From Glaciecola sp. (GTDB lineage: Bacteria; Pseudomonadota; Gammaproteobacteria; Enterobacterales; Alteromonadaceae): a stretch of DNA of 64,000 nucleotides. Numbering within the stretch: the stretch's first letter is position 1; the number at the start of each line of letters is the position of its first letter. Below, in pieces: positions 1 to 64,000 of the stretch. The position numbers and the translations under genes are program-made. The notes under the pieces are model-generated. The model had not been told where the DNA came from. It saw only the letters and a program-made list of their open reading frames with translations, and did no database searches. Where the stretch lies: contig JAQXDG010000089.1 in the NCBI GenBank assembly GCA_029251505.1, forward strand, positions 1-64,000. Reading direction: 5' to 3'.

Positions 1-85
1 CTACCTGATAAAGGACATGGCTCAATATTATGTGTTATGCATGAATGAATTATATAAACCCTTCACGCAATACTTATGCTTAGCG

Positions 86-1351
86 TTAACTTCGTTGGCG
101 TTTCATCGCATCAAAGAACTCATCGTTGGTTTTAGTCATAGATAAACGGCTAATTAAGAATTCTATGGCATCTATTTCTGGCATTTCATGCACAATCTTA
201 CGTAAGATCCACATTTTTTGTAATTCTTCTTTACTCGTTAGTAATTCTTCACGACGCGTACCAGAACGGTTAAAGTCCATGGCTGGGAAAACACGTTTTT
301 CAGCAATCTTACGATTAAGATGCAATTCCATGTTACCGGTACCTTTAAATTCTTCATAGATAACTTCATCCATTTTAGAACCAGTATCAACCAACGCTGT
401 TGCAATAATGGTTAAACTACCACCTTCTTCAACATTTCGTGCTGCACCAAAGAAACGCTTAGGTTTGTGTAATGCATTGGCATCAACCCCACCGGTTAAG
501 ACTTTTCCTGATGAAGGGATAACGGTGTTATATGCACGCGCAAGACGTGTAATTGAATCAAGTAATATCACGACGTCTTTTTTGTGTTCGACCAAGCGTT
601 TGGCTTTTTCAATTACCATCTCAGCAACTTGTACGTGACGACTCGCTGGCTCATCAAAGGTCGAAGCAACAACTTCACCTTGTACCAAGCGTTGCATTTC
701 GGTCACTTCTTCTGGACGCTCATCAATTAGTAAAACCATTAACAAACAATCAGGGTGATTAGCAGCAATCGATTGTGCAATGTTTTGAAGTAATAATGTT
801 TTACCCGCTTTAGGAGGAGCAACTAACAAGCCACGCTGGCCTTTACCGATAGGCGAACAAAGGTCGATTAAACGTGCTGTAATGTCTTCCGTACTGCCGT
901 TACCACGCTCCATACGTAAACGCTCGTTAGCGTGAAGGGGAGTGAGGTTTTCAAATAAGATTTTATTGCGAGAATTTTCTGGTTTGTCGAAGTTGACTTC
1001 ACGAATTTTTAGTAGGGCGAAATAACGTTCTGAGTCTTTTGGCGTTCGGATCTTACCAGAAATCGAATCACCCGTTCGCAAGTTAAACCGTCGAATTTGA
1101 CTAGGTGAAACATAAATGTCATCAGGACCTGCAAGATAAGATGAATCTGCTGAACGAAGAAAACCGAAACCATCTTGGAGAATTTCTAATACACCTTCTC
1201 CAAAGATATCTTCACCACTTTTAGCGTGGGCTTTGAGGATGGAAAAAATAATGTCTTGTTTACGTGCACGTGCAAGGTTTTCTAATCCCATTTCACCAGC
1301 TAGGGCAACTAGTTCAGAAATAGGCTTGTTCTTTAATTCGGTTAAATTCAT
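86..1351 (-). CDS. rho: Transcription termination factor Rho
   Basis: [15 protein letters not shown]-terminus, [17 protein letters not shown] Walker [17 protein letters not shown] opens upstream at 1405 but MNLTEL is the likely start. Confidence 0.97.
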
Positions 1352-1516
1352 AGTGGGGTCTTTAAGCATTCGCTTTGAGTAATAGTCATAAGGGGTTATG
1401 TGCACAGTACAGGCGTAAAAGGAGATGTGACTGTGGCTTTAGCACGGGAAATGTGCTCACCTATTAAGTTAGCATTAAAATAGGTTAAGGTAAAGAATTG
1501 AGCAGAAATAATGTAA

Positions 1517-1552
1517 AAAGGCTGTTAAATAGTCACTATTTAAACAGCCTTT
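1517..1552 (-). terminator. Stem-loop downstream of trxA
   Basis: Inverted repeat AAAGGCTGTT...AACAGCCTTT with additional internal pairing; T-rich on the minus strand. Confidence 0.65.
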
Positions 1553-1572
1553 CTGGTATTTTGAAGAAATAT

Positions 1573-1899
1573 TTACAGGTTTTCTTGTAAAAATTCTTCG
1601 AGTTGTGCTTTTGATAATGCACCTACTTTGGTTCCTGCAACGTTACCATCTTTAAAAAGAAGTAATGTAGGGATACCACGAATACCAAATTTCTTAGGGG
1701 TTTCGCTAAACTCATCAACATTTAATTTACCGATTGTCACTTTACCGTCGTAAGTTTCAGCAATTTCAGATAAGATAGGGGCAATCATCTTACACGGTCC
1801 GCACCATTCGGCCCAGAAATCAACTAACACGGGACCTTCAGCATTTAGAACGTCGGCTTCGAATTTATCATCAGATAACGTGATAATCTTGTCGCTCAT
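1573..1899 (-). CDS. trxA: Thioredoxin 1
   Basis: [13 protein letters not shown] active site; start taken at MSDKIITL. Confidence 0.96.
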
Positions 1900-1985
1900 T
1901 TTATTCTCCAAGTTGGTGATACTTTTATTTTATTCACCATAGTGTTATATAAATAGTTTTTGATGCAAGCACTGAATAATAATTA

Positions 1986-3260
1986 ATGCAAACAACACAC
2001 TTAACAGATACTCGATTTTCGGACTTAAAGATCCATCAATCAATTACAGATGCTCTAGACGAAGCAAATTTCGAATATTGTACACCTATTCAAGCGCTAA
2101 GTCTGCCGCCTCTAATCGAAGAATTCGATATTGCTGGTCAAGCTCAGACTGGAACAGGTAAAACCATCGCATTTTTAGTTGCGACCTTTAATTACCTTCT
2201 CAATCACAAGAATGCCGCTAAAGGTCCTAAAGCGATCATTATGGCGCCTACTCGTGAACTTGCGGTACAAATTCATAATGACGCAGTACTCTTGAGTAAA
2301 CACACGGGTTTGACCTTAGGTTTAATATACGGAGGCGAAGGTTATGAAGATCAACGCCAAACATTAACGAATGGTGTAGATATCATAATCGGCACCACCG
2401 GTCGTATATTAGATTACTACAAGCAGGGGATTTTTTCCTTAGAAAATATTCAAGTTGCGGTATTAGATGAAGCCGACCGCATGTTTGACCTAGGTTTTAT
2501 TAAGGATATCCGATACTTATTTAATCGTATGCCTAAAGCAGACAAGCGCTTAAGCATGCTGTTTTCGGCTACATTAAGCTATCGTGTACAAGAACTCGCC
2601 TACGAACACATGAATAACCCAACACATGTGCAAATTGAGCCTGAGAAAAAAACCGCTACGCGTGTGCAAGAAGAGCTATTCTATCCATCCGATGATGACA
2701 AAATTCGTTTACTGCTAACATTGTTAGAAAACGAATGGCCAGATAAAGCAATCGTGTTTGCCAACACTAAATTTTCGTGTGAAACCGTTGCTGCATGGCT
2801 GATGGCTGACGGTCATCGCGTAGGTCTTCTTAGTGGTGATGTACCGCAGAAAAAACGTATGTCGATTATGGACGGTTTCTCTAAAGGTAAATTAGATATC
2901 TTAGTGGCAACTGATGTCGCTGCACGTGGACTACACATCGAAAAAGTGACCCATGTATTTAACTTTGATTTACCGGATGATGCCGAAGATTATGTCCATC
3001 GCATCGGTCGCACAGGCCGCGCAGGAAAAAGTGGTCATGCCATCAGTTTTGCTTGTGAAAAATATGCCTTGAACTTACCTGATATAGAGGCGTATATTGA
3101 GCACTCAATACCTGTCACGGATTATGATAGTGGCGAGTTGTTAACGGATCTAACTCCCCCTAAATTTACTGCTAGGAAGCGCCATGGAACAGGCAATACA
3201 AGAGGCAATCATAAAAGCAAAGGCCATGCACGATCAGACCGCCCCTACAACAAGCGTTAG
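1986..3260 (+). CDS. rhlB: DEAD-box RNA helicase RhlB
   Basis: [32 protein letters not shown] motifs; divergent from trxA-rho. Confidence 0.93.
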
Positions 3261-4797
3261 TTTAACGCACCAGGATCTAACGACCTTAAAACCTAAAGGC
3301 GAGTATTATGCTGCCGTGGATTTAGGGTCGAATAGTTTCCACCTTGTTGTGGTACATGTGATTGATGGTAACGTTCAGGTGGTATCTAGAGTTAAACAAA
3401 AAGTACGTTTAGCCGCTGGATTAGATGCGTCGAATTACTTGGATGAGCTTGCTATGGAGCGCGGCTGGCAATGTCTCGCTACCTTTGCTGACCGCTTAAA
3501 AACAATCCCTACAGAAAACATAAAAATAGTTGCTACTGCGACGCTTCGCTTAGCTACCAACGCACATGATTTTGTTGTCAAAGCAGAGTCTATTTTAAAT
3601 AAAAAACTACTGATTATCTCCGGAGAAGAAGAAGCTGCTGAAATCTACCGCGGTGTCGCTTATACCTCCACGACTTCAGGTAACACATTAGTCATTGATA
3701 TTGGCGGAGCAAGCACCGAAGTTATTGTCGGACGTGATATGCAACCACTGCATTTAAACTCGTTCAATATGGGCTGTGTAACCTACATGCAGCATTACTT
3801 TGTCGATGGCATCATCAATCAACAGCATTTTGCCAATGCAATCGCGGCTGCAAAAGAAGAAATTGATACCCATGCTCATGCCTTTAAATGTTTTGACTGG
3901 CAACAAGCTTTAGGTGCTTCAGGTACCCCACAGGCCATCACCGATATTTTGATGCACAAAGGTATCCGTGACGAAATAAAACTCAGTTATTTATATACTC
4001 TCAGAGAACAGTGCATTGCAGCTGCGCATATAGAGCACCTTGCGATTGATGGATTGGCGGAATCCCGTCGGATTATTTTCCCATCCGGTTTAGCTATATT
4101 AATCGCCCTATTTGAGTCCTTAGCTATTAACACGATGAATATCGCTGGTGGGGCATTACGTGAAGGTATTATTTATGGCATGCTCGATAATCAGCCCTTA
4201 TCAGATCGTCGCGCACAAACAATATATAGCTGTATTCTAAAATTTCATATCGATGAAGAACAAGCCGTTGCCGTCACTTATACTGCGATACACCTGTTTA
4301 ATCAGATTGCTGATAAGCTTAAAGTCAGCAGTTTTGATGGTAAAAACATGCTTTACACTGCTGCGATGCTGCATGAAATAGGGCTGCATATTGAGTTCAA
4401 AAATCAGCATTCACATGGTGGGTATATCCTTAAACACAGTGACTTATCCGGTTATACCAAACTACAAAAACAATGTATTGCCGATTTAGTCAGCTATCAT
4501 CGCGGCGATATCCCAGAGGATGCGCTGAATGATTATCCAGCTGAAGTAAAAGAAAATTTAATGCAGTTGTTAAAGATTTTGCGCATTGCGGTGGTTTTAA
4601 ATATTAAGCGTACCCAGGATAAACACATCGCTCAGATTGCATATGTGAATATTAACGATGCGGCATTTCAACAGACCTGGCAATTAGATATCAACCAAGA
4701 TTGGTTAAATGAGAATAAATTAGTTGCGACAGAGCTTGCCAATGAAACCTGGATTTTACACAAGGCCAAACACACACTGAAGCTCAATAAAGTATAG
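3184..4797 (+). CDS. gppA: Ppx/GppA family phosphatase, probably GppA
   Basis: [16 protein letters not shown] and [14 protein letters not shown] motifs; next to rhlB; start uncertain (3184 or 3226), overlaps the rhlB 3' end. Confidence 0.88.
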
Positions 4798-4809
4798 CGT
4801 TATCTAGCT

Positions 4810-5829
<1,020 letters not shown>

Positions 5830-5841
5830 TTATAAATTTGG

Positions 5842-6417
5842 TTATTTCAATCGCTTCACAGCAACACGACGATTGCTGCCTTCAGCCGATAAATAAATCG
5901 CACCAAAAAAGCCTTTTTCTAACGTCACGACCTGTTGTTCCGATAGACGGGCGCGATCTTCAGATTTGGTTTGTTGCCACACTTGACCATTGCTTAATGT
6001 AATCGTCATGAGGTTGTTACTCCCTGTTTTCACAGCCGCTATCGTCGCTACCATCGAATCTTCCGTAGCTACTTTTTGACCAAAACTTGTAACAGAATCT
6101 TTCTCTACATTGGCTGGCGCGGATAAGACGGCTTCAGGCATTCCGGCGGATGGAAGATGAGGCGCAATAGGTGGAGTCTGCACAGCGATAACGGTCGCCG
6201 GTGAATAATCATCATAATCGTTTAGCTGAGCGCTAATGCGATCATAACAAACCAAACGTTGTAGGCTGTTAGTTTGTTGAGCACATTTTTCTAACGCCTC
6301 TTTGATTGACGGCGCGGCAGCATGCACGGAGGCGCTCATTGCCAATATACTGATAACACTCAGCATAATAGTCCAACTCGAAAGGTCTAGTAAGGCATTA
6401 TTGTGTGTGTTTGTCAT
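5842..6417 (-). CDS. Hypothetical secreted protein
   Basis: N-terminal hydrophobic signal (IMLSVISILAMSASVHA), CAQ...QRLVCYDRIS cysteine pair; lies between tatC and hemB. Confidence 0.7.
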   Translation of the reverse strand: MTNTHNNALLDLSSWTIMLSVISILAMSASVHAAAPSIKEALEKCAQQTNSLQRLVCYDRISAQLNDYDDYSPATVIAVQTPPIAPHLPSAGMPEAVLSAPANVEKDSVTSFGQKVATEDSMVATIAAVKTGSNNLMTITLSNGQVWQQTKSEDRARLSEQQVVTLEKGFFGAIYLSAEGSNRRVAVKRLK

Positions 6418-6434
6418 GGTTAGCTACTCTTTAG

Positions 6435-7163
6435 TTAATTTATCACTGGTGCTGGTTTGGCATAAATACTACCAATAATGATCCCAACTTCAAATAAAAT
6501 CCACATTGGGATCGCAAGTAATACCTGTGATATCACATCTGGGGGAGTCAGTAACATACCGACAACGAACGCGCCCACAATCACATAAGGACGTTTTTGA
6601 CGTAATTGTTGCGGGGTGGTCACGCCTGTCCAACATAATAAAATAATCGCAATCGGGATTTCAAAGGCGATACCAAACGCAAAGAAAATAGTCAAAACGA
6701 AACTCAAATAGCTGCTGATATCAGTGCTGACAACGACCCCTTCAGGTGCAAAGCTTGTTAGAAATGCAAACGCGACCGGAAATAGCACGAAGTAAGCAAA
6801 CGCCATACCCGCGTAAAAAAGTAACGAACTAGAAAATAATAACGGCGCGATCAGTTTTTTTTCATTACGGTACAAAGCTGGAGCGATGAAGCCCCAAATA
6901 TGATACAAAATATAGGGTATTGCGATAAAAAAAGCGACGACTAGTGTGAGTTTAAACGGTGCTAAAAATGGCGACGCAACGTCCGTTGCAATCATACTCG
7001 CCCCTTCAGGCAATGAATTCAGTAACGGTTGCGCCAAAATATGATAGATATCCTGAGCAAACGGAGTTAACACAACAAAGATCAACAACACACTTACTAG
7101 CATCTTCAAAATTCGACTACGTAACTCAATCAGATGTGAAATCAACCCTTGTTGAGTGGTCAT
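6435..7163 (-). CDS. tatC: Sec-independent translocase TatC
   Basis: [13 protein letters not shown]-terminus, polytopic, ALYRNEKK; adjacent tatB/tatA. Confidence 0.96.
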
Positions 7164-7166
7164 ACA

Positions 7167-7469
7167 TTACTTATCTTTTTTGTATGGTTGTTGAACCGAA
7201 GCGGCAGCCGCTTTGAGTTCATCGACACTTTTTTGAAGAGTTGGGTCAAGATCATTTAGACCTTGTTGCTCTGCTTTTTTAAGGTTTTCATGCAATTCGT
7301 GGATCCGCAGCTGCTCTTCGACTTCTGTTTTAAACCCATTGGCGGTTTGTTTCACCCCTCGAACCACACGCATGGTGCTACGAATTGCCCCTGGCAACCG
7401 TTCAGGGCCTAAAATCAGTAACGCCATGACACCAATGACGAGTAACTCCCAAAAGCCAATATCAAACAT
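7167..7469 (-). CDS. tatB: Sec-independent translocase TatB
   Basis: MFDIGFWELLVIGVMALLILGPERLPGAIR. Confidence 0.95.
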   Translation of the reverse strand: MFDIGFWELLVIGVMALLILGPERLPGAIRSTMRVVRGVKQTANGFKTEVEEQLRIHELHENLKKAEQQGLNDLDPTLQKSVDELKAAAASVQQPYKKDK

Positions 7470-7471
7470 GA

Positions 7472-7720
7472 TTAGTCTTTTTTCACTTCCTGAGAAGCTG
7501 TGCTATTGACCGTCTCCTCAGCTTTAGTGCTAATTTGCTCCGGAGTAAAATCAGCATCTGCTGCGTTTTTTTCCACAGCAGTGTCATCATTGACCGCTTT
7601 TTTAAAGCCTTTAATCGCGCCGCCTAAATCAGCACCTAAGGTTTTTAGTTTGCCCGTGCCGAATAATAAAATTACGATCAATGCAATTAACAACAAGCTC
7701 CAGATACTAATGCCACCCAT
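7472..7720 (-). CDS. tatA: Sec-independent translocase TatA
   Basis: [38 protein letters not shown]. Confidence 0.95.
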
Positions 7721-7872
7721 AATTGGTTCCTTTTAATCATTTCTTAAAATCAGTTTCATTGTGTATCAAACTGAAAGATTCTATACTTGTGTTCTAGTAT
7801 AAGATAAAGCGTTTTAGATTACATGTGATAAATGATGTATCGACAGTTTTATTCTTGAATTAAAGTGAGTGC

Positions 7873-8832
7873 ATGAAAAAATTATCAAACAGCATTATTT
7901 ATACACTCTTGATGTGGGCATTTGCCTCAGCCTGGGTGCATGCGCAATCCACTGCAGGAAATGAACCGATCACCTCTGAGCAGATCTGGGTTGACCGATG
8001 GCAACAAAACATCACTAATACTTTTAACTTTCAAGCACAAGCCATTGATCAGTGGTTTATCGACGCCTCAACCCAATCGAGTCAAGCAGGTGCTTCTGGT
8101 AAAATTCGTCTTGGTTGGGAGCCACGCAGCAGAAATTTCGGAGAATTTGATACCCGGTTTAAAATCAAATTTTCATTACCTTCACTAACCAACAAAGTCG
8201 ATCTCTTATTAAGTGATGATGATGACAGCACGCTAGATAATACCGTTAAAGCGAGTCGTGAGATTGACAATCGTCAGCAATCTACCACCTTAGCCTTGCG
8301 CTTTTATAGTCCCCGATTTGATAATGTCTCTTACCGTGTTGGATTTGGTCGGCGCGATCAAGTCTTTGCCCGAGCTACGTATCGCGATTTGTATAATATC
8401 GATAATAAAACGAATTTACTCTACGACACGCAATTGCATTATTACAACCGCGATCATTTAGGCGCTGAAATTGGCGCATCAGTGTTGTTTGAGCACGATG
8501 GTCAAAAGCTAGATAAACTAAGTCACCGCTGGTATTACTCTGACAAACGTAATGAATTTAAGTGGCATATTGAAGCACAACGATATTTTCGTTTAGATTT
8601 GCAATCTACGTTGGTATATACCTTTTATATCCAGGGATTAACCGAGCCCAATAATCATACCGAGCAGGTTTATCTAAGTGCAAAACTTAGAAGTAACCCG
8701 CTACGTAAATGGTTATTTTTTGAAGTCGAGCCCTTTATATTATGGCTCGATAAAGAAGATTTCGAACCTTCATATGGTTTAGCTCTGCGCTTTGAGGCCT
8801 TTTATGGCAAAGACCACATGTATCAGTTTTAA
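7873..8832 (+). CDS. Hypothetical outer-membrane-like protein
   Basis: Signal peptide (SAWVHAQS), many alternating aromatic/polar beta strands. Confidence 0.65.
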
Positions 8833-10478
8833 TCTTTTTGAATCAGCTTTGACAAGGCTTTAAACCAAAATATTCCACCCACAGCAAACGCAACCAATTC
8901 ATAATAAATCGGCAATGCGTTAAACACTAGCAATACCCCAATCACGAAACAAGTCGAGCCGATCATCCCGTACAATGTAGATTTTTGGTTCGCTAACTGT
9001 TGCGCTTTAAGTTCAGTAAACTGCTTATGCTGAAGCTCAGGTAACGTTTTGAGTTGACTCAGTGTATTGAATATCAGATCAGGCATATCGGGTAATTTTT
9101 CAGCCCAAAATGGCGCGTTATTTTTTATTTTAGTATAAAACGCTTTAAAGCCAATCTGTTCATTCATCCAATTTTCTAAAAAAGGCTTCGCCGTCGACCA
9201 TAAATCTAACTGCGGGTATAAATGACGACCGAGTCCTTCAACATACAATAAGGTTTTTTGCAGTAACACCAGTTGGGGCTGAACCACCATATTAAATCGT
9301 CTTGCGGTATTAAATAACTGCAACAATACATGCCCAAACGAGATTTCATCTAATGGTTTTTGGAAAATAGGATCGCAGACTGAGCATATCGCCATTTCTA
9401 AATCATCGACATTGGTATCCATTGGCACCCAACCAGAATCTACATGTAACTCAGCAACCTTACGATAATCACGATTAAAAAACGCAATAAAGTTGGCGGC
9501 TAAGTAATGCTTATCTTGCGCATTCAACGTCCCTACAATCCCGTAATCAATCCCAATGTAATAAGGGTCCTCCGGTCTTTGGGTACTGACAAAAATGTTT
9601 CCAGGATGCATATCCGCATGGAATAAACTATCGCGGAAGACCTGTGTGAAAAAGACTTCCACACCACGTTCTGCCAGTTTTTTCATATCCGTACCTTGCG
9701 CTAACAAGGCAGCTTTATCTGACACCGGAATACCGTATATACGTTCAATAACAATGACATCTCGCGTACAGTATTCAGTATAAAAATGCGGTACATACAA
9801 AGCTTTAGAATCAGAAAAATTGTGCTTAATCGCCATTCCATTGGTAGATTCTCGCACCAAATCAAGTTCATCAAAAATCGTTTTTTGATATTCTTCAACC
9901 ACCTCAACCGGCCGCATGCGTTTGCCGTCCGGCAACCATTTTTGAACTACCGTCGCAATACTGCGAAGTAATTCAACATCTGATTCAATAATCGGCTCGA
10001 TCCCTGGGCGAATTACTTTTATGACGACTTCATCACCGCCGTCTTTTAATTTCGCAGTATGAACTTGGGCTATCGACGCCGAGGCCAGAGGGACTGAATC
10101 AAAATCAGTGAAAATCTCCTCTATAGCAGTAATATTGAGGGATGCAAGGATTGTCGCTTCAGCAATTTTGCCATCAAAAGGAATGACATGGTCTTGTAAA
10201 ATTGCGAGTTCATCAGCAATATCAGCGGGGATCAAATCACGTCGCGTCGACAGCATCTGACCAAATTTGATAAATACCGGACCTAACGTTTCTAAAGCTA
10301 AACGCGCGCGTTGTCCTCTTGATTTATCGGTATGACGATTACGCAGCCAGAACAAAGAATGTCTACCCACTTTGGCATACCAAGGGATCCAATGGCCTGG
10401 AATTAAGTCATCCAAACCAAATTGTAGGACAACTTTCGCAATTTGATAAAACCGTTTAGACGCCATATTATTTATCAC
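8829..10478 (-). CDS. ubiB: Ubiquinone biosynthesis accessory kinase-like protein UbiB
   Basis: ABC1/ADCK family: [38 protein letters not shown]; start may be 10466. Confidence 0.94.
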
Positions 10479-11139
10479 CTGCGAGTTGTTTCTTTTCTAA
10501 AATAGCTAATCGAGCAGCCAATCTGTCACACCAATAGCGAGTATCAGTCACCTCATCACTAAAATTAGCCAGTGACAATGGTGAAGCAACTAACTGCTTT
10601 TCTTCTATTAATGCCTCGCCAAGCGTGATGTCAAAATGCTGTTTGACATATTTGGCATAATTGACAACTGCCGACGCCGTTCCCATGATGCTATGCGCTG
10701 GAACATCGCCGATTTTATGAGTTAAAATCTCAGTCAGATCTAAATCTAAGCCGTTGACCAATGCACTCAAATGTTGAGCGACACTTAAATCACCTTTAAT
10801 ATCTAATTTATCTTGTTTGATTAACGTAGTGAGTTGGTTGGTATCACGTAATTGCGACAATGCCGAAAGCTGGATCGTCAAATGACAATCACTGTCAACA
10901 TCACACTCTATTTCACTATCAATATCACTACCAACGTCACCAGCAAGATTATTTGGCAACAAAATGTCAATCCGAGAATCAGTAAAATGCAACTGAATTG
11001 TTTGTTCTATAGGTAACAATGTCAGTGCTAACGATTTACCGGATAGAGGCTGTAAGTACGTTTGATATTCGCTATCCAACTGCAAGACTTCATTGGCACT
11101 AAACTCAGCGAGCCCTGATAACAATTGTTTAAGCGGCAT
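10468..11139 (-). CDS. ubiJ: Ubiquinone biosynthesis accessory factor UbiJ
   Basis: SCP2-like protein between ubiE and ubi[24 protein letters not shown]; synteny. Confidence 0.85.
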
Positions 11140-11933
11140 TAATATTTAAATCCACGATGCAACGCAACAATGCCACCGGTTAAATTAGTGTAGGAAGTAC
11201 CCTCAAAACCTGCATCTTGCATCATTTTCTCCAACGTATCTTGGTCTGGATGCATACGAATTGACTCTGCTAAATAACGATAAGAATCTTCATCATCCGC
11301 GACTAATTTACCCATCTTTGGTAATAAATGAAATGAATACGTATCGTAAATCTTTTCAAGGACGGTAGACGTCGGCTTAGAAAACTCCAGAACCAGTAAA
11401 CGTCCACCTGGTTTGAGGACTCTAAAAATAGACGCCAAGGCGTTTTCTTTATGTGTCACATTACGTAAACCAAATGCCATCGTCACAATATCAAAGGCGT
11501 TATCTGGAAATGGCAAGGTTTCAGCATTCGCTTCGACGTATTTGATGTTATCAACCAAGCCCATATCTCGGAGTTTATCTTTGCCTACCTCGAGCATAGA
11601 AGGATTGATATCGGACAAGGTTACCGAGCCCTCAGATCCAACAATACGTGAAAATTTAGCAGTTAAATCACCCGTTCCACCGGCTAAATCAAGGACGTGA
11701 TGTCCTTTGCGCGCCCCAGAGCAATCTATCGTGTAACGTTTCCATATACGATGAATGCCAAGTGACATAACATCATTCATGACGTCATATTTTGCTGCAA
11801 CTGAATGAAATACTTCTGCGACTAATGATTCTTTTTGATCTTCGTCGACTTGTTTAAAACCAAAATGCGTCTGAGTACTTGACTGACTACTTTGCTGACT
11901 ACTTGGCTGGCTGCTTGATTGGTTCTCTGCCAT
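11139..11933 (-). CDS. ubiE: Ubiquinone/menaquinone methyltransferase UbiE
   Basis: [30 protein letters not shown]; start taken at MAENQSSSQ after a Ser/Gln-rich leader. Confidence 0.95.
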
Positions 11934-12167
11934 TTTGGCGTTCCTTATAAGGTAAAACTGACGAAAGCACTCCGCATGAACGTGCTTGTTTATAAGTGTG
12001 GAACCCATAAATCATGTTCGAAATATTACACAAATAGTGCTTTAAAATAAAGTATTTAAAATTGATCTGAAACTCGGTATCTTATCTATTATATTGCGTC
12101 AATTTTACAGCAAAATAACAATTAACTAAAAATAGCATTTAAGAGTAATCATAACAACGAGGTTCAA

Positions 12168-12857
12168 ATGGAAAAGTTTCACACAATATATAGCCGAGCT
12201 GCACAACGCAAAGGCAGTGAAGCAATGCTAACTCTCCTTCTATCGCAACCTAAGTCTCATCGGCAGCTGGCAGAAACCCCTAGCAGTGAAATATTGTCTG
12301 AAATGTCCAAAAAAGTCTTTCAATCTGGTTTTGTATGGCGTGTCGTCAGAAATAAATGGCCTGATTTTGAAGAGGTATTCTGGCACTTTGATATCAACAA
12401 ACTCATGATGATGCCGGATGATATGCTGGAGAAAAAGGCAACAGACCCGAAAATCATTCGCAACTTAAATAAAGTCCGTACCATTAGAGATAATGCGTTT
12501 ATGCTTCATGATATTGTTCAAGCGCATGGCTCTGTCGGTCAATGGCTCGCTGATTGGCCTGCCGAAGACACAATCGGTTTATGGGCTTACCTAAAACAAC
12601 ACGGTGCCCGCTTAGGTGGCAATACCGGCCCCTACGCACTCCGCGCTGTAGGCAAAGATACGTTTATTTTATCACGTGATATTGAAGCCTATTTTAGAGC
12701 ACACAAACTAATTGATGGTGGGTTAAATAGCAAACGCAGTTTGTCGACGATCCAAAATGCTTTTAATCAATGGCGCAAAGAATCCGGTTTGAGTTTGCAA
12801 GAGATTAGTCAAACCATTGCCTATGCGACAGGTGACAATGTGGCTGGGATGGCATAA
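12168..12857 (+). CDS. DNA-3-methyladenine glycosylase I family protein
   Basis: MSKKVFQSGFVWRVVRNKWPDFEEVFWHFD, NKVRTIRDNA; Tag-like. Confidence 0.75.
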   Translation: MEKFHTIYSRAAQRKGSEAMLTLLLSQPKSHRQLAETPSSEILSEMSKKVFQSGFVWRVVRNKWPDFEEVFWHFDINKLMMMPDDMLEKKATDPKIIRNLNKVRTIRDNAFMLHDIVQAHGSVGQWLADWPAEDTIGLWAYLKQHGARLGGNTGPYALRAVGKDTFILSRDIEAYFRAHKLIDGGLNSKRSLSTIQNAFNQWRKESGLSLQEISQTIAYATGDNVAGMA

Positions 12858-12867
12858 CACCATCCCA
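12845..12867. terminator. Possible bidirectional stem-loop between convergent genes
   Basis: TGGGATGG-CATAACA-CCATCCCA overlapping the glycosylase stop codon; no strong T tract. Confidence 0.4.
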
Positions 12868-12873
12868 ATCGGT

Positions 12874-14943
12874 TTATGCTGCAGCGTCGCTACTAATACC
12901 GCTATGGCGCAATAGCGCATCTACACTTGGCTCTCGCCCTTTAAAATTAACAAACAATTCCATCGGCTCTTTACTGCCGCCCATATGCAAGATATTTGTC
13001 AAAAATTTACGACCTGTCGCTTGGTCAAAAATACCAGCTTCTTCAAATGACGCAAACGCATCAGCGGATAACACTTCTGCCCATTTGTAACTGTAATATC
13101 CAGCTGCATAGCCACCAGCAAAAATATGCCCAAAACTGTTTTGGAATCGATTAAAATCAGGCGGTGTTAATACCGCGATATCCTTGCGGATCGCATTTAA
13201 AAACGCTTGAACATCAACGGGCTCGGTTTGCATGTGTAATGTAAAATCAAACAAGCTAAACTCAAGCTGACGTAGCATTTGCATCGCTGATTGGAAATTC
13301 TTAGCCGCTAACATTTTATCTAGCATTTCTTTTGGTAACGGCTCGCCCGTATCCACATGCCCAGAGATAAACTGCAACGCTTCTGCTTGCCAGCACCAGT
13401 TTTCTAAAAATTGACTCGGTAACTCAACGGCATCCCACGCAACACCATTGATCCCAGACACGGCTGAAACTTCAATCTGCGTTAACATATGGTGGATCCC
13501 ATGCCCAAATTCATGAAACAGTGTAACCACTTCATCATGGGTAAAACACGCGGGTTTACCATCGACAGGACCCGAAAAATTACAGGTCAAATATGCCACA
13601 GGATATTGCAAAACCCCATCTTGTTGACGACGTTTAACCCGACACTCATCCATCCAAGCGCCACCTCGTTTTTTACTGCGGGCATACAAATCGAGGTAAA
13701 AACTGCCACGATACAAATTATCTTCATCATGAATATCAAAAAAACGCACATCAGCATGCCACACATCGACATCATGACGCTCGGTAATGGTGACACCATA
13801 CAAGCGCGTGACCACTTCAAATAATCCTGGGACAACATGGGTTTCAGGAAAGTACGGACGTAACTCTTCGTCACTAATCGCGTATTTTTCTTGTTTAAGT
13901 TTTTCAGAATAATAACCGATATCCCAAGCTCGTAAGTTCATTCTCCCATAATTATCAGCGGCAAAAGCGCTTACCTCATCCAAATCAGCTTGCGCTTGAG
14001 GTTTTGATTTTTGTGCTAAATCTTGTAAAAAACCAATCACTTGGTCTGTCGATTGTGCCATTTTGGTTGCAATTGAACGTTCACTGTAATTAGCAAAACC
14101 GAGTAACTGCGCTAACTCAGTGCGCAAGGATAATGTTTCTGAAATCATTTGTGTGTTATCGAATTCACCGGCATTGGGGCCTAATTCAGACGCACGAGTG
14201 ACATACGCACGATACATTTCTTCACGCCAATCTCGGTTATCAGCATACGTCATAACCGGTAAATAACTCGGAATGTCCAAGGTGAATAACCAACCAGCAA
14301 GATCATGTTGCTGCGCAAGTTGTGCGGCAGCCGCCTTTGCAGACTGAGGTAACCCAGCCAGTAAGTTTTCGTCAGTAACGTGTTTTTGAAATGCCATAGT
14401 GGCATCCATAACTTGATTTGAAAATGTCGACGATAACTCAGACATACGAGCTTTAATCTTGCCGTATTGCTCTTTTTTATCCGTCTCTAACGCAATCCCT
14501 GATAAAGTAAAATCGCGTAATGTGTTGGTCACCATTTTTTGTTGGGCGGTATCTAATGTCGCAAACTCTGCTGAGTCATGTAACGTTTTGTACAACTGAT
14601 ACAAACCTTCATGTTGCCCGACCCAAGTACCATATTCAGAAAGCAGTGGCAAACATGCATCATGCGCTTCTCGCCATGCATCATTGCTAAGCACTGAATT
14701 CATATGCGACACTGGTGACCATAGGTTACTTAACCGCGTATCCACTTCATCGATGGTTAAATACACGCTGGCATAGGATGCATCTTGAGCAGCAACGACA
14801 GCCTCTATTACCGTTTTACACTGTGTAATCGCATCAGTGATAGTCGGTACGATAGCCTCAGATTGAATCGCAGAAAAATGTGGTAACCCGTCCGGAGTAA
14901 ACCATGCGTGTGAGGTTGTTGTATTGTCTGAAAGTGCTGACAT
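12874..14943 (-). CDS. prlC: Oligopeptidase A (M3 metallopeptidase)
   Basis: LFHEFGHGIHHMLT zinc motif and full-length M3 sequence. Confidence 0.95.
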   Translation of the reverse strand: MSALSDNTTTSHAWFTPDGLPHFSAIQSEAIVPTITDAITQCKTVIEAVVAAQDASYASVYLTIDEVDTRLSNLWSPVSHMNSVLSNDAWREAHDACLPLLSEYGTWVGQHEGLYQLYKTLHDSAEFATLDTAQQKMVTNTLRDFTLSGIALETDKKEQYGKIKARMSELSSTFSNQVMDATMAFQKHVTDENLLAGLPQSAKAAAAQLAQQHDLAGWLFTLDIPSYLPVMTYADNRDWREEMYRAYVTRASELGPNAGEFDNTQMISETLSLRTELAQLLGFANYSERSIATKMAQSTDQVIGFLQDLAQKSKPQAQADLDEVSAFAADNYGRMNLRAWDIGYYSEKLKQEKYAISDEELRPYFPETHVVPGLFEVVTRLYGVTITERHDVDVWHADVRFFDIHDEDNLYRGSFYLDLYARSKKRGGAWMDECRVKRRQQDGVLQYPVAYLTCNFSGPVDGKPACFTHDEVVTLFHEFGHGIHHMLTQIEVSAVSGINGVAWDAVELPSQFLENWCWQAEALQFISGHVDTGEPLPKEMLDKMLAAKNFQSAMQMLRQLEFSLFDFTLHMQTEPVDVQAFLNAIRKDIAVLTPPDFNRFQNSFGHIFAGGYAAGYYSYKWAEVLSADAFASFEEAGIFDQATGRKFLTNILHMGGSKEPMELFVNFKGREPSVDALLRHSGISSDAAA

Positions 14944-15140
14944 AAATATTTCCTGAGTGTGACAAATCTATAACTACTATTTATGGTTGTATCGGCAAAA
15001 AACAATCCTAGCGTCTAATAAAATAACCATATTGTCTAAGTTATGCATTCAGGTGTTGGATTTTTAACGAAATTACGCGACACTAGATAAAATTTTACCC
15101 AATCACTATTTTATTTTTTGATTTTCCTACAAGGATTGAT

Positions 15141-16487
15141 ATGCACACTTTCGATTATATCTGTATCGGTGGCGGCAGCGGCGGCATTGCTTCAGCTAAC
15201 CGCGCAGCCAAACACGGTCAACGTGTGGCGCTTATTGAAGCTAAAGCCATCGGCGGCACCTGCGTTAATGTTGGTTGCGTGCCTAAAAAAGCAATGTGGT
15301 TTGGTGCTCAAGTGGCAGAAGCAATCCATCGTTATGCGCCTGATTACGGTTTTGATGTCAAAGTAAACAATTTTAGTTGGGGCACACTCGTTGCCTCACG
15401 TGAAGCGTATATTGAACGCATTCACCAATCATATGATCGCGTGTTAGGTAACAGTGGTATCGCAGTCATCAATGGCTTTGCAACGTTTATCGATAAACAG
15501 ACTATTGAAGTCAATGGCGAACAGTATACAGCCCCACATATCAGTATCGCGACCGGTGGCTACCCAATTATTCCGGATATTCCAGGCGCAAATTTAGGCA
15601 TCACCTCTGACGGTTTCTTTGATTTATTAGAACAACCCCAACGTGCACTTGTGGTGGGGGCTGGTTATATTGGCGTGGAATTAGCCGGTGTTTTACATTC
15701 GCTAGGTACAGAAACGAGCCTAGTCGTGCGCAAAGAAAAGCCGCTACGTAATTTTGACGATACCATTACCAATACTCTTGTTGAAATTATGGCTGAAGAA
15801 GGTCCTAAATTAATCAATCATGCCAATGTCACCAATGTCGTTAAGCAAGCAGATGATAGCTTACTCGTCACTTTAGACACAGGTGACATTATCGAGACGG
15901 ATACCTTAATTTGGGCGATTGGTCGTGCACCTGCCAACCAAAATATTGGCCTAGAACATACGGATGTGTCACTGGATGATCGCGGTTATATTGTCGTAGA
16001 TGAATATCAAAATACGACTGCACCCGGTATTTACGCCCTTGGTGATAACATTGGTAAAATTGACTTAACGCCAGTAGCTGTCAAAGCGGGACGTTTATTA
16101 TCTGAACGCTTGTTCAATGGCAAAACTGACGCAAAAATGGATTACACGTTGATCCCTACCGTCGTTTTCTCCCATCCTCCTATCGGTACGCTAGGCTTAA
16201 CGGAAACTGAGGCACTCGCGCAGTATGGTAAAGAAAACGTGACAATTTACAATTCAAGCTTTGGTGCTATGTACACGGCAGTAACTCGTCATCGTCAAAC
16301 CACTACCATGAAGTTAATTTGTGCTGGTGAGAATGAGAAAGTCGTTGGTTTACATGGTATTGGCCATGGTATGGATGAGATTTTACAAGGCTTTGGTGTG
16401 GCAATTAAAATGGGGGCAACGAAGGCTGATTTTGATGCTTGTGTTGCCATCCATCCAACTAGTGGTGAAGAATTCGTTACCATGTAA
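15141..16487 (+). CDS. gorA: Glutathione-disulfide reductase
   Basis: [28 protein letters not shown] redox motif, C-terminal [11 protein letters not shown]. Confidence 0.95.
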
Positions 16488-16543
16488 TTTACAAATTGAA
16501 TAGTGTATAGTCATGGGTAATTTTTCAGCTTTGGAATAACAAT

Positions 16544-19500
16544 ATGAATAATACCCCACAGCGTCTGCGTGCGAGTTTACTCGGTGGCGCACTATTTCTT
16601 TCTGGTGCGTTAATTAGCGCAACGATTCTTGCTCAAGAGCCTGAAGCAACAGAACAAACGGTGACCGATGAAAAATCGGATAAACGCTTTGCCGAATGGG
16701 ACGTTCTCACCCCCCCTTTTCCATTAAATACTGTCAATATCAAAAGTAATGAAGTCACTTGGGCGAGTTTAGATGTGACCCCAGATGGCAAACACATTGT
16801 GTTTGATACATTAGGTGATATTTTTATCAGCCCGATTGATGGCGGTAATGCACAAGCGTTGACTCAAGATTTTGCTTGGAATATTCATCCAGCAGTCAGC
16901 CCTGATGGCAAACAAGTGGCTTTTATTTCCGATCGCGATGGCTTATCCAACGTGTGGGTCATGAATATCGACGGCACGGAACTACGTCAAGTTACCAAAG
17001 AAAAAAACAATATTATTCATTCTCCTAAATGGAGTCCTGATGGTCAGAACATCCTAGTGACTAAAGGTATCATGTCTAGTCGTAGTATCCCTGCTGGAGA
17101 AATCTGGATGTATCATCATACTGGTGGTACAGGTTTGGCGATTAAAAAGCGCGTCAACGGCTTAAAAGATCAAAAAAACATTGCCGATCCTGCGTTCTCG
17201 CATGATGGCCAATATATATACTATACCCAAGATGTCAGTGGTGGTTTTCGCTTTAGTTATAACCGTGATCCGCTAACTTCCGTCTTTGCTATTACGCGTT
17301 TTGACCGAGCAACCGGTGAAGAAGAACGTTTTATTTCAGGTACAGGTGGTGCGGTAGTGCCAACGCCTTCACCAGATGGCAAACACATTGCCTTTATTCG
17401 ACGTATCCAAGAAAAAACAGCGTTGTTTATCAAAGATCTCAATACGGGTACGGAAACGCCAGTGTTTAAAGAGCTTGAACGCGATATGCAAGAAGGCTTT
17501 GGTTCTGAAGGCTACTTTAGTTATTTTGATTGGACCCCAGATAGCCAGCAATTAGTCTTTTGGACAGCAGGTAAAATTCATCGTTTAAGCATCATAGACC
17601 AAACACTTACTACCTTAGATATTAATATTGATAGCCAATTACAGTATGCCGATGCGGTGCGTTTTGATGTTGATGTGGCACCGGATAATTTCGATGTGAA
17701 AATGCTCCGTTGGTCACAAAAATCCCCCGACGGCAAAAAAGCCCTGTTCCAAGCACTAGGCAAGCTATACGTCCGCGATTTAAAATCAGGTAAAACCAAA
17801 CGTTTAACCAAACAAAACGACCACGATGAATATTTCCCACGCTATGCCAATGATGGCAAGCAAATCGTATACACCACTTGGCATGACCAAGAGTTAGGTT
17901 CAGTTCGCATTGTGTCTGCTAGGGGTGGTAATGGCGATGTGATTACAAACCAACCCGGTCATTACGTTGAACCGGCATTTTCACCTGATGGCGAAAAAAT
18001 CACCTACCGCAAGTTTACCGGCGGTTATTTACTTGACCCAACCTATTCAGTCGAGCCTGGGATATATGTTCATGATCTAGGCTCAGAACAAAGTATTCGC
18101 GTCAGTAAGCAAGGGATGCAACCGCATTTTGCAGGTGGCAGTGAGCGTGTGTATTTTACCGAGTATGTCTCTGGAACACCGTATAGTGAAACGCAATTAT
18201 CCAGTGTTGATTTGAGCGGTGAAGATAAGCGCACACATCTATACGGCGCCGACAAAGTTAGTGAATACCGACTGTCACATGATAAGCAGTGGGTTGCATT
18301 TGTTTATCAATACAATACTTATGTCGTGCCATTTGTCGAAAATGGTAAAAAAATCACGATCAGCCCAACGATGACCTCATTGCCGGTCAAACAAATATCT
18401 GCTCGCGCAGGTGAGTATCTTAATTGGGCGCCGGATAACCAATCATTAACTTGGTTTCATGGTCCTTATTTATATGAACAGTCGCTCAATGTGGCTAATG
18501 CGGAAAACGCAGTACCCATTACCGAAGGACTGAAATTATCGTTTAGCAAAGCGAGCAAAAAAGCACAGGGTTATACCGCAATCGTAGGTGGTAATGTCGT
18601 CACTATGCGTGATGCCGACAATAAACAAGAAGTGATTAACAACGGCATCGTATTAATTAATGGCAATATTATTGAAGCGGTAGGCCCGGCTGATGGCATT
18701 ACCATTCCAGAAGATGCATTGATTGTGGATGCTTCGGGAAAAACCGTTATTCCTGGTTTAATTGATACCCATGCGCATGGATCTCAAGGTCGTAATGAAA
18801 TCATCCCACAACAAAACTGGTCACAGTTTTCAAATCTCGCGTTTGGGGTTACCACCATTCATGATCCTTCCAACGATACGACTGAAATTTTTGCAGCTGC
18901 TGAGTTACAACGAGCTGGTTTACGAGTCGGGCCTCGTGTCTACTCGACGGGTACGATTTTGTATGGTGCAGAAGGACTGGGTTATAAAGCGATTATCAAT
19001 GATTTTGAAGATGCCTATTTTCATGTGCAACGTTTAAAAGATGTCGGCGCTATCTCGGTCAAATCTTATAATCAACCACGTCGTGATCAGCGTCAATGGG
19101 TACTTCAGGCAGCACGTGAATTAAACATGATGGTCGTGCCAGAGGGCGGTGGTAAGTTACAACAAAACTTATCAATGCTAGTGGATGGCCACACTGGATT
19201 AGAACATTCGTTACCTATAGCCAGAGGCTATGATGATTTAACTAAATTGTGGTCAGCGACTAAGTTTGGTTATACCCCAACATTTGTCGTGTCTTACGGT
19301 GGTTTGATGGGTGAAGAGTACTGGTATGATCGGACTAATGTCTGGCAGAACGAACGTTTACTTCGTTATACCCCACATACACTCTTAGACAGTCGTTCGA
19401 TTCGTCGCCCTACTGCGCCAGACGAACAGTATAATCATATTGACGTCGCTAAGTACGCCAAAACATTGCGTGATAATGGTGTGGGTGTACATATTGGCGC

Positions 19501-19888
19501 ACATGGTCAACGTGAAGGCTTAGCAGCACATTGGGAGCTGTGGATCATGGCTCAAGGTGGCTTTACCCCTTGGGAAGCGCTACGAGGCGGAACGATTGAT
19601 GGTGCTCGTCATTTGGGTATGGACAAACAAATTGGGAGTATCGAAATCGGCAAAGTGGCTGATTTAGCGATTATTGAAGGCGATGTACTCGCCGATATTA
19701 AACGCAGTGAGTTTGTCAGTCATACAGTCATTAATGGTCGTGTATTTGCAGCAGCAACGATGCAAGAACTGGGTAGTGAGACAACGCCTGCACCATTCTT
19801 CTTTGCTGATGATAATAGCCAGTTTATGCCGCAAGCCACTCAGCTTGAGGTAGATGCTAAAGCTAAAAATTATCACTGGGTGCATTAA
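16544..19888 (+). CDS. Secreted PD40/TolB-like propeller fused to amidohydrolase
   Basis: Signal peptide; repeated SPDGKxxxF propeller motifs; C-terminal VIPGLIDTHAHG and GVHIGAHGQREGLAAHWELW. Confidence 0.88.
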   Translation: MNNTPQRLRASLLGGALFLSGALISATILAQEPEATEQTVTDEKSDKRFAEWDVLTPPFPLNTVNIKSNEVTWASLDVTPDGKHIVFDTLGDIFISPIDGGNAQALTQDFAWNIHPAVSPDGKQVAFISDRDGLSNVWVMNIDGTELRQVTKEKNNIIHSPKWSPDGQNILVTKGIMSSRSIPAGEIWMYHHTGGTGLAIKKRVNGLKDQKNIADPAFSHDGQYIYYTQDVSGGFRFSYNRDPLTSVFAITRFDRATGEEERFISGTGGAVVPTPSPDGKHIAFIRRIQEKTALFIKDLNTGTETPVFKELERDMQEGFGSEGYFSYFDWTPDSQQLVFWTAGKIHRLSIIDQTLTTLDINIDSQLQYADAVRFDVDVAPDNFDVKMLRWSQKSPDGKKALFQALGKLYVRDLKSGKTKRLTKQNDHDEYFPRYANDGKQIVYTTWHDQELGSVRIVSARGGNGDVITNQPGHYVEPAFSPDGEKITYRKFTGGYLLDPTYSVEPGIYVHDLGSEQSIRVSKQGMQPHFAGGSERVYFTEYVSGTPYSETQLSSVDLSGEDKRTHLYGADKVSEYRLSHDKQWVAFVYQYNTYVVPFVENGKKITISPTMTSLPVKQISARAGEYLNWAPDNQSLTWFHGPYLYEQSLNVANAENAVPITEGLKLSFSKASKKAQGYTAIVGGNVVTMRDADNKQEVINNGIVLINGNIIEAVGPADGITIPEDALIVDASGKTVIPGLIDTHAHGSQGRNEIIPQQNWSQFSNLAFGVTTIHDPSNDTTEIFAAAELQRAGLRVGPRVYSTGTILYGAEGLGYKAIINDFEDAYFHVQRLKDVGAISVKSYNQPRRDQRQWVLQAARELNMMVVPEGGGKLQQNLSMLVDGHTGLEHSLPIARGYDDLTKLWSATKFGYTPTFVVSYGGLMGEEYWYDRTNVWQNERLLRYTPHTLLDSRSIRRPTAPDEQYNHIDVAKYAKTLRDNGVGVHIGAHGQREGLAAHWELWIMAQGGFTPWEALRGGTIDGARHLGMDKQIGSIEIGKVADLAIIEGDVLADIKRSEFVSHTVINGRVFAAATMQELGSETTPAPFFFADDNSQFMPQATQLEVDAKAKNYHWVH

Positions 19889-19919
19889 TCTGAACGAATA
19901 TGCACTAATACTGAACTTT

Positions 19920-19951
19920 CATTGGTGTCTGTTTTACCACAGACACCAATG
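19920..19951. terminator. Perfect 12-bp stem-loop spanning the apbE stop codon
   Basis: CATTGGTGTCTG-TTTTACCA-CAGACACCAATG; no T tract, so terminator role uncertain. Confidence 0.5.
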
Positions 19952-20845
19952 GGTCACTGACTGCTCTTGTAAAAATACTTCCGCTTGATCGCCTTGTAAT
20001 ATGGCTAATGTCGCCAACAATCCAGCTTGGGTACAGTTTTCTCCTGCCACTGTCACCGATCGTGGCGCGCCGATAACCGGATATCCCGTCTGCGGGCTGA
20101 TAACATGCCCATAACGCACCCCATCTTTTAATAAAAATCGTCGAGCATCTCCACTTGTCGCTAAACCACCTTGAGCTATGGTCACTAACATTTGCGTAGC
20201 ACGAGCAGGATCAGGGTGTTCAATGCCGACTTGCCAATACGGATGAGCATGACGTGGACGTGTCACTGCAATATCGCCACCAAAGTTCACCAATACCGAC
20301 GCACTAGGGAGTATTTCACGCGCGAGTTGTACACAACGGTCAACCGCATATTCTTTGCCTATCCCACCTAAATCTATAGCGTAACCGGGTAGTAAGCGCA
20401 CACTACTATCAGTTAACAAGACATTTTGCCAGCCGCTGCACACCAGACAAGCGTCAATCATGGTTTGCGAGGGAATGTTGTCACTCCCATCAAATTGCCA
20501 CACCTGCCCGAGTACTCCACTGGTCACATCAAAGCGCCCGTCACTGAGTTCAAAACAGGTATTAGCAAGGTTTAATAGTTGTTGAGTTTCAGGATCAATC
20601 GCAACGGATTGCCCCTGAGCATGATTAATTTGATGTATGATATTATCATCACGATAGCGGGAATATTTGGTTTCAATGCGCCAAGCTTCCGCTGCGATGG
20701 CTTGAGTCACGGCAAATGCTTGTTGCTGATCAGTGCTATCAATAAGCACTTCACAGGGTGAAGCCATAGCAAAAAAGTGACCACAAATGTGATCACTCCT
20801 GACTTCTATTGAGACTTCCCGTACACCGTTATTTGTCATTAACAC
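19934..20845 (-). CDS. apbE: FAD:protein FMN transferase (ApbE family), no obvious signal peptide
   Basis: FFAMASPCEVLI, YSRYRDDNIIHQIN, DLGGIGKEYAVD, VNFGGDIAV, ATSGDARRF, GHVISPQTG. Confidence 0.92.
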   Translation of the reverse strand: MLMTNNGVREVSIEVRSDHICGHFFAMASPCEVLIDSTDQQQAFAVTQAIAAEAWRIETKYSRYRDDNIIHQINHAQGQSVAIDPETQQLLNLANTCFELSDGRFDVTSGVLGQVWQFDGSDNIPSQTMIDACLVCSGWQNVLLTDSSVRLLPGYAIDLGGIGKEYAVDRCVQLAREILPSASVLVNFGGDIAVTRPRHAHPYWQVGIEHPDPARATQMLVTIAQGGLATSGDARRFLLKDGVRYGHVISPQTGYPVIGAPRSVTVAGENCTQAGLLATLAILQGDQAEVFLQEQSVTHWCLW

Positions 20846-20851
20846 TCATCG

Positions 20852-22246
20852 TTAAAACTGATAATTAAACTGTACTATCAGTGCTTTTATACTCGGATAC
20901 AAGTCCAATTCAGCAAGTTGCCCTGGTTCGGCAAAGCCAGCATTTTTCGGATTTTGTTGATAATATTCAACTCGCACAGCCCAAGCATCACCATTATCTA
21001 GTTTTTGTCCGTATTTTAACCCCACCGTATAGGCATCCATATCGCCTAAACGATAATCCGCACTCGCATAAGTAGGTAGCGGTTGATCACTCAATAAAAA
21101 CGGCTGATAAAATTCAGCAGCACTTTGTTGATAATAACGCAGATGCGGTTGAATATAACTGTTATCCGACAAATTATAGCGTAAGCGTGACTCTAAAGTG
21201 TGCGATTGAATATCCCAATCATCGGTTGCAAAACGGTAAGAAAAATCTACGACGCCACTGTCCATCGCGTATTTAGTCTGCCAGTACACATTATGTTTTG
21301 TACGAGAATCAGGTCGTGATTCAAACAGAGTATCTTGCACTGTACCTTGGTTATTGACGACAGAAACCAGTTTGTAAGGATCATTCAAATAGCCATCCGA
21401 CACGGACATACCATAATTAAGCTGCATGATCGTGCGGCGATTAATGATTTGCGTCAGGCCAAATAAAACGTCAATGGTATCTTTGTCTTGTGCGCCGTCA
21501 CGACTGCCATAGTGGTTTTCATGGTCATCAAATTCGGTATTGCCTGAACCCTCATCATCTCGATAGTCATCATATAAATCATAATCACTTAAGCTGTTTA
21601 ATACTGAGATGCTACCCAGTCTTTCTGGCGTGCCACCAACCGGATCAATACTATCAAACTGATAGGATAAGCCTAATGATAGTGTGGTATTTTTTTGATT
21701 AAAATCACGGGCTAATGAGCCATTTACGCCAAGGGATAAATAGTCATATTCTTTCGAAAAATGCACACCGGTTGATCCGCGCAAATCCGTCCCTAGTGGT
21801 TGTGTCCACTGGGCATTTAACTGTACACGAGAATCTTTAAACGTATCATCTAACGGAGTTTCACCAGCAGCCACTGCATAACCTGAATTACCCGATGGGC
21901 CTGAATAGGTCTGTACCGTGTCTTGCGGCACTGCGCCCGTAGCGGATGCGCCTGTTAAACCATCGAATGTCACTTTACCATTGAAAATATGTTCATCACC
22001 AAAGTCTTTGGTTGCACTGATCACACCTTCAACTAAGCTGACTCGGTCGGTTTCACCATAATACAAGATTGCGGTATCAAACTTCCACTCGTCTGCCGTG
22101 TTGCTATTTGCTTGTGCAAGCGGGCTAGCCGTGCCTAATAATGCACAAGTTGCTAATGCTAAGGTTGCTGCAATCGGTTTTGGTTTAGTGACCGTTGAGT
22201 CCGCTAAACCAATTGATGAATGATGATCAGTTAGTTGCATCCACAA
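20852..22246 (-). CDS. DUF3570 domain protein, predicted outer-membrane beta barrel
   Basis: Recognised DUF3570 N-terminal pattern (FDGLTGASATGAVPQDTVQTYSGPSG, PLDDTFKDSRVQL); beta-rich, terminal VQFNYQF; start may be 22240. Confidence 0.85.
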   Translation of the reverse strand: MWMQLTDHHSSIGLADSTVTKPKPIAATLALATCALLGTASPLAQANSNTADEWKFDTAILYYGETDRVSLVEGVISATKDFGDEHIFNGKVTFDGLTGASATGAVPQDTVQTYSGPSGNSGYAVAAGETPLDDTFKDSRVQLNAQWTQPLGTDLRGSTGVHFSKEYDYLSLGVNGSLARDFNQKNTTLSLGLSYQFDSIDPVGGTPERLGSISVLNSLSDYDLYDDYRDDEGSGNTEFDDHENHYGSRDGAQDKDTIDVLFGLTQIINRRTIMQLNYGMSVSDGYLNDPYKLVSVVNNQGTVQDTLFESRPDSRTKHNVYWQTKYAMDSGVVDFSYRFATDDWDIQSHTLESRLRYNLSDNSYIQPHLRYYQQSAAEFYQPFLLSDQPLPTYASADYRLGDMDAYTVGLKYGQKLDNGDAWAVRVEYYQQNPKNAGFAEPGQLAELDLYPSIKALIVQFNYQF

Positions 22247-22455
22247 CCTCCACCAGCAAATGCACGACCACCAGAGGTCGCTTCTTTCGAAAAGTAAATA
22301 TGGTCGTCTAGCCCTAAGTCGACACCTTCTGCATTGAGTGCCATTTCTTCTTTGGCTAATAAATCACGCTCCCACGGTTGTACACCTAAACTGGCGCAAC
22401 CGACTGCTTGAGATACAGTGATAGCCACTAATGCTAATTTGAATATTTTTTTCAT
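22231..22455 (-). CDS. DUF4266 small lipoprotein
   Basis: 74 aa, lipobox-like AVGCAS, VQPWERDLLAKEEMAL, C-terminal GGRAFAGGGCGCN; overlaps the DUF3570 start. Confidence 0.85.
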   Translation of the reverse strand: MKKIFKLALVAITVSQAVGCASLGVQPWERDLLAKEEMALNAEGVDLGLDDHIYFSKEATSGGRAFAGGGCGCN

Positions 22456-22466
22456 TATTGTCCTCT

Positions 22467-23003
22467 TTATTCCGCAATTAATTGAGCAATACTGTGCTCA
22501 TATTTGGGTATTTGTTTGCTAAAAAAACCGGTATGAGCGAAGCGGACTTGGCCGCGCTTATCAATTAAATAACTGCTCGGCATGCCGACGACTTGATAAG
22601 CTTGAGCAAGCTCACCGTTAGGATTAAATTCAACATGAAACGCTGCGGGATTATCTTGTAAAAATTGCTGAGCGAGTTCAGCCTCTTGATCTAAATTGAT
22701 CGCCAGGACGACTAAATCATCGCCATACTGCTGTTGAATTTGGTTCATCCAAGGAAATGATCGACGACACGGCACACACCATGATGCCCAAAAATCGACA
22801 TAAACGACTTTACCTTTGAGATCATTTAAGGAGGTTGCTTGAGTGCCAGTTGTCGCGAGGTGATTAGGCTGTTGTAGAGATATAGGCGGTGCTGGATAAT
22901 TGACAGACTTAGCAAATACAAGGTGCGTTTGCCCTGCCCACAGCCCTATCGATAGAACTATCAGGCAGACAAGGATAGATAACATACGTGTAAGTTGGCG
23001 CAT
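22467..23003 (-). CDS. TlpA/ResA-like thioredoxin-fold protein
   Basis: VYVDFWASWCVPCRRSFPWMN; ORF opens with TTG at 23024, ATG at 23003 more likely. Confidence 0.88.
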   Translation of the reverse strand: MRQLTRMLSILVCLIVLSIGLWAGQTHLVFAKSVNYPAPPISLQQPNHLATTGTQATSLNDLKGKVVYVDFWASWCVPCRRSFPWMNQIQQQYGDDLVVLAINLDQEAELAQQFLQDNPAAFHVEFNPNGELAQAYQVVGMPSSYLIDKRGQVRFAHTGFFSKQIPKYEHSIAQLIAE

Positions 23004-23050
23004 AAAAATACTATGGTTAATCAATGATAAACTTAGATTAACCAGCGAAA

Positions 23051-23067
23051 CTTAACTCTACCTTAAG
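23051..23067. promoter_or_regulatory. QseB/PmrA-type box upstream of tlpA-DUF4266-DUF3570-apbE
   Basis: CTTAAC-TCTAC-CTTAAG direct repeat with 11-bp period; same pattern upstream of the response regulator gene. Confidence 0.6.
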
Positions 23068-23072
23068 CATAG

Positions 23073-23810
23073 TTAAAAACTCCACTGCAAACCGGCACGC
23101 AAAGTGTGATCTTTACTATCACCGTTAAAGCCTTTAATAAATGCTAATTCCCACTTCAGTTGTTGCTGCGGACTAAACTTTTTGACACCCATAAAACCGG
23201 GGCCAATGCCAAAAAAATCCTTGTCAGTGTACAACTCTAACGCAGGTTGAAAAGCGGGTCTAAGACGATAACGATATTGCATTCTAAATTCGCTTTCTAA
23301 TACCGAATCAATGGCTTGCCCAAAGACGTATTTAACAATGAGATTCGTCGCTAAATGAGTCCGACCAAATTGTTTTTCATTGATCAAGCCAATACTCGTT
23401 TTAAAATGATCGACTTTGCGGGACTTTTCTATTTCAAAGATAAAAGCCGTATCAGCCCAGTACTGACCTTGCTCACCGAGCATCCATCGTGCTTCCACTT
23501 CATATTCAGCCAAACTGACATTTTCTAGCTCATCACGTTCAGCACTTAAAAACACTTCTACCATGAATCCTTCAGTAAACGCATGCCCATAACCGACTCG
23601 ATGAAATAACTCATTGCCGGTATCCGTTTTACGAGAAACCAAGCGCCACTCAATATCACGCTCAAAGGGAAGGATATTCGGTTTGTAGACTTTATCCACA
23701 ACAATATCAGCATAACTGGTTGTGCTTGCCATGATCATGCTCGCAAGTAGCAACCACCCGAGCGCGCTAGCAAACGATTGTTGTAGTGTTAATTGTTGTT
23801 CACGACACAT
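23073..23810 (-). CDS. Hypothetical outer-membrane-like protein
   Basis: Signal peptide, beta-rich, terminal aromatic LRAGLQWSF; overlaps the FTR1-like gene by 11 nt. Confidence 0.65.
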   Translation of the reverse strand: MCREQQLTLQQSFASALGWLLLASMIMASTTSYADIVVDKVYKPNILPFERDIEWRLVSRKTDTGNELFHRVGYGHAFTEGFMVEVFLSAERDELENVSLAEYEVEARWMLGEQGQYWADTAFIFEIEKSRKVDHFKTSIGLINEKQFGRTHLATNLIVKYVFGQAIDSVLESEFRMQYRYRLRPAFQPALELYTDKDFFGIGPGFMGVKKFSPQQQLKWELAFIKGFNGDSKDHTLRAGLQWSF

Positions 23811-24576
23811 ACGATTTCTCTTTTCTTAAATACGATTTGGCGTAGATGAACCGCCATCCCCATGCTGCGCCAAATACCAACACGAACAGGTATACACTTA
23901 ACTCCAAGACACTTAGCGTGGCATTGATCCCCATTAAAGCATGCACTAGCACACCCAATACCGACGATTCATTGAACCATTGGCTCATATCCACCAGCGG
24001 ATCGGTCCAGGTTAACCAGCCAATTTGCGCTAGCCACTGTTCAATCAGCACGACTCGTCCGGCAATGAATAACCATAACACAGCCCAAACCACATAACGC
24101 CTAGAGAGCACATACACTGCCAGTAAGTACCAACATATCGCCAATGCTAGACTGACTAACGCCCCCAAACTTAACCCTGTCAATAAGACGGTCAAAGAAG
24201 TATTCGGAGCGTGTGATTTGGTCAGGACATAGAGCCATAAAGATGTACTTTGTGGAAGGTGAATCAACACCGTAGCCACGACTATCAACATCAATGTACA
24301 GCGATTCACGGGACGGTGAGGATAACGAAAAAAACCAATAGAAATTACGACTGACACGAATACGGTAAAACTGTAAAACCATTCCAATGTATCAATCGGC
24401 AACACATTAATGATGGTATTAATATTGACACCAAACAAGACCAAAATGAGAATACTGACCAACGTCACACTGCGCTTAAAGCCTGCTACAGGCGGTCGTA
24501 AAATATAAATCAAACTAATAAACCAGAATACTGGCAAACACACTTTCAAGCTCAGGATTGCACTACTTATTAGCAT
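23800..24576 (-). CDS. FTR1-like integral membrane permease, degenerate
   Basis: N-terminus LISSAILSLKVCLPVFWFISL and C-terminus LVDMSQWFNESSVLGVLVHALMGINATLSVLELSVYL resemble FTR1-family proteins; start ATG 24576 overlaps the cupredoxin stop. Confidence 0.6.
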   Translation of the reverse strand: MLISSAILSLKVCLPVFWFISLIYILRPPVAGFKRSVTLVSILILVLFGVNINTIINVLPIDTLEWFYSFTVFVSVVISIGFFRYPHRPVNRCTLMLIVVATVLIHLPQSTSLWLYVLTKSHAPNTSLTVLLTGLSLGALVSLALAICWYLLAVYVLSRRYVVWAVLWLFIAGRVVLIEQWLAQIGWLTWTDPLVDMSQWFNESSVLGVLVHALMGINATLSVLELSVYLFVLVFGAAWGWRFIYAKSYLRKEKSYVS

Positions 24577-25012
24577 CTTCCCCCCCTTTATCAGGTTGTG
24601 TGTTGAGGCTGTTGGATTGTTGCTGTGCTTTATATTCATGTAATGGTAATACGACAAGCGAACCACGCGCGGTATCAGGGTGATATTCACCAATAAAACC
24701 ATATTCGCCAGACGCTAATTTAGGTAAATAGATGATGGTAGGACGATTGGGGAAAATCACTTTTTCACGGTTTAATGCAAAACTATCAAACTCTTCTGGT
24801 GTCGTATCCAGATTATGTATAATTAATTGAATCGGTGAATTTTCTGGTACATAAATTCGACTTGGATAAAATAAATGTTGCTCAATGGTGATACGTTGGA
24901 TCACCGTGCCCGCGCCCATTAATAAGGGTATAGATAGCAGTACGCTGCTTAATCCAAGCGTTTTCAAGATGTTTACTAGGGCGCTGCTGGTGCTTAATGT
25001 TTGCTGGTACAT
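24563..25012 (-). CDS. Cupredoxin-domain protein (EfeO/P19 type)
   Basis: IIHNLDTTPEEFDSFALNREKVIFP, YGFIGEYHPDTARGSLVV; N-terminal hydrophobic segment. Confidence 0.82.
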   Translation of the reverse strand: MYQQTLSTSSALVNILKTLGLSSVLLSIPLLMGAGTVIQRITIEQHLFYPSRIYVPENSPIQLIIHNLDTTPEEFDSFALNREKVIFPNRPTIIYLPKLASGEYGFIGEYHPDTARGSLVVLPLHEYKAQQQSNSLNTQPDKGGEDANK

Positions 25013-25017
25013 CTCGA

Positions 25018-26367
25018 TTACGCCCGCTTGACAGGTAAGTGCATAGCAACACACAACCCCCCTAACGCAGTACTATTTCTAAACTGAATGTCGCCATAGT
25101 GCACATCAACAATTTGTTTGACCAATGCCAGCCCTAATCCTGCACCTTGAATTTGTTTATGTTGGGGACCACGATAAAAACGCTGACTCATTTGTGTTAA
25201 TAATTGCTGATTTAACGGTTCGCCTTCATTTTCTACACGTATTTCTATGGTCGGTTTAGCTGCCATCACTAAACGCAGTGTCACCAAAATATTAGAGTAG
25301 CTATTGGCATATTTATTGGCATTGAGGATCAAATTAATAAATACCGTAGAGAGTAATTCGCTCTCCGACTCTATCGAAAAATCCTCCGGTAAATCACACT
25401 GCAATTCAATATTTTGGTGTTTTTGTAATAATTGCGGATACACTTCACTAATTACATCTTGCATCAAATGCTCTATTGCCACTGGATGCCATTTAATTTG
25501 ATGTTGATCAGGGTGCGTTTGTGACAATAATAAGAGTTGGTTGACTATTTTGGTTAGGCGTTTTACTTCTACTAAATTTTTACGTAATCGAGGATGGTGG
25601 GCGCTATCGATTTCTTCCATCGCATTTTGCAATGATATGGCTAAAATGCTTAAGGGGGTCCGCAACTCATGTGCCACATTGCCACTAAAACTTTGCTCGC
25701 GCTCAAGACCCGCTTGGATTTTACCTAGAAGTTGATTGATTGTGCTGACCACCGGCTCCAATTCAGTAAACTGACTATCGAGTCTTATCGGATCAAGTTG
25801 AGTCAATGCCCGCGATGACAACAATGCCGTCAATTGCTTTAACGGCCGCAAGCCCATCCTCACTGACGTAAAGATAAGTAATCCAAAAATTGGTATGGCG
25901 AGCACAAACGGTAAGATCGCCGATGTGATAAAAGCATCGGTTTTCGCCGCCCGATCCGATATTGAGTATGCAACGATAACCGTTTTATCGGCATCGACTA
26001 ACGTCAATACTCGCCAGCGATCATAATTAAAATTAGTTTCACTAAACCCTAACTCAGTGGCAATCAAGATATCCGGTGCTTGGCTAGAACGAAAAACTAG
26101 CTGTTGATCTTGCCAGACTTGTAATGCCAGATCACCTCGGTTGAATACCGTCTGCGCTTGAGGATATTGGTTATCCATATCAGGTAACCTCGATTGTGCA
26201 AAAACATTCAGTGCTAAGACACTTTGACCTAGGGCTTGAAGTTCAGCATCATAAAGCGCTTGAGTATTATTCTGTAGTTGTTTATAGCCTGCGACCACAG
26301 CGAGTGTAATCACCAAAATAATACTCGATACAAGGAGTAACGTAATAAGACGCTGGATTGACTTCAT
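25018..26367 (-). CDS. Two-component sensor histidine kinase
   Basis: NVAHELRTPLSIL H-box, GAGLGLALVKQIV G-box, two TM segments flanking a periplasmic domain. Confidence 0.93.
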   Translation of the reverse strand: MKSIQRLITLLLVSSIILVITLAVVAGYKQLQNNTQALYDAELQALGQSVLALNVFAQSRLPDMDNQYPQAQTVFNRGDLALQVWQDQQLVFRSSQAPDILIATELGFSETNFNYDRWRVLTLVDADKTVIVAYSISDRAAKTDAFITSAILPFVLAIPIFGLLIFTSVRMGLRPLKQLTALLSSRALTQLDPIRLDSQFTELEPVVSTINQLLGKIQAGLEREQSFSGNVAHELRTPLSILAISLQNAMEEIDSAHHPRLRKNLVEVKRLTKIVNQLLLLSQTHPDQHQIKWHPVAIEHLMQDVISEVYPQLLQKHQNIELQCDLPEDFSIESESELLSTVFINLILNANKYANSYSNILVTLRLVMAAKPTIEIRVENEGEPLNQQLLTQMSQRFYRGPQHKQIQGAGLGLALVKQIVDVHYGDIQFRNSTALGGLCVAMHLPVKRA

Positions 26368-26384
26368 TTATGTAACAGTTTCAT

Positions 26385-27056
26385 TTAACTAACGGCTATG
26401 TGCTTTTTAACACAGTATCCCACACCACGAATAGTATTGATAAAATCTTTTGGGAGTTTTTTCCGTAAGTTATGTACATGCACTTCAATCGCGTTACTCG
26501 ACACTTCATCGCCCCACTCATACAACATGGTTTCTAATTGAGATTTGGACACAATCCGGTCGGCGCGTTCCATTAACGCTCTCAAAATCATAAATTCTTT
26601 TTTGGGTAATGCCAGAGGGATATCTTGCACTGTCACCGCCATAGAATCGGTACGTAATCTAACATCTGCAACGTGAATATCTGAAGAGGTAACCGTGCCT
26701 AGACGCCGTTGCAACACGCGTAATCGCGCCAATAACTCATCAAGCTCAAAGGGTTTTGGTAGATAATCATCGGCACCAGCATCTAATCCTGCCACTTTAT
26801 CTGATAACTGACCTCTTGCGGTCAGAACTAATATTGGTAAGGTCAAACCCAATTTTCGGATTCTAGTTAGCACTTGCAAACCATCTATATCTGGTAATCC
26901 AAGATCTAAAATCATTAAATCAAAATCCCCATTTTGGGCTGCGACAATGGCTTGCTTACCTGACGATAAGTGTGACACCGCATAGTTCGCTTTGCGCAAT
27001 GATTGACAAATTTCATCTGCAAGTGCGAGTTCATCTTCAATAAGTAAAATATGCAT
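26385..27056 (-). CDS. OmpR-family response regulator, QseB/PmrA-like
   Basis: MHILLIEDELALADEI receiver; LPKKEFMILRALMERADRIVSKSQLETMLYEWGDEVSSNAIEVHVHNLRKKL DNA-binding domain. Confidence 0.93.
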   Translation of the reverse strand: MHILLIEDELALADEICQSLRKANYAVSHLSSGKQAIVAAQNGDFDLMILDLGLPDIDGLQVLTRIRKLGLTLPILVLTARGQLSDKVAGLDAGADDYLPKPFELDELLARLRVLQRRLGTVTSSDIHVADVRLRTDSMAVTVQDIPLALPKKEFMILRALMERADRIVSKSQLETMLYEWGDEVSSNAIEVHVHNLRKKLPKDFINTIRGVGYCVKKHIAVS

Positions 27057-27104
27057 GTGTGACGACCACTATTTTTTGATTATGGCGTATTTTATAGTAA
27101 TAAA

Positions 27105-27121
27105 CTTAACCTAAGCTTAAG
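27105..27121. promoter_or_regulatory. QseB/PmrA-type box upstream of the response regulator operon
   Basis: CTTAAC-CTAAG-CTTAAG; TACTAT on the minus strand (27094-27099) about 5 nt downstream as a possible -10. Confidence 0.6.
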
Positions 27122-27419
27122 CTTTTTTCTACCTTAAACACTGCCCTTTAGACTAGATATATCGATTTCTATTTGCTTAATATACCCGTTTTTTTTGATT
27201 TTTATCAAGGTGTTAAACATATACCGCCACATTCGTGTCTGAATTGTGCAACAACTAATAATCGCAAAATATTCATTTCATTCTAAGCTTTAAAATGAAT
27301 AGCAAAGGATGTCTGGAATTTATTAAATGCTTTTACATCGCACAAGAGCATTTAATCAATTCATACATTGGATTCTTGTCATTTTGAGTTAATGAACATA
27401 ACCAATATAAGGAATTATT

Positions 27420-27653
27420 ATGCATAAAGAGTTACATAGCTTATCGCCTCGAGAGTTTCAAGTCGCCAATCATATCACTAAGGGAATGACGAACCGAGCC
27501 ATTGGAGACAAATTGTATATTAGTGAAAGAACTGTAAAATTTCACGCGGCGAATATCTACAAGAAACTCAAGATCAAGAATCGAGCTGGGTTGATATCAG
27601 GGTACATTTCCGAGATGCAGCGAATTGAAAAACTAAGGATCAGCATTCATTGA
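27420..27653 (+). CDS. Single-domain LuxR-type HTH protein
   Basis: LSPREFQVANHITKGMTNRAIGDKLYISERTVKFHAANIYKKLKIKNRAGLI; no receiver domain. Confidence 0.85.
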   Translation: MHKELHSLSPREFQVANHITKGMTNRAIGDKLYISERTVKFHAANIYKKLKIKNRAGLISGYISEMQRIEKLRISIH

Positions 27654-27773
27654 TCGTTACGATTAAGAATGAATTCTGTGTTATCAACCCAATGTGAACA
27701 GGTGTTGATAACACAACTTATTTCATTACTAAGCAGACATATAACAATTGATTAGCGCTGATTTAATGCGATG

Positions 27774-29102
27774 CTAAAGGATATAACGACTTAGATCTTC
27801 ATTATCAACCAGCATTTCTAAATGATGGTTAACATATTTTACATCCACTTCAACTGACTCACCGCTTTTTTCTGACGCATCATAGGATATTTCTTCCATC
27901 AGACGTTCCATTACGGTGTGCAAACGGCGTGCTCCGATATTTTCGGTACGTTCATTCACTTGCCAAGCTGCTTCTGCGATACGCTGAATACCACATTCAG
28001 TGAAAGTAACCGAGACGCCTTCAGTACCTAACAATGCGACATATTGTTCTGATAATGACGCATGTGGTTCCGTTAAAATACGCACAAAATCATTGACTTC
28101 TAATGCCTGTAACTCCACGCGGATTGGTAGACGACCTTGTAATTCTGGGATCAAGTCAGATGGCTTACTCATTTGGAACGCACCTGAAGCAATAAACAAA
28201 ATATGGTCCGTTTTTACCATGCCGTGTTTCGTGGATACTGTCGATCCTTCAATTAATGGGAGTAAATCACGTTGCACCCCTTCTCGAGACACATCAGCGC
28301 TTGAATTGCCTTCGCGCTTACAAATTTTGTCAATCTCATCGATAAAGACAATTCCGGTTTGCTCTAACGCTTCAATTGCATCTTGTTTTAGATCTTCTTG
28401 ATTAACTAACTTTGCCGCTTCTTCGTCAATTAATAACTTGAACGCGTCTTTGATTGTCAGTTTTTTCTTTTTCGATTGATTACCTGATAAATTCTGAAAC
28501 ATCCCTTGTAATTGATTGGTCATATCTTCCATACCTGGAGGCGCCATTATCTCCACACCAACTTGTGGTAACGCAACATCAATTTCAATTTCTTTATCGT
28601 CTAACTTACCTTCGCGTAATTTTTTACGAAACACTTGTCGCGTGGATTTATTATCGGCATCTTGGTTTTCACCAAAGATATCTTTTGGAGGAGGGATCAG
28701 TACATCTAAAATCCGGTCTTCTGCCGCTTCTTCTGCTCTGAATTTGACCTTAGCCGTCGCCTGTTCTTTGGTCATTTTGACTGCAATATCTGTCAAATCT
28801 CGAATAATGGTTTCAACTTCTTTACCAACATAGCCAACTTCGGTAAATTTTGTCGCTTCGACTTTTATAAATGGCGCATTCGCTAGCTTTGCCAGACGAC
28901 GTGCAATTTCAGTCTTACCAACACCCGTAGGACCGATCATTAATATATTTTTCGGTGTCACTTCTTGGCGTAATGCTTCAGGTAACTGCATCCGGCGCCA
29001 ACGATTTCTTAACGCAATGGATACCGCGCGCTTGGCATCTTGTTGCCCAATAATGTGTGTGTCCAACTCATGGACGATTTCTCGGGGTGTCATAGCTGAC
29101 AT
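27774..29102 (-). CDS. hslU: ATP-dependent protease ATPase subunit HslU
   Basis: [44 protein letters not shown]-terminal DLSRYIL. Confidence 0.97.
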
Positions 29103-29131
29103 AATCTGTTCCTCAATACTATGCTTTGGAC

Positions 29132-29656
29132 TTAATAATCTAACGTTTCAACGGTATGGCTATGATTGGTGAAGACACAAATATCACCGGCAATCGTTAA
29201 CGCTTTGGTCGCTATCTCTTGAGCAGATAACTCAGTATTTTCCAACAATGCCGTCGCCGCAGACTGAGCAAAAGGGCCACCTGAGCCAATCGCAATTAAA
29301 TCGTGTTCAGGCTGGATCACGTCACCATTACCCGTGATCACCAACGAAGCAGTATGATCAGCGACCGCTAATAATGCTTCGAGTTTGCGTAGCATTCTAT
29401 CGGTGCGCCAATCTTTGGCTAATTCAACAGCGGCTTTAGTCAGATGACCTTGATGTTTTTCTAATTTACTTTCAAAACGCTCAAATAATGTAAAGGCATC
29501 AGCCGTGCCACCGGCAAAACCCGCAATGACTTTATCATGATATAAACGGCGTACTTTTTTAGCGTTGCCCTTCATCACGGTGTTGCCTAATGAGACTTGC
29601 CCATCTCCGGCCATAACGACTTGTTTGCCACGACGAACTGATACAATAGTAGTCAC
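29132..29656 (-). CDS. hslV: ATP-dependent protease subunit HslV
   Basis: [37 protein letters not shown]. Confidence 0.97.
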
Positions 29657-29776
29657 AGGTAATCCTTATATATATATCGCACACTATTGTGCCTAATAAA
29701 AACTATGTGGGGGGGAGGAATCGATAATTCAAGGCAATTAGTAATGAATTACGTTGGATTATCAACGAATAGGCAC

Positions 29777-30346
29777 TTATAAATTCCAAAACCAAATCTG
29801 ACAAGAGTTGATATTTTCACGTTGCAAAACATGACGGTCACGCTCTGCATCACGTTTTGAGTCATACGGCCCCAAAATAACCCGATACCAACCTGATTTT
29901 GAACCGCGGATCTGTGGTTCAAGCCCAACAAAAGCCATCGTTGCTCGCATCGAATCCGCTTGCTCATAAATTTTAAACGATCCGCATTGCATCAAATAGC
30001 GTTTATCTGATGTCGCCACTTCGGCTTCGATTTCTACTTCATAGCCAGGTAACGATTTAATAAACGCCCATTCTTCTTTGGGTAACTCAGGAAGAGGGTC
30101 AAGTTCATCTATATCCGGCTGGGTTACGATTTTAACCGACGGTGCTGTTGCCGGAACCACTGTTGCATCATCTTTAATCGAATATAAAAAATAAGCAAAA
30201 CCGGCTAACACCAATACCGCAAATCCTATTTTAATCTTAGGCGTGATGGAAGCAGTCGCTGATTTAGCGGGCGCTTTACGGCGATTCGACGGTGTGCCTT
30301 TTTTACGAGGAGTTGGTTTACGTTTGATATAATCTTTTTGAGCCAT
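29777..30346 (-). CDS. ftsN: SPOR-domain cell division protein, FtsN-like
   Basis: Short basic cytoplasmic N-terminus, one TM, C-terminal SPOR repeat (YLMQCGSFKIYEQADSMRATMAFVGLEPQI); priA/hslV synteny. Confidence 0.8.
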   Translation of the reverse strand: MAQKDYIKRKPTPRKKGTPSNRRKAPAKSATASITPKIKIGFAVLVLAGFAYFLYSIKDDATVVPATAPSVKIVTQPDIDELDPLPELPKEEWAFIKSLPGYEVEIEAEVATSDKRYLMQCGSFKIYEQADSMRATMAFVGLEPQIRGSKSGWYRVILGPYDSKRDAERDRHVLQRENINSCQIWFWNL

Positions 30347-30400
30347 GCGGCGTTAAAACCTGATAATAAAAAAATGTACAATACTATTGTAGTGAGTTGC

Positions 30401-32737
30401 TTAGTTAAAATCTATGTTATCTACGTCAATAGACCATCTAACTCGCAACTTGTTCGCATAATCGTTGTATTCATCCATAATCGTCGCGAGGACTTTTTGC
30501 CGCAAATCACGATACGGGCTTTGTATAATCAACATGTAACGATAGCGAGCTTGTTTTTTCTCAATTAAACATGGCACAGGTCCGACTGTCGAAATATTCG
30601 ACATGTTGCTCAATAATTGTTTCGCATATTGGAGTACTTGTATTGCACGTTGTGGATTTTCATCTTCAGCACGAAACACAACCTGAAAACTATAAGGTGG
30701 CAAGTGCGCTTGTTCGCGTTCATGCAACGCAAATCGAGCGAAATGTCCATAACCATTATTGACCAAATCTTGTAATAACGGATGCCCAGGTTGGGTGGTC
30801 TGCAAAAAGGTTTCGCCAGGTTTATCCGCCCGCCCCGCACGACCTGAAATCTGTGTAATTAACTGTGAGAGTTTTTCAGGTGCGCGAAAATCAGCACTAA
30901 ACAACGCCCCATCGACATCCATAATGACAACACAAGTCACGTGAGCAAAGTGATGACCTTTTGCCAAAATCTGCGTACCGAGTAAAATTTGATGTTCACG
31001 TTGATTGATCTGTTCAATCGTATTCGCAAGAGTTTGCTTGCCGCGCATTGAGTCAGAATCAATACGGATCGTCGAATATTGCGGAAATAACTCAGCCAAA
31101 CCTTGTTCTAGCTGCTCAGTACCCACTCCTTGCGTCATCAACTCTGTTGCACCACAAGCACTACAACGATGCGGAGCTGGGGCTTGAGCTAAACATTGAT
31201 GACACACCAAACGTGATTGCGCTTTGTGATAGGTCATCGGTTTGTCGCATGCGCGGCAATCTTCAACGTGACCGCATTGTTGACACACGACCGCAGGTGC
31301 AAATCCGCGGCGATTTATAAATAACAACACTTGATTGCCTTGTGCCAAATGCGATTGCATTACCTCTATGGTGGGAGGCGCAAGTCCATATGTGAGCGGT
31401 TGTTGGCATATATCGATTAAATTTACCGGCGCTACAGCTGCATCACCGGCTCGCTTAGCCAACACAAAATGTTGAAACTTCCCTGTCAAGGCACGCTGCA
31501 ATGTTTCTAAAACGGGCGTTGCCGTTCCTAAGATAATCGGAATTTTGTGACGTTGCGCCAGCATAATTGCCACATCACGGGCATGGTAACGCAATCCGTC
31601 TTGCTGTTTAAAGGAATCATCATGCTCTTCATCAATGATGATCATACCCAACTCAGGTAGAGGTGTGAAAATAGCAGAACGAGTCCCTATCACCAGACCA
31701 ATTTGATTTAATCGAGCTTGTTGCCACACGGCTAAGCGTTCATTGTCGCTTAATCCAGAATGTAACACACCCACATCAATACCAAAGCGTGCTTCAAAAC
31801 GCGACACGGTTTGTGGCGTTAACCCAATTTCAGGCACCAAAATTAATACTTGTTGGCCACGTTGTAATACTTGATTGATAACTTGCAAATAGACTTCTGT
31901 TTTGCCACTACCTGTTATCCCTTCTAGCAAAAAACAACCAAATTGGTCAAGTTGGCTATTGATCCCCGTAATTGCAATGGATTGCTCTATATTGGCAGAC
32001 AAGCCTGCTATCGCTTGAAAATGCGCAGCACCTGTCTGTGTAAACCAACTCCCAGCAGGCGGTACATGTGATGTTTCAACCAATATCTCTTTTTTAAGTA
32101 AAGCATTCAGAGCTGGAGAGCCAAATTGCTGACGCAACTGGGCTTTATTGATGCCAGTGACGTTTTTGTTTTGCGTATCCGGTTGTGTCTGTTCTGCGTG
32201 ATTTTCCTCGGCCTGAGTGTCCACGACTTGAGTTTGTGCAGCAACATAACACGCTAAAGCATATTGTTTAGGCGCCCGTTTTAAAGCAATCAAATCGACG
32301 GTTTGCGTCAAATCACTGCCACGTATATTTAATGCTTGTAAGGTATCGTTGAGCTGAATAACTCGTTGAGGCTTGGGGGAACTGGATACAGACTTACGCA
32401 ATGCACTTGGTAGAGCTGTTTGTAAAACCTCACCAATAGGGTGCTGATAATAGGTTGATGTCCATGTTAATAACGCCAGCCATTGCTCGGAGAGGATCCC
32501 TTTTGAGTCTAATACGGTCGTGATCGCTTTGAGTTTTGCTAGGTTAATTTCCTCGCTGTCAACAGCTTTAGCAGAAGATAGTGCTGTGCTGTCACTCTGA
32601 CATTCAACCACGATCCCGACCAACTGACGATTGGCGAAGCTCACCAATACTCTTGCCCCAATGGCAACGGGCTCGCTGTGAGTGTAATGAAAGGTTTTAC
32701 GCAGTGGAACAGGCACTGCAATTGCCAAAAATACCAT
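30401..32737 (-). CDS. priA: Primosomal protein N' (PriA helicase)
   Basis: LEGITGSGKTEVYLQ, DEEHDDSFKQQDGLRYHARDVA, paired CxxC zinc motifs. Confidence 0.96.
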   Translation of the reverse strand: MVFLAIAVPVPLRKTFHYTHSEPVAIGARVLVSFANRQLVGIVVECQSDSTALSSAKAVDSEEINLAKLKAITTVLDSKGILSEQWLALLTWTSTYYQHPIGEVLQTALPSALRKSVSSSPKPQRVIQLNDTLQALNIRGSDLTQTVDLIALKRAPKQYALACYVAAQTQVVDTQAEENHAEQTQPDTQNKNVTGINKAQLRQQFGSPALNALLKKEILVETSHVPPAGSWFTQTGAAHFQAIAGLSANIEQSIAITGINSQLDQFGCFLLEGITGSGKTEVYLQVINQVLQRGQQVLILVPEIGLTPQTVSRFEARFGIDVGVLHSGLSDNERLAVWQQARLNQIGLVIGTRSAIFTPLPELGMIIIDEEHDDSFKQQDGLRYHARDVAIMLAQRHKIPIILGTATPVLETLQRALTGKFQHFVLAKRAGDAAVAPVNLIDICQQPLTYGLAPPTIEVMQSHLAQGNQVLLFINRRGFAPAVVCQQCGHVEDCRACDKPMTYHKAQSRLVCHQCLAQAPAPHRCSACGATELMTQGVGTEQLEQGLAELFPQYSTIRIDSDSMRGKQTLANTIEQINQREHQILLGTQILAKGHHFAHVTCVVIMDVDGALFSADFRAPEKLSQLITQISGRAGRADKPGETFLQTTQPGHPLLQDLVNNGYGHFARFALHEREQAHLPPYSFQVVFRAEDENPQRAIQVLQYAKQLLSNMSNISTVGPVPCLIEKKQARYRYMLIIQSPYRDLRQKVLATIMDEYNDYANKLRVRWSIDVDNIDFN

Positions 32738-32924
32738 GTCTACTTATTTTTATCGTTTTTATTGACCAATAAGGCGATTATACTTGATCAAAGGACTAAG
32801 TTACATTATTATGCGCGTCCATTTTGCGACTCATTGCGTGTGCGGTGAGTCATGTTAATTATTGCGTATGGTGTACAGCTTCGGGTTGTATAGCGATACG
32901 GCCTAAATTTATAAGGTAACCCCT

Positions 32925-33137
32925 ATGAAACAAGATATCCATCCTAAGTACGCTGAAATCACTGCAACCTGTTCTTGTGGTAACGTAATCAAGATCCGTT
33001 CTACTGTAGGTAAAGATTTAAACCTAGACGTATGTTCTGCTTGTCACCCGTTCTACACAGGTAAGCAACGTAATGTTGATACAGGTGGTCGTGTTGATAA
33101 GTTCAACAAGCGTTTCTCTGCACTTAGCAAAAAATAA
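32925..33137 (+). CDS. rpmE: 50S ribosomal protein L31 (zinc-binding form)
   Basis: [20 protein letters not shown]...[15 protein letters not shown]. Confidence 0.97.
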
Positions 33138-33173
33138 AAATGATTCGCTGCTAGCAGCCAATACATTCTTCTC

Positions 33174-33200
33174 AAAAAGCGCTCATTCAGCGCTTTTTTT
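33174..33200 (+). terminator. Intrinsic terminator after rpmE
   Basis: AAAAAGCGCT-CATTC-AGCGCTTTTTTT. Confidence 0.85.
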
Positions 33201-33334
33201 GTGGGTATTCAGAAATCGGATATGTATTTAATTTTTAGTGTGATACATTACAAATTAATGCTAATAAAAACAATAATAAAGCAAAAAGACAGAGGTAATT
33301 TTAACCCCCTACATCTCAAGGAAATGCACGAAAA

Positions 33335-34582
33335 ATGTCTGATTTTCGTCAACAAGCGTTAGACTATCACGCCCTGCCAAAACCAGGAAAGATCAGTATC
33401 GAATTAACCACTCCCGCAGCGACTGTTAATGATTTAGCCCTTGCCTACAGCCCTGGTGTGGCTGAGCCAGTACGTGAAATAGCTGATGATCCTGCCAATG
33501 CTTATAAATACACCGCCAAAGGTAATCTAGTTGCTGTTATTACAAACGGCACTGCGATTTTAGGTTTAGGAAACTTAGGCCCTCTCGCCTCCAAGCCGGT
33601 AATGGAAGGTAAAGCGTTATTGTTTAAGCGTTTTGCTGGACTTGATTCCATCGATATTGAAGTTACACATCGTACTACCGAAGAATTTATCAACACTGTG
33701 GCCAATATCGCTGATACCTTTGGTGGCATCAACCTTGAAGATATCAAAGCACCTGAATGTTTTGAAATCGAACGTGAATTGCAAAAGCGTTGTAAGATCC
33801 CTATTTTTCATGATGACCAGCACGGAACAGCAATCGTGACTGCTGCGGGTATGCTCAACGCCTTAGAAATCCAAGGTAAAGACATCAAAAACGTTCGGAT
33901 TGTCTGTATGGGTGCGGGTGCCGCAGCAATTGCTTGTATGGAATTACTGATTAAATGTGGTGCTCAACGAGAAAAAATCTACATGTTAGATCGCAAAGGC
34001 GTCATCCATACCCGACGTGAAGGTTTGCCCGAACATAAAGTGGCATTTGCCAATAATACTGATAAACGCACACTGGAAGATGTGATGGAAGGTGCTGATG
34101 TGTTCTTAGGTGTATCTGGTCCAGATGTTTTGCCAGCAGAAACGTTAGCCTTGATGGCACCAAACCCTATCGTGTTTGCTTGTTCCAACCCCGATCCAGA
34201 AATCAAACCCGAATTAGCTATGGCCACGCGTAATGATCTAATTATGGCGACCGGTCGTTCTGATTATCCAAATCAAGTCAACAATGTGTTGTGCTTTCCG
34301 TTTATTTTCCGTGGTGCATTAGATGTTCGCGCAAGCGAAATTAATGATGCGATGAAAGTCGCTGCAGTTGAAGCCTTACGAAAAGTATCCAAAGAACCAG
34401 TACCAGCAGAAGTATTAGTTGCTGCAGGGGTTGATTCATTAGTGTTTGGACGCGATTACATCATTCCAAAACCAATGGACCCAAGGCTTTGTGCTCGCAT
34501 AGCAAAAGCAGTGGCTCAAGCAGCGATTGACTCTGGTGTGGCACACTTTGATGAATTACCCGAAGGGTATATGGAAGACTGA
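33335..34582 (+). CDS. Malic enzyme (short NAD(P)-dependent form)
   Basis: LALAYSPGVAEPVREI, FHDDQHGTAIVTAAG, GAGAAAIACMELL. Confidence 0.92.
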   Translation: MSDFRQQALDYHALPKPGKISIELTTPAATVNDLALAYSPGVAEPVREIADDPANAYKYTAKGNLVAVITNGTAILGLGNLGPLASKPVMEGKALLFKRFAGLDSIDIEVTHRTTEEFINTVANIADTFGGINLEDIKAPECFEIERELQKRCKIPIFHDDQHGTAIVTAAGMLNALEIQGKDIKNVRIVCMGAGAAAIACMELLIKCGAQREKIYMLDRKGVIHTRREGLPEHKVAFANNTDKRTLEDVMEGADVFLGVSGPDVLPAETLALMAPNPIVFACSNPDPEIKPELAMATRNDLIMATGRSDYPNQVNNVLCFPFIFRGALDVRASEINDAMKVAAVEALRKVSKEPVPAEVLVAAGVDSLVFGRDYIIPKPMDPRLCARIAKAVAQAAIDSGVAHFDELPEGYMED

Positions 34583-34601
34583 AAGTAGTGTTGGGGTGGT
34601 G

Positions 34602-34928
34602 CTACTCGTCGGTCAACTCATCGAGTGTGGCATCAATCCCCATTTCTTCCATTAGTTTGCGCACAGATTCAGGGATACGATTCGTATTGCCTTTCTTCAA
34701 ATCGTCATCATCCGGCAATGGTTGCCCGGTAAACGCATGTAAAAACGCTTCACATAATAATTCCGAATTTGTCGCATGGCGTAAGTTGTTGACTTGGCGG
34801 CGAGTGCGTTCATCAGTCAACACTTTCAGGACATTGATAGGGATCGAAACGGTTACTTTTTTGACTTGTTCGCTTTTCTTCCCATGCTCTGCGTATGGAT
34901 GAATGTATTTGCCGTTCCATTTAGCCAT
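34602..34928 (-). CDS. metJ: Methionine repressor MetJ
   Basis: [72 protein letters not shown]. Confidence 0.97.
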
Positions 34929-35039
34929 AGGGTACTCCTTAAACGTTCTGCGTTTATTATTATTATGCTTTATTGCTATAGGTTATTAGTAGATGATCGA
35001 ACTATATAGCTTGACCAAACGACGAATATTACGTAGTTT

Positions 35040-35055
35040 AGACGTCTAAACGTCT
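35040..35055. promoter_or_regulatory. Tandem Met boxes (predicted MetJ operator)
   Basis: AGACGTCT AAACGTCT in the metJ-metF divergent intergenic region. Confidence 0.85.
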
Positions 35056-35076
35056 ATTGTATACATATTTATTTGA

Positions 35077-36848
<1,772 letters not shown>

Positions 36849-36958
36849 CCTTGCGGTTACCCTTTCATTGCTGCAATAAAAGAATCTGATTGCTCAATAG
36901 CGGCGTTCATTTCTTTAATTAGGTTGTTCACATCAGATTTAATCACTGAAAATTAAAT

Positions 36959-37192
36959 TTATCCCGGCGATCTAAAGCGTGCAGCATCAATAATAGACCA
37001 TAAATGAAAAATTGCGCCTACCGGCCACAAGAATATAAATATGACCGTTGCAGCAAGCCCATAACAGACTGTAGCTATAATAAAGAACATTAACGCACCC
37101 AAAATGCGTCCTTGAACGAGCTGTCCTAACCCAGGGATAAAGATATTACAAATGGCTGCGATAACATTACCGCCTGATCCTTGTTGTGGCAT
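36959..37192 (-). CDS. Small TM2-like membrane protein
   Basis: NVIAAICNIFIPGLGQLVQGRILGALMFF, two hydrophobic segments; start taken at MPQQGSGG. Confidence 0.75.
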   Translation of the reverse strand: MPQQGSGGNVIAAICNIFIPGLGQLVQGRILGALMFFIIATVCYGLAATVIFIFLWPVGAIFHLWSIIDAARFRSPG

Positions 37193-37280
37193 ATTTTTTT
37201 CTACCTTGTTATAAATAAATAGTGAAACAGAAAACATATACTCAATAAATTAGCTCAAAAATTACAGAAGCACAACTAAT

Positions 37281-38243
37281 ATGCCAAAGCTGTATACCTC
37301 ATCTATCCCATTTAAACATGGCATGCTACCTGTGTCAGATGGCCATCGGCTGTACTATGAACAATCCGGAAATCCTAATGGGATCCCTGTTTTATTTATT
37401 CACGGCGGGCCCGGAGCGGGCTTAAGCGACGATTATACGCGAATGTTTGATTCTTCTATCTTTCACATCATTGCTTACGAACAACGCGGTTGTGGGCGCT
37501 CTACGCCCTTTGCATCATTAGCCCATAACACCACAGCGCATTTATTAGCTGATATTACGGTACTACGAGAGCATTTACAGATCCCTAAATGGATTATCTT
37601 TGGTGGCAGTTGGGGCGCGACACTAGGTCTCCTTGCAGCAATTAGTGAACCACAGACGGTCAAAGGACTGATCCTTAGAGGTGTATTTTTAGGACGTCAA
37701 CAAGATATCGAATGGTATATCTGCCCCCACGGTGGCGCAGCGCAAATGTATCCAGAGCATTATGAAACGTTTGTCCAAGATATCCCGCCGTTAACTGAAG
37801 CACGGGATATTTGTGATGCGTTTTTTGAACTGTTTAATCAAAAAAACAAGTTTTACAAAGCCAATGCATTACGTTCATGGTACGGCTGGGAAGATCGGAT
37901 ATCACGTATTCAACATCCCTATGGCGACCCACTATATAATTATAACTTACATCAAATCGCTTCTTTAGCGATGTTAGAATGCCATTATTTGAAGCATCAC
38001 TGCTTTATCGAAGAAAATTTTATCCTTGAGAATGTGTATAAAATCGCCCATATTCCTGGATATATCGTTCATGGTCGCTATGACATGATTTGCAAAATTG
38101 AATCATCCTACACCCTACAACTATTATGGCCTAACAGTCAGTTGACTATTGTACCTGATGCAGGGCATAGTACCTCAGAACCATCCATTGCCTTTTCTTT
38201 AAAAATGGCAACTGACACGATGGCGAAACTTTTCAACAATTAA
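37281..38243 (+). CDS. pip: Prolyl aminopeptidase
   Basis: LYYEQSGNPNGIPVLFIHGGPGAG, YEQRGCGRSTPFASLAHNTT, FGGSWGATLGL. Confidence 0.94.
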   Translation: MPKLYTSSIPFKHGMLPVSDGHRLYYEQSGNPNGIPVLFIHGGPGAGLSDDYTRMFDSSIFHIIAYEQRGCGRSTPFASLAHNTTAHLLADITVLREHLQIPKWIIFGGSWGATLGLLAAISEPQTVKGLILRGVFLGRQQDIEWYICPHGGAAQMYPEHYETFVQDIPPLTEARDICDAFFELFNQKNKFYKANALRSWYGWEDRISRIQHPYGDPLYNYNLHQIASLAMLECHYLKHHCFIEENFILENVYKIAHIPGYIVHGRYDMICKIESSYTLQLLWPNSQLTIVPDAGHSTSEPSIAFSLKMATDTMAKLFNN

Positions 38244-38272
38244 GTGCCATACCAACTAAAAGTAAACGATTA

Positions 38273-38722
38273 ATGATTGGATTAGTGCAACGAGTCACGC
38301 AGGCAAGTGTGTCTGTCGAACAACATATTATTGGTGAAATTGGCTATGGCGCATTGTTACTACTTGGCGTAGAAGCGCATGATAGTGAACTTAATGTGCA
38401 AAAAATGGTCAATAAATTAATCAAGTTTCGGATGTTTACTGATCACGCTGGAAAAATGAATTGGAATATCGAACAAATCAAAGGCGATATTCTGGTTGTG
38501 TCACAATTTACACTCGTCGCTGATACTACAAAAGGCAATCGCCCTGGATTTTCCCGAGGCGCGTCACCGGAACATGGTCAAGCAATGTATGATGCGTTTA
38601 TTACTGAGCTAAGATCACGTATTTGCCTTCCAGAAATGCACGTCGCAACGGGTCAATTTGGCGCTGACATGCAAATAGCACTGGTCAATGATGGACCCGT
38701 GACGTTTAGTTTACATACATAG
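38273..38722 (+). CDS. dtd: D-aminoacyl-tRNA deacylase
   Basis: MIGLVQRVTQASVSVE, VVSQFTLVADTTKGNRPGFSRGA. Confidence 0.96.
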   Translation: MIGLVQRVTQASVSVEQHIIGEIGYGALLLLGVEAHDSELNVQKMVNKLIKFRMFTDHAGKMNWNIEQIKGDILVVSQFTLVADTTKGNRPGFSRGASPEHGQAMYDAFITELRSRICLPEMHVATGQFGADMQIALVNDGPVTFSLHT

Positions 38723-38734
38723 GATTACCAAGCA

Positions 38735-39628
38735 TTGTATAAAATTATTACCCCCACTACAGAGCAACAACTTGAGCAATATTTTGCGTTTCGTTGGCAG
38801 ATCCTCAAAGCACCTTTTAATTTTCCATTAGGTTCAGAAAAAGATGAATACGAATCAGTAGCTGAACACCGAATGTTACTCAATTATAAAAATGAAATTA
38901 TGGCTGTCGGTCGGGTGCATTTTAACAGTGCAGAAGAAGTGCAAATACGTCATATTGCCGTTGATTTTAATGCTCATGGCAAAGGTTATGGTCGCTTAAT
39001 CGTTGCTACATTAGAAAGTTATGCCATTGAACAAGGCGCGGTTAGAGCCGTTACCAATAGCCTCGCAACATCACGTCCTTTTTTTGAACAATGTGGTTAC
39101 ACTAAGCAATCAACGTCAGAAGCACTGAGTAAGCTAAACCGTATTCAAATGGTCAAAAAACTCACCGCACAACAATATCTAATTAATGCTGATTGGTGTC
39201 ACGAACTGCAAAGCACATGGGAAAAAACGATCCCTATATCTGAACAAATGGGCATTAAACTGCATCAGTACTCCGGTTCGACCTTAGAAGTCCGGGCGTC
39301 TTTAAACAAAAATATCAATTTGCACGGTACGATGTTTGCCGGAAGTATTTTTTCGCTGGCGACACTCACCGGTTGGGGCATGATCTTTTTACAACTCAAA
39401 CGTAAAAAATTAGATGGTGAAATTGTGCTTGGTGATGGCAATATTCATTATCATAAACCCATTAGCATGCAGCCAAGAGCGCAAGTCTATATCGAAGATT
39501 TTCAATGTGAGTATGCTGAATTACAAGAAGGTAAGAAAATGCAGGTCACTCTCAAAGTTCATATCTTAGATGGCGATACTGCTGTAGCCGAATTTACTGG
39601 CGTATACTGGGTGTTGCCTCGGGTGTAA
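38735..39628 (+). CDS. yiiD: Bifunctional GNAT / YiiD-type hotdog thioesterase protein
   Basis: GNAT half (RHIAVDFNAHGKGYGRLIVATLE) plus C-terminal hotdog (NLHGTMFAGSIFSLATLTGWGM); follows dtd; TTG start. Confidence 0.85.
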   Translation: MYKIITPTTEQQLEQYFAFRWQILKAPFNFPLGSEKDEYESVAEHRMLLNYKNEIMAVGRVHFNSAEEVQIRHIAVDFNAHGKGYGRLIVATLESYAIEQGAVRAVTNSLATSRPFFEQCGYTKQSTSEALSKLNRIQMVKKLTAQQYLINADWCHELQSTWEKTIPISEQMGIKLHQYSGSTLEVRASLNKNINLHGTMFAGSIFSLATLTGWGMIFLQLKRKKLDGEIVLGDGNIHYHKPISMQPRAQVYIEDFQCEYAELQEGKKMQVTLKVHILDGDTAVAEFTGVYWVLPRV

Positions 39629-39660
39629 TCTCGGTCTGAAAGGCCGCAGGCAGATACGAC

Positions 39661-39685
39661 AAAACCCTGAGAAGCTCAGGGTTTT
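39661..39685. terminator. Bidirectional intrinsic terminator
   Basis: AAAACCCTGAG-AAG-CTCAGGGTTTT between convergent yiiD and rpoH. Confidence 0.85.
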
Positions 39686-39719
39686 AGTAATAATACGATT
39701 GAATCTAACTAGTAAATAA

Positions 39720-40574
39720 CTATGCCATCGCCGATTGAATTTTCTTCATGGCATTTTTTTCAATTTGACGAACTCGCTCAGCAGACACTTGATATTTCGC
39801 CGCTAAGTCTTGTAATGTCATTTTATTATCACTTAACCAACGTGTTTCAATGATATGCTGACTACGTTCATCCAATGTTTTGATTGCTGAATATAAACGC
39901 GCAGAAGCATTCGAATCATAATCGGCATTTATCACTGCTGATTCTACGTCTTCAGATTTATCTTCTAAGTATTGCGCTGGTGCAAAATTACTATTGTCAT
40001 CACCGTCATCGCTGGATAAGTCAAATGCAGTATCTTGACTGCCCATACGAGCTTCCATCTGCAATACTTCTTTTTCACTCACCCCGAGCTCTTGAGCAAC
40101 CTTTTGCACTTCTTTATGAGTGAACCAACCTAAACGTTTTTTCGATTTACGTAGATTAAAGAATAATTTTCGTTGGGCTTTGGTAGTCGCAACTTTAACA
40201 ATGCGCCAATTTTTTAATACAAATTCATGGATCTCAGCTTTTATCCAGTGAACCGCAAACGACACTAGACGCACACCGACATTTGGATCAAATCGCTTTA
40301 CCGCTTTCATCAAACCGATGTTGCCTTCTTGGACTAAATCAGCTTGAGCTAGTCCGTAGCCAGAATAAGATTTTGCAATATGTACAACAAAACGTAAGTG
40401 AGACATGACTAACTCACGTGCAGCAGTTAGATCGCCCTCATTAAATAAACGCTCTGCTAATGATTTTTCTTCGTCAGCAGTGAGCATCGGTATATTGCTT
40501 ACCGATTGAATATAGCTTTCAATACTACCGCTTTTAGGAATCGTCAATGCCATTTGCATGGATTTACTCATCAA
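39720..40574 (-). CDS. rpoH: RNA polymerase sigma-32 factor
   Basis: [42 protein letters not shown]; follows ftsX. Confidence 0.96.
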
Positions 40575-40824
40575 ATAAAACTCCGTTATTTAATCAACTG
40601 TATAAAATATACCAAAGTGACGCAAAAATTGCGAGATTAACACTCTAATTAATTGATATAGATCCATTAAATGGGTAAATAGTTTCAATTAATATGAGGT
40701 TTTTTTTTCGTATATCAATCTTTCAGTTAACATTTATTTTACACAACCATATAACAGGCCGTATAACTTTACTAGTTGCAACTAGCACAACCTTTAAAAA
40801 CAAACAAAATTCAAATAGTTACAC

Positions 40825-41808
40825 TTAACTAGGCTCAATTTCTTTGATGTGCTTTTGCACTGATATCAAAGAACCAATCAAACCCAAACTAATCGATATC
40901 AGCAGGATAACACCTAATGCTTGCATGTCTAGTCCGCTAATGGTGAATTCGGCTTGATATAACCCAGCTAAATTCTCGACACCAGATTGGATCCACCATA
41001 ATAAAAATGCCACTAACATCCAAGCCAACAAGCCGCCTAAAAATCCGTACCAAAAACCCGTGTACAAAAACGGAAAGCGAATAAAGTTATCGGTTGCACC
41101 AACCAATTTCATAACAGCAATTTCTTCACGTTGGCTTAAAATATTGAGTCTAATGGTGTTACCTATTATTAATACGACAGAAACACATAAAAGGATTGCT
41201 ACTATCCATACAATATCTTTGGCAATTGAGACAATCGCGTATAGTTTTTCGAGCCATTCTATATCCAACTTACCAAAGTCCACTACCGACTGTTGTTCCA
41301 GTTCTTGCAGTAACCGTTTGGCCGGTTCAGGCTGTAAATATTGAGGTTTAGGTGTAATGAGTAACACAAAAGGCAACGGGTTTTTATCCAAATAGGCCAA
41401 TGAATCACCCAGCCCTGATAAAGCTTCAAACTCCTCTAACGCAATGTCTGGAGCAATTAAACGCGCGCTATCTATTTTGCTCGTCATCAATGACACCGCG
41501 AGGAGTAATTGATTAGCTTGTTGTTCGGTTGTGCCCGATTGTAAGTAAAGTGATATTTCTCCAGCTTGTTCCCAGCCAGCAGTCACCTTTTCGGTGTTTT
41601 TAACCATCAGGTACAACGTGCTTGGTAAAGTAATACTGAGTCCTAACACACCAATAGTCATAAATGTTGCCAGCGGTGAGCGCCATAGTTCACCTAAACT
41701 CGCTAAAGCTTGACGTAAGTGATTGATGCCGCCCATGAAGACACGTTGAAAAAATCCTACTCTGCGCGTCGTGTTGTCACCTGCCCGACCATTAAATAAT
41801 AAACTCAT
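40825..41808 (-). CDS. ftsX: Cell division protein FtsX
   Basis: TM topology, NTIRLNILSQREEIAVMKLVGATDNFIRFPFLY. Confidence 0.95.
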   Translation of the reverse strand: MSLLFNGRAGDNTTRRVGFFQRVFMGGINHLRQALASLGELWRSPLATFMTIGVLGLSITLPSTLYLMVKNTEKVTAGWEQAGEISLYLQSGTTEQQANQLLLAVSLMTSKIDSARLIAPDIALEEFEALSGLGDSLAYLDKNPLPFVLLITPKPQYLQPEPAKRLLQELEQQSVVDFGKLDIEWLEKLYAIVSIAKDIVWIVAILLCVSVVLIIGNTIRLNILSQREEIAVMKLVGATDNFIRFPFLYTGFWYGFLGGLLAWMLVAFLLWWIQSGVENLAGLYQAEFTISGLDMQALGVILLISISLGLIGSLISVQKHIKEIEPS

Positions 41809-42557
41809 AGGGTGTACTTCGGCGGTAGTTTTGTCATGGGTGGTAAATTCGGATCCTGGAGATCCGAGAGCGTACTTAACGGATCATTTTGATCATTTAA
41901 GCCATCATCAATCATTCGCCCTTGCTTAATCGTTAGGGTTCGATATTTCATCCGAGCAATTAACCCCAAATCATGTGTAGCTACAAATACACACACTCCA
42001 GCTTGATTAAAATCCTCAAATAACCGCATGATTTCCATGGATAATTTAGGATCGAGATTACCTGTTGGTTCATCGGCTAATAATAATGGCGGTCGATTCA
42101 CTACGGCTCGAGCGATGCCCACACGCTGTTGCTCACCACCAGATAATGCCTGCGGTAATTGTTGGATTTTATGTAATAAGCCAACCATATCCAGTGCAGC
42201 AGAGACACGTTTTTGAATTTGTTTACGTGAATAACCTTCGATTACCAATGGCAATGCCACATTATCAAATACGGTTTTATCCATTAATAATTGATGAGAC
42301 TGGAAAATCATGCCTATATCACGACGAATATAAGGTACTTGGCTAAGTTTAATGTCATTTAAATTATGACCATTAATCAATACATTACCGACACTAGGAC
42401 GTGCCATTAACGAAATCAATTTGAGGATAGTACTTTTACCCGCGCCAGAATGTCCCGTTAAAAATGCCATTTCTCCGGGCTCAATATGAAAATCAACTTG
42501 CTGTAAAGCCTGTTGTCCACCTGGATATGTTTTACTGACGCGGTCAAATTTAATCAT
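41805..42557 (-). CDS. ftsE: Cell division ATP-binding protein FtsE
   Basis: [55 protein letters not shown]. Confidence 0.96.
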
Positions 42558-42562
42558 AATGG

Positions 42563-43708
42563 TTAGTTGGTTTGCTCAAATAACGCATCAATGAATTCCT
42601 TACTCTTAAAAATCCTTAAATCATCGATCGCCTCTCCCACACCAATATAGCGAACGGGAATTGAAAATTGATCAGCTATAGAGAAGATAACGCCCCCTTT
42701 CGCTGTGCCATCTAGCTTGCTTAATGTAATACCGGTTAAGCCAACTGAATCATTGAACAATTTAGCTTGGCTGATGGCATTCTGACCTGTCCCAGCATCA
42801 ATCGTCAACATAATTTCATGGGGCGCATCAGGGTTCAGTTTTTTGATAACGCGCACGACTTTTTCGAGTTCTTGCATTAAGTGGTCTTTATTTTGTAATC
42901 GCCCTGCCGTATCTGCGATTAATACATCGACATTTTTAGCTTTTGCAGATTGAAGTGCATCAAATAACACCGAAGCACTGTCGGCACCGGTGTGCTGCGC
43001 AACCACAGGAATGTTATTACGTTCTCCCCAAACTTGTAATTGCTCAACCGCGGCAGCTCGAAATGTATCGCCAGCAGCTAACATCACTTTTTTGCCCTGT
43101 TGCTGAAATTGCTTGGCCATTTTGCCGATCGTAGTGGTTTTACCCACGCCATTGACCCCAACCATTAAAATCACAAATGGACCAGTTTGACCTTCTGGCA
43201 CCTCCGGAATTAAGGGAGCCTCAATTTTCGTCAATAACTGCGTCATATATTCTTTCAATGCAGCAAGTAAGGCATCACCGTCTTTTAAGGTACTACGTTG
43301 AGTGGTTTGAGTGAGGTGCTCAATGATATTCTGTGTGGTGTGCATACCTACATCAGCAACTAATAACTGCGTTTCTAAATCTTCATACAACTCATCATCA
43401 ATACTGCGACCCACAAATAAATCTGCGATCCCACTGCCAATGCTCGCCTTGGTTCGAGCAAGTTTAGCTGCAAGAGAGCCAAAAAATGATGGCTTGGGCT
43501 GTGGCTCTGCAGAAGGCTTAGGCGCTAATTCCAGTGTCATCTCCTGGGGTGATTCTTTAGCTGTAGTGACAGATTCATGCTCGTGCTCAACCGTAGTGCT
43601 AGCTGCAGTCGTAAGCTCCGATTCAACAGCAATATCACTGGCAGCATTATCTACAATCGATGTGCTTTGTGGTTGATTTGGCTTCTTTTTTTTGAATATA
43701 TTAAACAT
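42563..43708 (-). CDS. ftsY: Signal recognition particle receptor FtsY
   Basis: VGVNGVGKTTTIGKMAKQ, DTAGRLQNKDHLMQEL; start taken at MFNIFKKKK. Confidence 0.96.
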   Translation of the reverse strand: MFNIFKKKKPNQPQSTSIVDNAASDIAVESELTTAASTTVEHEHESVTTAKESPQEMTLELAPKPSAEPQPKPSFFGSLAAKLARTKASIGSGIADLFVGRSIDDELYEDLETQLLVADVGMHTTQNIIEHLTQTTQRSTLKDGDALLAALKEYMTQLLTKIEAPLIPEVPEGQTGPFVILMVGVNGVGKTTTIGKMAKQFQQQGKKVMLAAGDTFRAAAVEQLQVWGERNNIPVVAQHTGADSASVLFDALQSAKAKNVDVLIADTAGRLQNKDHLMQELEKVVRVIKKLNPDAPHEIMLTIDAGTGQNAISQAKLFNDSVGLTGITLSKLDGTAKGGVIFSIADQFSIPVRYIGVGEAIDDLRIFKSKEFIDALFEQTN

Positions 43709-43850
43709 ACAACACTTGAGTCCTGTTATCTGGTTAGCTAAGTGTGAACAACAAATTACGATTAACGCTAACACATAGAATGCACTTTTATAGGCGTGCT
43801 CAAAAAATAATTGTTATCATACCACCATCTGTTCGTAATATTTAGCCAAG

Positions 43851-44486
43851 ATGCGCCATAAAAATCAAAAAAAACCAACCGCCACAGGACGAATTCGAAT
43901 AATTGCAGGTCAACACCGTGGACGTCAATTACCAGTGCTTGATGCACAAGGGCTTCGACCCACTACTGACCGCACCAAAGAGACGTTATTTAATTGGCTC
44001 ATGCAAGATGTGCAGGGCAGTGTGTGTCTTGATGGCTTTGCGGGGAGTGGCAGTTTAGGTTTTGAAGCGTTGTCACGAGGTGCTCAACATGCTTATTTTA
44101 TCGAAAAAAATACTTCGGCGGCAAACCAACTAACCCAGAATGTTGCAACATTGAAGCTTCAAGATACAGCAAGTGTGTTGGATGGTGAATTCGCACATTC
44201 TGTTACTCGTGTCGCTCAGGCTTTAAGTGAGCGATCGCAGGTCATGACTATAGTATTCCTTGACCCTCCTTTTAAACAAGGATTACTCATCCCTAGTTTA
44301 TTACAATTATTAGATCTCCAATTAATCACTACAGACACGCTAATTTATTTAGAATGTGAAACCGCAATAACGTTGAATAATATTAACTCAGCATTGCTAA
44401 AGCATACGTCACCAACGAGCTTAAAACCAATTAAGCAACAACAAACTAATGGGTTTATGTATGGCTTATTCCAACTCAATACCTAG
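43851..44486 (+). CDS. rsmD: 16S rRNA (guanine966-N2)-methyltransferase
   Basis: IRIIAGQHRGRQLPVLDAQGLRPTTDRTKETLFNWL, LDPPF. Confidence 0.95.
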   Translation: MRHKNQKKPTATGRIRIIAGQHRGRQLPVLDAQGLRPTTDRTKETLFNWLMQDVQGSVCLDGFAGSGSLGFEALSRGAQHAYFIEKNTSAANQLTQNVATLKLQDTASVLDGEFAHSVTRVAQALSERSQVMTIVFLDPPFKQGLLIPSLLQLLDLQLITTDTLIYLECETAITLNNINSALLKHTSPTSLKPIKQQQTNGFMYGLFQLNT

Positions 44487-45149
44487 GGTGGTGATCCCTG
44501 TTTCTTGAACCATTTGTTGTAATTCTTTCACACTTTGTTCGTTAAGTTTATGCGTATTAACATATTGTAAGACTTCTCTTTGAAATGCGATTTCAAATTC
44601 CATTAAAGGATGTGCTTTTAATTTTTTAGACAATGTAAAATAAGCATTATCCTTGCTTTCTTCATCATCTATGGCTGCAATTTTCTCATTGTCAATTGCA
44701 AATTCTGTTGCCAATAACATCGCCTCAACACCACCCTGTGCTAATTTGCTAATCATTACAGCAGCATCATCTTGTTCTTGTTGTAATAAGCGTAACAGTG
44801 CCGATAATCCGATACAGGCGTCCATGGCAGGAAGCACACCAAACGGAGTGCTATCAGTTACATCAGGGGTCGCCACTTCTATTTTTTCTAGTTGCACACC
44901 AAAGTTGAATTTGTTTTTTGGATTACCTAAATAATCCCACACTAACCCTAAGACTTTATCAGCCAATGGCCCCACAGCAAAGTCTCCCACTCCAGTAAGT
45001 GCCAACTCACTTGTGGAAACTTGATTTAACTCATCATAGAGCGCTACATGAGGGATCATTCGAGATAATACTGTCACACTAAAAGCTAAACTTTGTTTGG
45101 GTGACAATGCGCGGATTTGAGCAAATGTCGATAACGTTGGTTTTGTCAC
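44466..45149 (-). CDS. DUF416 (YjaG-like) protein
   Basis: LAFSVTVLSRMIPHVALYDE, NFGVQLEKIE, PAMDACIGLSALL. Confidence 0.8.
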   Translation of the reverse strand: MTKPTLSTFAQIRALSPKQSLAFSVTVLSRMIPHVALYDELNQVSTSELALTGVGDFAVGPLADKVLGLVWDYLGNPKNKFNFGVQLEKIEVATPDVTDSTPFGVLPAMDACIGLSALLRLLQQEQDDAAVMISKLAQGGVEAMLLATEFAIDNEKIAAIDDEESKDNAYFTLSKKLKAHPLMEFEIAFQREVLQYVNTHKLNEQSVKELQQMVQETGITTLGIELE

Positions 45150-45160
45150 AATAATGCCTT

Positions 45161-45757
45161 TTATAAAGTATTTGGTTGCAAGTAAGCACTTACACCATCA
45201 AGTAATAGTTGAATCGATAGCATGATCAAGATCATCCCCATCAAACGTTCCACTGCAGAGAGCCCTTTTTGACCCAAAATTTTATGCAATGGCCCCGAAA
45301 ATAACAAAATAATTGCTGACAATCCCCATGCCCCAATTAAGGCTAATGTCCAATCAACGATCCGTGTTGGCGCTTGATTAGATAGTAAAATCAATGCAGC
45401 CATTGACGATGGACCAGCAATCATAGGGATCGCTAATGGCACAATAAATGGTTCTTCACCCGCGGGTAAATTCATGACACCACCCGGTGATGGGAAAATC
45501 ATTTTTAACGCAATCAAAAACAAAATGATACCACCGGCAATACTGACCGTTTCTTGTTTGATATTCAAAAAAGATAAAATTGAATCACCAGAATATAAAA
45601 ATATCAGTAATATAATAAGCGAAAATAATAACTCGCGAGCCAATATAAATAAACGGCGTTTAGGTTCAAATGGCTTGAGCACAGACATCACAATCGGTAG
45701 GTTACCGAGGGGATCCATTATCAAAAACAACATAATCGCCGCAGACAAAGTATCCAT
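45161..45757 (-). CDS. MarC family membrane protein (YhgN-like)
   Basis: LFLIMDPLGNLPIVMSVLKPFEPKRR, PLAIPMIAGPSSMAALILL. Confidence 0.9.
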   Translation of the reverse strand: MDTLSAAIMLFLIMDPLGNLPIVMSVLKPFEPKRRLFILARELLFSLIILLIFLYSGDSILSFLNIKQETVSIAGGIILFLIALKMIFPSPGGVMNLPAGEEPFIVPLAIPMIAGPSSMAALILLSNQAPTRIVDWTLALIGAWGLSAIILLFSGPLHKILGQKGLSAVERLMGMILIMLSIQLLLDGVSAYLQPNTL

Positions 45758-47052
45758 TATTTAAGTAACTGCGCAATACTCAAGACACCCATACCCGTGG
45801 CACCAGCGGGTTTAGTGTTAGTCGGGTTGCGATGATAAGCGCCTGCTAGGTCGATATGCACCCATGGAATAGTCGCATCCACAAAGCGTGACAAAAATCC
45901 GGCTGCATTCGATGCACCACCTGCACCACCACCTTTTTGTGGGCGTGAATTAGCGGTATCCGCAAACGGTGACGGACACATCTCTTGATGCCAAGGAGCT
46001 AAAGGCAATTGCCAGAATGGCTCTGCTTCAGAAGCGCCAATCGTTATCAATTGCTGTGCTAACGCATTATTAGTCGTAAACAGGGCATTGTATTCAGTGC
46101 CTACTGCCATTACTGCTGCACCGGTTAAGGTTGCGGCATCAATAATTAAACCTGGTTGAGCTTCACACGCAGCCATCAAACCGTCAGCTAGTACTAACCG
46201 ACCTTCAGCATCAGTATTAACAATTTCGACAGTCAGTCCATTTTTATAAGTAATAATGTCACCTAATTTATAAGCGTGACCCGAAATCAGATTTTCGGCA
46301 CAACATAATATCAAGCGAATGCGTTTCGTCGAACCTTGCATGATGGCTAGACTTAAAGCAGCACTAACCGTTGCTGCACCACCCATATCACATTTCATAT
46401 CCAACATGCCTTCGCTTGATTTAATCGAATAGCCACCACTATCAAACGTAATGCCTTTACCGACTAATGCAACATCAACAGGTGCATCCGGATTGCCCGT
46501 TGGATTATAGTCGAGCTCTAATAAAACGGGTGGGCGCTCACTACCGCGACCGACTTCATATAAACCATGCCAGCCAAATTCAACGAGTGCGTCGCCTACA
46601 ATATGTTTGGCGCTGACATATTCAGGTGCAAGACCTTCTAAATGATGAGCGACTTGCTCTGCGAGCGCTTCAGGTGATAAATCTTGCGGGGATTGATTCA
46701 CTAATTCACGTGCAAATTCGACCGCCATCAATGCTTGGTTTAGCACCATTGAGTTTGCTATAGATTGCTCGCTAGATTGTGTTGCATCTACAACCGCCCA
46801 CTTAACAGAAAGATTTGTATTACCTAATGCCAACACAAAGCTGCGCTGTAATATCGGCTCCCACAGCCCCACAAATTGAATTTGCGAATGGATTAATCCG
46901 CTCGCTAAACGGGCTGCTTTTTGACAATCGCGAACATCATCTTGCCCTGTTAAATGAACTGTTAAGCCATTTTCATTCATAGAAATAAGGCTGTTAGGAT
47001 TATAAGGTGAAACGGGCGCTTGAGTGGTTTTGTGGATTAAAAAATAGCTCAT
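45757..47052 (-). CDS. pepB: Leucyl aminopeptidase family protein, PepB-like
   Basis: LVGKGITFDSGGYSIKSSEGMLDMKCDMGGAATV, NTDAEGRLVLADGL. Confidence 0.93.
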   Translation of the reverse strand: MSYFLIHKTTQAPVSPYNPNSLISMNENGLTVHLTGQDDVRDCQKAARLASGLIHSQIQFVGLWEPILQRSFVLALGNTNLSVKWAVVDATQSSEQSIANSMVLNQALMAVEFARELVNQSPQDLSPEALAEQVAHHLEGLAPEYVSAKHIVGDALVEFGWHGLYEVGRGSERPPVLLELDYNPTGNPDAPVDVALVGKGITFDSGGYSIKSSEGMLDMKCDMGGAATVSAALSLAIMQGSTKRIRLILCCAENLISGHAYKLGDIITYKNGLTVEIVNTDAEGRLVLADGLMAACEAQPGLIIDAATLTGAAVMAVGTEYNALFTTNNALAQQLITIGASEAEPFWQLPLAPWHQEMCPSPFADTANSRPQKGGGAGGASNAAGFLSRFVDATIPWVHIDLAGAYHRNPTNTKPAGATGMGVLSIAQLLK

Positions 47053-47105
47053 TGTGATATGCTTCTTAATATGTTTTTATTCAATGTCATTTTAGTAAGT
47101 ATATC

Positions 47106-47873
47106 ATGCCTTTCCCTGCACAGACGATACCCTCACCAGCACTATTTACTGGACTGTTTAAAAGACCGCTATTAAAAGGTAAATTAATCGCACGTTACAA
47201 ACGTTTTTTTGCTGATGTCGAGCTTGATACGGGTGAAATCATTACTGCGCATTGTCCTAATACAGGCAAGATGACAGGCTGTGCTGAACCGGGTTTTACT
47301 GCGTGGGTACAGCCTAATGATGATCCGAAACGGAAACTAAAATACACATTAGAACTCGTGCAAAATACGCAAGAAGAGTGGATAGGTGTCAATACACACC
47401 GCGCAAACAACATCGTCAAGGCTGCACTGCAACAAGGTCTTATTACTTCTTTACCTAATATTAGCGATATTGCCTGCGAAGTAAAATACGGAAAAGAACA
47501 ATCTAAAATAGATTTTTTATTAACTCATACCGACGGCTCACAAACGTATTTAGAAGTAAAAAGTGTCACGTTACAGGCGCCACAGTCTTCATTAGGTTAT
47601 TTTCCTGACACCATTTCTACCCGAGCACACAAACACTGTCGTGAATTAATGCATGTCTTGGATACACCATCAAATTTACCACAACGAGCTGTGATGCTGT
47701 ATTTAGTTCAGCATACAGGGATTAGCCAAGTCAGCCCAGCCACTCATATTGATCCTACTTATGCTCAATTAGTCGAGGAAGCAACATCCCTAGGTGTAGA
47801 GTTTTTAGCCTACAACTGTAAAATAAACCAAGAAAATATCCTTATAAATCAAGAGTTAAATTTTATTATGTGA
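47106..47873 (+). CDS. sfsA: Sugar fermentation stimulation protein SfsA
   Basis: LIARYKRFFADVELDTGEIITAHCPNTGKMTGC. Confidence 0.95.
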   Translation: MPFPAQTIPSPALFTGLFKRPLLKGKLIARYKRFFADVELDTGEIITAHCPNTGKMTGCAEPGFTAWVQPNDDPKRKLKYTLELVQNTQEEWIGVNTHRANNIVKAALQQGLITSLPNISDIACEVKYGKEQSKIDFLLTHTDGSQTYLEVKSVTLQAPQSSLGYFPDTISTRAHKHCRELMHVLDTPSNLPQRAVMLYLVQHTGISQVSPATHIDPTYAQLVEEATSLGVEFLAYNCKINQENILINQELNFIM

Positions 47874-48056
47874 ATTTAGGTTTGATTTTTCTGACTTTAG
47901 CCCCATATTCAGTGTCAATAAATATTCTTGTAGTTAAATTGCTGTAACGCTGTATCCTATATACAACATTCAGTGCAGTAAACGTGCAGTAAATACAAAT
48001 GGTAACGTTGATATTATAATAGACCGAAGCGATGCCATTTTTAAAGGAGATGGGTT

Positions 48057-48506
48057 ATGCCCACAACAAAAACCAATAAGTCATTAGGATTACTCGCGCT
48101 CGCAGGATTAACGCCATACGATGCGGATTCTGTTGAGGAATATATGAATGATGCGCAAATGTCGCATTTTCGTAAAATATTACAAGCATGGCGCACACAA
48201 TTACGTGAAGAGGTTGATCGTACTGTGACGCACATGAAGGATGAAGCATCAAACTTTCCTGATCCGGTTGACCGTGCAGCTCAAGAAGAAGAATTTTCTT
48301 TAGAATTACGCACTCGTGATCGTGAACGTAAATTAATCAAAAAAATCGAAAAGACGTTAAAACGTATCGAAGATGACGATTTTGGTTTTTGTGATTCTTG
48401 TGGGATTGAAATCGGCGTTAAACGCTTAGAAGCTCGTCCTACTGCTGATATGTGTATTGATTGTAAAACCATGGCAGAAATCAAAGAAAAACAAATGCAA
48501 GGTTAA
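48057..48506 (+). CDS. dksA: RNA polymerase-binding transcription factor DksA
   Basis: [40 protein letters not shown]...CIDC zinc finger. Confidence 0.97.
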
Positions 48507-48511
48507 GTCTC

Positions 48512-49393
48512 TTGGAAGCGAGTCGTTATGTGGGTCGGTTTGCACCGTCCCCTTCAGGTCCACTACATATTGGCTCGCTACTAACAGCGTTAACTAGTTA
48601 TCTAGACGCCAAAGCTCATGATGGTATTTGGTTGGTGCGGATGGAAGATATCGACCCTCCGCGACAAGTATTGCACGCCGACCAAGCGATACTGCAGTCC
48701 CTTCATGCACACGGCCTGCACCATGACGGCGATATTTTATTTCAATCCAGTCGCTTATCCTTTTATCAACAGACTATTGATGCACTTCTCAATTCTGATC
48801 ACGCATACCGATGTCGCTGTACTCGCGCTGAAATAAAACAACAAGGTGGCATTTATCTTGGCACTTGCAAACATAAACACATCACAAACCAACCCAGCGC
48901 TATTCGTTATATAAACCCAGGTCTGATCACCTCTTTTCCGGACCGCTTTCAAGGTCAAATATCAGCAACTGACAAAAGCATCGATAAAGAAGACATTATC
49001 ATTCAACGTAAAGATGGACTCGTCGCTTATAACTTAGCAGTTGTCTTAGATGATATTGCGCAAGGAGTGACTGATATCGTGCGTGGTTGCGATTTATTAC
49101 CCACTACCTTAGCTCAATTGAATATTTGGTCGCATTTTTCAGCGTCATTACCGCGTTATGGGCATACTCCCTTATTGGTAACGGCACCGGGTCATAAGTT
49201 AAGTAAACAAAATCATGCACCTGCGATCAATGACACCTTAGCTAAAGATAACATATTGTTGTGTCTGAATTTATTAAATATAAAATTAAGCGATACTGTA
49301 CAAAAATCAGCTATCACAACTATTTTAGAAGCCGCAACAATGGCTTGGCGCAAAGGAATTCACTTTCCAAAGCATGAAATCATTGTTACGTAA
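48512..49393 (+). CDS. gluQ: Glutamyl-Q tRNA(Asp) synthetase
   Basis: RYVGRFAPSPSGPLHIGSLLTAL, RMEDIDPPR, CRC...TCKHK zinc ligands; TTG start. Confidence 0.94.
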   Translation: MEASRYVGRFAPSPSGPLHIGSLLTALTSYLDAKAHDGIWLVRMEDIDPPRQVLHADQAILQSLHAHGLHHDGDILFQSSRLSFYQQTIDALLNSDHAYRCRCTRAEIKQQGGIYLGTCKHKHITNQPSAIRYINPGLITSFPDRFQGQISATDKSIDKEDIIIQRKDGLVAYNLAVVLDDIAQGVTDIVRGCDLLPTTLAQLNIWSHFSASLPRYGHTPLLVTAPGHKLSKQNHAPAINDTLAKDNILLCLNLLNIKLSDTVQKSAITTILEAATMAWRKGIHFPKHEIIVT

Positions 49394-49476
49394 GCTATTT
49401 CAGCTTATTATTATCATATTACAACACAGGAGCGTGACTTATCTTTAAACGCGCAATAACTAAAATAAAAAATGCG

Positions 49477-50820
49477 ATGTCTACTAATGAGACAAACGAA
49501 CTAACACTGCCACCGATGCAAATCATTACTCAACAAGAGCACCATGTGCAAGTTGAGGACATCGGGGTAAACGCAATAAAAGTACTACGCCGCTTAACTT
49601 CTGCAGGGTATGAAGCCTATCTAGTGGGTGGGTGTGTGCGTGACTTGCTTCTAAATAAACATCCAAAAGACTTTGATATTGCTACCGATGCGACACCAGA
49701 ACAAATCAAAGCACAATTCAAAAATTGCCGAATTATCGGCCGACGTTTTCGTTTAGCGCATGTTATTTTTGGTCGAGAAGTTATCGAAGTAGCTACCTTT
49801 CGAGGCCCGCATGTTGAGCAGACCAAAGCGACGGATAAATCCAAAAAAGATGGTGAAGGACAGCTAGTTCGCGATAACGTCTTTGGTTCACTGCAACAAG
49901 ACGCTGCGCGCCGTGACTTTACAATCAATGCCATGTATTACAATGTCAATGATGGCTCGATTAGAGATTTCGCGGGTGGATTAGATTCGATTAAACGCAA
50001 AACCATCTCATTGATAGGCGATCCTGAAACACGTTACCGTGAAGACCCTGTGCGAATGCTCAGAGCCGTGCGCTTTGCCGCTAAACTGGATATGCAAATC
50101 GACTCTGCTAGTGAGCATGCCATCAAAAAATTTGCGTATTTACTTGAAAATATTCCACCAGCGCGCTTATTTGAAGAAGTCTTAAAATTATTCTTTAATG
50201 GCCAAGGTCTTGCGACTTATCATCTGCTGTTGAAATACGGTTTGTTCGATAAACTTTTCCCGCAAACAGGGTCTTTGTTAAACACCGATACTCGTGAACG
50301 TAAATTTATCGATCAAGTGATCACGAATACCGATAATCGTATCAACACCGGGCAACGTGTTACGCCAGCATTTTTGTATGCCGCGATGCTTTGGTATCCC
50401 ATTGAAGAACAAAGCCAAAAATTAACATGTGAAACCGATTTATCCCCTGCTGATGCTTTTAATATGGCGATGACAGATGTGTTGCAACGTCAATTACAAC
50501 GGATCATGATCCCCAAACGCTTTAGCGTTACAATGCGTGAAATATGGGCCTTTCAACATCGTTTAGGCCGTCGTCACGGTCGTCGGGCTCATCAAATGTT
50601 AGCTCACCCTCGTTTCCGTGCTGCGTATGACTTTTTATTGTTACGTGGTGAAATTGAAGGTGGCCAGCTACATGAATTAGCAGAATGGTGGACGGAGTTT
50701 CAAGAAGTAAACAGTGACCAGCGCAAAACAATGATAGATAATTTACTTGGCCACCCAAATGGTAAAGCGACGCGTCGGCGTAAACCATCTAAATCCAAAC
50801 GAAAACCCAACCAAATTTAA
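49477..50820 (+). CDS. pcnB: Poly(A) polymerase I
   Basis: AYLVGGCVRDLLLNKHPKDFDIATDATPEQ, RRDFTINAMYYN; basic C-terminus. Confidence 0.95.
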   Translation: MSTNETNELTLPPMQIITQQEHHVQVEDIGVNAIKVLRRLTSAGYEAYLVGGCVRDLLLNKHPKDFDIATDATPEQIKAQFKNCRIIGRRFRLAHVIFGREVIEVATFRGPHVEQTKATDKSKKDGEGQLVRDNVFGSLQQDAARRDFTINAMYYNVNDGSIRDFAGGLDSIKRKTISLIGDPETRYREDPVRMLRAVRFAAKLDMQIDSASEHAIKKFAYLLENIPPARLFEEVLKLFFNGQGLATYHLLLKYGLFDKLFPQTGSLLNTDTRERKFIDQVITNTDNRINTGQRVTPAFLYAAMLWYPIEEQSQKLTCETDLSPADAFNMAMTDVLQRQLQRIMIPKRFSVTMREIWAFQHRLGRRHGRRAHQMLAHPRFRAAYDFLLLRGEIEGGQLHELAEWWTEFQEVNSDQRKTMIDNLLGHPNGKATRRRKPSKSKRKPNQI

Positions 50821-50826
50821 TGTTTT

Positions 50827-51333
50827 ATGGCGACTGAAAATCAACCCAACATTGGTTTTATCGGGCTAGGAGCAAACCTAGGAGATCCTGTCGCCAGCAT
50901 TTCCAGCGCTCTATCTCATATTGCATTAATACCCAATCTGGAATTGTTGGCCTGTTCTTCATTTTATGATTCGGTGCCAATGGGCCCCAGTGAACAACCT
51001 AATTACACTAATGCGGTATGCAAAATTAGGACCTCTCTTGATGGGCTATCTCTGTTACATCAATTACAAAGCATTGAACAAAAGCATGGTCGGGTGCGTG
51101 ATGGTGAGCATTGGGGTCCTCGGATGTTAGATTTAGATTTACTGATACTCGGCCGTCAGACATACAATAACCAAGAATTAACATTGCCACATTATGGCAT
51201 GCGCCACCGCGAGTTTGTGCTGGTACCGTTGTTCGAACTACAACCAGATTTATTAATGCCAGATAATCACCCCATTGCAAAATGGGTCAGCGAATGTGAC
51301 GTCAGTCAATTGCGTCGCATTGCGCTAAATTAA
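50827..51333 (+). CDS. folK: HPPK (folate pyrophosphokinase)
   Basis: IGLGANLGDPVASI, WGPRMLDLDLLILG, HYGMRHREFVLVPL. Confidence 0.95.
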   Translation: MATENQPNIGFIGLGANLGDPVASISSALSHIALIPNLELLACSSFYDSVPMGPSEQPNYTNAVCKIRTSLDGLSLLHQLQSIEQKHGRVRDGEHWGPRMLDLDLLILGRQTYNNQELTLPHYGMRHREFVLVPLFELQPDLLMPDNHPIAKWVSECDVSQLRRIALN

Positions 51334-51350
51334 CTTTGGGAATTTGAGTA

Positions 51351-52148
51351 ATGAAAAAGATGACCACTTCCGGTTTATTAGCCAAAAAACAAGCTGGAGA
51401 AAAAATTACTGCGCTTACGGCTTATGATGCGAGCTTTGCCAAGTTGTTTGATAGTAAAGGAATCGATGTTATTTTAATCGGTGATTCATTAGGCATGGTT
51501 CTCAAAGGTGAAAAAGACACATTAGCGGTCACTACTGCTGAAATTGCATACCACACTAAAGCGGTTGCTGCCGGTGTTGATAGAGCATTTGTCATTGCTG
51601 ACATGCCATTCATGTCCTATGGCTCCGAAACCGATGCAATGCATAATGCAGCAATCTTAATGGCAGCGGGTGCAAGTATGGTTAAAGTTGAAGGCGGCGA
51701 ATGGCTGTGTAGCACTATTACTAAATTAACCGAACGTGGCGTACCAGTATGTGCTCATTTAGGGTTAACCCCACAGTCTGTTCATGTGTTTGGTGGATTT
51801 AAAGTTCAAGGTCGACAACAAGCCCAAGCTGATAAACTATGTAGTGATGCACAACGCTTACAAGGTGCAGGGGCTCAATTATTAGTGCTAGAGTGTATTC
51901 CTCAAGCGTTAGCCAAACGCGTTTCTGAGTTACTTTCAATCCCTGTTATTGGCATCGGTGCAGGTCCAGATACGGATGGACAAATACTTGTGATGCACGA
52001 TATGTTAGGTGTAAGCGCTAACTACATGCCAAAATTTTCAAAAAATTATTTAGCACAAACGGGTGATCTACATACTGCTGTACAAGCGTATATTGATGAA
52101 GTTTCAGTAGGGACGTTTCCTGGTCCTGAACATTCATTTTCACAATAG
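51351..52148 (+). CDS. panB: Ketopantoate hydroxymethyltransferase
   Basis: [41 protein letters not shown]. Confidence 0.97.
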
Positions 52149-52172
52149 GATCTTCGCTAAGGAACATTTCAG

Positions 52173-53021
52173 ATGCACACCATTAGTACTATAGAAGCAT
52201 TGCGCGAAGTTCGTCGTGAATGGCAATTGGCTGGGAAGCGGATTGGTTTTGTCCCGACAATGGGTAACCTACACGCAGGACATTTATCGCTAGTAGCAGA
52301 AGCAAAGAAGCATGCAGATATCGTAGTGGTGTCGATTTTTGTCAACCCACTACAATTTGGGGCTGATGAAGATCTCGATAATTACCCTCGCACCTTAGAG
52401 CAAGACAGTGCTCAGCTTGCTGCGATGGGTGTGGATGTGCTTTTTACACCCACAGTTAAAGCAATTTATCCACGTGGTTTAGAACAACAAACATTTGTTG
52501 AAGTACCAGGGATCTCTTATATGATTTGTGGGGCTAGTCGACCAGGGCATTTTCGAGGGGTCGCGACCATAGTCAGTAAGCTGTTTAATATGGTGCAGCC
52601 AAATAGCGCTTTTTTTGGTGAAAAAGATTACCAGCAGCTCCAAGTTATTAAAGCGATGGTGACGGATTTATCGATGAATTTATCGATCCATGGGATCCCG
52701 ACGATGCGCCATGATGATGGTTTAGCAATGAGTTCGCGCAATGGTTATTTAACCAAGCAGGAGCGATCACTAGCTCCTCTGGTATATATCGCTATCTCAA
52801 GGATTAAAGCCGAAATTGAACTGGGTCGACGGGATTTTATGCAAATGATTGAGCAAGAAAACGCCATGCTTGCTGTAGCCGGTTTTAAGCCTGATTATAT
52901 AGAGATCCGAGATGCGTTTACGTTACAACCTGCATCATTTGAAGCCAAAGAACTGGTTGTATTGATTGCAGCGTTTTTAGGTAAAACACGTCTTATAGAT
53001 AATATTCAGATTACACTGTAA
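52173..53021 (+). CDS. panC: Pantothenate synthetase
   Basis: [51 protein letters not shown]. Confidence 0.97.
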
Positions 53022-54627
53022 GACATTCTTGAGCTTGCAGTAGCTCAGTACAAAGAGGGTGAGCTTGAGCGATCTCAGCTTGCTCCTCTAAAATTGCCGC
53101 TAAGTGCGCCACCGTAGTCAGCGGATTAGCTATCACCACCCTAAATACGGTCAAACATTGATTGTCATAACGATTAATACTTAATCGAGTACGTGACACA
53201 AATGATTTGCCTGCCTCACGCTGTTGTTTTTGTATCGCTTTAGTTAGCTTGTCTAGTTGCTCATTAATCGCTTCAGAGTCCCCTGAGTGCGCTTGAATAG
53301 CTGCAGGGTTATAACGATAGGTCAACAATGAAAGCGTAGGTGCGGTAATGAGTTCAAAATCTGGATGCGCGGTGATCATGTCGGCAAATACTTTTGCTTT
53401 ATCAATACTTTGATCAATAAGTAATTCATAACCCGATTTACCCAAAACGTGCAATGATGAATAAACCATCATCGCCATTCCATTACGCGAGCCTTCAAGC
53501 GTAGTCGAACCTAAATCTTTTGAGCCTTTGCGCAGAATATACTGAGCATGATGTCGAACTGCACTTGATATGGCTGGATCTTTAAATAAGGTCATGCCAG
53601 CCCCCATCGGCACGTACATTTGTTTATGAGCATCAAGGGTCACTGAATCCGCACGTTCAATGCCTTTAAGTAAACCTCGGTGCGTCTCTGAAAATAATGT
53701 CGCCCCACCCCATGCTGCATCAACATGGAACCAACATCCTAATTCTTGTGCCACATCAGCAAGTGCATCAAGTGGATCAATATGTCCTGTTTCAGTCGTT
53801 CCTGCTACACCGACAATCGCTAATAAGTCATTGCCTTGCGCTTGATAGGCTTTACCTAACGCCAGCACCTCTGCAGGATTAAGCGTATGGGAGTCTAGTG
53901 ACGCATGGAGCATGTTATTGCGCCCAATACCCAGCAGATCAACGGCTTTGCCTAATGAATAATGTCCTCGTTTAGAGCTAATCAAACCTAAATTATTAAT
54001 ACCGTAGGCTTGATAAGCCCCAGCAAGACCTGCATGTGAAACCCCTTTGAAACCAGGTTTGGCTGCTAATTTAGCATTGCGTGCCACCCATAACGCAGTA
54101 ACATTGGCAACGGTACCGCCAGAACAAAATGCACCTAAAGAATGCTGAGCTGAATGCAGATGCTGGGAATAAAAAGCATCATCTTGTTGAAAGACCAAAT
54201 TATGCATCATCCCCAAGACTTGTCGCTCTAAAGGGGTAAATGCTTTGGATGTTTCAATCTTCACCAGGTTTTGGTTTAACCCCACCAATAATTTTGCCAA
54301 GGATAGATGAAAATACGGTAAAGCCGATGTCATATGACCGATAAAGGTTGGTGCATAAGTATTGACTGAATTCGCAACAAGCTTAGTGAGTAAGTGCTCA
54401 GCATGTGTAGAAACGAATTCAGGCTGTAAGGGTAAGTGTGGATCGTTAAAATCCTGTTCAATCTCTTCTAGAGAAGTTTGCTTAGCAACCACATGGCGTG
54501 ACAAAAAGTCAGACAAATTATCTGATAAATGTTGTTCGATTCGACTAAGAGTTGAGTCATGGTGTTCCGGCATCGTAAATACCCGGAAAAGATGCTCTAA
54601 ACTCGCTTCAGCGTTACTCACCTGCAT
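53011..54627 (-). CDS. panP: PLP-dependent aspartate decarboxylase PanP (group II decarboxylase family)
   Basis: [48 protein letters not shown]; adjacent to panBC. Confidence 0.85.
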
Positions 54628-54877
54628 ACCTCAAAATTATTTAATTGCCCGTCCATGCAGACATGCTAATGCGATTGTATCCATACATTTTAGACAGCGA
54701 ACTATATAGGTCTAGAATTGGTTCGTCTATCATTTTTGCCCTAATTGCGACCATTTGTCTGGTTATCTGGCAAGTTTTAATAACTCTGCTATGTTTTAAG
54801 AGTAAGCCATATTCATTCAAATACATATTTTTTATTCCTAAAGCATGGATGCGACGGGTTAGATTTAGGTCCACATT

Positions 54878-55618
54878 ATGCTCATCAATGAACTCAGTAC
54901 TTCGTCTTCAGATACCTTTTCGATGCAATCTATCATTCCTTTTTTTCAATCCATCATAGATTTACATGATTTTGGTGTGGTTCGCTATGAATGTTTAGCT
55001 CGGCTAATTGACCAAAGTGCGACCACTTACAAACCTGAAAATTTTATGCAGTTTATTGAACGTGAAGCATACAATTCACAATTGACTGATCATATGTTGA
55101 TGCAATGTGTGCATGCTTTTGAATATCAAAATATGCCATGGAATATTAATATAACAGCTGGCGAATGCCAGGATTTACACTTGCTTCATTATCTGCGCAG
55201 TGCACTAGATTATGTACCATGCTTTGGCCATATCGGTTTAGAATTATCTCACTTAGATGCGCTTTGCGTGCTTGGTGATTTACCGCAATTCATTGCTCAA
55301 TGTCGGGAGTGAAATGTGGGAATTTTTGTCGATAACATCACCGATGTGTCGGGCGCTGCTCAGGATATATTTGCGTTAGATTTTGCTGGCTTCAAACTAT
55401 CTGAACAGGTCATTGCCACAGCCAACATGGATCCTACCACACTAACTTGTTTGCAATCACTCATCAGCCAAGCTCATGCCAATAACCAAATGGTCGTTGC
55501 AGAATATGTTGAACATGACACCACGTTGCCGTTATTGCGTGAATTAGGGATCCGTTACGCGCAAGGGTATTTATTAGGAAAGCCTAAACAGACATTAGCG
55601 GCTTTATCTAGTCACTAG
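54878..55618 (+). pseudogene. Degenerate EAL-domain protein interrupted by an in-frame TGA (55310-55312)
   Basis: Two same-frame ORFs (54878-55312, 55316-55618): YECLARL...CRE-TGA-NVGIFVDNITD...VVAEYVEHDTTLPLLRELGIRYAQGYLLGKP. Confidence 0.8.
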
Positions 55619-56272
55619 GCGATAACAGTCTTGGCCGCTGGCTTGATATTTTTTTTCAAACATCGTGAGGGGCTGAGGATCATTCACTACTGAAATCTCT
55701 GATTCACGCTTAAGTTTTGTAAGTACAAACTGACATTCTTGCAGGTATAACAACCAATTACTTCGCACTTCAAGTTGTCCACCTAGTTGATGTAAGTCCA
55801 AAAATGATGCAGAACCATGCCAGCGCTTTTGGACTTGAGTCTTTTTCGGATAAGGATTAGGGTAGAGTAAAAAATGTCGACTTAATTGCATGCCTGCCTG
55901 CACCGCTAAACGCCAAAAATCAATGACATCCGCTCGCAAAATCAAATAATTATCCGTCTTATTATCAACATCTTGCGAGTAATGTAAGTGCTTACCAACT
56001 CTAATATCTGACTTATCTATCCCGATAATCCGGGCATCAGAAAAACGCTGAGCAAGCTGCTGAGTGCTTAATCCTACCCCGCAGCACGAATCAAAGATGA
56101 TATCCCCATCAAAAGCGCCTAACCACTCATTCATTTTATCAAATGCATTTTGGGTATGTGCCTTTATTGGTTTAAGGTTTGTAGTATGTAAGTACTTATC
56201 AACTAACCCATCAAGGGCATCATTAATCCCATCTTGATTCGTTTCTACTGTACGTGAATTGCCACTACTCAT
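55604..56272 (-). CDS. TrmB-like SAM-dependent methyltransferase
   Basis: DIIFDSCCGVGLSTQQLAQRF, IGIDKSDIRV, YPNPYPKKTQVQKRWH. Confidence 0.8.
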   Translation of the reverse strand: MSSGNSRTVETNQDGINDALDGLVDKYLHTTNLKPIKAHTQNAFDKMNEWLGAFDGDIIFDSCCGVGLSTQQLAQRFSDARIIGIDKSDIRVGKHLHYSQDVDNKTDNYLILRADVIDFWRLAVQAGMQLSRHFLLYPNPYPKKTQVQKRWHGSASFLDLHQLGGQLEVRSNWLLYLQECQFVLTKLKRESEISVVNDPQPLTMFEKKYQASGQDCYRLVTR

Positions 56273-57042
56273 TAGCTGCGGATCCCATGGCCTTTGTTTA
56301 GCAGATAATACGCAACACTAAATAACACGATGTTAAACCCAATCAATAAGACAATTGAGTAGCCATAATGGATATCACTCACCCCTAAAAAACCATAGCG
56401 AAAACCATTTACCATATACACAATAGGGTTGGCTTTACTGACCCATTGCCAAAATTCAGGTAACAAGCTTAATGAATAAAATACCCCCCCTAGGTAAGTC
56501 AAAGGCGTTAAGACAAAGGTAGGAATAACTGAGATATCGTCAAAAGTTTTAGCAAATATGCCATTAATCAACCCCGCAGTAGCAAACAACGTCGCCGTTA
56601 ATAATAAGGTAAGAATCAAAATCAACATATTATGCACTTGGACATCTACAAAAAACATCGATACCGTGGTGACAATGACACCGATAATTAATGCGCGTGC
56701 GACACCGCCCCCGACAAAGCCAGCAATAATGACCCATGTAGGCACAGGAGATACGATCAATTCTTCAATATTGCGTTGAAATTTGGCACTGAAAAATGAC
56801 GATGACACATTGGAATAGGCATTCGTGATGATAGACATCATAATCAAGCCTGGGACGATAAATTCCATATAGGTAAAGCCGCCCATATCACCAATGCGCT
56901 TACCGATTAAGTTGCCAAAAATCACGAAGTATAATGACATCGTAATCGCAGGTGGCACCAAGGTCTGGATCCAAATTCGTAAAAAACGTGTGCATTCTTT
57001 AATCCAAATCGTTTTTAAGCCGGTGAAGACTGGATTACTCAT
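56272..57042 (-). CDS. yadH: ABC-2 type permease (YadH-like)
   Basis: SLYFVIFGNLIGKRIGDMGGFTYMEFIVPGLIMMSIITNAYSNVSSSFF. Confidence 0.9.
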   Translation of the reverse strand: MSNPVFTGLKTIWIKECTRFLRIWIQTLVPPAITMSLYFVIFGNLIGKRIGDMGGFTYMEFIVPGLIMMSIITNAYSNVSSSFFSAKFQRNIEELIVSPVPTWVIIAGFVGGGVARALIIGVIVTTVSMFFVDVQVHNMLILILTLLLTATLFATAGLINGIFAKTFDDISVIPTFVLTPLTYLGGVFYSLSLLPEFWQWVSKANPIVYMVNGFRYGFLGVSDIHYGYSIVLLIGFNIVLFSVAYYLLNKGHGIRS

Positions 57043-57974
57043 GACGCTGCTCCTTGTTTGGCTGACTCACGCCCTGATTCAACTAACTTAACAAATAACT
57101 CTTCAAGACGGTTTGCCTTGTTACGCATCGACATCACCTGAACACCTTGTTCCGTCAATTGAGTGAATACATGATTAAGACCTTCTTCCTTCGCCACTTC
57201 CACTTCGATCTCGTTATCTTGGAACGTGTATTTGACATCCGTCAGGACAATTTCTGTTTTGTCTGTTTGCACATCTAATACAAATGTTTCGATATTTAGT
57301 TTGGATAATAATGCTTTGATTGAAGTATTTTCAACAATGATACCTTTATCAATAATAGCAATATTGCGACACAGCATTTCCGCTTCTTCCAAATAGTGGG
57401 TGGTCAAGATGATCGTTACACCCGCTGCGTTGATTTCTTGTAAAAACACCCACATACTGCGACGGATTTCGATATCTACGCCAGCCGTTGGTTCATCTAA
57501 TATCAATAACTTAGGTTCATGCATGAGTGCGCGAGCAATCATGAGACGGCGTTTCATACCACCTGACAAAGTACGAGCTGGCGCGTTGCGCTTTTCCCAT
57601 AAGTCTAGCTGCGTAAGGTATTTTTGTGCGCGCTCTTTAGCAACTTTGCGTGGCACACCATAGTAACCAGCCTGATTGACGACGATTTGCAGTACCGTTT
57701 CAAACTGATTAAAGTTAAATTCTTGTGGGACTAAACCGATACACGCTTTTGCTTGGGTGAGCTGCGTATCCAGATCATAACCAAATACCGACACGCTACC
57801 TTGAGTTTTGTTTACCAAAGAGCTGATAATACCAATCGTCGTTGACTTGCCTGCGCCATTAGGCCCTAACAAGGCAAAAAAATCACCTTGTTGTACTTCA
57901 AGTTCAATACCTTTTAGAGCTTGTACGCCACCTTGATAGGTTTTGGTTAATCCAGAAATCGCTAATGCCGGCAT
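57039..57974 (-). CDS. yadG: ABC transporter ATP-binding protein (YadG-like)
   Basis: LLGPNGAGKSTTIGII, TLSGGMKRRLMIARALMHEPKLLILDEPTAGVD. Confidence 0.92.
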   Translation of the reverse strand: MPALAISGLTKTYQGGVQALKGIELEVQQGDFFALLGPNGAGKSTTIGIISSLVNKTQGSVSVFGYDLDTQLTQAKACIGLVPQEFNFNQFETVLQIVVNQAGYYGVPRKVAKERAQKYLTQLDLWEKRNAPARTLSGGMKRRLMIARALMHEPKLLILDEPTAGVDIEIRRSMWVFLQEINAAGVTIILTTHYLEEAEMLCRNIAIIDKGIIVENTSIKALLSKLNIETFVLDVQTDKTEIVLTDVKYTFQDNEIEVEVAKEEGLNHVFTQLTEQGVQVMSMRNKANRLEELFVKLVESGRESAKQGAAS

Positions 57975-58054
57975 GGGAATGAGAACCTATTGCTAAATAT
58001 AAAAGTCGGGGCGTATTTTACCAAGGATAGAGAAGTTGTGGGTAATTATTTGCA

Positions 58055-58094
58055 CATAAAAAAACCCCAAAGATAATCACGCGCCTTTGGGGTT
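58055..58094 (-). terminator. Intrinsic terminator after nhaD
   Basis: Minus strand AACCCCAAAG-loop-CTTTGGGGTTTTTTTATG. Confidence 0.85.
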
Positions 58095-58146
58095 AATATT
58101 TTCTCTGACACAGCGCTCTAAATCGAGCTCAATAGCGCCTTAGTCA

Positions 58147-59547
58147 TTAGTTAATCATTAAATGCACAGCAATACTGGCCGCATAGCCTAAACCGATTGC
58201 CCATGACCATTTTAAATGAGCAAAGAACGTATAATACCCACGCGCTTGTCCCATTAAAGCGACACCAGCAGCAGAACCAATGGATAATAAACTACCGCCA
58301 ACACCAGCGGTTAAAGTCACCAATAACCATTGGGTCGTATCCATGTCAGGGTTCATCGTCAATACTGCAAACATGACTGGGATGTTATCAACAATCGCAG
58401 ATAAAATGCCGACTAGTATGTTTGCACCTGTATTGCCTAACTCGCCATACATTAGTTGAGATACCATCCCCAAATAGCCCATAAAACCTAAACCACCAAC
58501 GGCTAAAATAACACCATAAAAGAAAAATAACGTGTCCCACTCGGCTTGTGCTACTTTCTTAAAGATATCATATTTAGGCTGTTCTGCATCACCTGGTGTA
58601 GAGTAATCCACGACAGTTTCTCTGCTATCGACTTTCTTAAGGTAGAACGCGTAAAATTTCAAATACGCTAAACCGGTCATCATACCGAATACCGGCGGTA
58701 AATGTAAAAAGCTGTGGAAGCCCACGGCTGTTACAATCGTTAGTAAAAATAAACCAACAATGATTAAGCCGCCATGTTTAATTACACTACCATTCACTGC
58801 CTCCAGTGGAGCGGGATTGCCTCTCGTCACGGCAAACGACATGATGGTAGCAGGAATTATAAAGTTAACCACTGCAGGAATAAACAACGCAAAGAACTCA
58901 CTAAATTCAAGGATGCCTTTTTGCCAAACCATCAATGTTGTGATATCACCAAAGGGGCTAAATGCGCCACCAGCATTGGCACCCACAACAATATTAACAC
59001 ACCCGATTGCAATAAAATCAGGACGACCTTGGCCAACAGCCATAATCACTGCACACATCACTAACGCGGTCGTTAGGTTATCCGCAATCGGTGAGATGAA
59101 AAACGCTAAAATACCGGTTAACCAGAATAGTGCTTTATAACTATAGCCTTTGGCAACGAGTCGATTACGTAGCTCATCAAAAACACCACGTTCTAGCATG
59201 GCGTTAATATAAGTCATCGCCACTAATAAGAAGAAAAATAACTCCGCGTATTCAAGGAAATTATGGCGAATGCCGTGTTCAACTAAATGCGCCTTATCCA
59301 TACTCCCATATGAAATAGCAATAATGACCCAGATCAAACCCGCTGCGAGCAATACTGGTTTTGATTTGGCTAAATGGAGTTGTTCTTCTAAAATAACTAA
59401 GACATACGCAATGACGAAAACCGCGATAGCTAGAAAACCAGCACTTGAGTGAGTTAAATCGATTAAATCAGAAGCCGCGTCACTAGCCAGCGCAACTGGC
59501 GAAACAAACGCAAATAAACCGACTAATAATGATAATAAAAATGGCAT
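58147..59547 (-). CDS. nhaD: NhaD-type sodium/proton antiporter
   Basis: ISPIADNLTTALVMCAVIMAVG, VVGANAGGAFSPFGDITTLMVWQKG, IVDNIPVMFAVLTM. Confidence 0.94.
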   Translation of the reverse strand: MPFLLSLLVGLFAFVSPVALASDAASDLIDLTHSSAGFLAIAVFVIAYVLVILEEQLHLAKSKPVLLAAGLIWVIIAISYGSMDKAHLVEHGIRHNFLEYAELFFFLLVAMTYINAMLERGVFDELRNRLVAKGYSYKALFWLTGILAFFISPIADNLTTALVMCAVIMAVGQGRPDFIAIGCVNIVVGANAGGAFSPFGDITTLMVWQKGILEFSEFFALFIPAVVNFIIPATIMSFAVTRGNPAPLEAVNGSVIKHGGLIIVGLFLLTIVTAVGFHSFLHLPPVFGMMTGLAYLKFYAFYLKKVDSRETVVDYSTPGDAEQPKYDIFKKVAQAEWDTLFFFYGVILAVGGLGFMGYLGMVSQLMYGELGNTGANILVGILSAIVDNIPVMFAVLTMNPDMDTTQWLLVTLTAGVGGSLLSIGSAAGVALMGQARGYYTFFAHLKWSWAIGLGYAASIAVHLMIN

Positions 59548-59797
59548 AATAGTCCTTTAAAGAAATGAATTGGGTTATAGGTTACGGTATTGGACGCTTG
59601 TAGATATTAGACTTTAAGCGTAATCGGCAGCAAGATTACACAATTTTGATGTGTATGTATAACTATTCACACTGTTTATATCGGCTGTAGCGATCATTTC
59701 ATAAACTAATGTTTAAAATTAACAAATCCGATAGGTGTAAATACTTTGCACTTAATGTTAAATTAACGTAAACGCATAATATTAAAGAGGATTAATT

Positions 59798-60256
59798 ATG
59801 CATAACGATAAATTTGTCGATCCACGATTGCAAGAAAAAGAAGCCTTATTTCAGCATCTACATATGGTGAGTTTTGATGTGATTATGCATATTAATGCCA
59901 TCCAAGAAATCGTTCAAGCAACCTCAAAAGATATCGCGGCTTCGAATGAGCATTATATTGAATTGGTAAGGAGTTTTAAGATCACCTTAACCATGTGCTC
60001 AGAATTAGAGCCCGAAATAATGACATTGATTGGGGCAACGAAACGCGTATTGAGCGATGATAGTTCGCACGCCTTTGCGACTCAGGCACAAATATGTGCC
60101 GCGGCTGTAAATTGCCTTAATCACTGGCGAATATTAAAGCACATACCTGAAGATCTGTTACAGATAGATGAAGTAAGTGCCACATTAAAGCAGCGCTTTA
60201 CCGAGCATTTAGCCATGTGGGATGGGTATTTTACCATACATAAAACTAATCATTAA
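59798..60256 (+). CDS. Hypothetical protein
   Basis: 152-aa ORF, predicted mostly helical; own intergenic region. Confidence 0.6.
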   Translation: MHNDKFVDPRLQEKEALFQHLHMVSFDVIMHINAIQEIVQATSKDIAASNEHYIELVRSFKITLTMCSELEPEIMTLIGATKRVLSDDSSHAFATQAQICAAAVNCLNHWRILKHIPEDLLQIDEVSATLKQRFTEHLAMWDGYFTIHKTNH

Positions 60257-60309
60257 CAGCACTAAATTACTTGGGCGCTTTCGTAATTCTAGCATCCTGC
60301 ATAACAAAT

Positions 60310-61365
60310 TTATTTTTTGGAACCTTTCAACGTGAATTCTTCTTGGCGTTGTTTGGCCAGATCCACTGCAATTTCACGCATCGACACATGCTGATCTTTT
60401 TCATCATGAATTTGCACCCCAAGAATACTTTCTAACAAGTCTTCTAAGGTCAAAATACCCTCTAATCCACCATATTCGTCAACCACTAACAAAATATGCA
60501 CTTTATTTTTTAAAAACAAATCAAACGTCGAGGACAGTGGCATGCTACTGAGTAACGTTTGCATATCTTTAACAAACTCAAGCAAAGGGGTATCTAACTG
60601 ATGTTCAGCTTTTGCTACTAACAAATCATTACGCATCACAAAGCCGATCACTTTTTCAGTGTCATTTTCTTCGTAAATCGGAATGCGTGAAAATCCAACC
60701 GTTTCGTGAATCGTAAAAAACTCTCCAACAGTCATTTCTTGTGGCACTGAAAACACTTGTGTGCGGTGCGTCATCGCCCCTCTAATGGTTAGTTCATGCA
60801 TTGACATCAGGCTTTTAAGAATATTTGCTTCATGCAGAGCAAGTTGACCTTCTTGTCCGGATAGTTCCGCCATAGCGTGCAGTTCTGAGCGACTTAACCC
60901 TTTTAATGGACTCTCTTCAGTAAAGCCAGAAGTCATTTTTTGTGACATTTTCACGAATGGATAAAGCACAATAATCAGATACTTTAAAAAATGTGCGGTC
61001 ACTGGGGCCAGCTGACGCCAATAAGTTGCGCCTAAGGTTTTGGGAATAATTTCAGAAAAAACTAAAATCAACATTGTTAACACCGCTGAAATCAAACCAA
61101 GATACGCATCCCCAAATACTTTGGCCGCTTGCGCACCCGCTCCGGCAGCACCCATCGTATGTGCAATGGTATTTAACGTTAAAATGGCAGAAAGCGGTTT
61201 ATTGATATCTTGAGTTTGAGACGATAATAATTTACCGGCTTTTTTACCGTCCTGTTCCATCATTTGAATATAAGCGTTGGAGACACTTAAAATGACCGCC
61301 TCAGCAATCGAACAAACAAACGAAAAGCCCAAAGCAATCAATACATAAATGGTTAATAGCAACAT
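60310..61365 (-). CDS. CNNM/CorC-like DUF21-CBS membrane protein
   Basis: DUF21 TM domain (IALGFSFVCSIAEAVILSVS, LTLNTIAHTMGAAGAGA, FSEIIPKTLGATYW) plus CBS pair (VDEYGGLEGILTLEDLLESILG). Confidence 0.9.
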   Translation of the reverse strand: MLLLTIYVLIALGFSFVCSIAEAVILSVSNAYIQMMEQDGKKAGKLLSSQTQDINKPLSAILTLNTIAHTMGAAGAGAQAAKVFGDAYLGLISAVLTMLILVFSEIIPKTLGATYWRQLAPVTAHFLKYLIIVLYPFVKMSQKMTSGFTEESPLKGLSRSELHAMAELSGQEGQLALHEANILKSLMSMHELTIRGAMTHRTQVFSVPQEMTVGEFFTIHETVGFSRIPIYEENDTEKVIGFVMRNDLLVAKAEHQLDTPLLEFVKDMQTLLSSMPLSSTFDLFLKNKVHILLVVDEYGGLEGILTLEDLLESILGVQIHDEKDQHVSMREIAVDLAKQRQEEFTLKGSKK

Positions 61366-61545
61366 CTTGTTTAATTCTATCCTTATTTTCTGAAATCTTA
61401 GTATGCTATAACTAGGTAAAGTTGTCACGGTTGTGATCTCTTTAAAAATAAATGAATTGCTCGCCAATATTATTGGTAAGGCCACTTGACAGATGAAAGA
61501 AGTTTACTATCATGGATAACTCTAATTTTATATTTCGAGGTTCGC

Positions 61546-62730
61546 ATGATTGAAACATGGCGTTGGTTTGGTCCAAGTGATTCCATTAGCTTACAAAAAA
61601 TAAAACAAGCTGGTGCAACAGGCATAGTATCTTCTTTACATCACATTAAAACAGGTGATATCTGGTCAGTTGCTGAAATAGAAAAACAAAAAGCGATCAT
61701 CGAAGATGCCGGACTAACATGGACGGTAATTGAAAGTATTCCGGTGCATAACGACATCAAAACACGCACGGGCGATTACTTAGCATTAATCGAAAACTAC
61801 AAGCAATCTATTATTAATGCGGCACAATGTGGCGTTTATACAATTTGCTATAATTTTATGCCCGTTGTGGATTGGACACGCACTAACTTGATGTACAAAA
61901 TGCCCAATAACAGCCATGCCTTAAAATTTGAAATGACTGATTTTGCTGCTTATGACATGTATATATTACAACGTAACGGTGCAAGGGACAGTTATAGTGA
62001 TGAAGTAGTCAGTAAAGCCGATGCGCGCTTTGCTCTCATGTCAGATAATGAGAAACAGCTCCTTGAGCAAAATATTATTGCCGGTTTGCCTGGCGGTGAA
62101 GGATCTTATACCCGTGAAACCATTAAAATCGCGATCCAACAATTTATCGATTTAGGCACAGAAGGATTACGCCAAAACTTGTTTGCGTTTCTCGAAGCGA
62201 TTATCCCAGTGGCTGAATCCGTGAATGCCAAAATGTGTATTCATCCTGACGATCCACCTTTTTCTTTGTTTGGTTTACCGCGTGTCGTATCCACAGCCGA
62301 TGATGCACAACAACTACTTGATGCAGTATCAAGCATTGCTAATGGTTTAACGATGTGCGCGGGATCATATGGTGCGCGAGGCGATAACGATTTGGTACAA
62401 ATGACCAAAACCTTTGGCCCTAAAATCTATTTTGTGCATTTGCGTAATGTGATCCGCGAAGCTGATGGTTCATTTTTTGAATCGGATCATTTAGACGGTG
62501 ATAACGACATGATAGGGCTTGTCGAAGCCTTATTAAGTGAAGAGCAGCGTCGAGCGGAAAGTGGTGAACCGTTACTTGCCATACCGATGCGACCGGATCA
62601 TGGTCATTTACTCGATGATGAGCTAGATAAAGATGGGGTTAAACCTGGCTATAGTTATATGGGCAGGCTAAAAGGACTCGCAGAGTTGCGCGGTGTCATT
62701 CATACTGTTTCTACGCTCATGAGCCGATAG
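61546..62730 (+). CDS. uxuA: Mannonate dehydratase
   Basis: MIETWRWFGPSDSISL, MCIHPDDPPFSLFGLPRVVST, MRPDHGHLLDDE; start at 61546 rather than 61486. Confidence 0.96.
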   Translation: MIETWRWFGPSDSISLQKIKQAGATGIVSSLHHIKTGDIWSVAEIEKQKAIIEDAGLTWTVIESIPVHNDIKTRTGDYLALIENYKQSIINAAQCGVYTICYNFMPVVDWTRTNLMYKMPNNSHALKFEMTDFAAYDMYILQRNGARDSYSDEVVSKADARFALMSDNEKQLLEQNIIAGLPGGEGSYTRETIKIAIQQFIDLGTEGLRQNLFAFLEAIIPVAESVNAKMCIHPDDPPFSLFGLPRVVSTADDAQQLLDAVSSIANGLTMCAGSYGARGDNDLVQMTKTFGPKIYFVHLRNVIREADGSFFESDHLDGDNDMIGLVEALLSEEQRRAESGEPLLAIPMRPDHGHLLDDELDKDGVKPGYSYMGRLKGLAELRGVIHTVSTLMSR

Positions 62731-62737
62731 GTTGATT

Positions 62738-64000
62738 ATGTCTACATCACAAATATTACATCCAGATCGGCTGTTTTCGCCGATCGCATCCGTTCGTCAA
62801 GTGGCTCGGGAGCTATACCAAGGTGTCCAACACTTACCGATTATTAGTCCTCATGGCCATACTGATCCTGCTTGGTTTGCAGATAATTTGCCATTTTCAA
62901 ATCCAGCAGAATTATTAATTCAACCTGATCACTATGTTTTTAGAATGCTATACAGCCAAGGCGTATCATTGGAATCTCTAGGCATAGGTCAATCAGGTAG
63001 TGCATTAGAAGCAGATCCACGAAATGTGTGGCGTATTTTTGCTCATTATTATTATCTATTTCAAGGCACCCCATCACGGTTGTGGATGGATTTTGTGTTA
63101 CATGATGTTTTTGGAATTACTGAGGTATTAAACAACGATACCGCTGATAGTATCTATGACATTATTAACACCAAGCTTGCTTTGCCTGAATATCGTCCAA
63201 GACAACTTTTTGAACGTTTTAACATTGAAGTGATTGCCACTACAGAACAACCTTTAGATAACCTAGCCCATCATAAAAAAATCCAAAATAGTGCTTGGCA
63301 AGGCCGTGTCATTACTGCATTTAGACCGGATAATGTGCTCGATCCAGAATTTATTGGATTTGCCAACAACATCCAGCAACTTGGCGAATTAACCAATTGT
63401 GATACCCAAGATTACACTAAATATCTTGAAGCATTGAAAATCCGACGCCAATATTTTATTGCTCATGGTGCAACGTCTTCAGATCATGGCCATGTTTCCG
63501 CTTGCACGGCTGACTTGTCCGATTTAAATGCTCGTGCACTTTTTGCAAAAGCGATGACAGGAACGATTACTTCAGATGAAGCTGAAATATTTAGAGGTCA
63601 CATGTTGACCCAAATGGCACAGATGAGTATCGAAGATGGACTCGTAATGCAACTGCATGCTGGTTGTTATCGCAATCATAATCCACAGGTACTTACCCAA
63701 TTTGGTAGAGATAAAGGTGCGGATCTACCGTTACCAAATGAATTTGTGCATAACCTTAAACCACTACTTGATAAATTCGGTAATTCAACTGATTTGTCTT
63801 TAATCTTGTTTACATTAGATGAAACGACATACAGCCGTGAACTAGCCCCTTTAGCTGGGCATTACCCGGCATTAAAGTTGGGACCTGCATGGTGGTTCCA
63901 TGACAGCCCAGAGGGCATGAAGCGCTTTAGACAGCAGACCATGGAAACAGCAGGTTTTTATAATACGGTTGGATTTAACGATGATACCCGTGCATTTTTG
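62738..64000 (+). CDS. uxaC: Glucuronate isomerase, truncated by window end
   Basis: Read from sequence, absent from ORF track: MSTSQILHPDRLFSP..., PIISPHGHTDPAWFADNLPF. Confidence 0.93.
   Translation, partial: MSTSQILHPDRLFSPIASVRQVARELYQGVQHLPIISPHGHTDPAWFADNLPFSNPAELLIQPDHYVFRMLYSQGVSLESLGIGQSGSALEADPRNVWRIFAHYYYLFQGTPSRLWMDFVLHDVFGITEVLNNDTADSIYDIINTKLALPEYRPRQLFERFNIEVIATTEQPLDNLAHHKKIQNSAWQGRVITAFRPDNVLDPEFIGFANNIQQLGELTNCDTQDYTKYLEALKIRRQYFIAHGATSSDHGHVSACTADLSDLNARALFAKAMTGTITSDEAEIFRGHMLTQMAQMSIEDGLVMQLHAGCYRNHNPQVLTQFGRDKGADLPLPNEFVHNLKPLLDKFGNSTDLSLILFTLDETTYSRELAPLAGHYPALKLGPAWWFHDSPEGMKRFRQQTMETAGFYNTVGFNDDTRAFL

Follow-up and report, generated by a model that had tools for sequence, protein, structure and literature searches.

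A conserved candidate FMN-acceptor motif in a predicted outer-membrane DUF3570 protein encoded beside a signal-less ApbE in Glaciecola sp.

The window analysed here is a stretch of 64,000 nucleotides from Glaciecola sp. (GenBank assembly GCA_029251505.1, contig JAQXDG010000089.1, positions 1 to 64,000), and all of its features described below lie on the minus strand. The first genes of the same-strand run encode a response regulator (26385-27056) and a histidine kinase (25018-26367), together spanning 25018..27056. They are followed by a cupredoxin-like exported protein with a profile match to PF13473 (24563..25054), a multi-span membrane protein with weak EfeU/FTR1 resemblance (23800..24576), and a β-rich exported protein of no known family, a recurrent neighbour (23073..23810). 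Behind this module lies an operon in the order TlpA-DUF4266(CXC)-DUF3570-ApbE. It comprises a TlpA/ResA-like thiol-disulfide oxidoreductase with the sequence WASWCVPC (22467..23024), a DUF4266 lipoprotein (PF14086; 22231..22455) ending in GGGCGCN and thus in CXC, the DUF3570 protein (PF12094; 20852..22240), and an ApbE-type FAD:protein FMN transferase (PF02424, 206.7 bits; 19934..20845). The initial annotation had put apbE two genes away from DUF3570, which is wrong, as it is the immediate downstream neighbour. DsbD is encoded elsewhere in the window genome.

The resemblance of the membrane protein to NCBIfam EfeU (E=1.3e-4) is below the cut-off, and neither this permease nor two of its homologues has a Pfam match. 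An FTR1/EfeU identity was therefore rejected, a value of only ~1e-4 allowing no more specific name than EfeU-like. The module at 23073-27056 (response regulator, histidine kinase, cupredoxin, EfeU-like and β-rich proteins) is found near DUF3570, in either orientation, at 12 of the 80 loci compared, and it weakly hints at a link to metal acquisition. As to control of the operon by Fur, a scan of the whole window that allowed as many as 3 mismatches found no consensus Fur box. The TlpA-DUF4266-DUF3570-ApbE set is complete at 68/80 loci; at least two of the loci short of the complete set stop at contig borders (L031, L058).

The DUF3570 protein has 462 amino acids, starts at the ATG at 22240, and carries a signal peptide. 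It matches PF12094 over its full length (profile positions 2-427 of 427, E=2.3e-163, 544 bits where the cut-off is 25). This was the sole domain found by profile search, with no match to the FMN_bind domain of NqrC/RnfG. Residues 93-99 form the predicted acceptor motif D93-G-L-T-G-A-S99 (21944..21964), with Ser99 as the putative FMN-bearing residue. The minus strand from 21964 to 21944 reads gat ggt tta aca ggc gca tcc, inside FDGLTGASATGA, exactly the codons that had been reported. The accompanying description of the motif as near the mature N-terminus holds only loosely, since ~45-50 residues of the mature chain precede it and it stands where the third β-strand ends. The assignment draws on the codons, conservation, shuffled sequences, the published motif definition, and an experiment on the family. 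According to a 2025 review, the ApbE motif is D-x-x-[S/T]-G-A-[S/T], and Ser is accepted less efficiently than Thr (PMC12052999). Among the ~22,400 residues of the window's open frames of 100 codons or more, D-x-x-[ST]-G-A-[ST] occurs once, in DUF3570, and it appears in 0.65% of shuffled DUF3570 sequences. The main argument against a chance match is conservation across homologues.

The homologue set consists of 80 loci from named genomes, ranging from Alteromonadales to Acidobacteriota, with other phyla contributing few loci. D93, L95, T/S96, G97 and S/T99 are present in 80/80 homologues and A98 in 78/80, while the residue between D93 and L95 varies freely. Position 99 is Ser in 71 and Thr in 9. 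A linked ApbE is present at 75/80 loci. The motif is thus both conserved and co-occurring with apbE, the two patterns that the initial annotation had proposed to look for. The correlation is imperfect, as one genome (G052) has degenerate TGPS and SGSS copies together with one SGAS copy and is without a signal-less ApbE.

Some relatives carry the motif twice, and three of them (L019, L022, L023) have MSGAT or MSGAS at the second position. The aligned segment of the window protein is P115-S116-G117 (21890..21898) within T-Y-S-G-P-S-G-N, which contains no acceptor motif. S116-G117 is found in 80/80 homologues and P-S-G in nearly all 80. A second acceptor in the window protein was rejected, because there is no other [S/T]GA[S/T] in it; the window subfamily keeps only the first site of the family. 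A different DUF3570 class reads D-x-[IV]-[ST]-S-A-S-I-D-V or a similar S-S-A-S and is without the motif Gly (L025, L027, L028, L030, L195-L201, L185). An adjacent ApbE is seen in only a few loci of this class (L028, L030 and the Hymenobacter locus L185), where it is exported and canonical. The [S/T]GA[S/T] class pairs with the signal-less ApbE clade described below, and a Vibrio locus (L186) has the order TlpA-DUF4266-DUF3570(SGAS)-signal-less ApbE-DsbD.

Flavinylation of DUF3570 by ApbE is not new. The main text of Méheust et al. 2021 (PMC8238504) describes the Chlorobium luteolum DUF3570 as flavinylated by its cognate ApbE upon co-expression in E. coli, with in-gel fluorescence as the readout, and any claim of novelty for this modification is accordingly rejected. 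That protein has two [S/T]GA[S/T] sites, and the label was abolished only when both acceptor serines were changed to Ala. It bore the flavin even though most of it was found in the insoluble pellet of the cells and its purification was under denaturing conditions; ApbE is thus probably able to act on a chain other than a natively folded barrel. The same text describes DsbD/thioredoxin-like/DUF4266/DUF3570/ApbE gene clusters, leaves their function uncertain, and counts 316 such clusters without DsbD. As the window protein is a PF12094 member, the family result supports the earlier proposal that it is an ApbE substrate, and FMN on its Ser99 can be inferred from homology.

The AF2 model of DUF3570, built from 76 sequences, has 16 main strands with a mean pLDDT of 86.7 and a pTM of 0.83. 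The connections after odd strands are 4, 39, 2, 52, 28, 4, 28 and 19 residues long, and those after even strands 3-5 residues. The even strand number, the alternation of short and long connections, and the C-terminal aromatic residue (NYQF) are those of an outer-membrane barrel. Foldseek returned generic outer-membrane barrels only (FadL, OmpG, BcsC, BamA and TonB receptors) at TM-scores of 0.3-0.44, and the idea of a specific solved structural relative was dropped, the best matches all being outer-membrane barrels at low TM-scores. The model and the fold search together favour the outer-membrane location suggested for the protein in the initial annotation. The motif is placed at the transition from strand 3 to loop 2, which covers residues 97-135 with pLDDT 81-95. 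If both termini are periplasmic, as is usual, the long loops and the motif would be extracellular, a sidedness that follows from the loop lengths and the C-terminal aromatic residue of the model. In the extracellular half, 57/276 positions are conserved to at least 95%, charged and aromatic loop residues among them, compared with 13/129 for the periplasmic half (Fisher p=0.011).

The linked ApbE has neither a signal peptide nor a lipobox by hydrophobicity scan and carries a K-E-Y/G variant of the active site. S231 and H247 of the active site are conserved in 75/75 linked ApbEs. In contrast, the conserved Asp position (residue 275) is Gly in 74/75, and the K-G-Y stretch (residues 164-166) has Glu for Gly, giving K-E-Y. 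Residue 275 was equated with V. cholerae Asp285, one of three conserved catalytic ApbE residues (PMC12052999), on the basis of matching distances from the active-site Ser and His. The change from K-G-Y/Asp to K-E-Y/Gly is an apparent metal-site exchange across the clade, judged from the alignment, in which the Glu of K-E-Y may substitute functionally for the missing Asp. In FastTree, the E/G and canonical G/D clades split cleanly, the two sides having support of 0.999 and 0.837.

The signal test was a simple hydrophobicity scan from the previous in-frame stop to the conserved F-x-A-M-A-S-P-C-E. It gave 0/85 credible signals in the E/G clade, where 83 proteins are without a hydrophobic N-terminal stretch. 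The 2 over the threshold were discounted, one because part of its stretch precedes the only start (L032), the other because it has no upstream start codon (L062). The same scan found a signal in 61/62 canonical G/D ApbEs taken from the window genome and from others, the remaining one being cut by a contig end, and DUF3570, DUF4266 and TlpA at the same loci mostly have one. The second ApbE of the window genome (G000:C190, L111) is encoded beside or after nqrF, is canonical, and has a lipoprotein signal. One genome thus apparently keeps two ApbEs in different compartments, a signal-less one linked to DUF3570 and a lipoprotein linked to nqrF. Two other genomes, G091 (100% complete) and G006 (96%), have an [S/T]GA[S/T] DUF3570 and a single ApbE of the signal-less type. 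A term search of the main text of PMC8238504 found no mention of a cytosolic ApbE. Relative to that main text, the pairing of a signal-less ApbE clade with a putative outer-membrane substrate would be an addition.

DUF4266 ends in GGCGCN at 78/79 loci. Modelled alone with AF2 it reaches pLDDT 61 and its CXC tail is disordered, yet the tail is strongly conserved, as expected for a segment that becomes ordered on a partner. The ATG of DUF3570 lies within the last DUF4266 codons (22231-22240); such an overlap is seen in 41/79 loci, which suggests translational coupling.

Taken together, the reading that we favour, and consider reasonably probable, is that Ser99 is flavinylated in the cytoplasm by the signal-less ApbE before Sec export and that the resulting outer-face flavin is fed by a thiol relay. 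The adjacent ApbE would most likely move FMN from cytoplasmic FAD onto the unfolded DUF3570 preprotein, with a phosphoester bond to Ser99. Sec would then export the flavinylated chain and BAM would fold it into the 16-strand barrel, so that the flavin comes to lie at the extracellular face, at the base of loop 2 and amid conserved residues of the loops. In the periplasm, electrons may pass from DsbD to TlpA and on to the CXC at the C-terminus of DUF4266; this lipoprotein would hand them to the barrel flavin for use at or beyond the outer face, possibly for Fe(III) reduction serving the neighbouring EfeU-like uptake module. The cytoplasmic timing, the electron path and the terminal acceptor are inferred, and one flavin at the outer rim is insufficient alone to account for electron passage across the barrel. 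With an outer-face site, a periplasmic enzyme could act only before assembly, whereas a cytoplasmic enzyme could act on the unfolded preprotein; the published label on largely insoluble DUF3570 (PMC8238504) fits modification of an unfolded chain in the cytoplasm. Work with bulky conjugates points to a SecY opening of ~2.4 nm (PMC6028853). A direct precedent for cytoplasmic flavinylation before export was not found in the literature. A broader proposal, to which we give a little less than an even chance, is that the signal-less clade in general flavinylates in the cytoplasm and that the cofactor is carried through Sec and BAM to the extracellular face, beyond the reach of a periplasmic ApbE once the barrel is folded. 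The result would be a flavin-based electron outlet in which a thiol relay (TlpA and the DUF4266 CXC) replaces multihaem cytochromes.

Also weighing against cytoplasmic modification by the linked enzyme are its Gly in place of a catalytic Asp of the V. cholerae Asp285 type and the genome's second ApbE, which could flavinylate DUF3570 in the periplasm. The latter leads to an alternative that we regard as unlikely, in which the canonical lipoprotein ApbE near nqrF modifies DUF3570 in the periplasm and the linked signal-less ApbE serves another, cytoplasmic substrate. The window genome does possess this periplasmic enzyme, at least one further ApbE accompanies the linked one in 29/29 genomes tested through loci, and the known signal-less bacterial ApbE, from Klebsiella, acts on a cytoplasmic fumarate reductase (PMC12052999). 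However, such a division of labour sits poorly with the signal-less ApbE as a conserved operon partner at 75/80 loci and as the sole ApbE of G091 and G006, and with the sorting of DUF3570 classes, in which [S/T]GA[S/T] proteins pair with the signal-less clade and the few S-S-A-S proteins beside an ApbE (L028, L030, L185) have an exported enzyme.

A further reading, also quite improbable, has the linked ApbE reach the periplasm by an export route that escapes recognition and modify DUF3570 there, ahead of barrel assembly. Other ApbEs with envelope substrates are exported (PMC12052999), and so simple a scan for signals leaves some room for this route; against it stands the failure to find any credible signal in 85 frames followed back to the previous stop, when the canonical enzymes had one in 61 of 62. 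Least probable of all, and in our view very improbable, is a site that is unused in the window species, either a relict motif or a glycine loop needed only for barrel folding. The loss of the second family site and the missing catalytic/metal-site Asp of the linked ApbE would agree with disuse. Yet all 80 homologues keep D, L, S/T, G and S/T, although the residue between D and L varies freely, and the Asp-to-Gly and Gly-to-Glu changes are clade-wide and not the decay of a single gene.

The attachment of covalent flavins to envelope proteins is assumed to occur outside the cytoplasm. If the present ApbE clade acts before export, a cofactor-bearing chain traverses Sec and BAM. Moreover, a single Ser, predicted to lie at the extracellular end of the barrel, offers a concrete site for testing electron transfer by DUF3570 across the outer membrane, in a system whose function the main text of the 2021 paper calls uncertain (PMC8238504).

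The window system shares parts with several known ones. The D-x-x-[S/T]-G-A-[S/T] acceptor chemistry is common to DUF3570 and to NqrC/RnfG, which are served by a lipoprotein ApbE. In contrast to these, the window substrate is a predicted outer-membrane barrel in which no FMN-binding domain was found, and its ApbE has no export signal. Klebsiella pneumoniae likewise has a signal-less, cytoplasmic ApbE, but its soluble fumarate reductase is a cytoplasmic substrate (PMC12052999), whereas that of the window is an exported outer-membrane protein. The clusters described in the main text of PMC8238504 share with the window the operon of TlpA-like protein, DUF4266 with CXC, DUF3570 and ApbE; they differ in that the DsbD of the window species lies elsewhere in its genome and that a two-component/cupredoxin/EfeU-like module precedes the operon. 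The C. luteolum pair in the same text (ABB24424.1/ABB24423.1) resembles the window pair in PF12094 membership, in [S/T]GA[S/T] and in the adjoining apbE, and differs in having two acceptor sites where the window protein has one. Another double-motif arrangement occurs in a divergent DUF3570 (L004, G174:C18), whose 904-residue open frame holds two full motifs, QDTWSGATP and PDGVSGATP.
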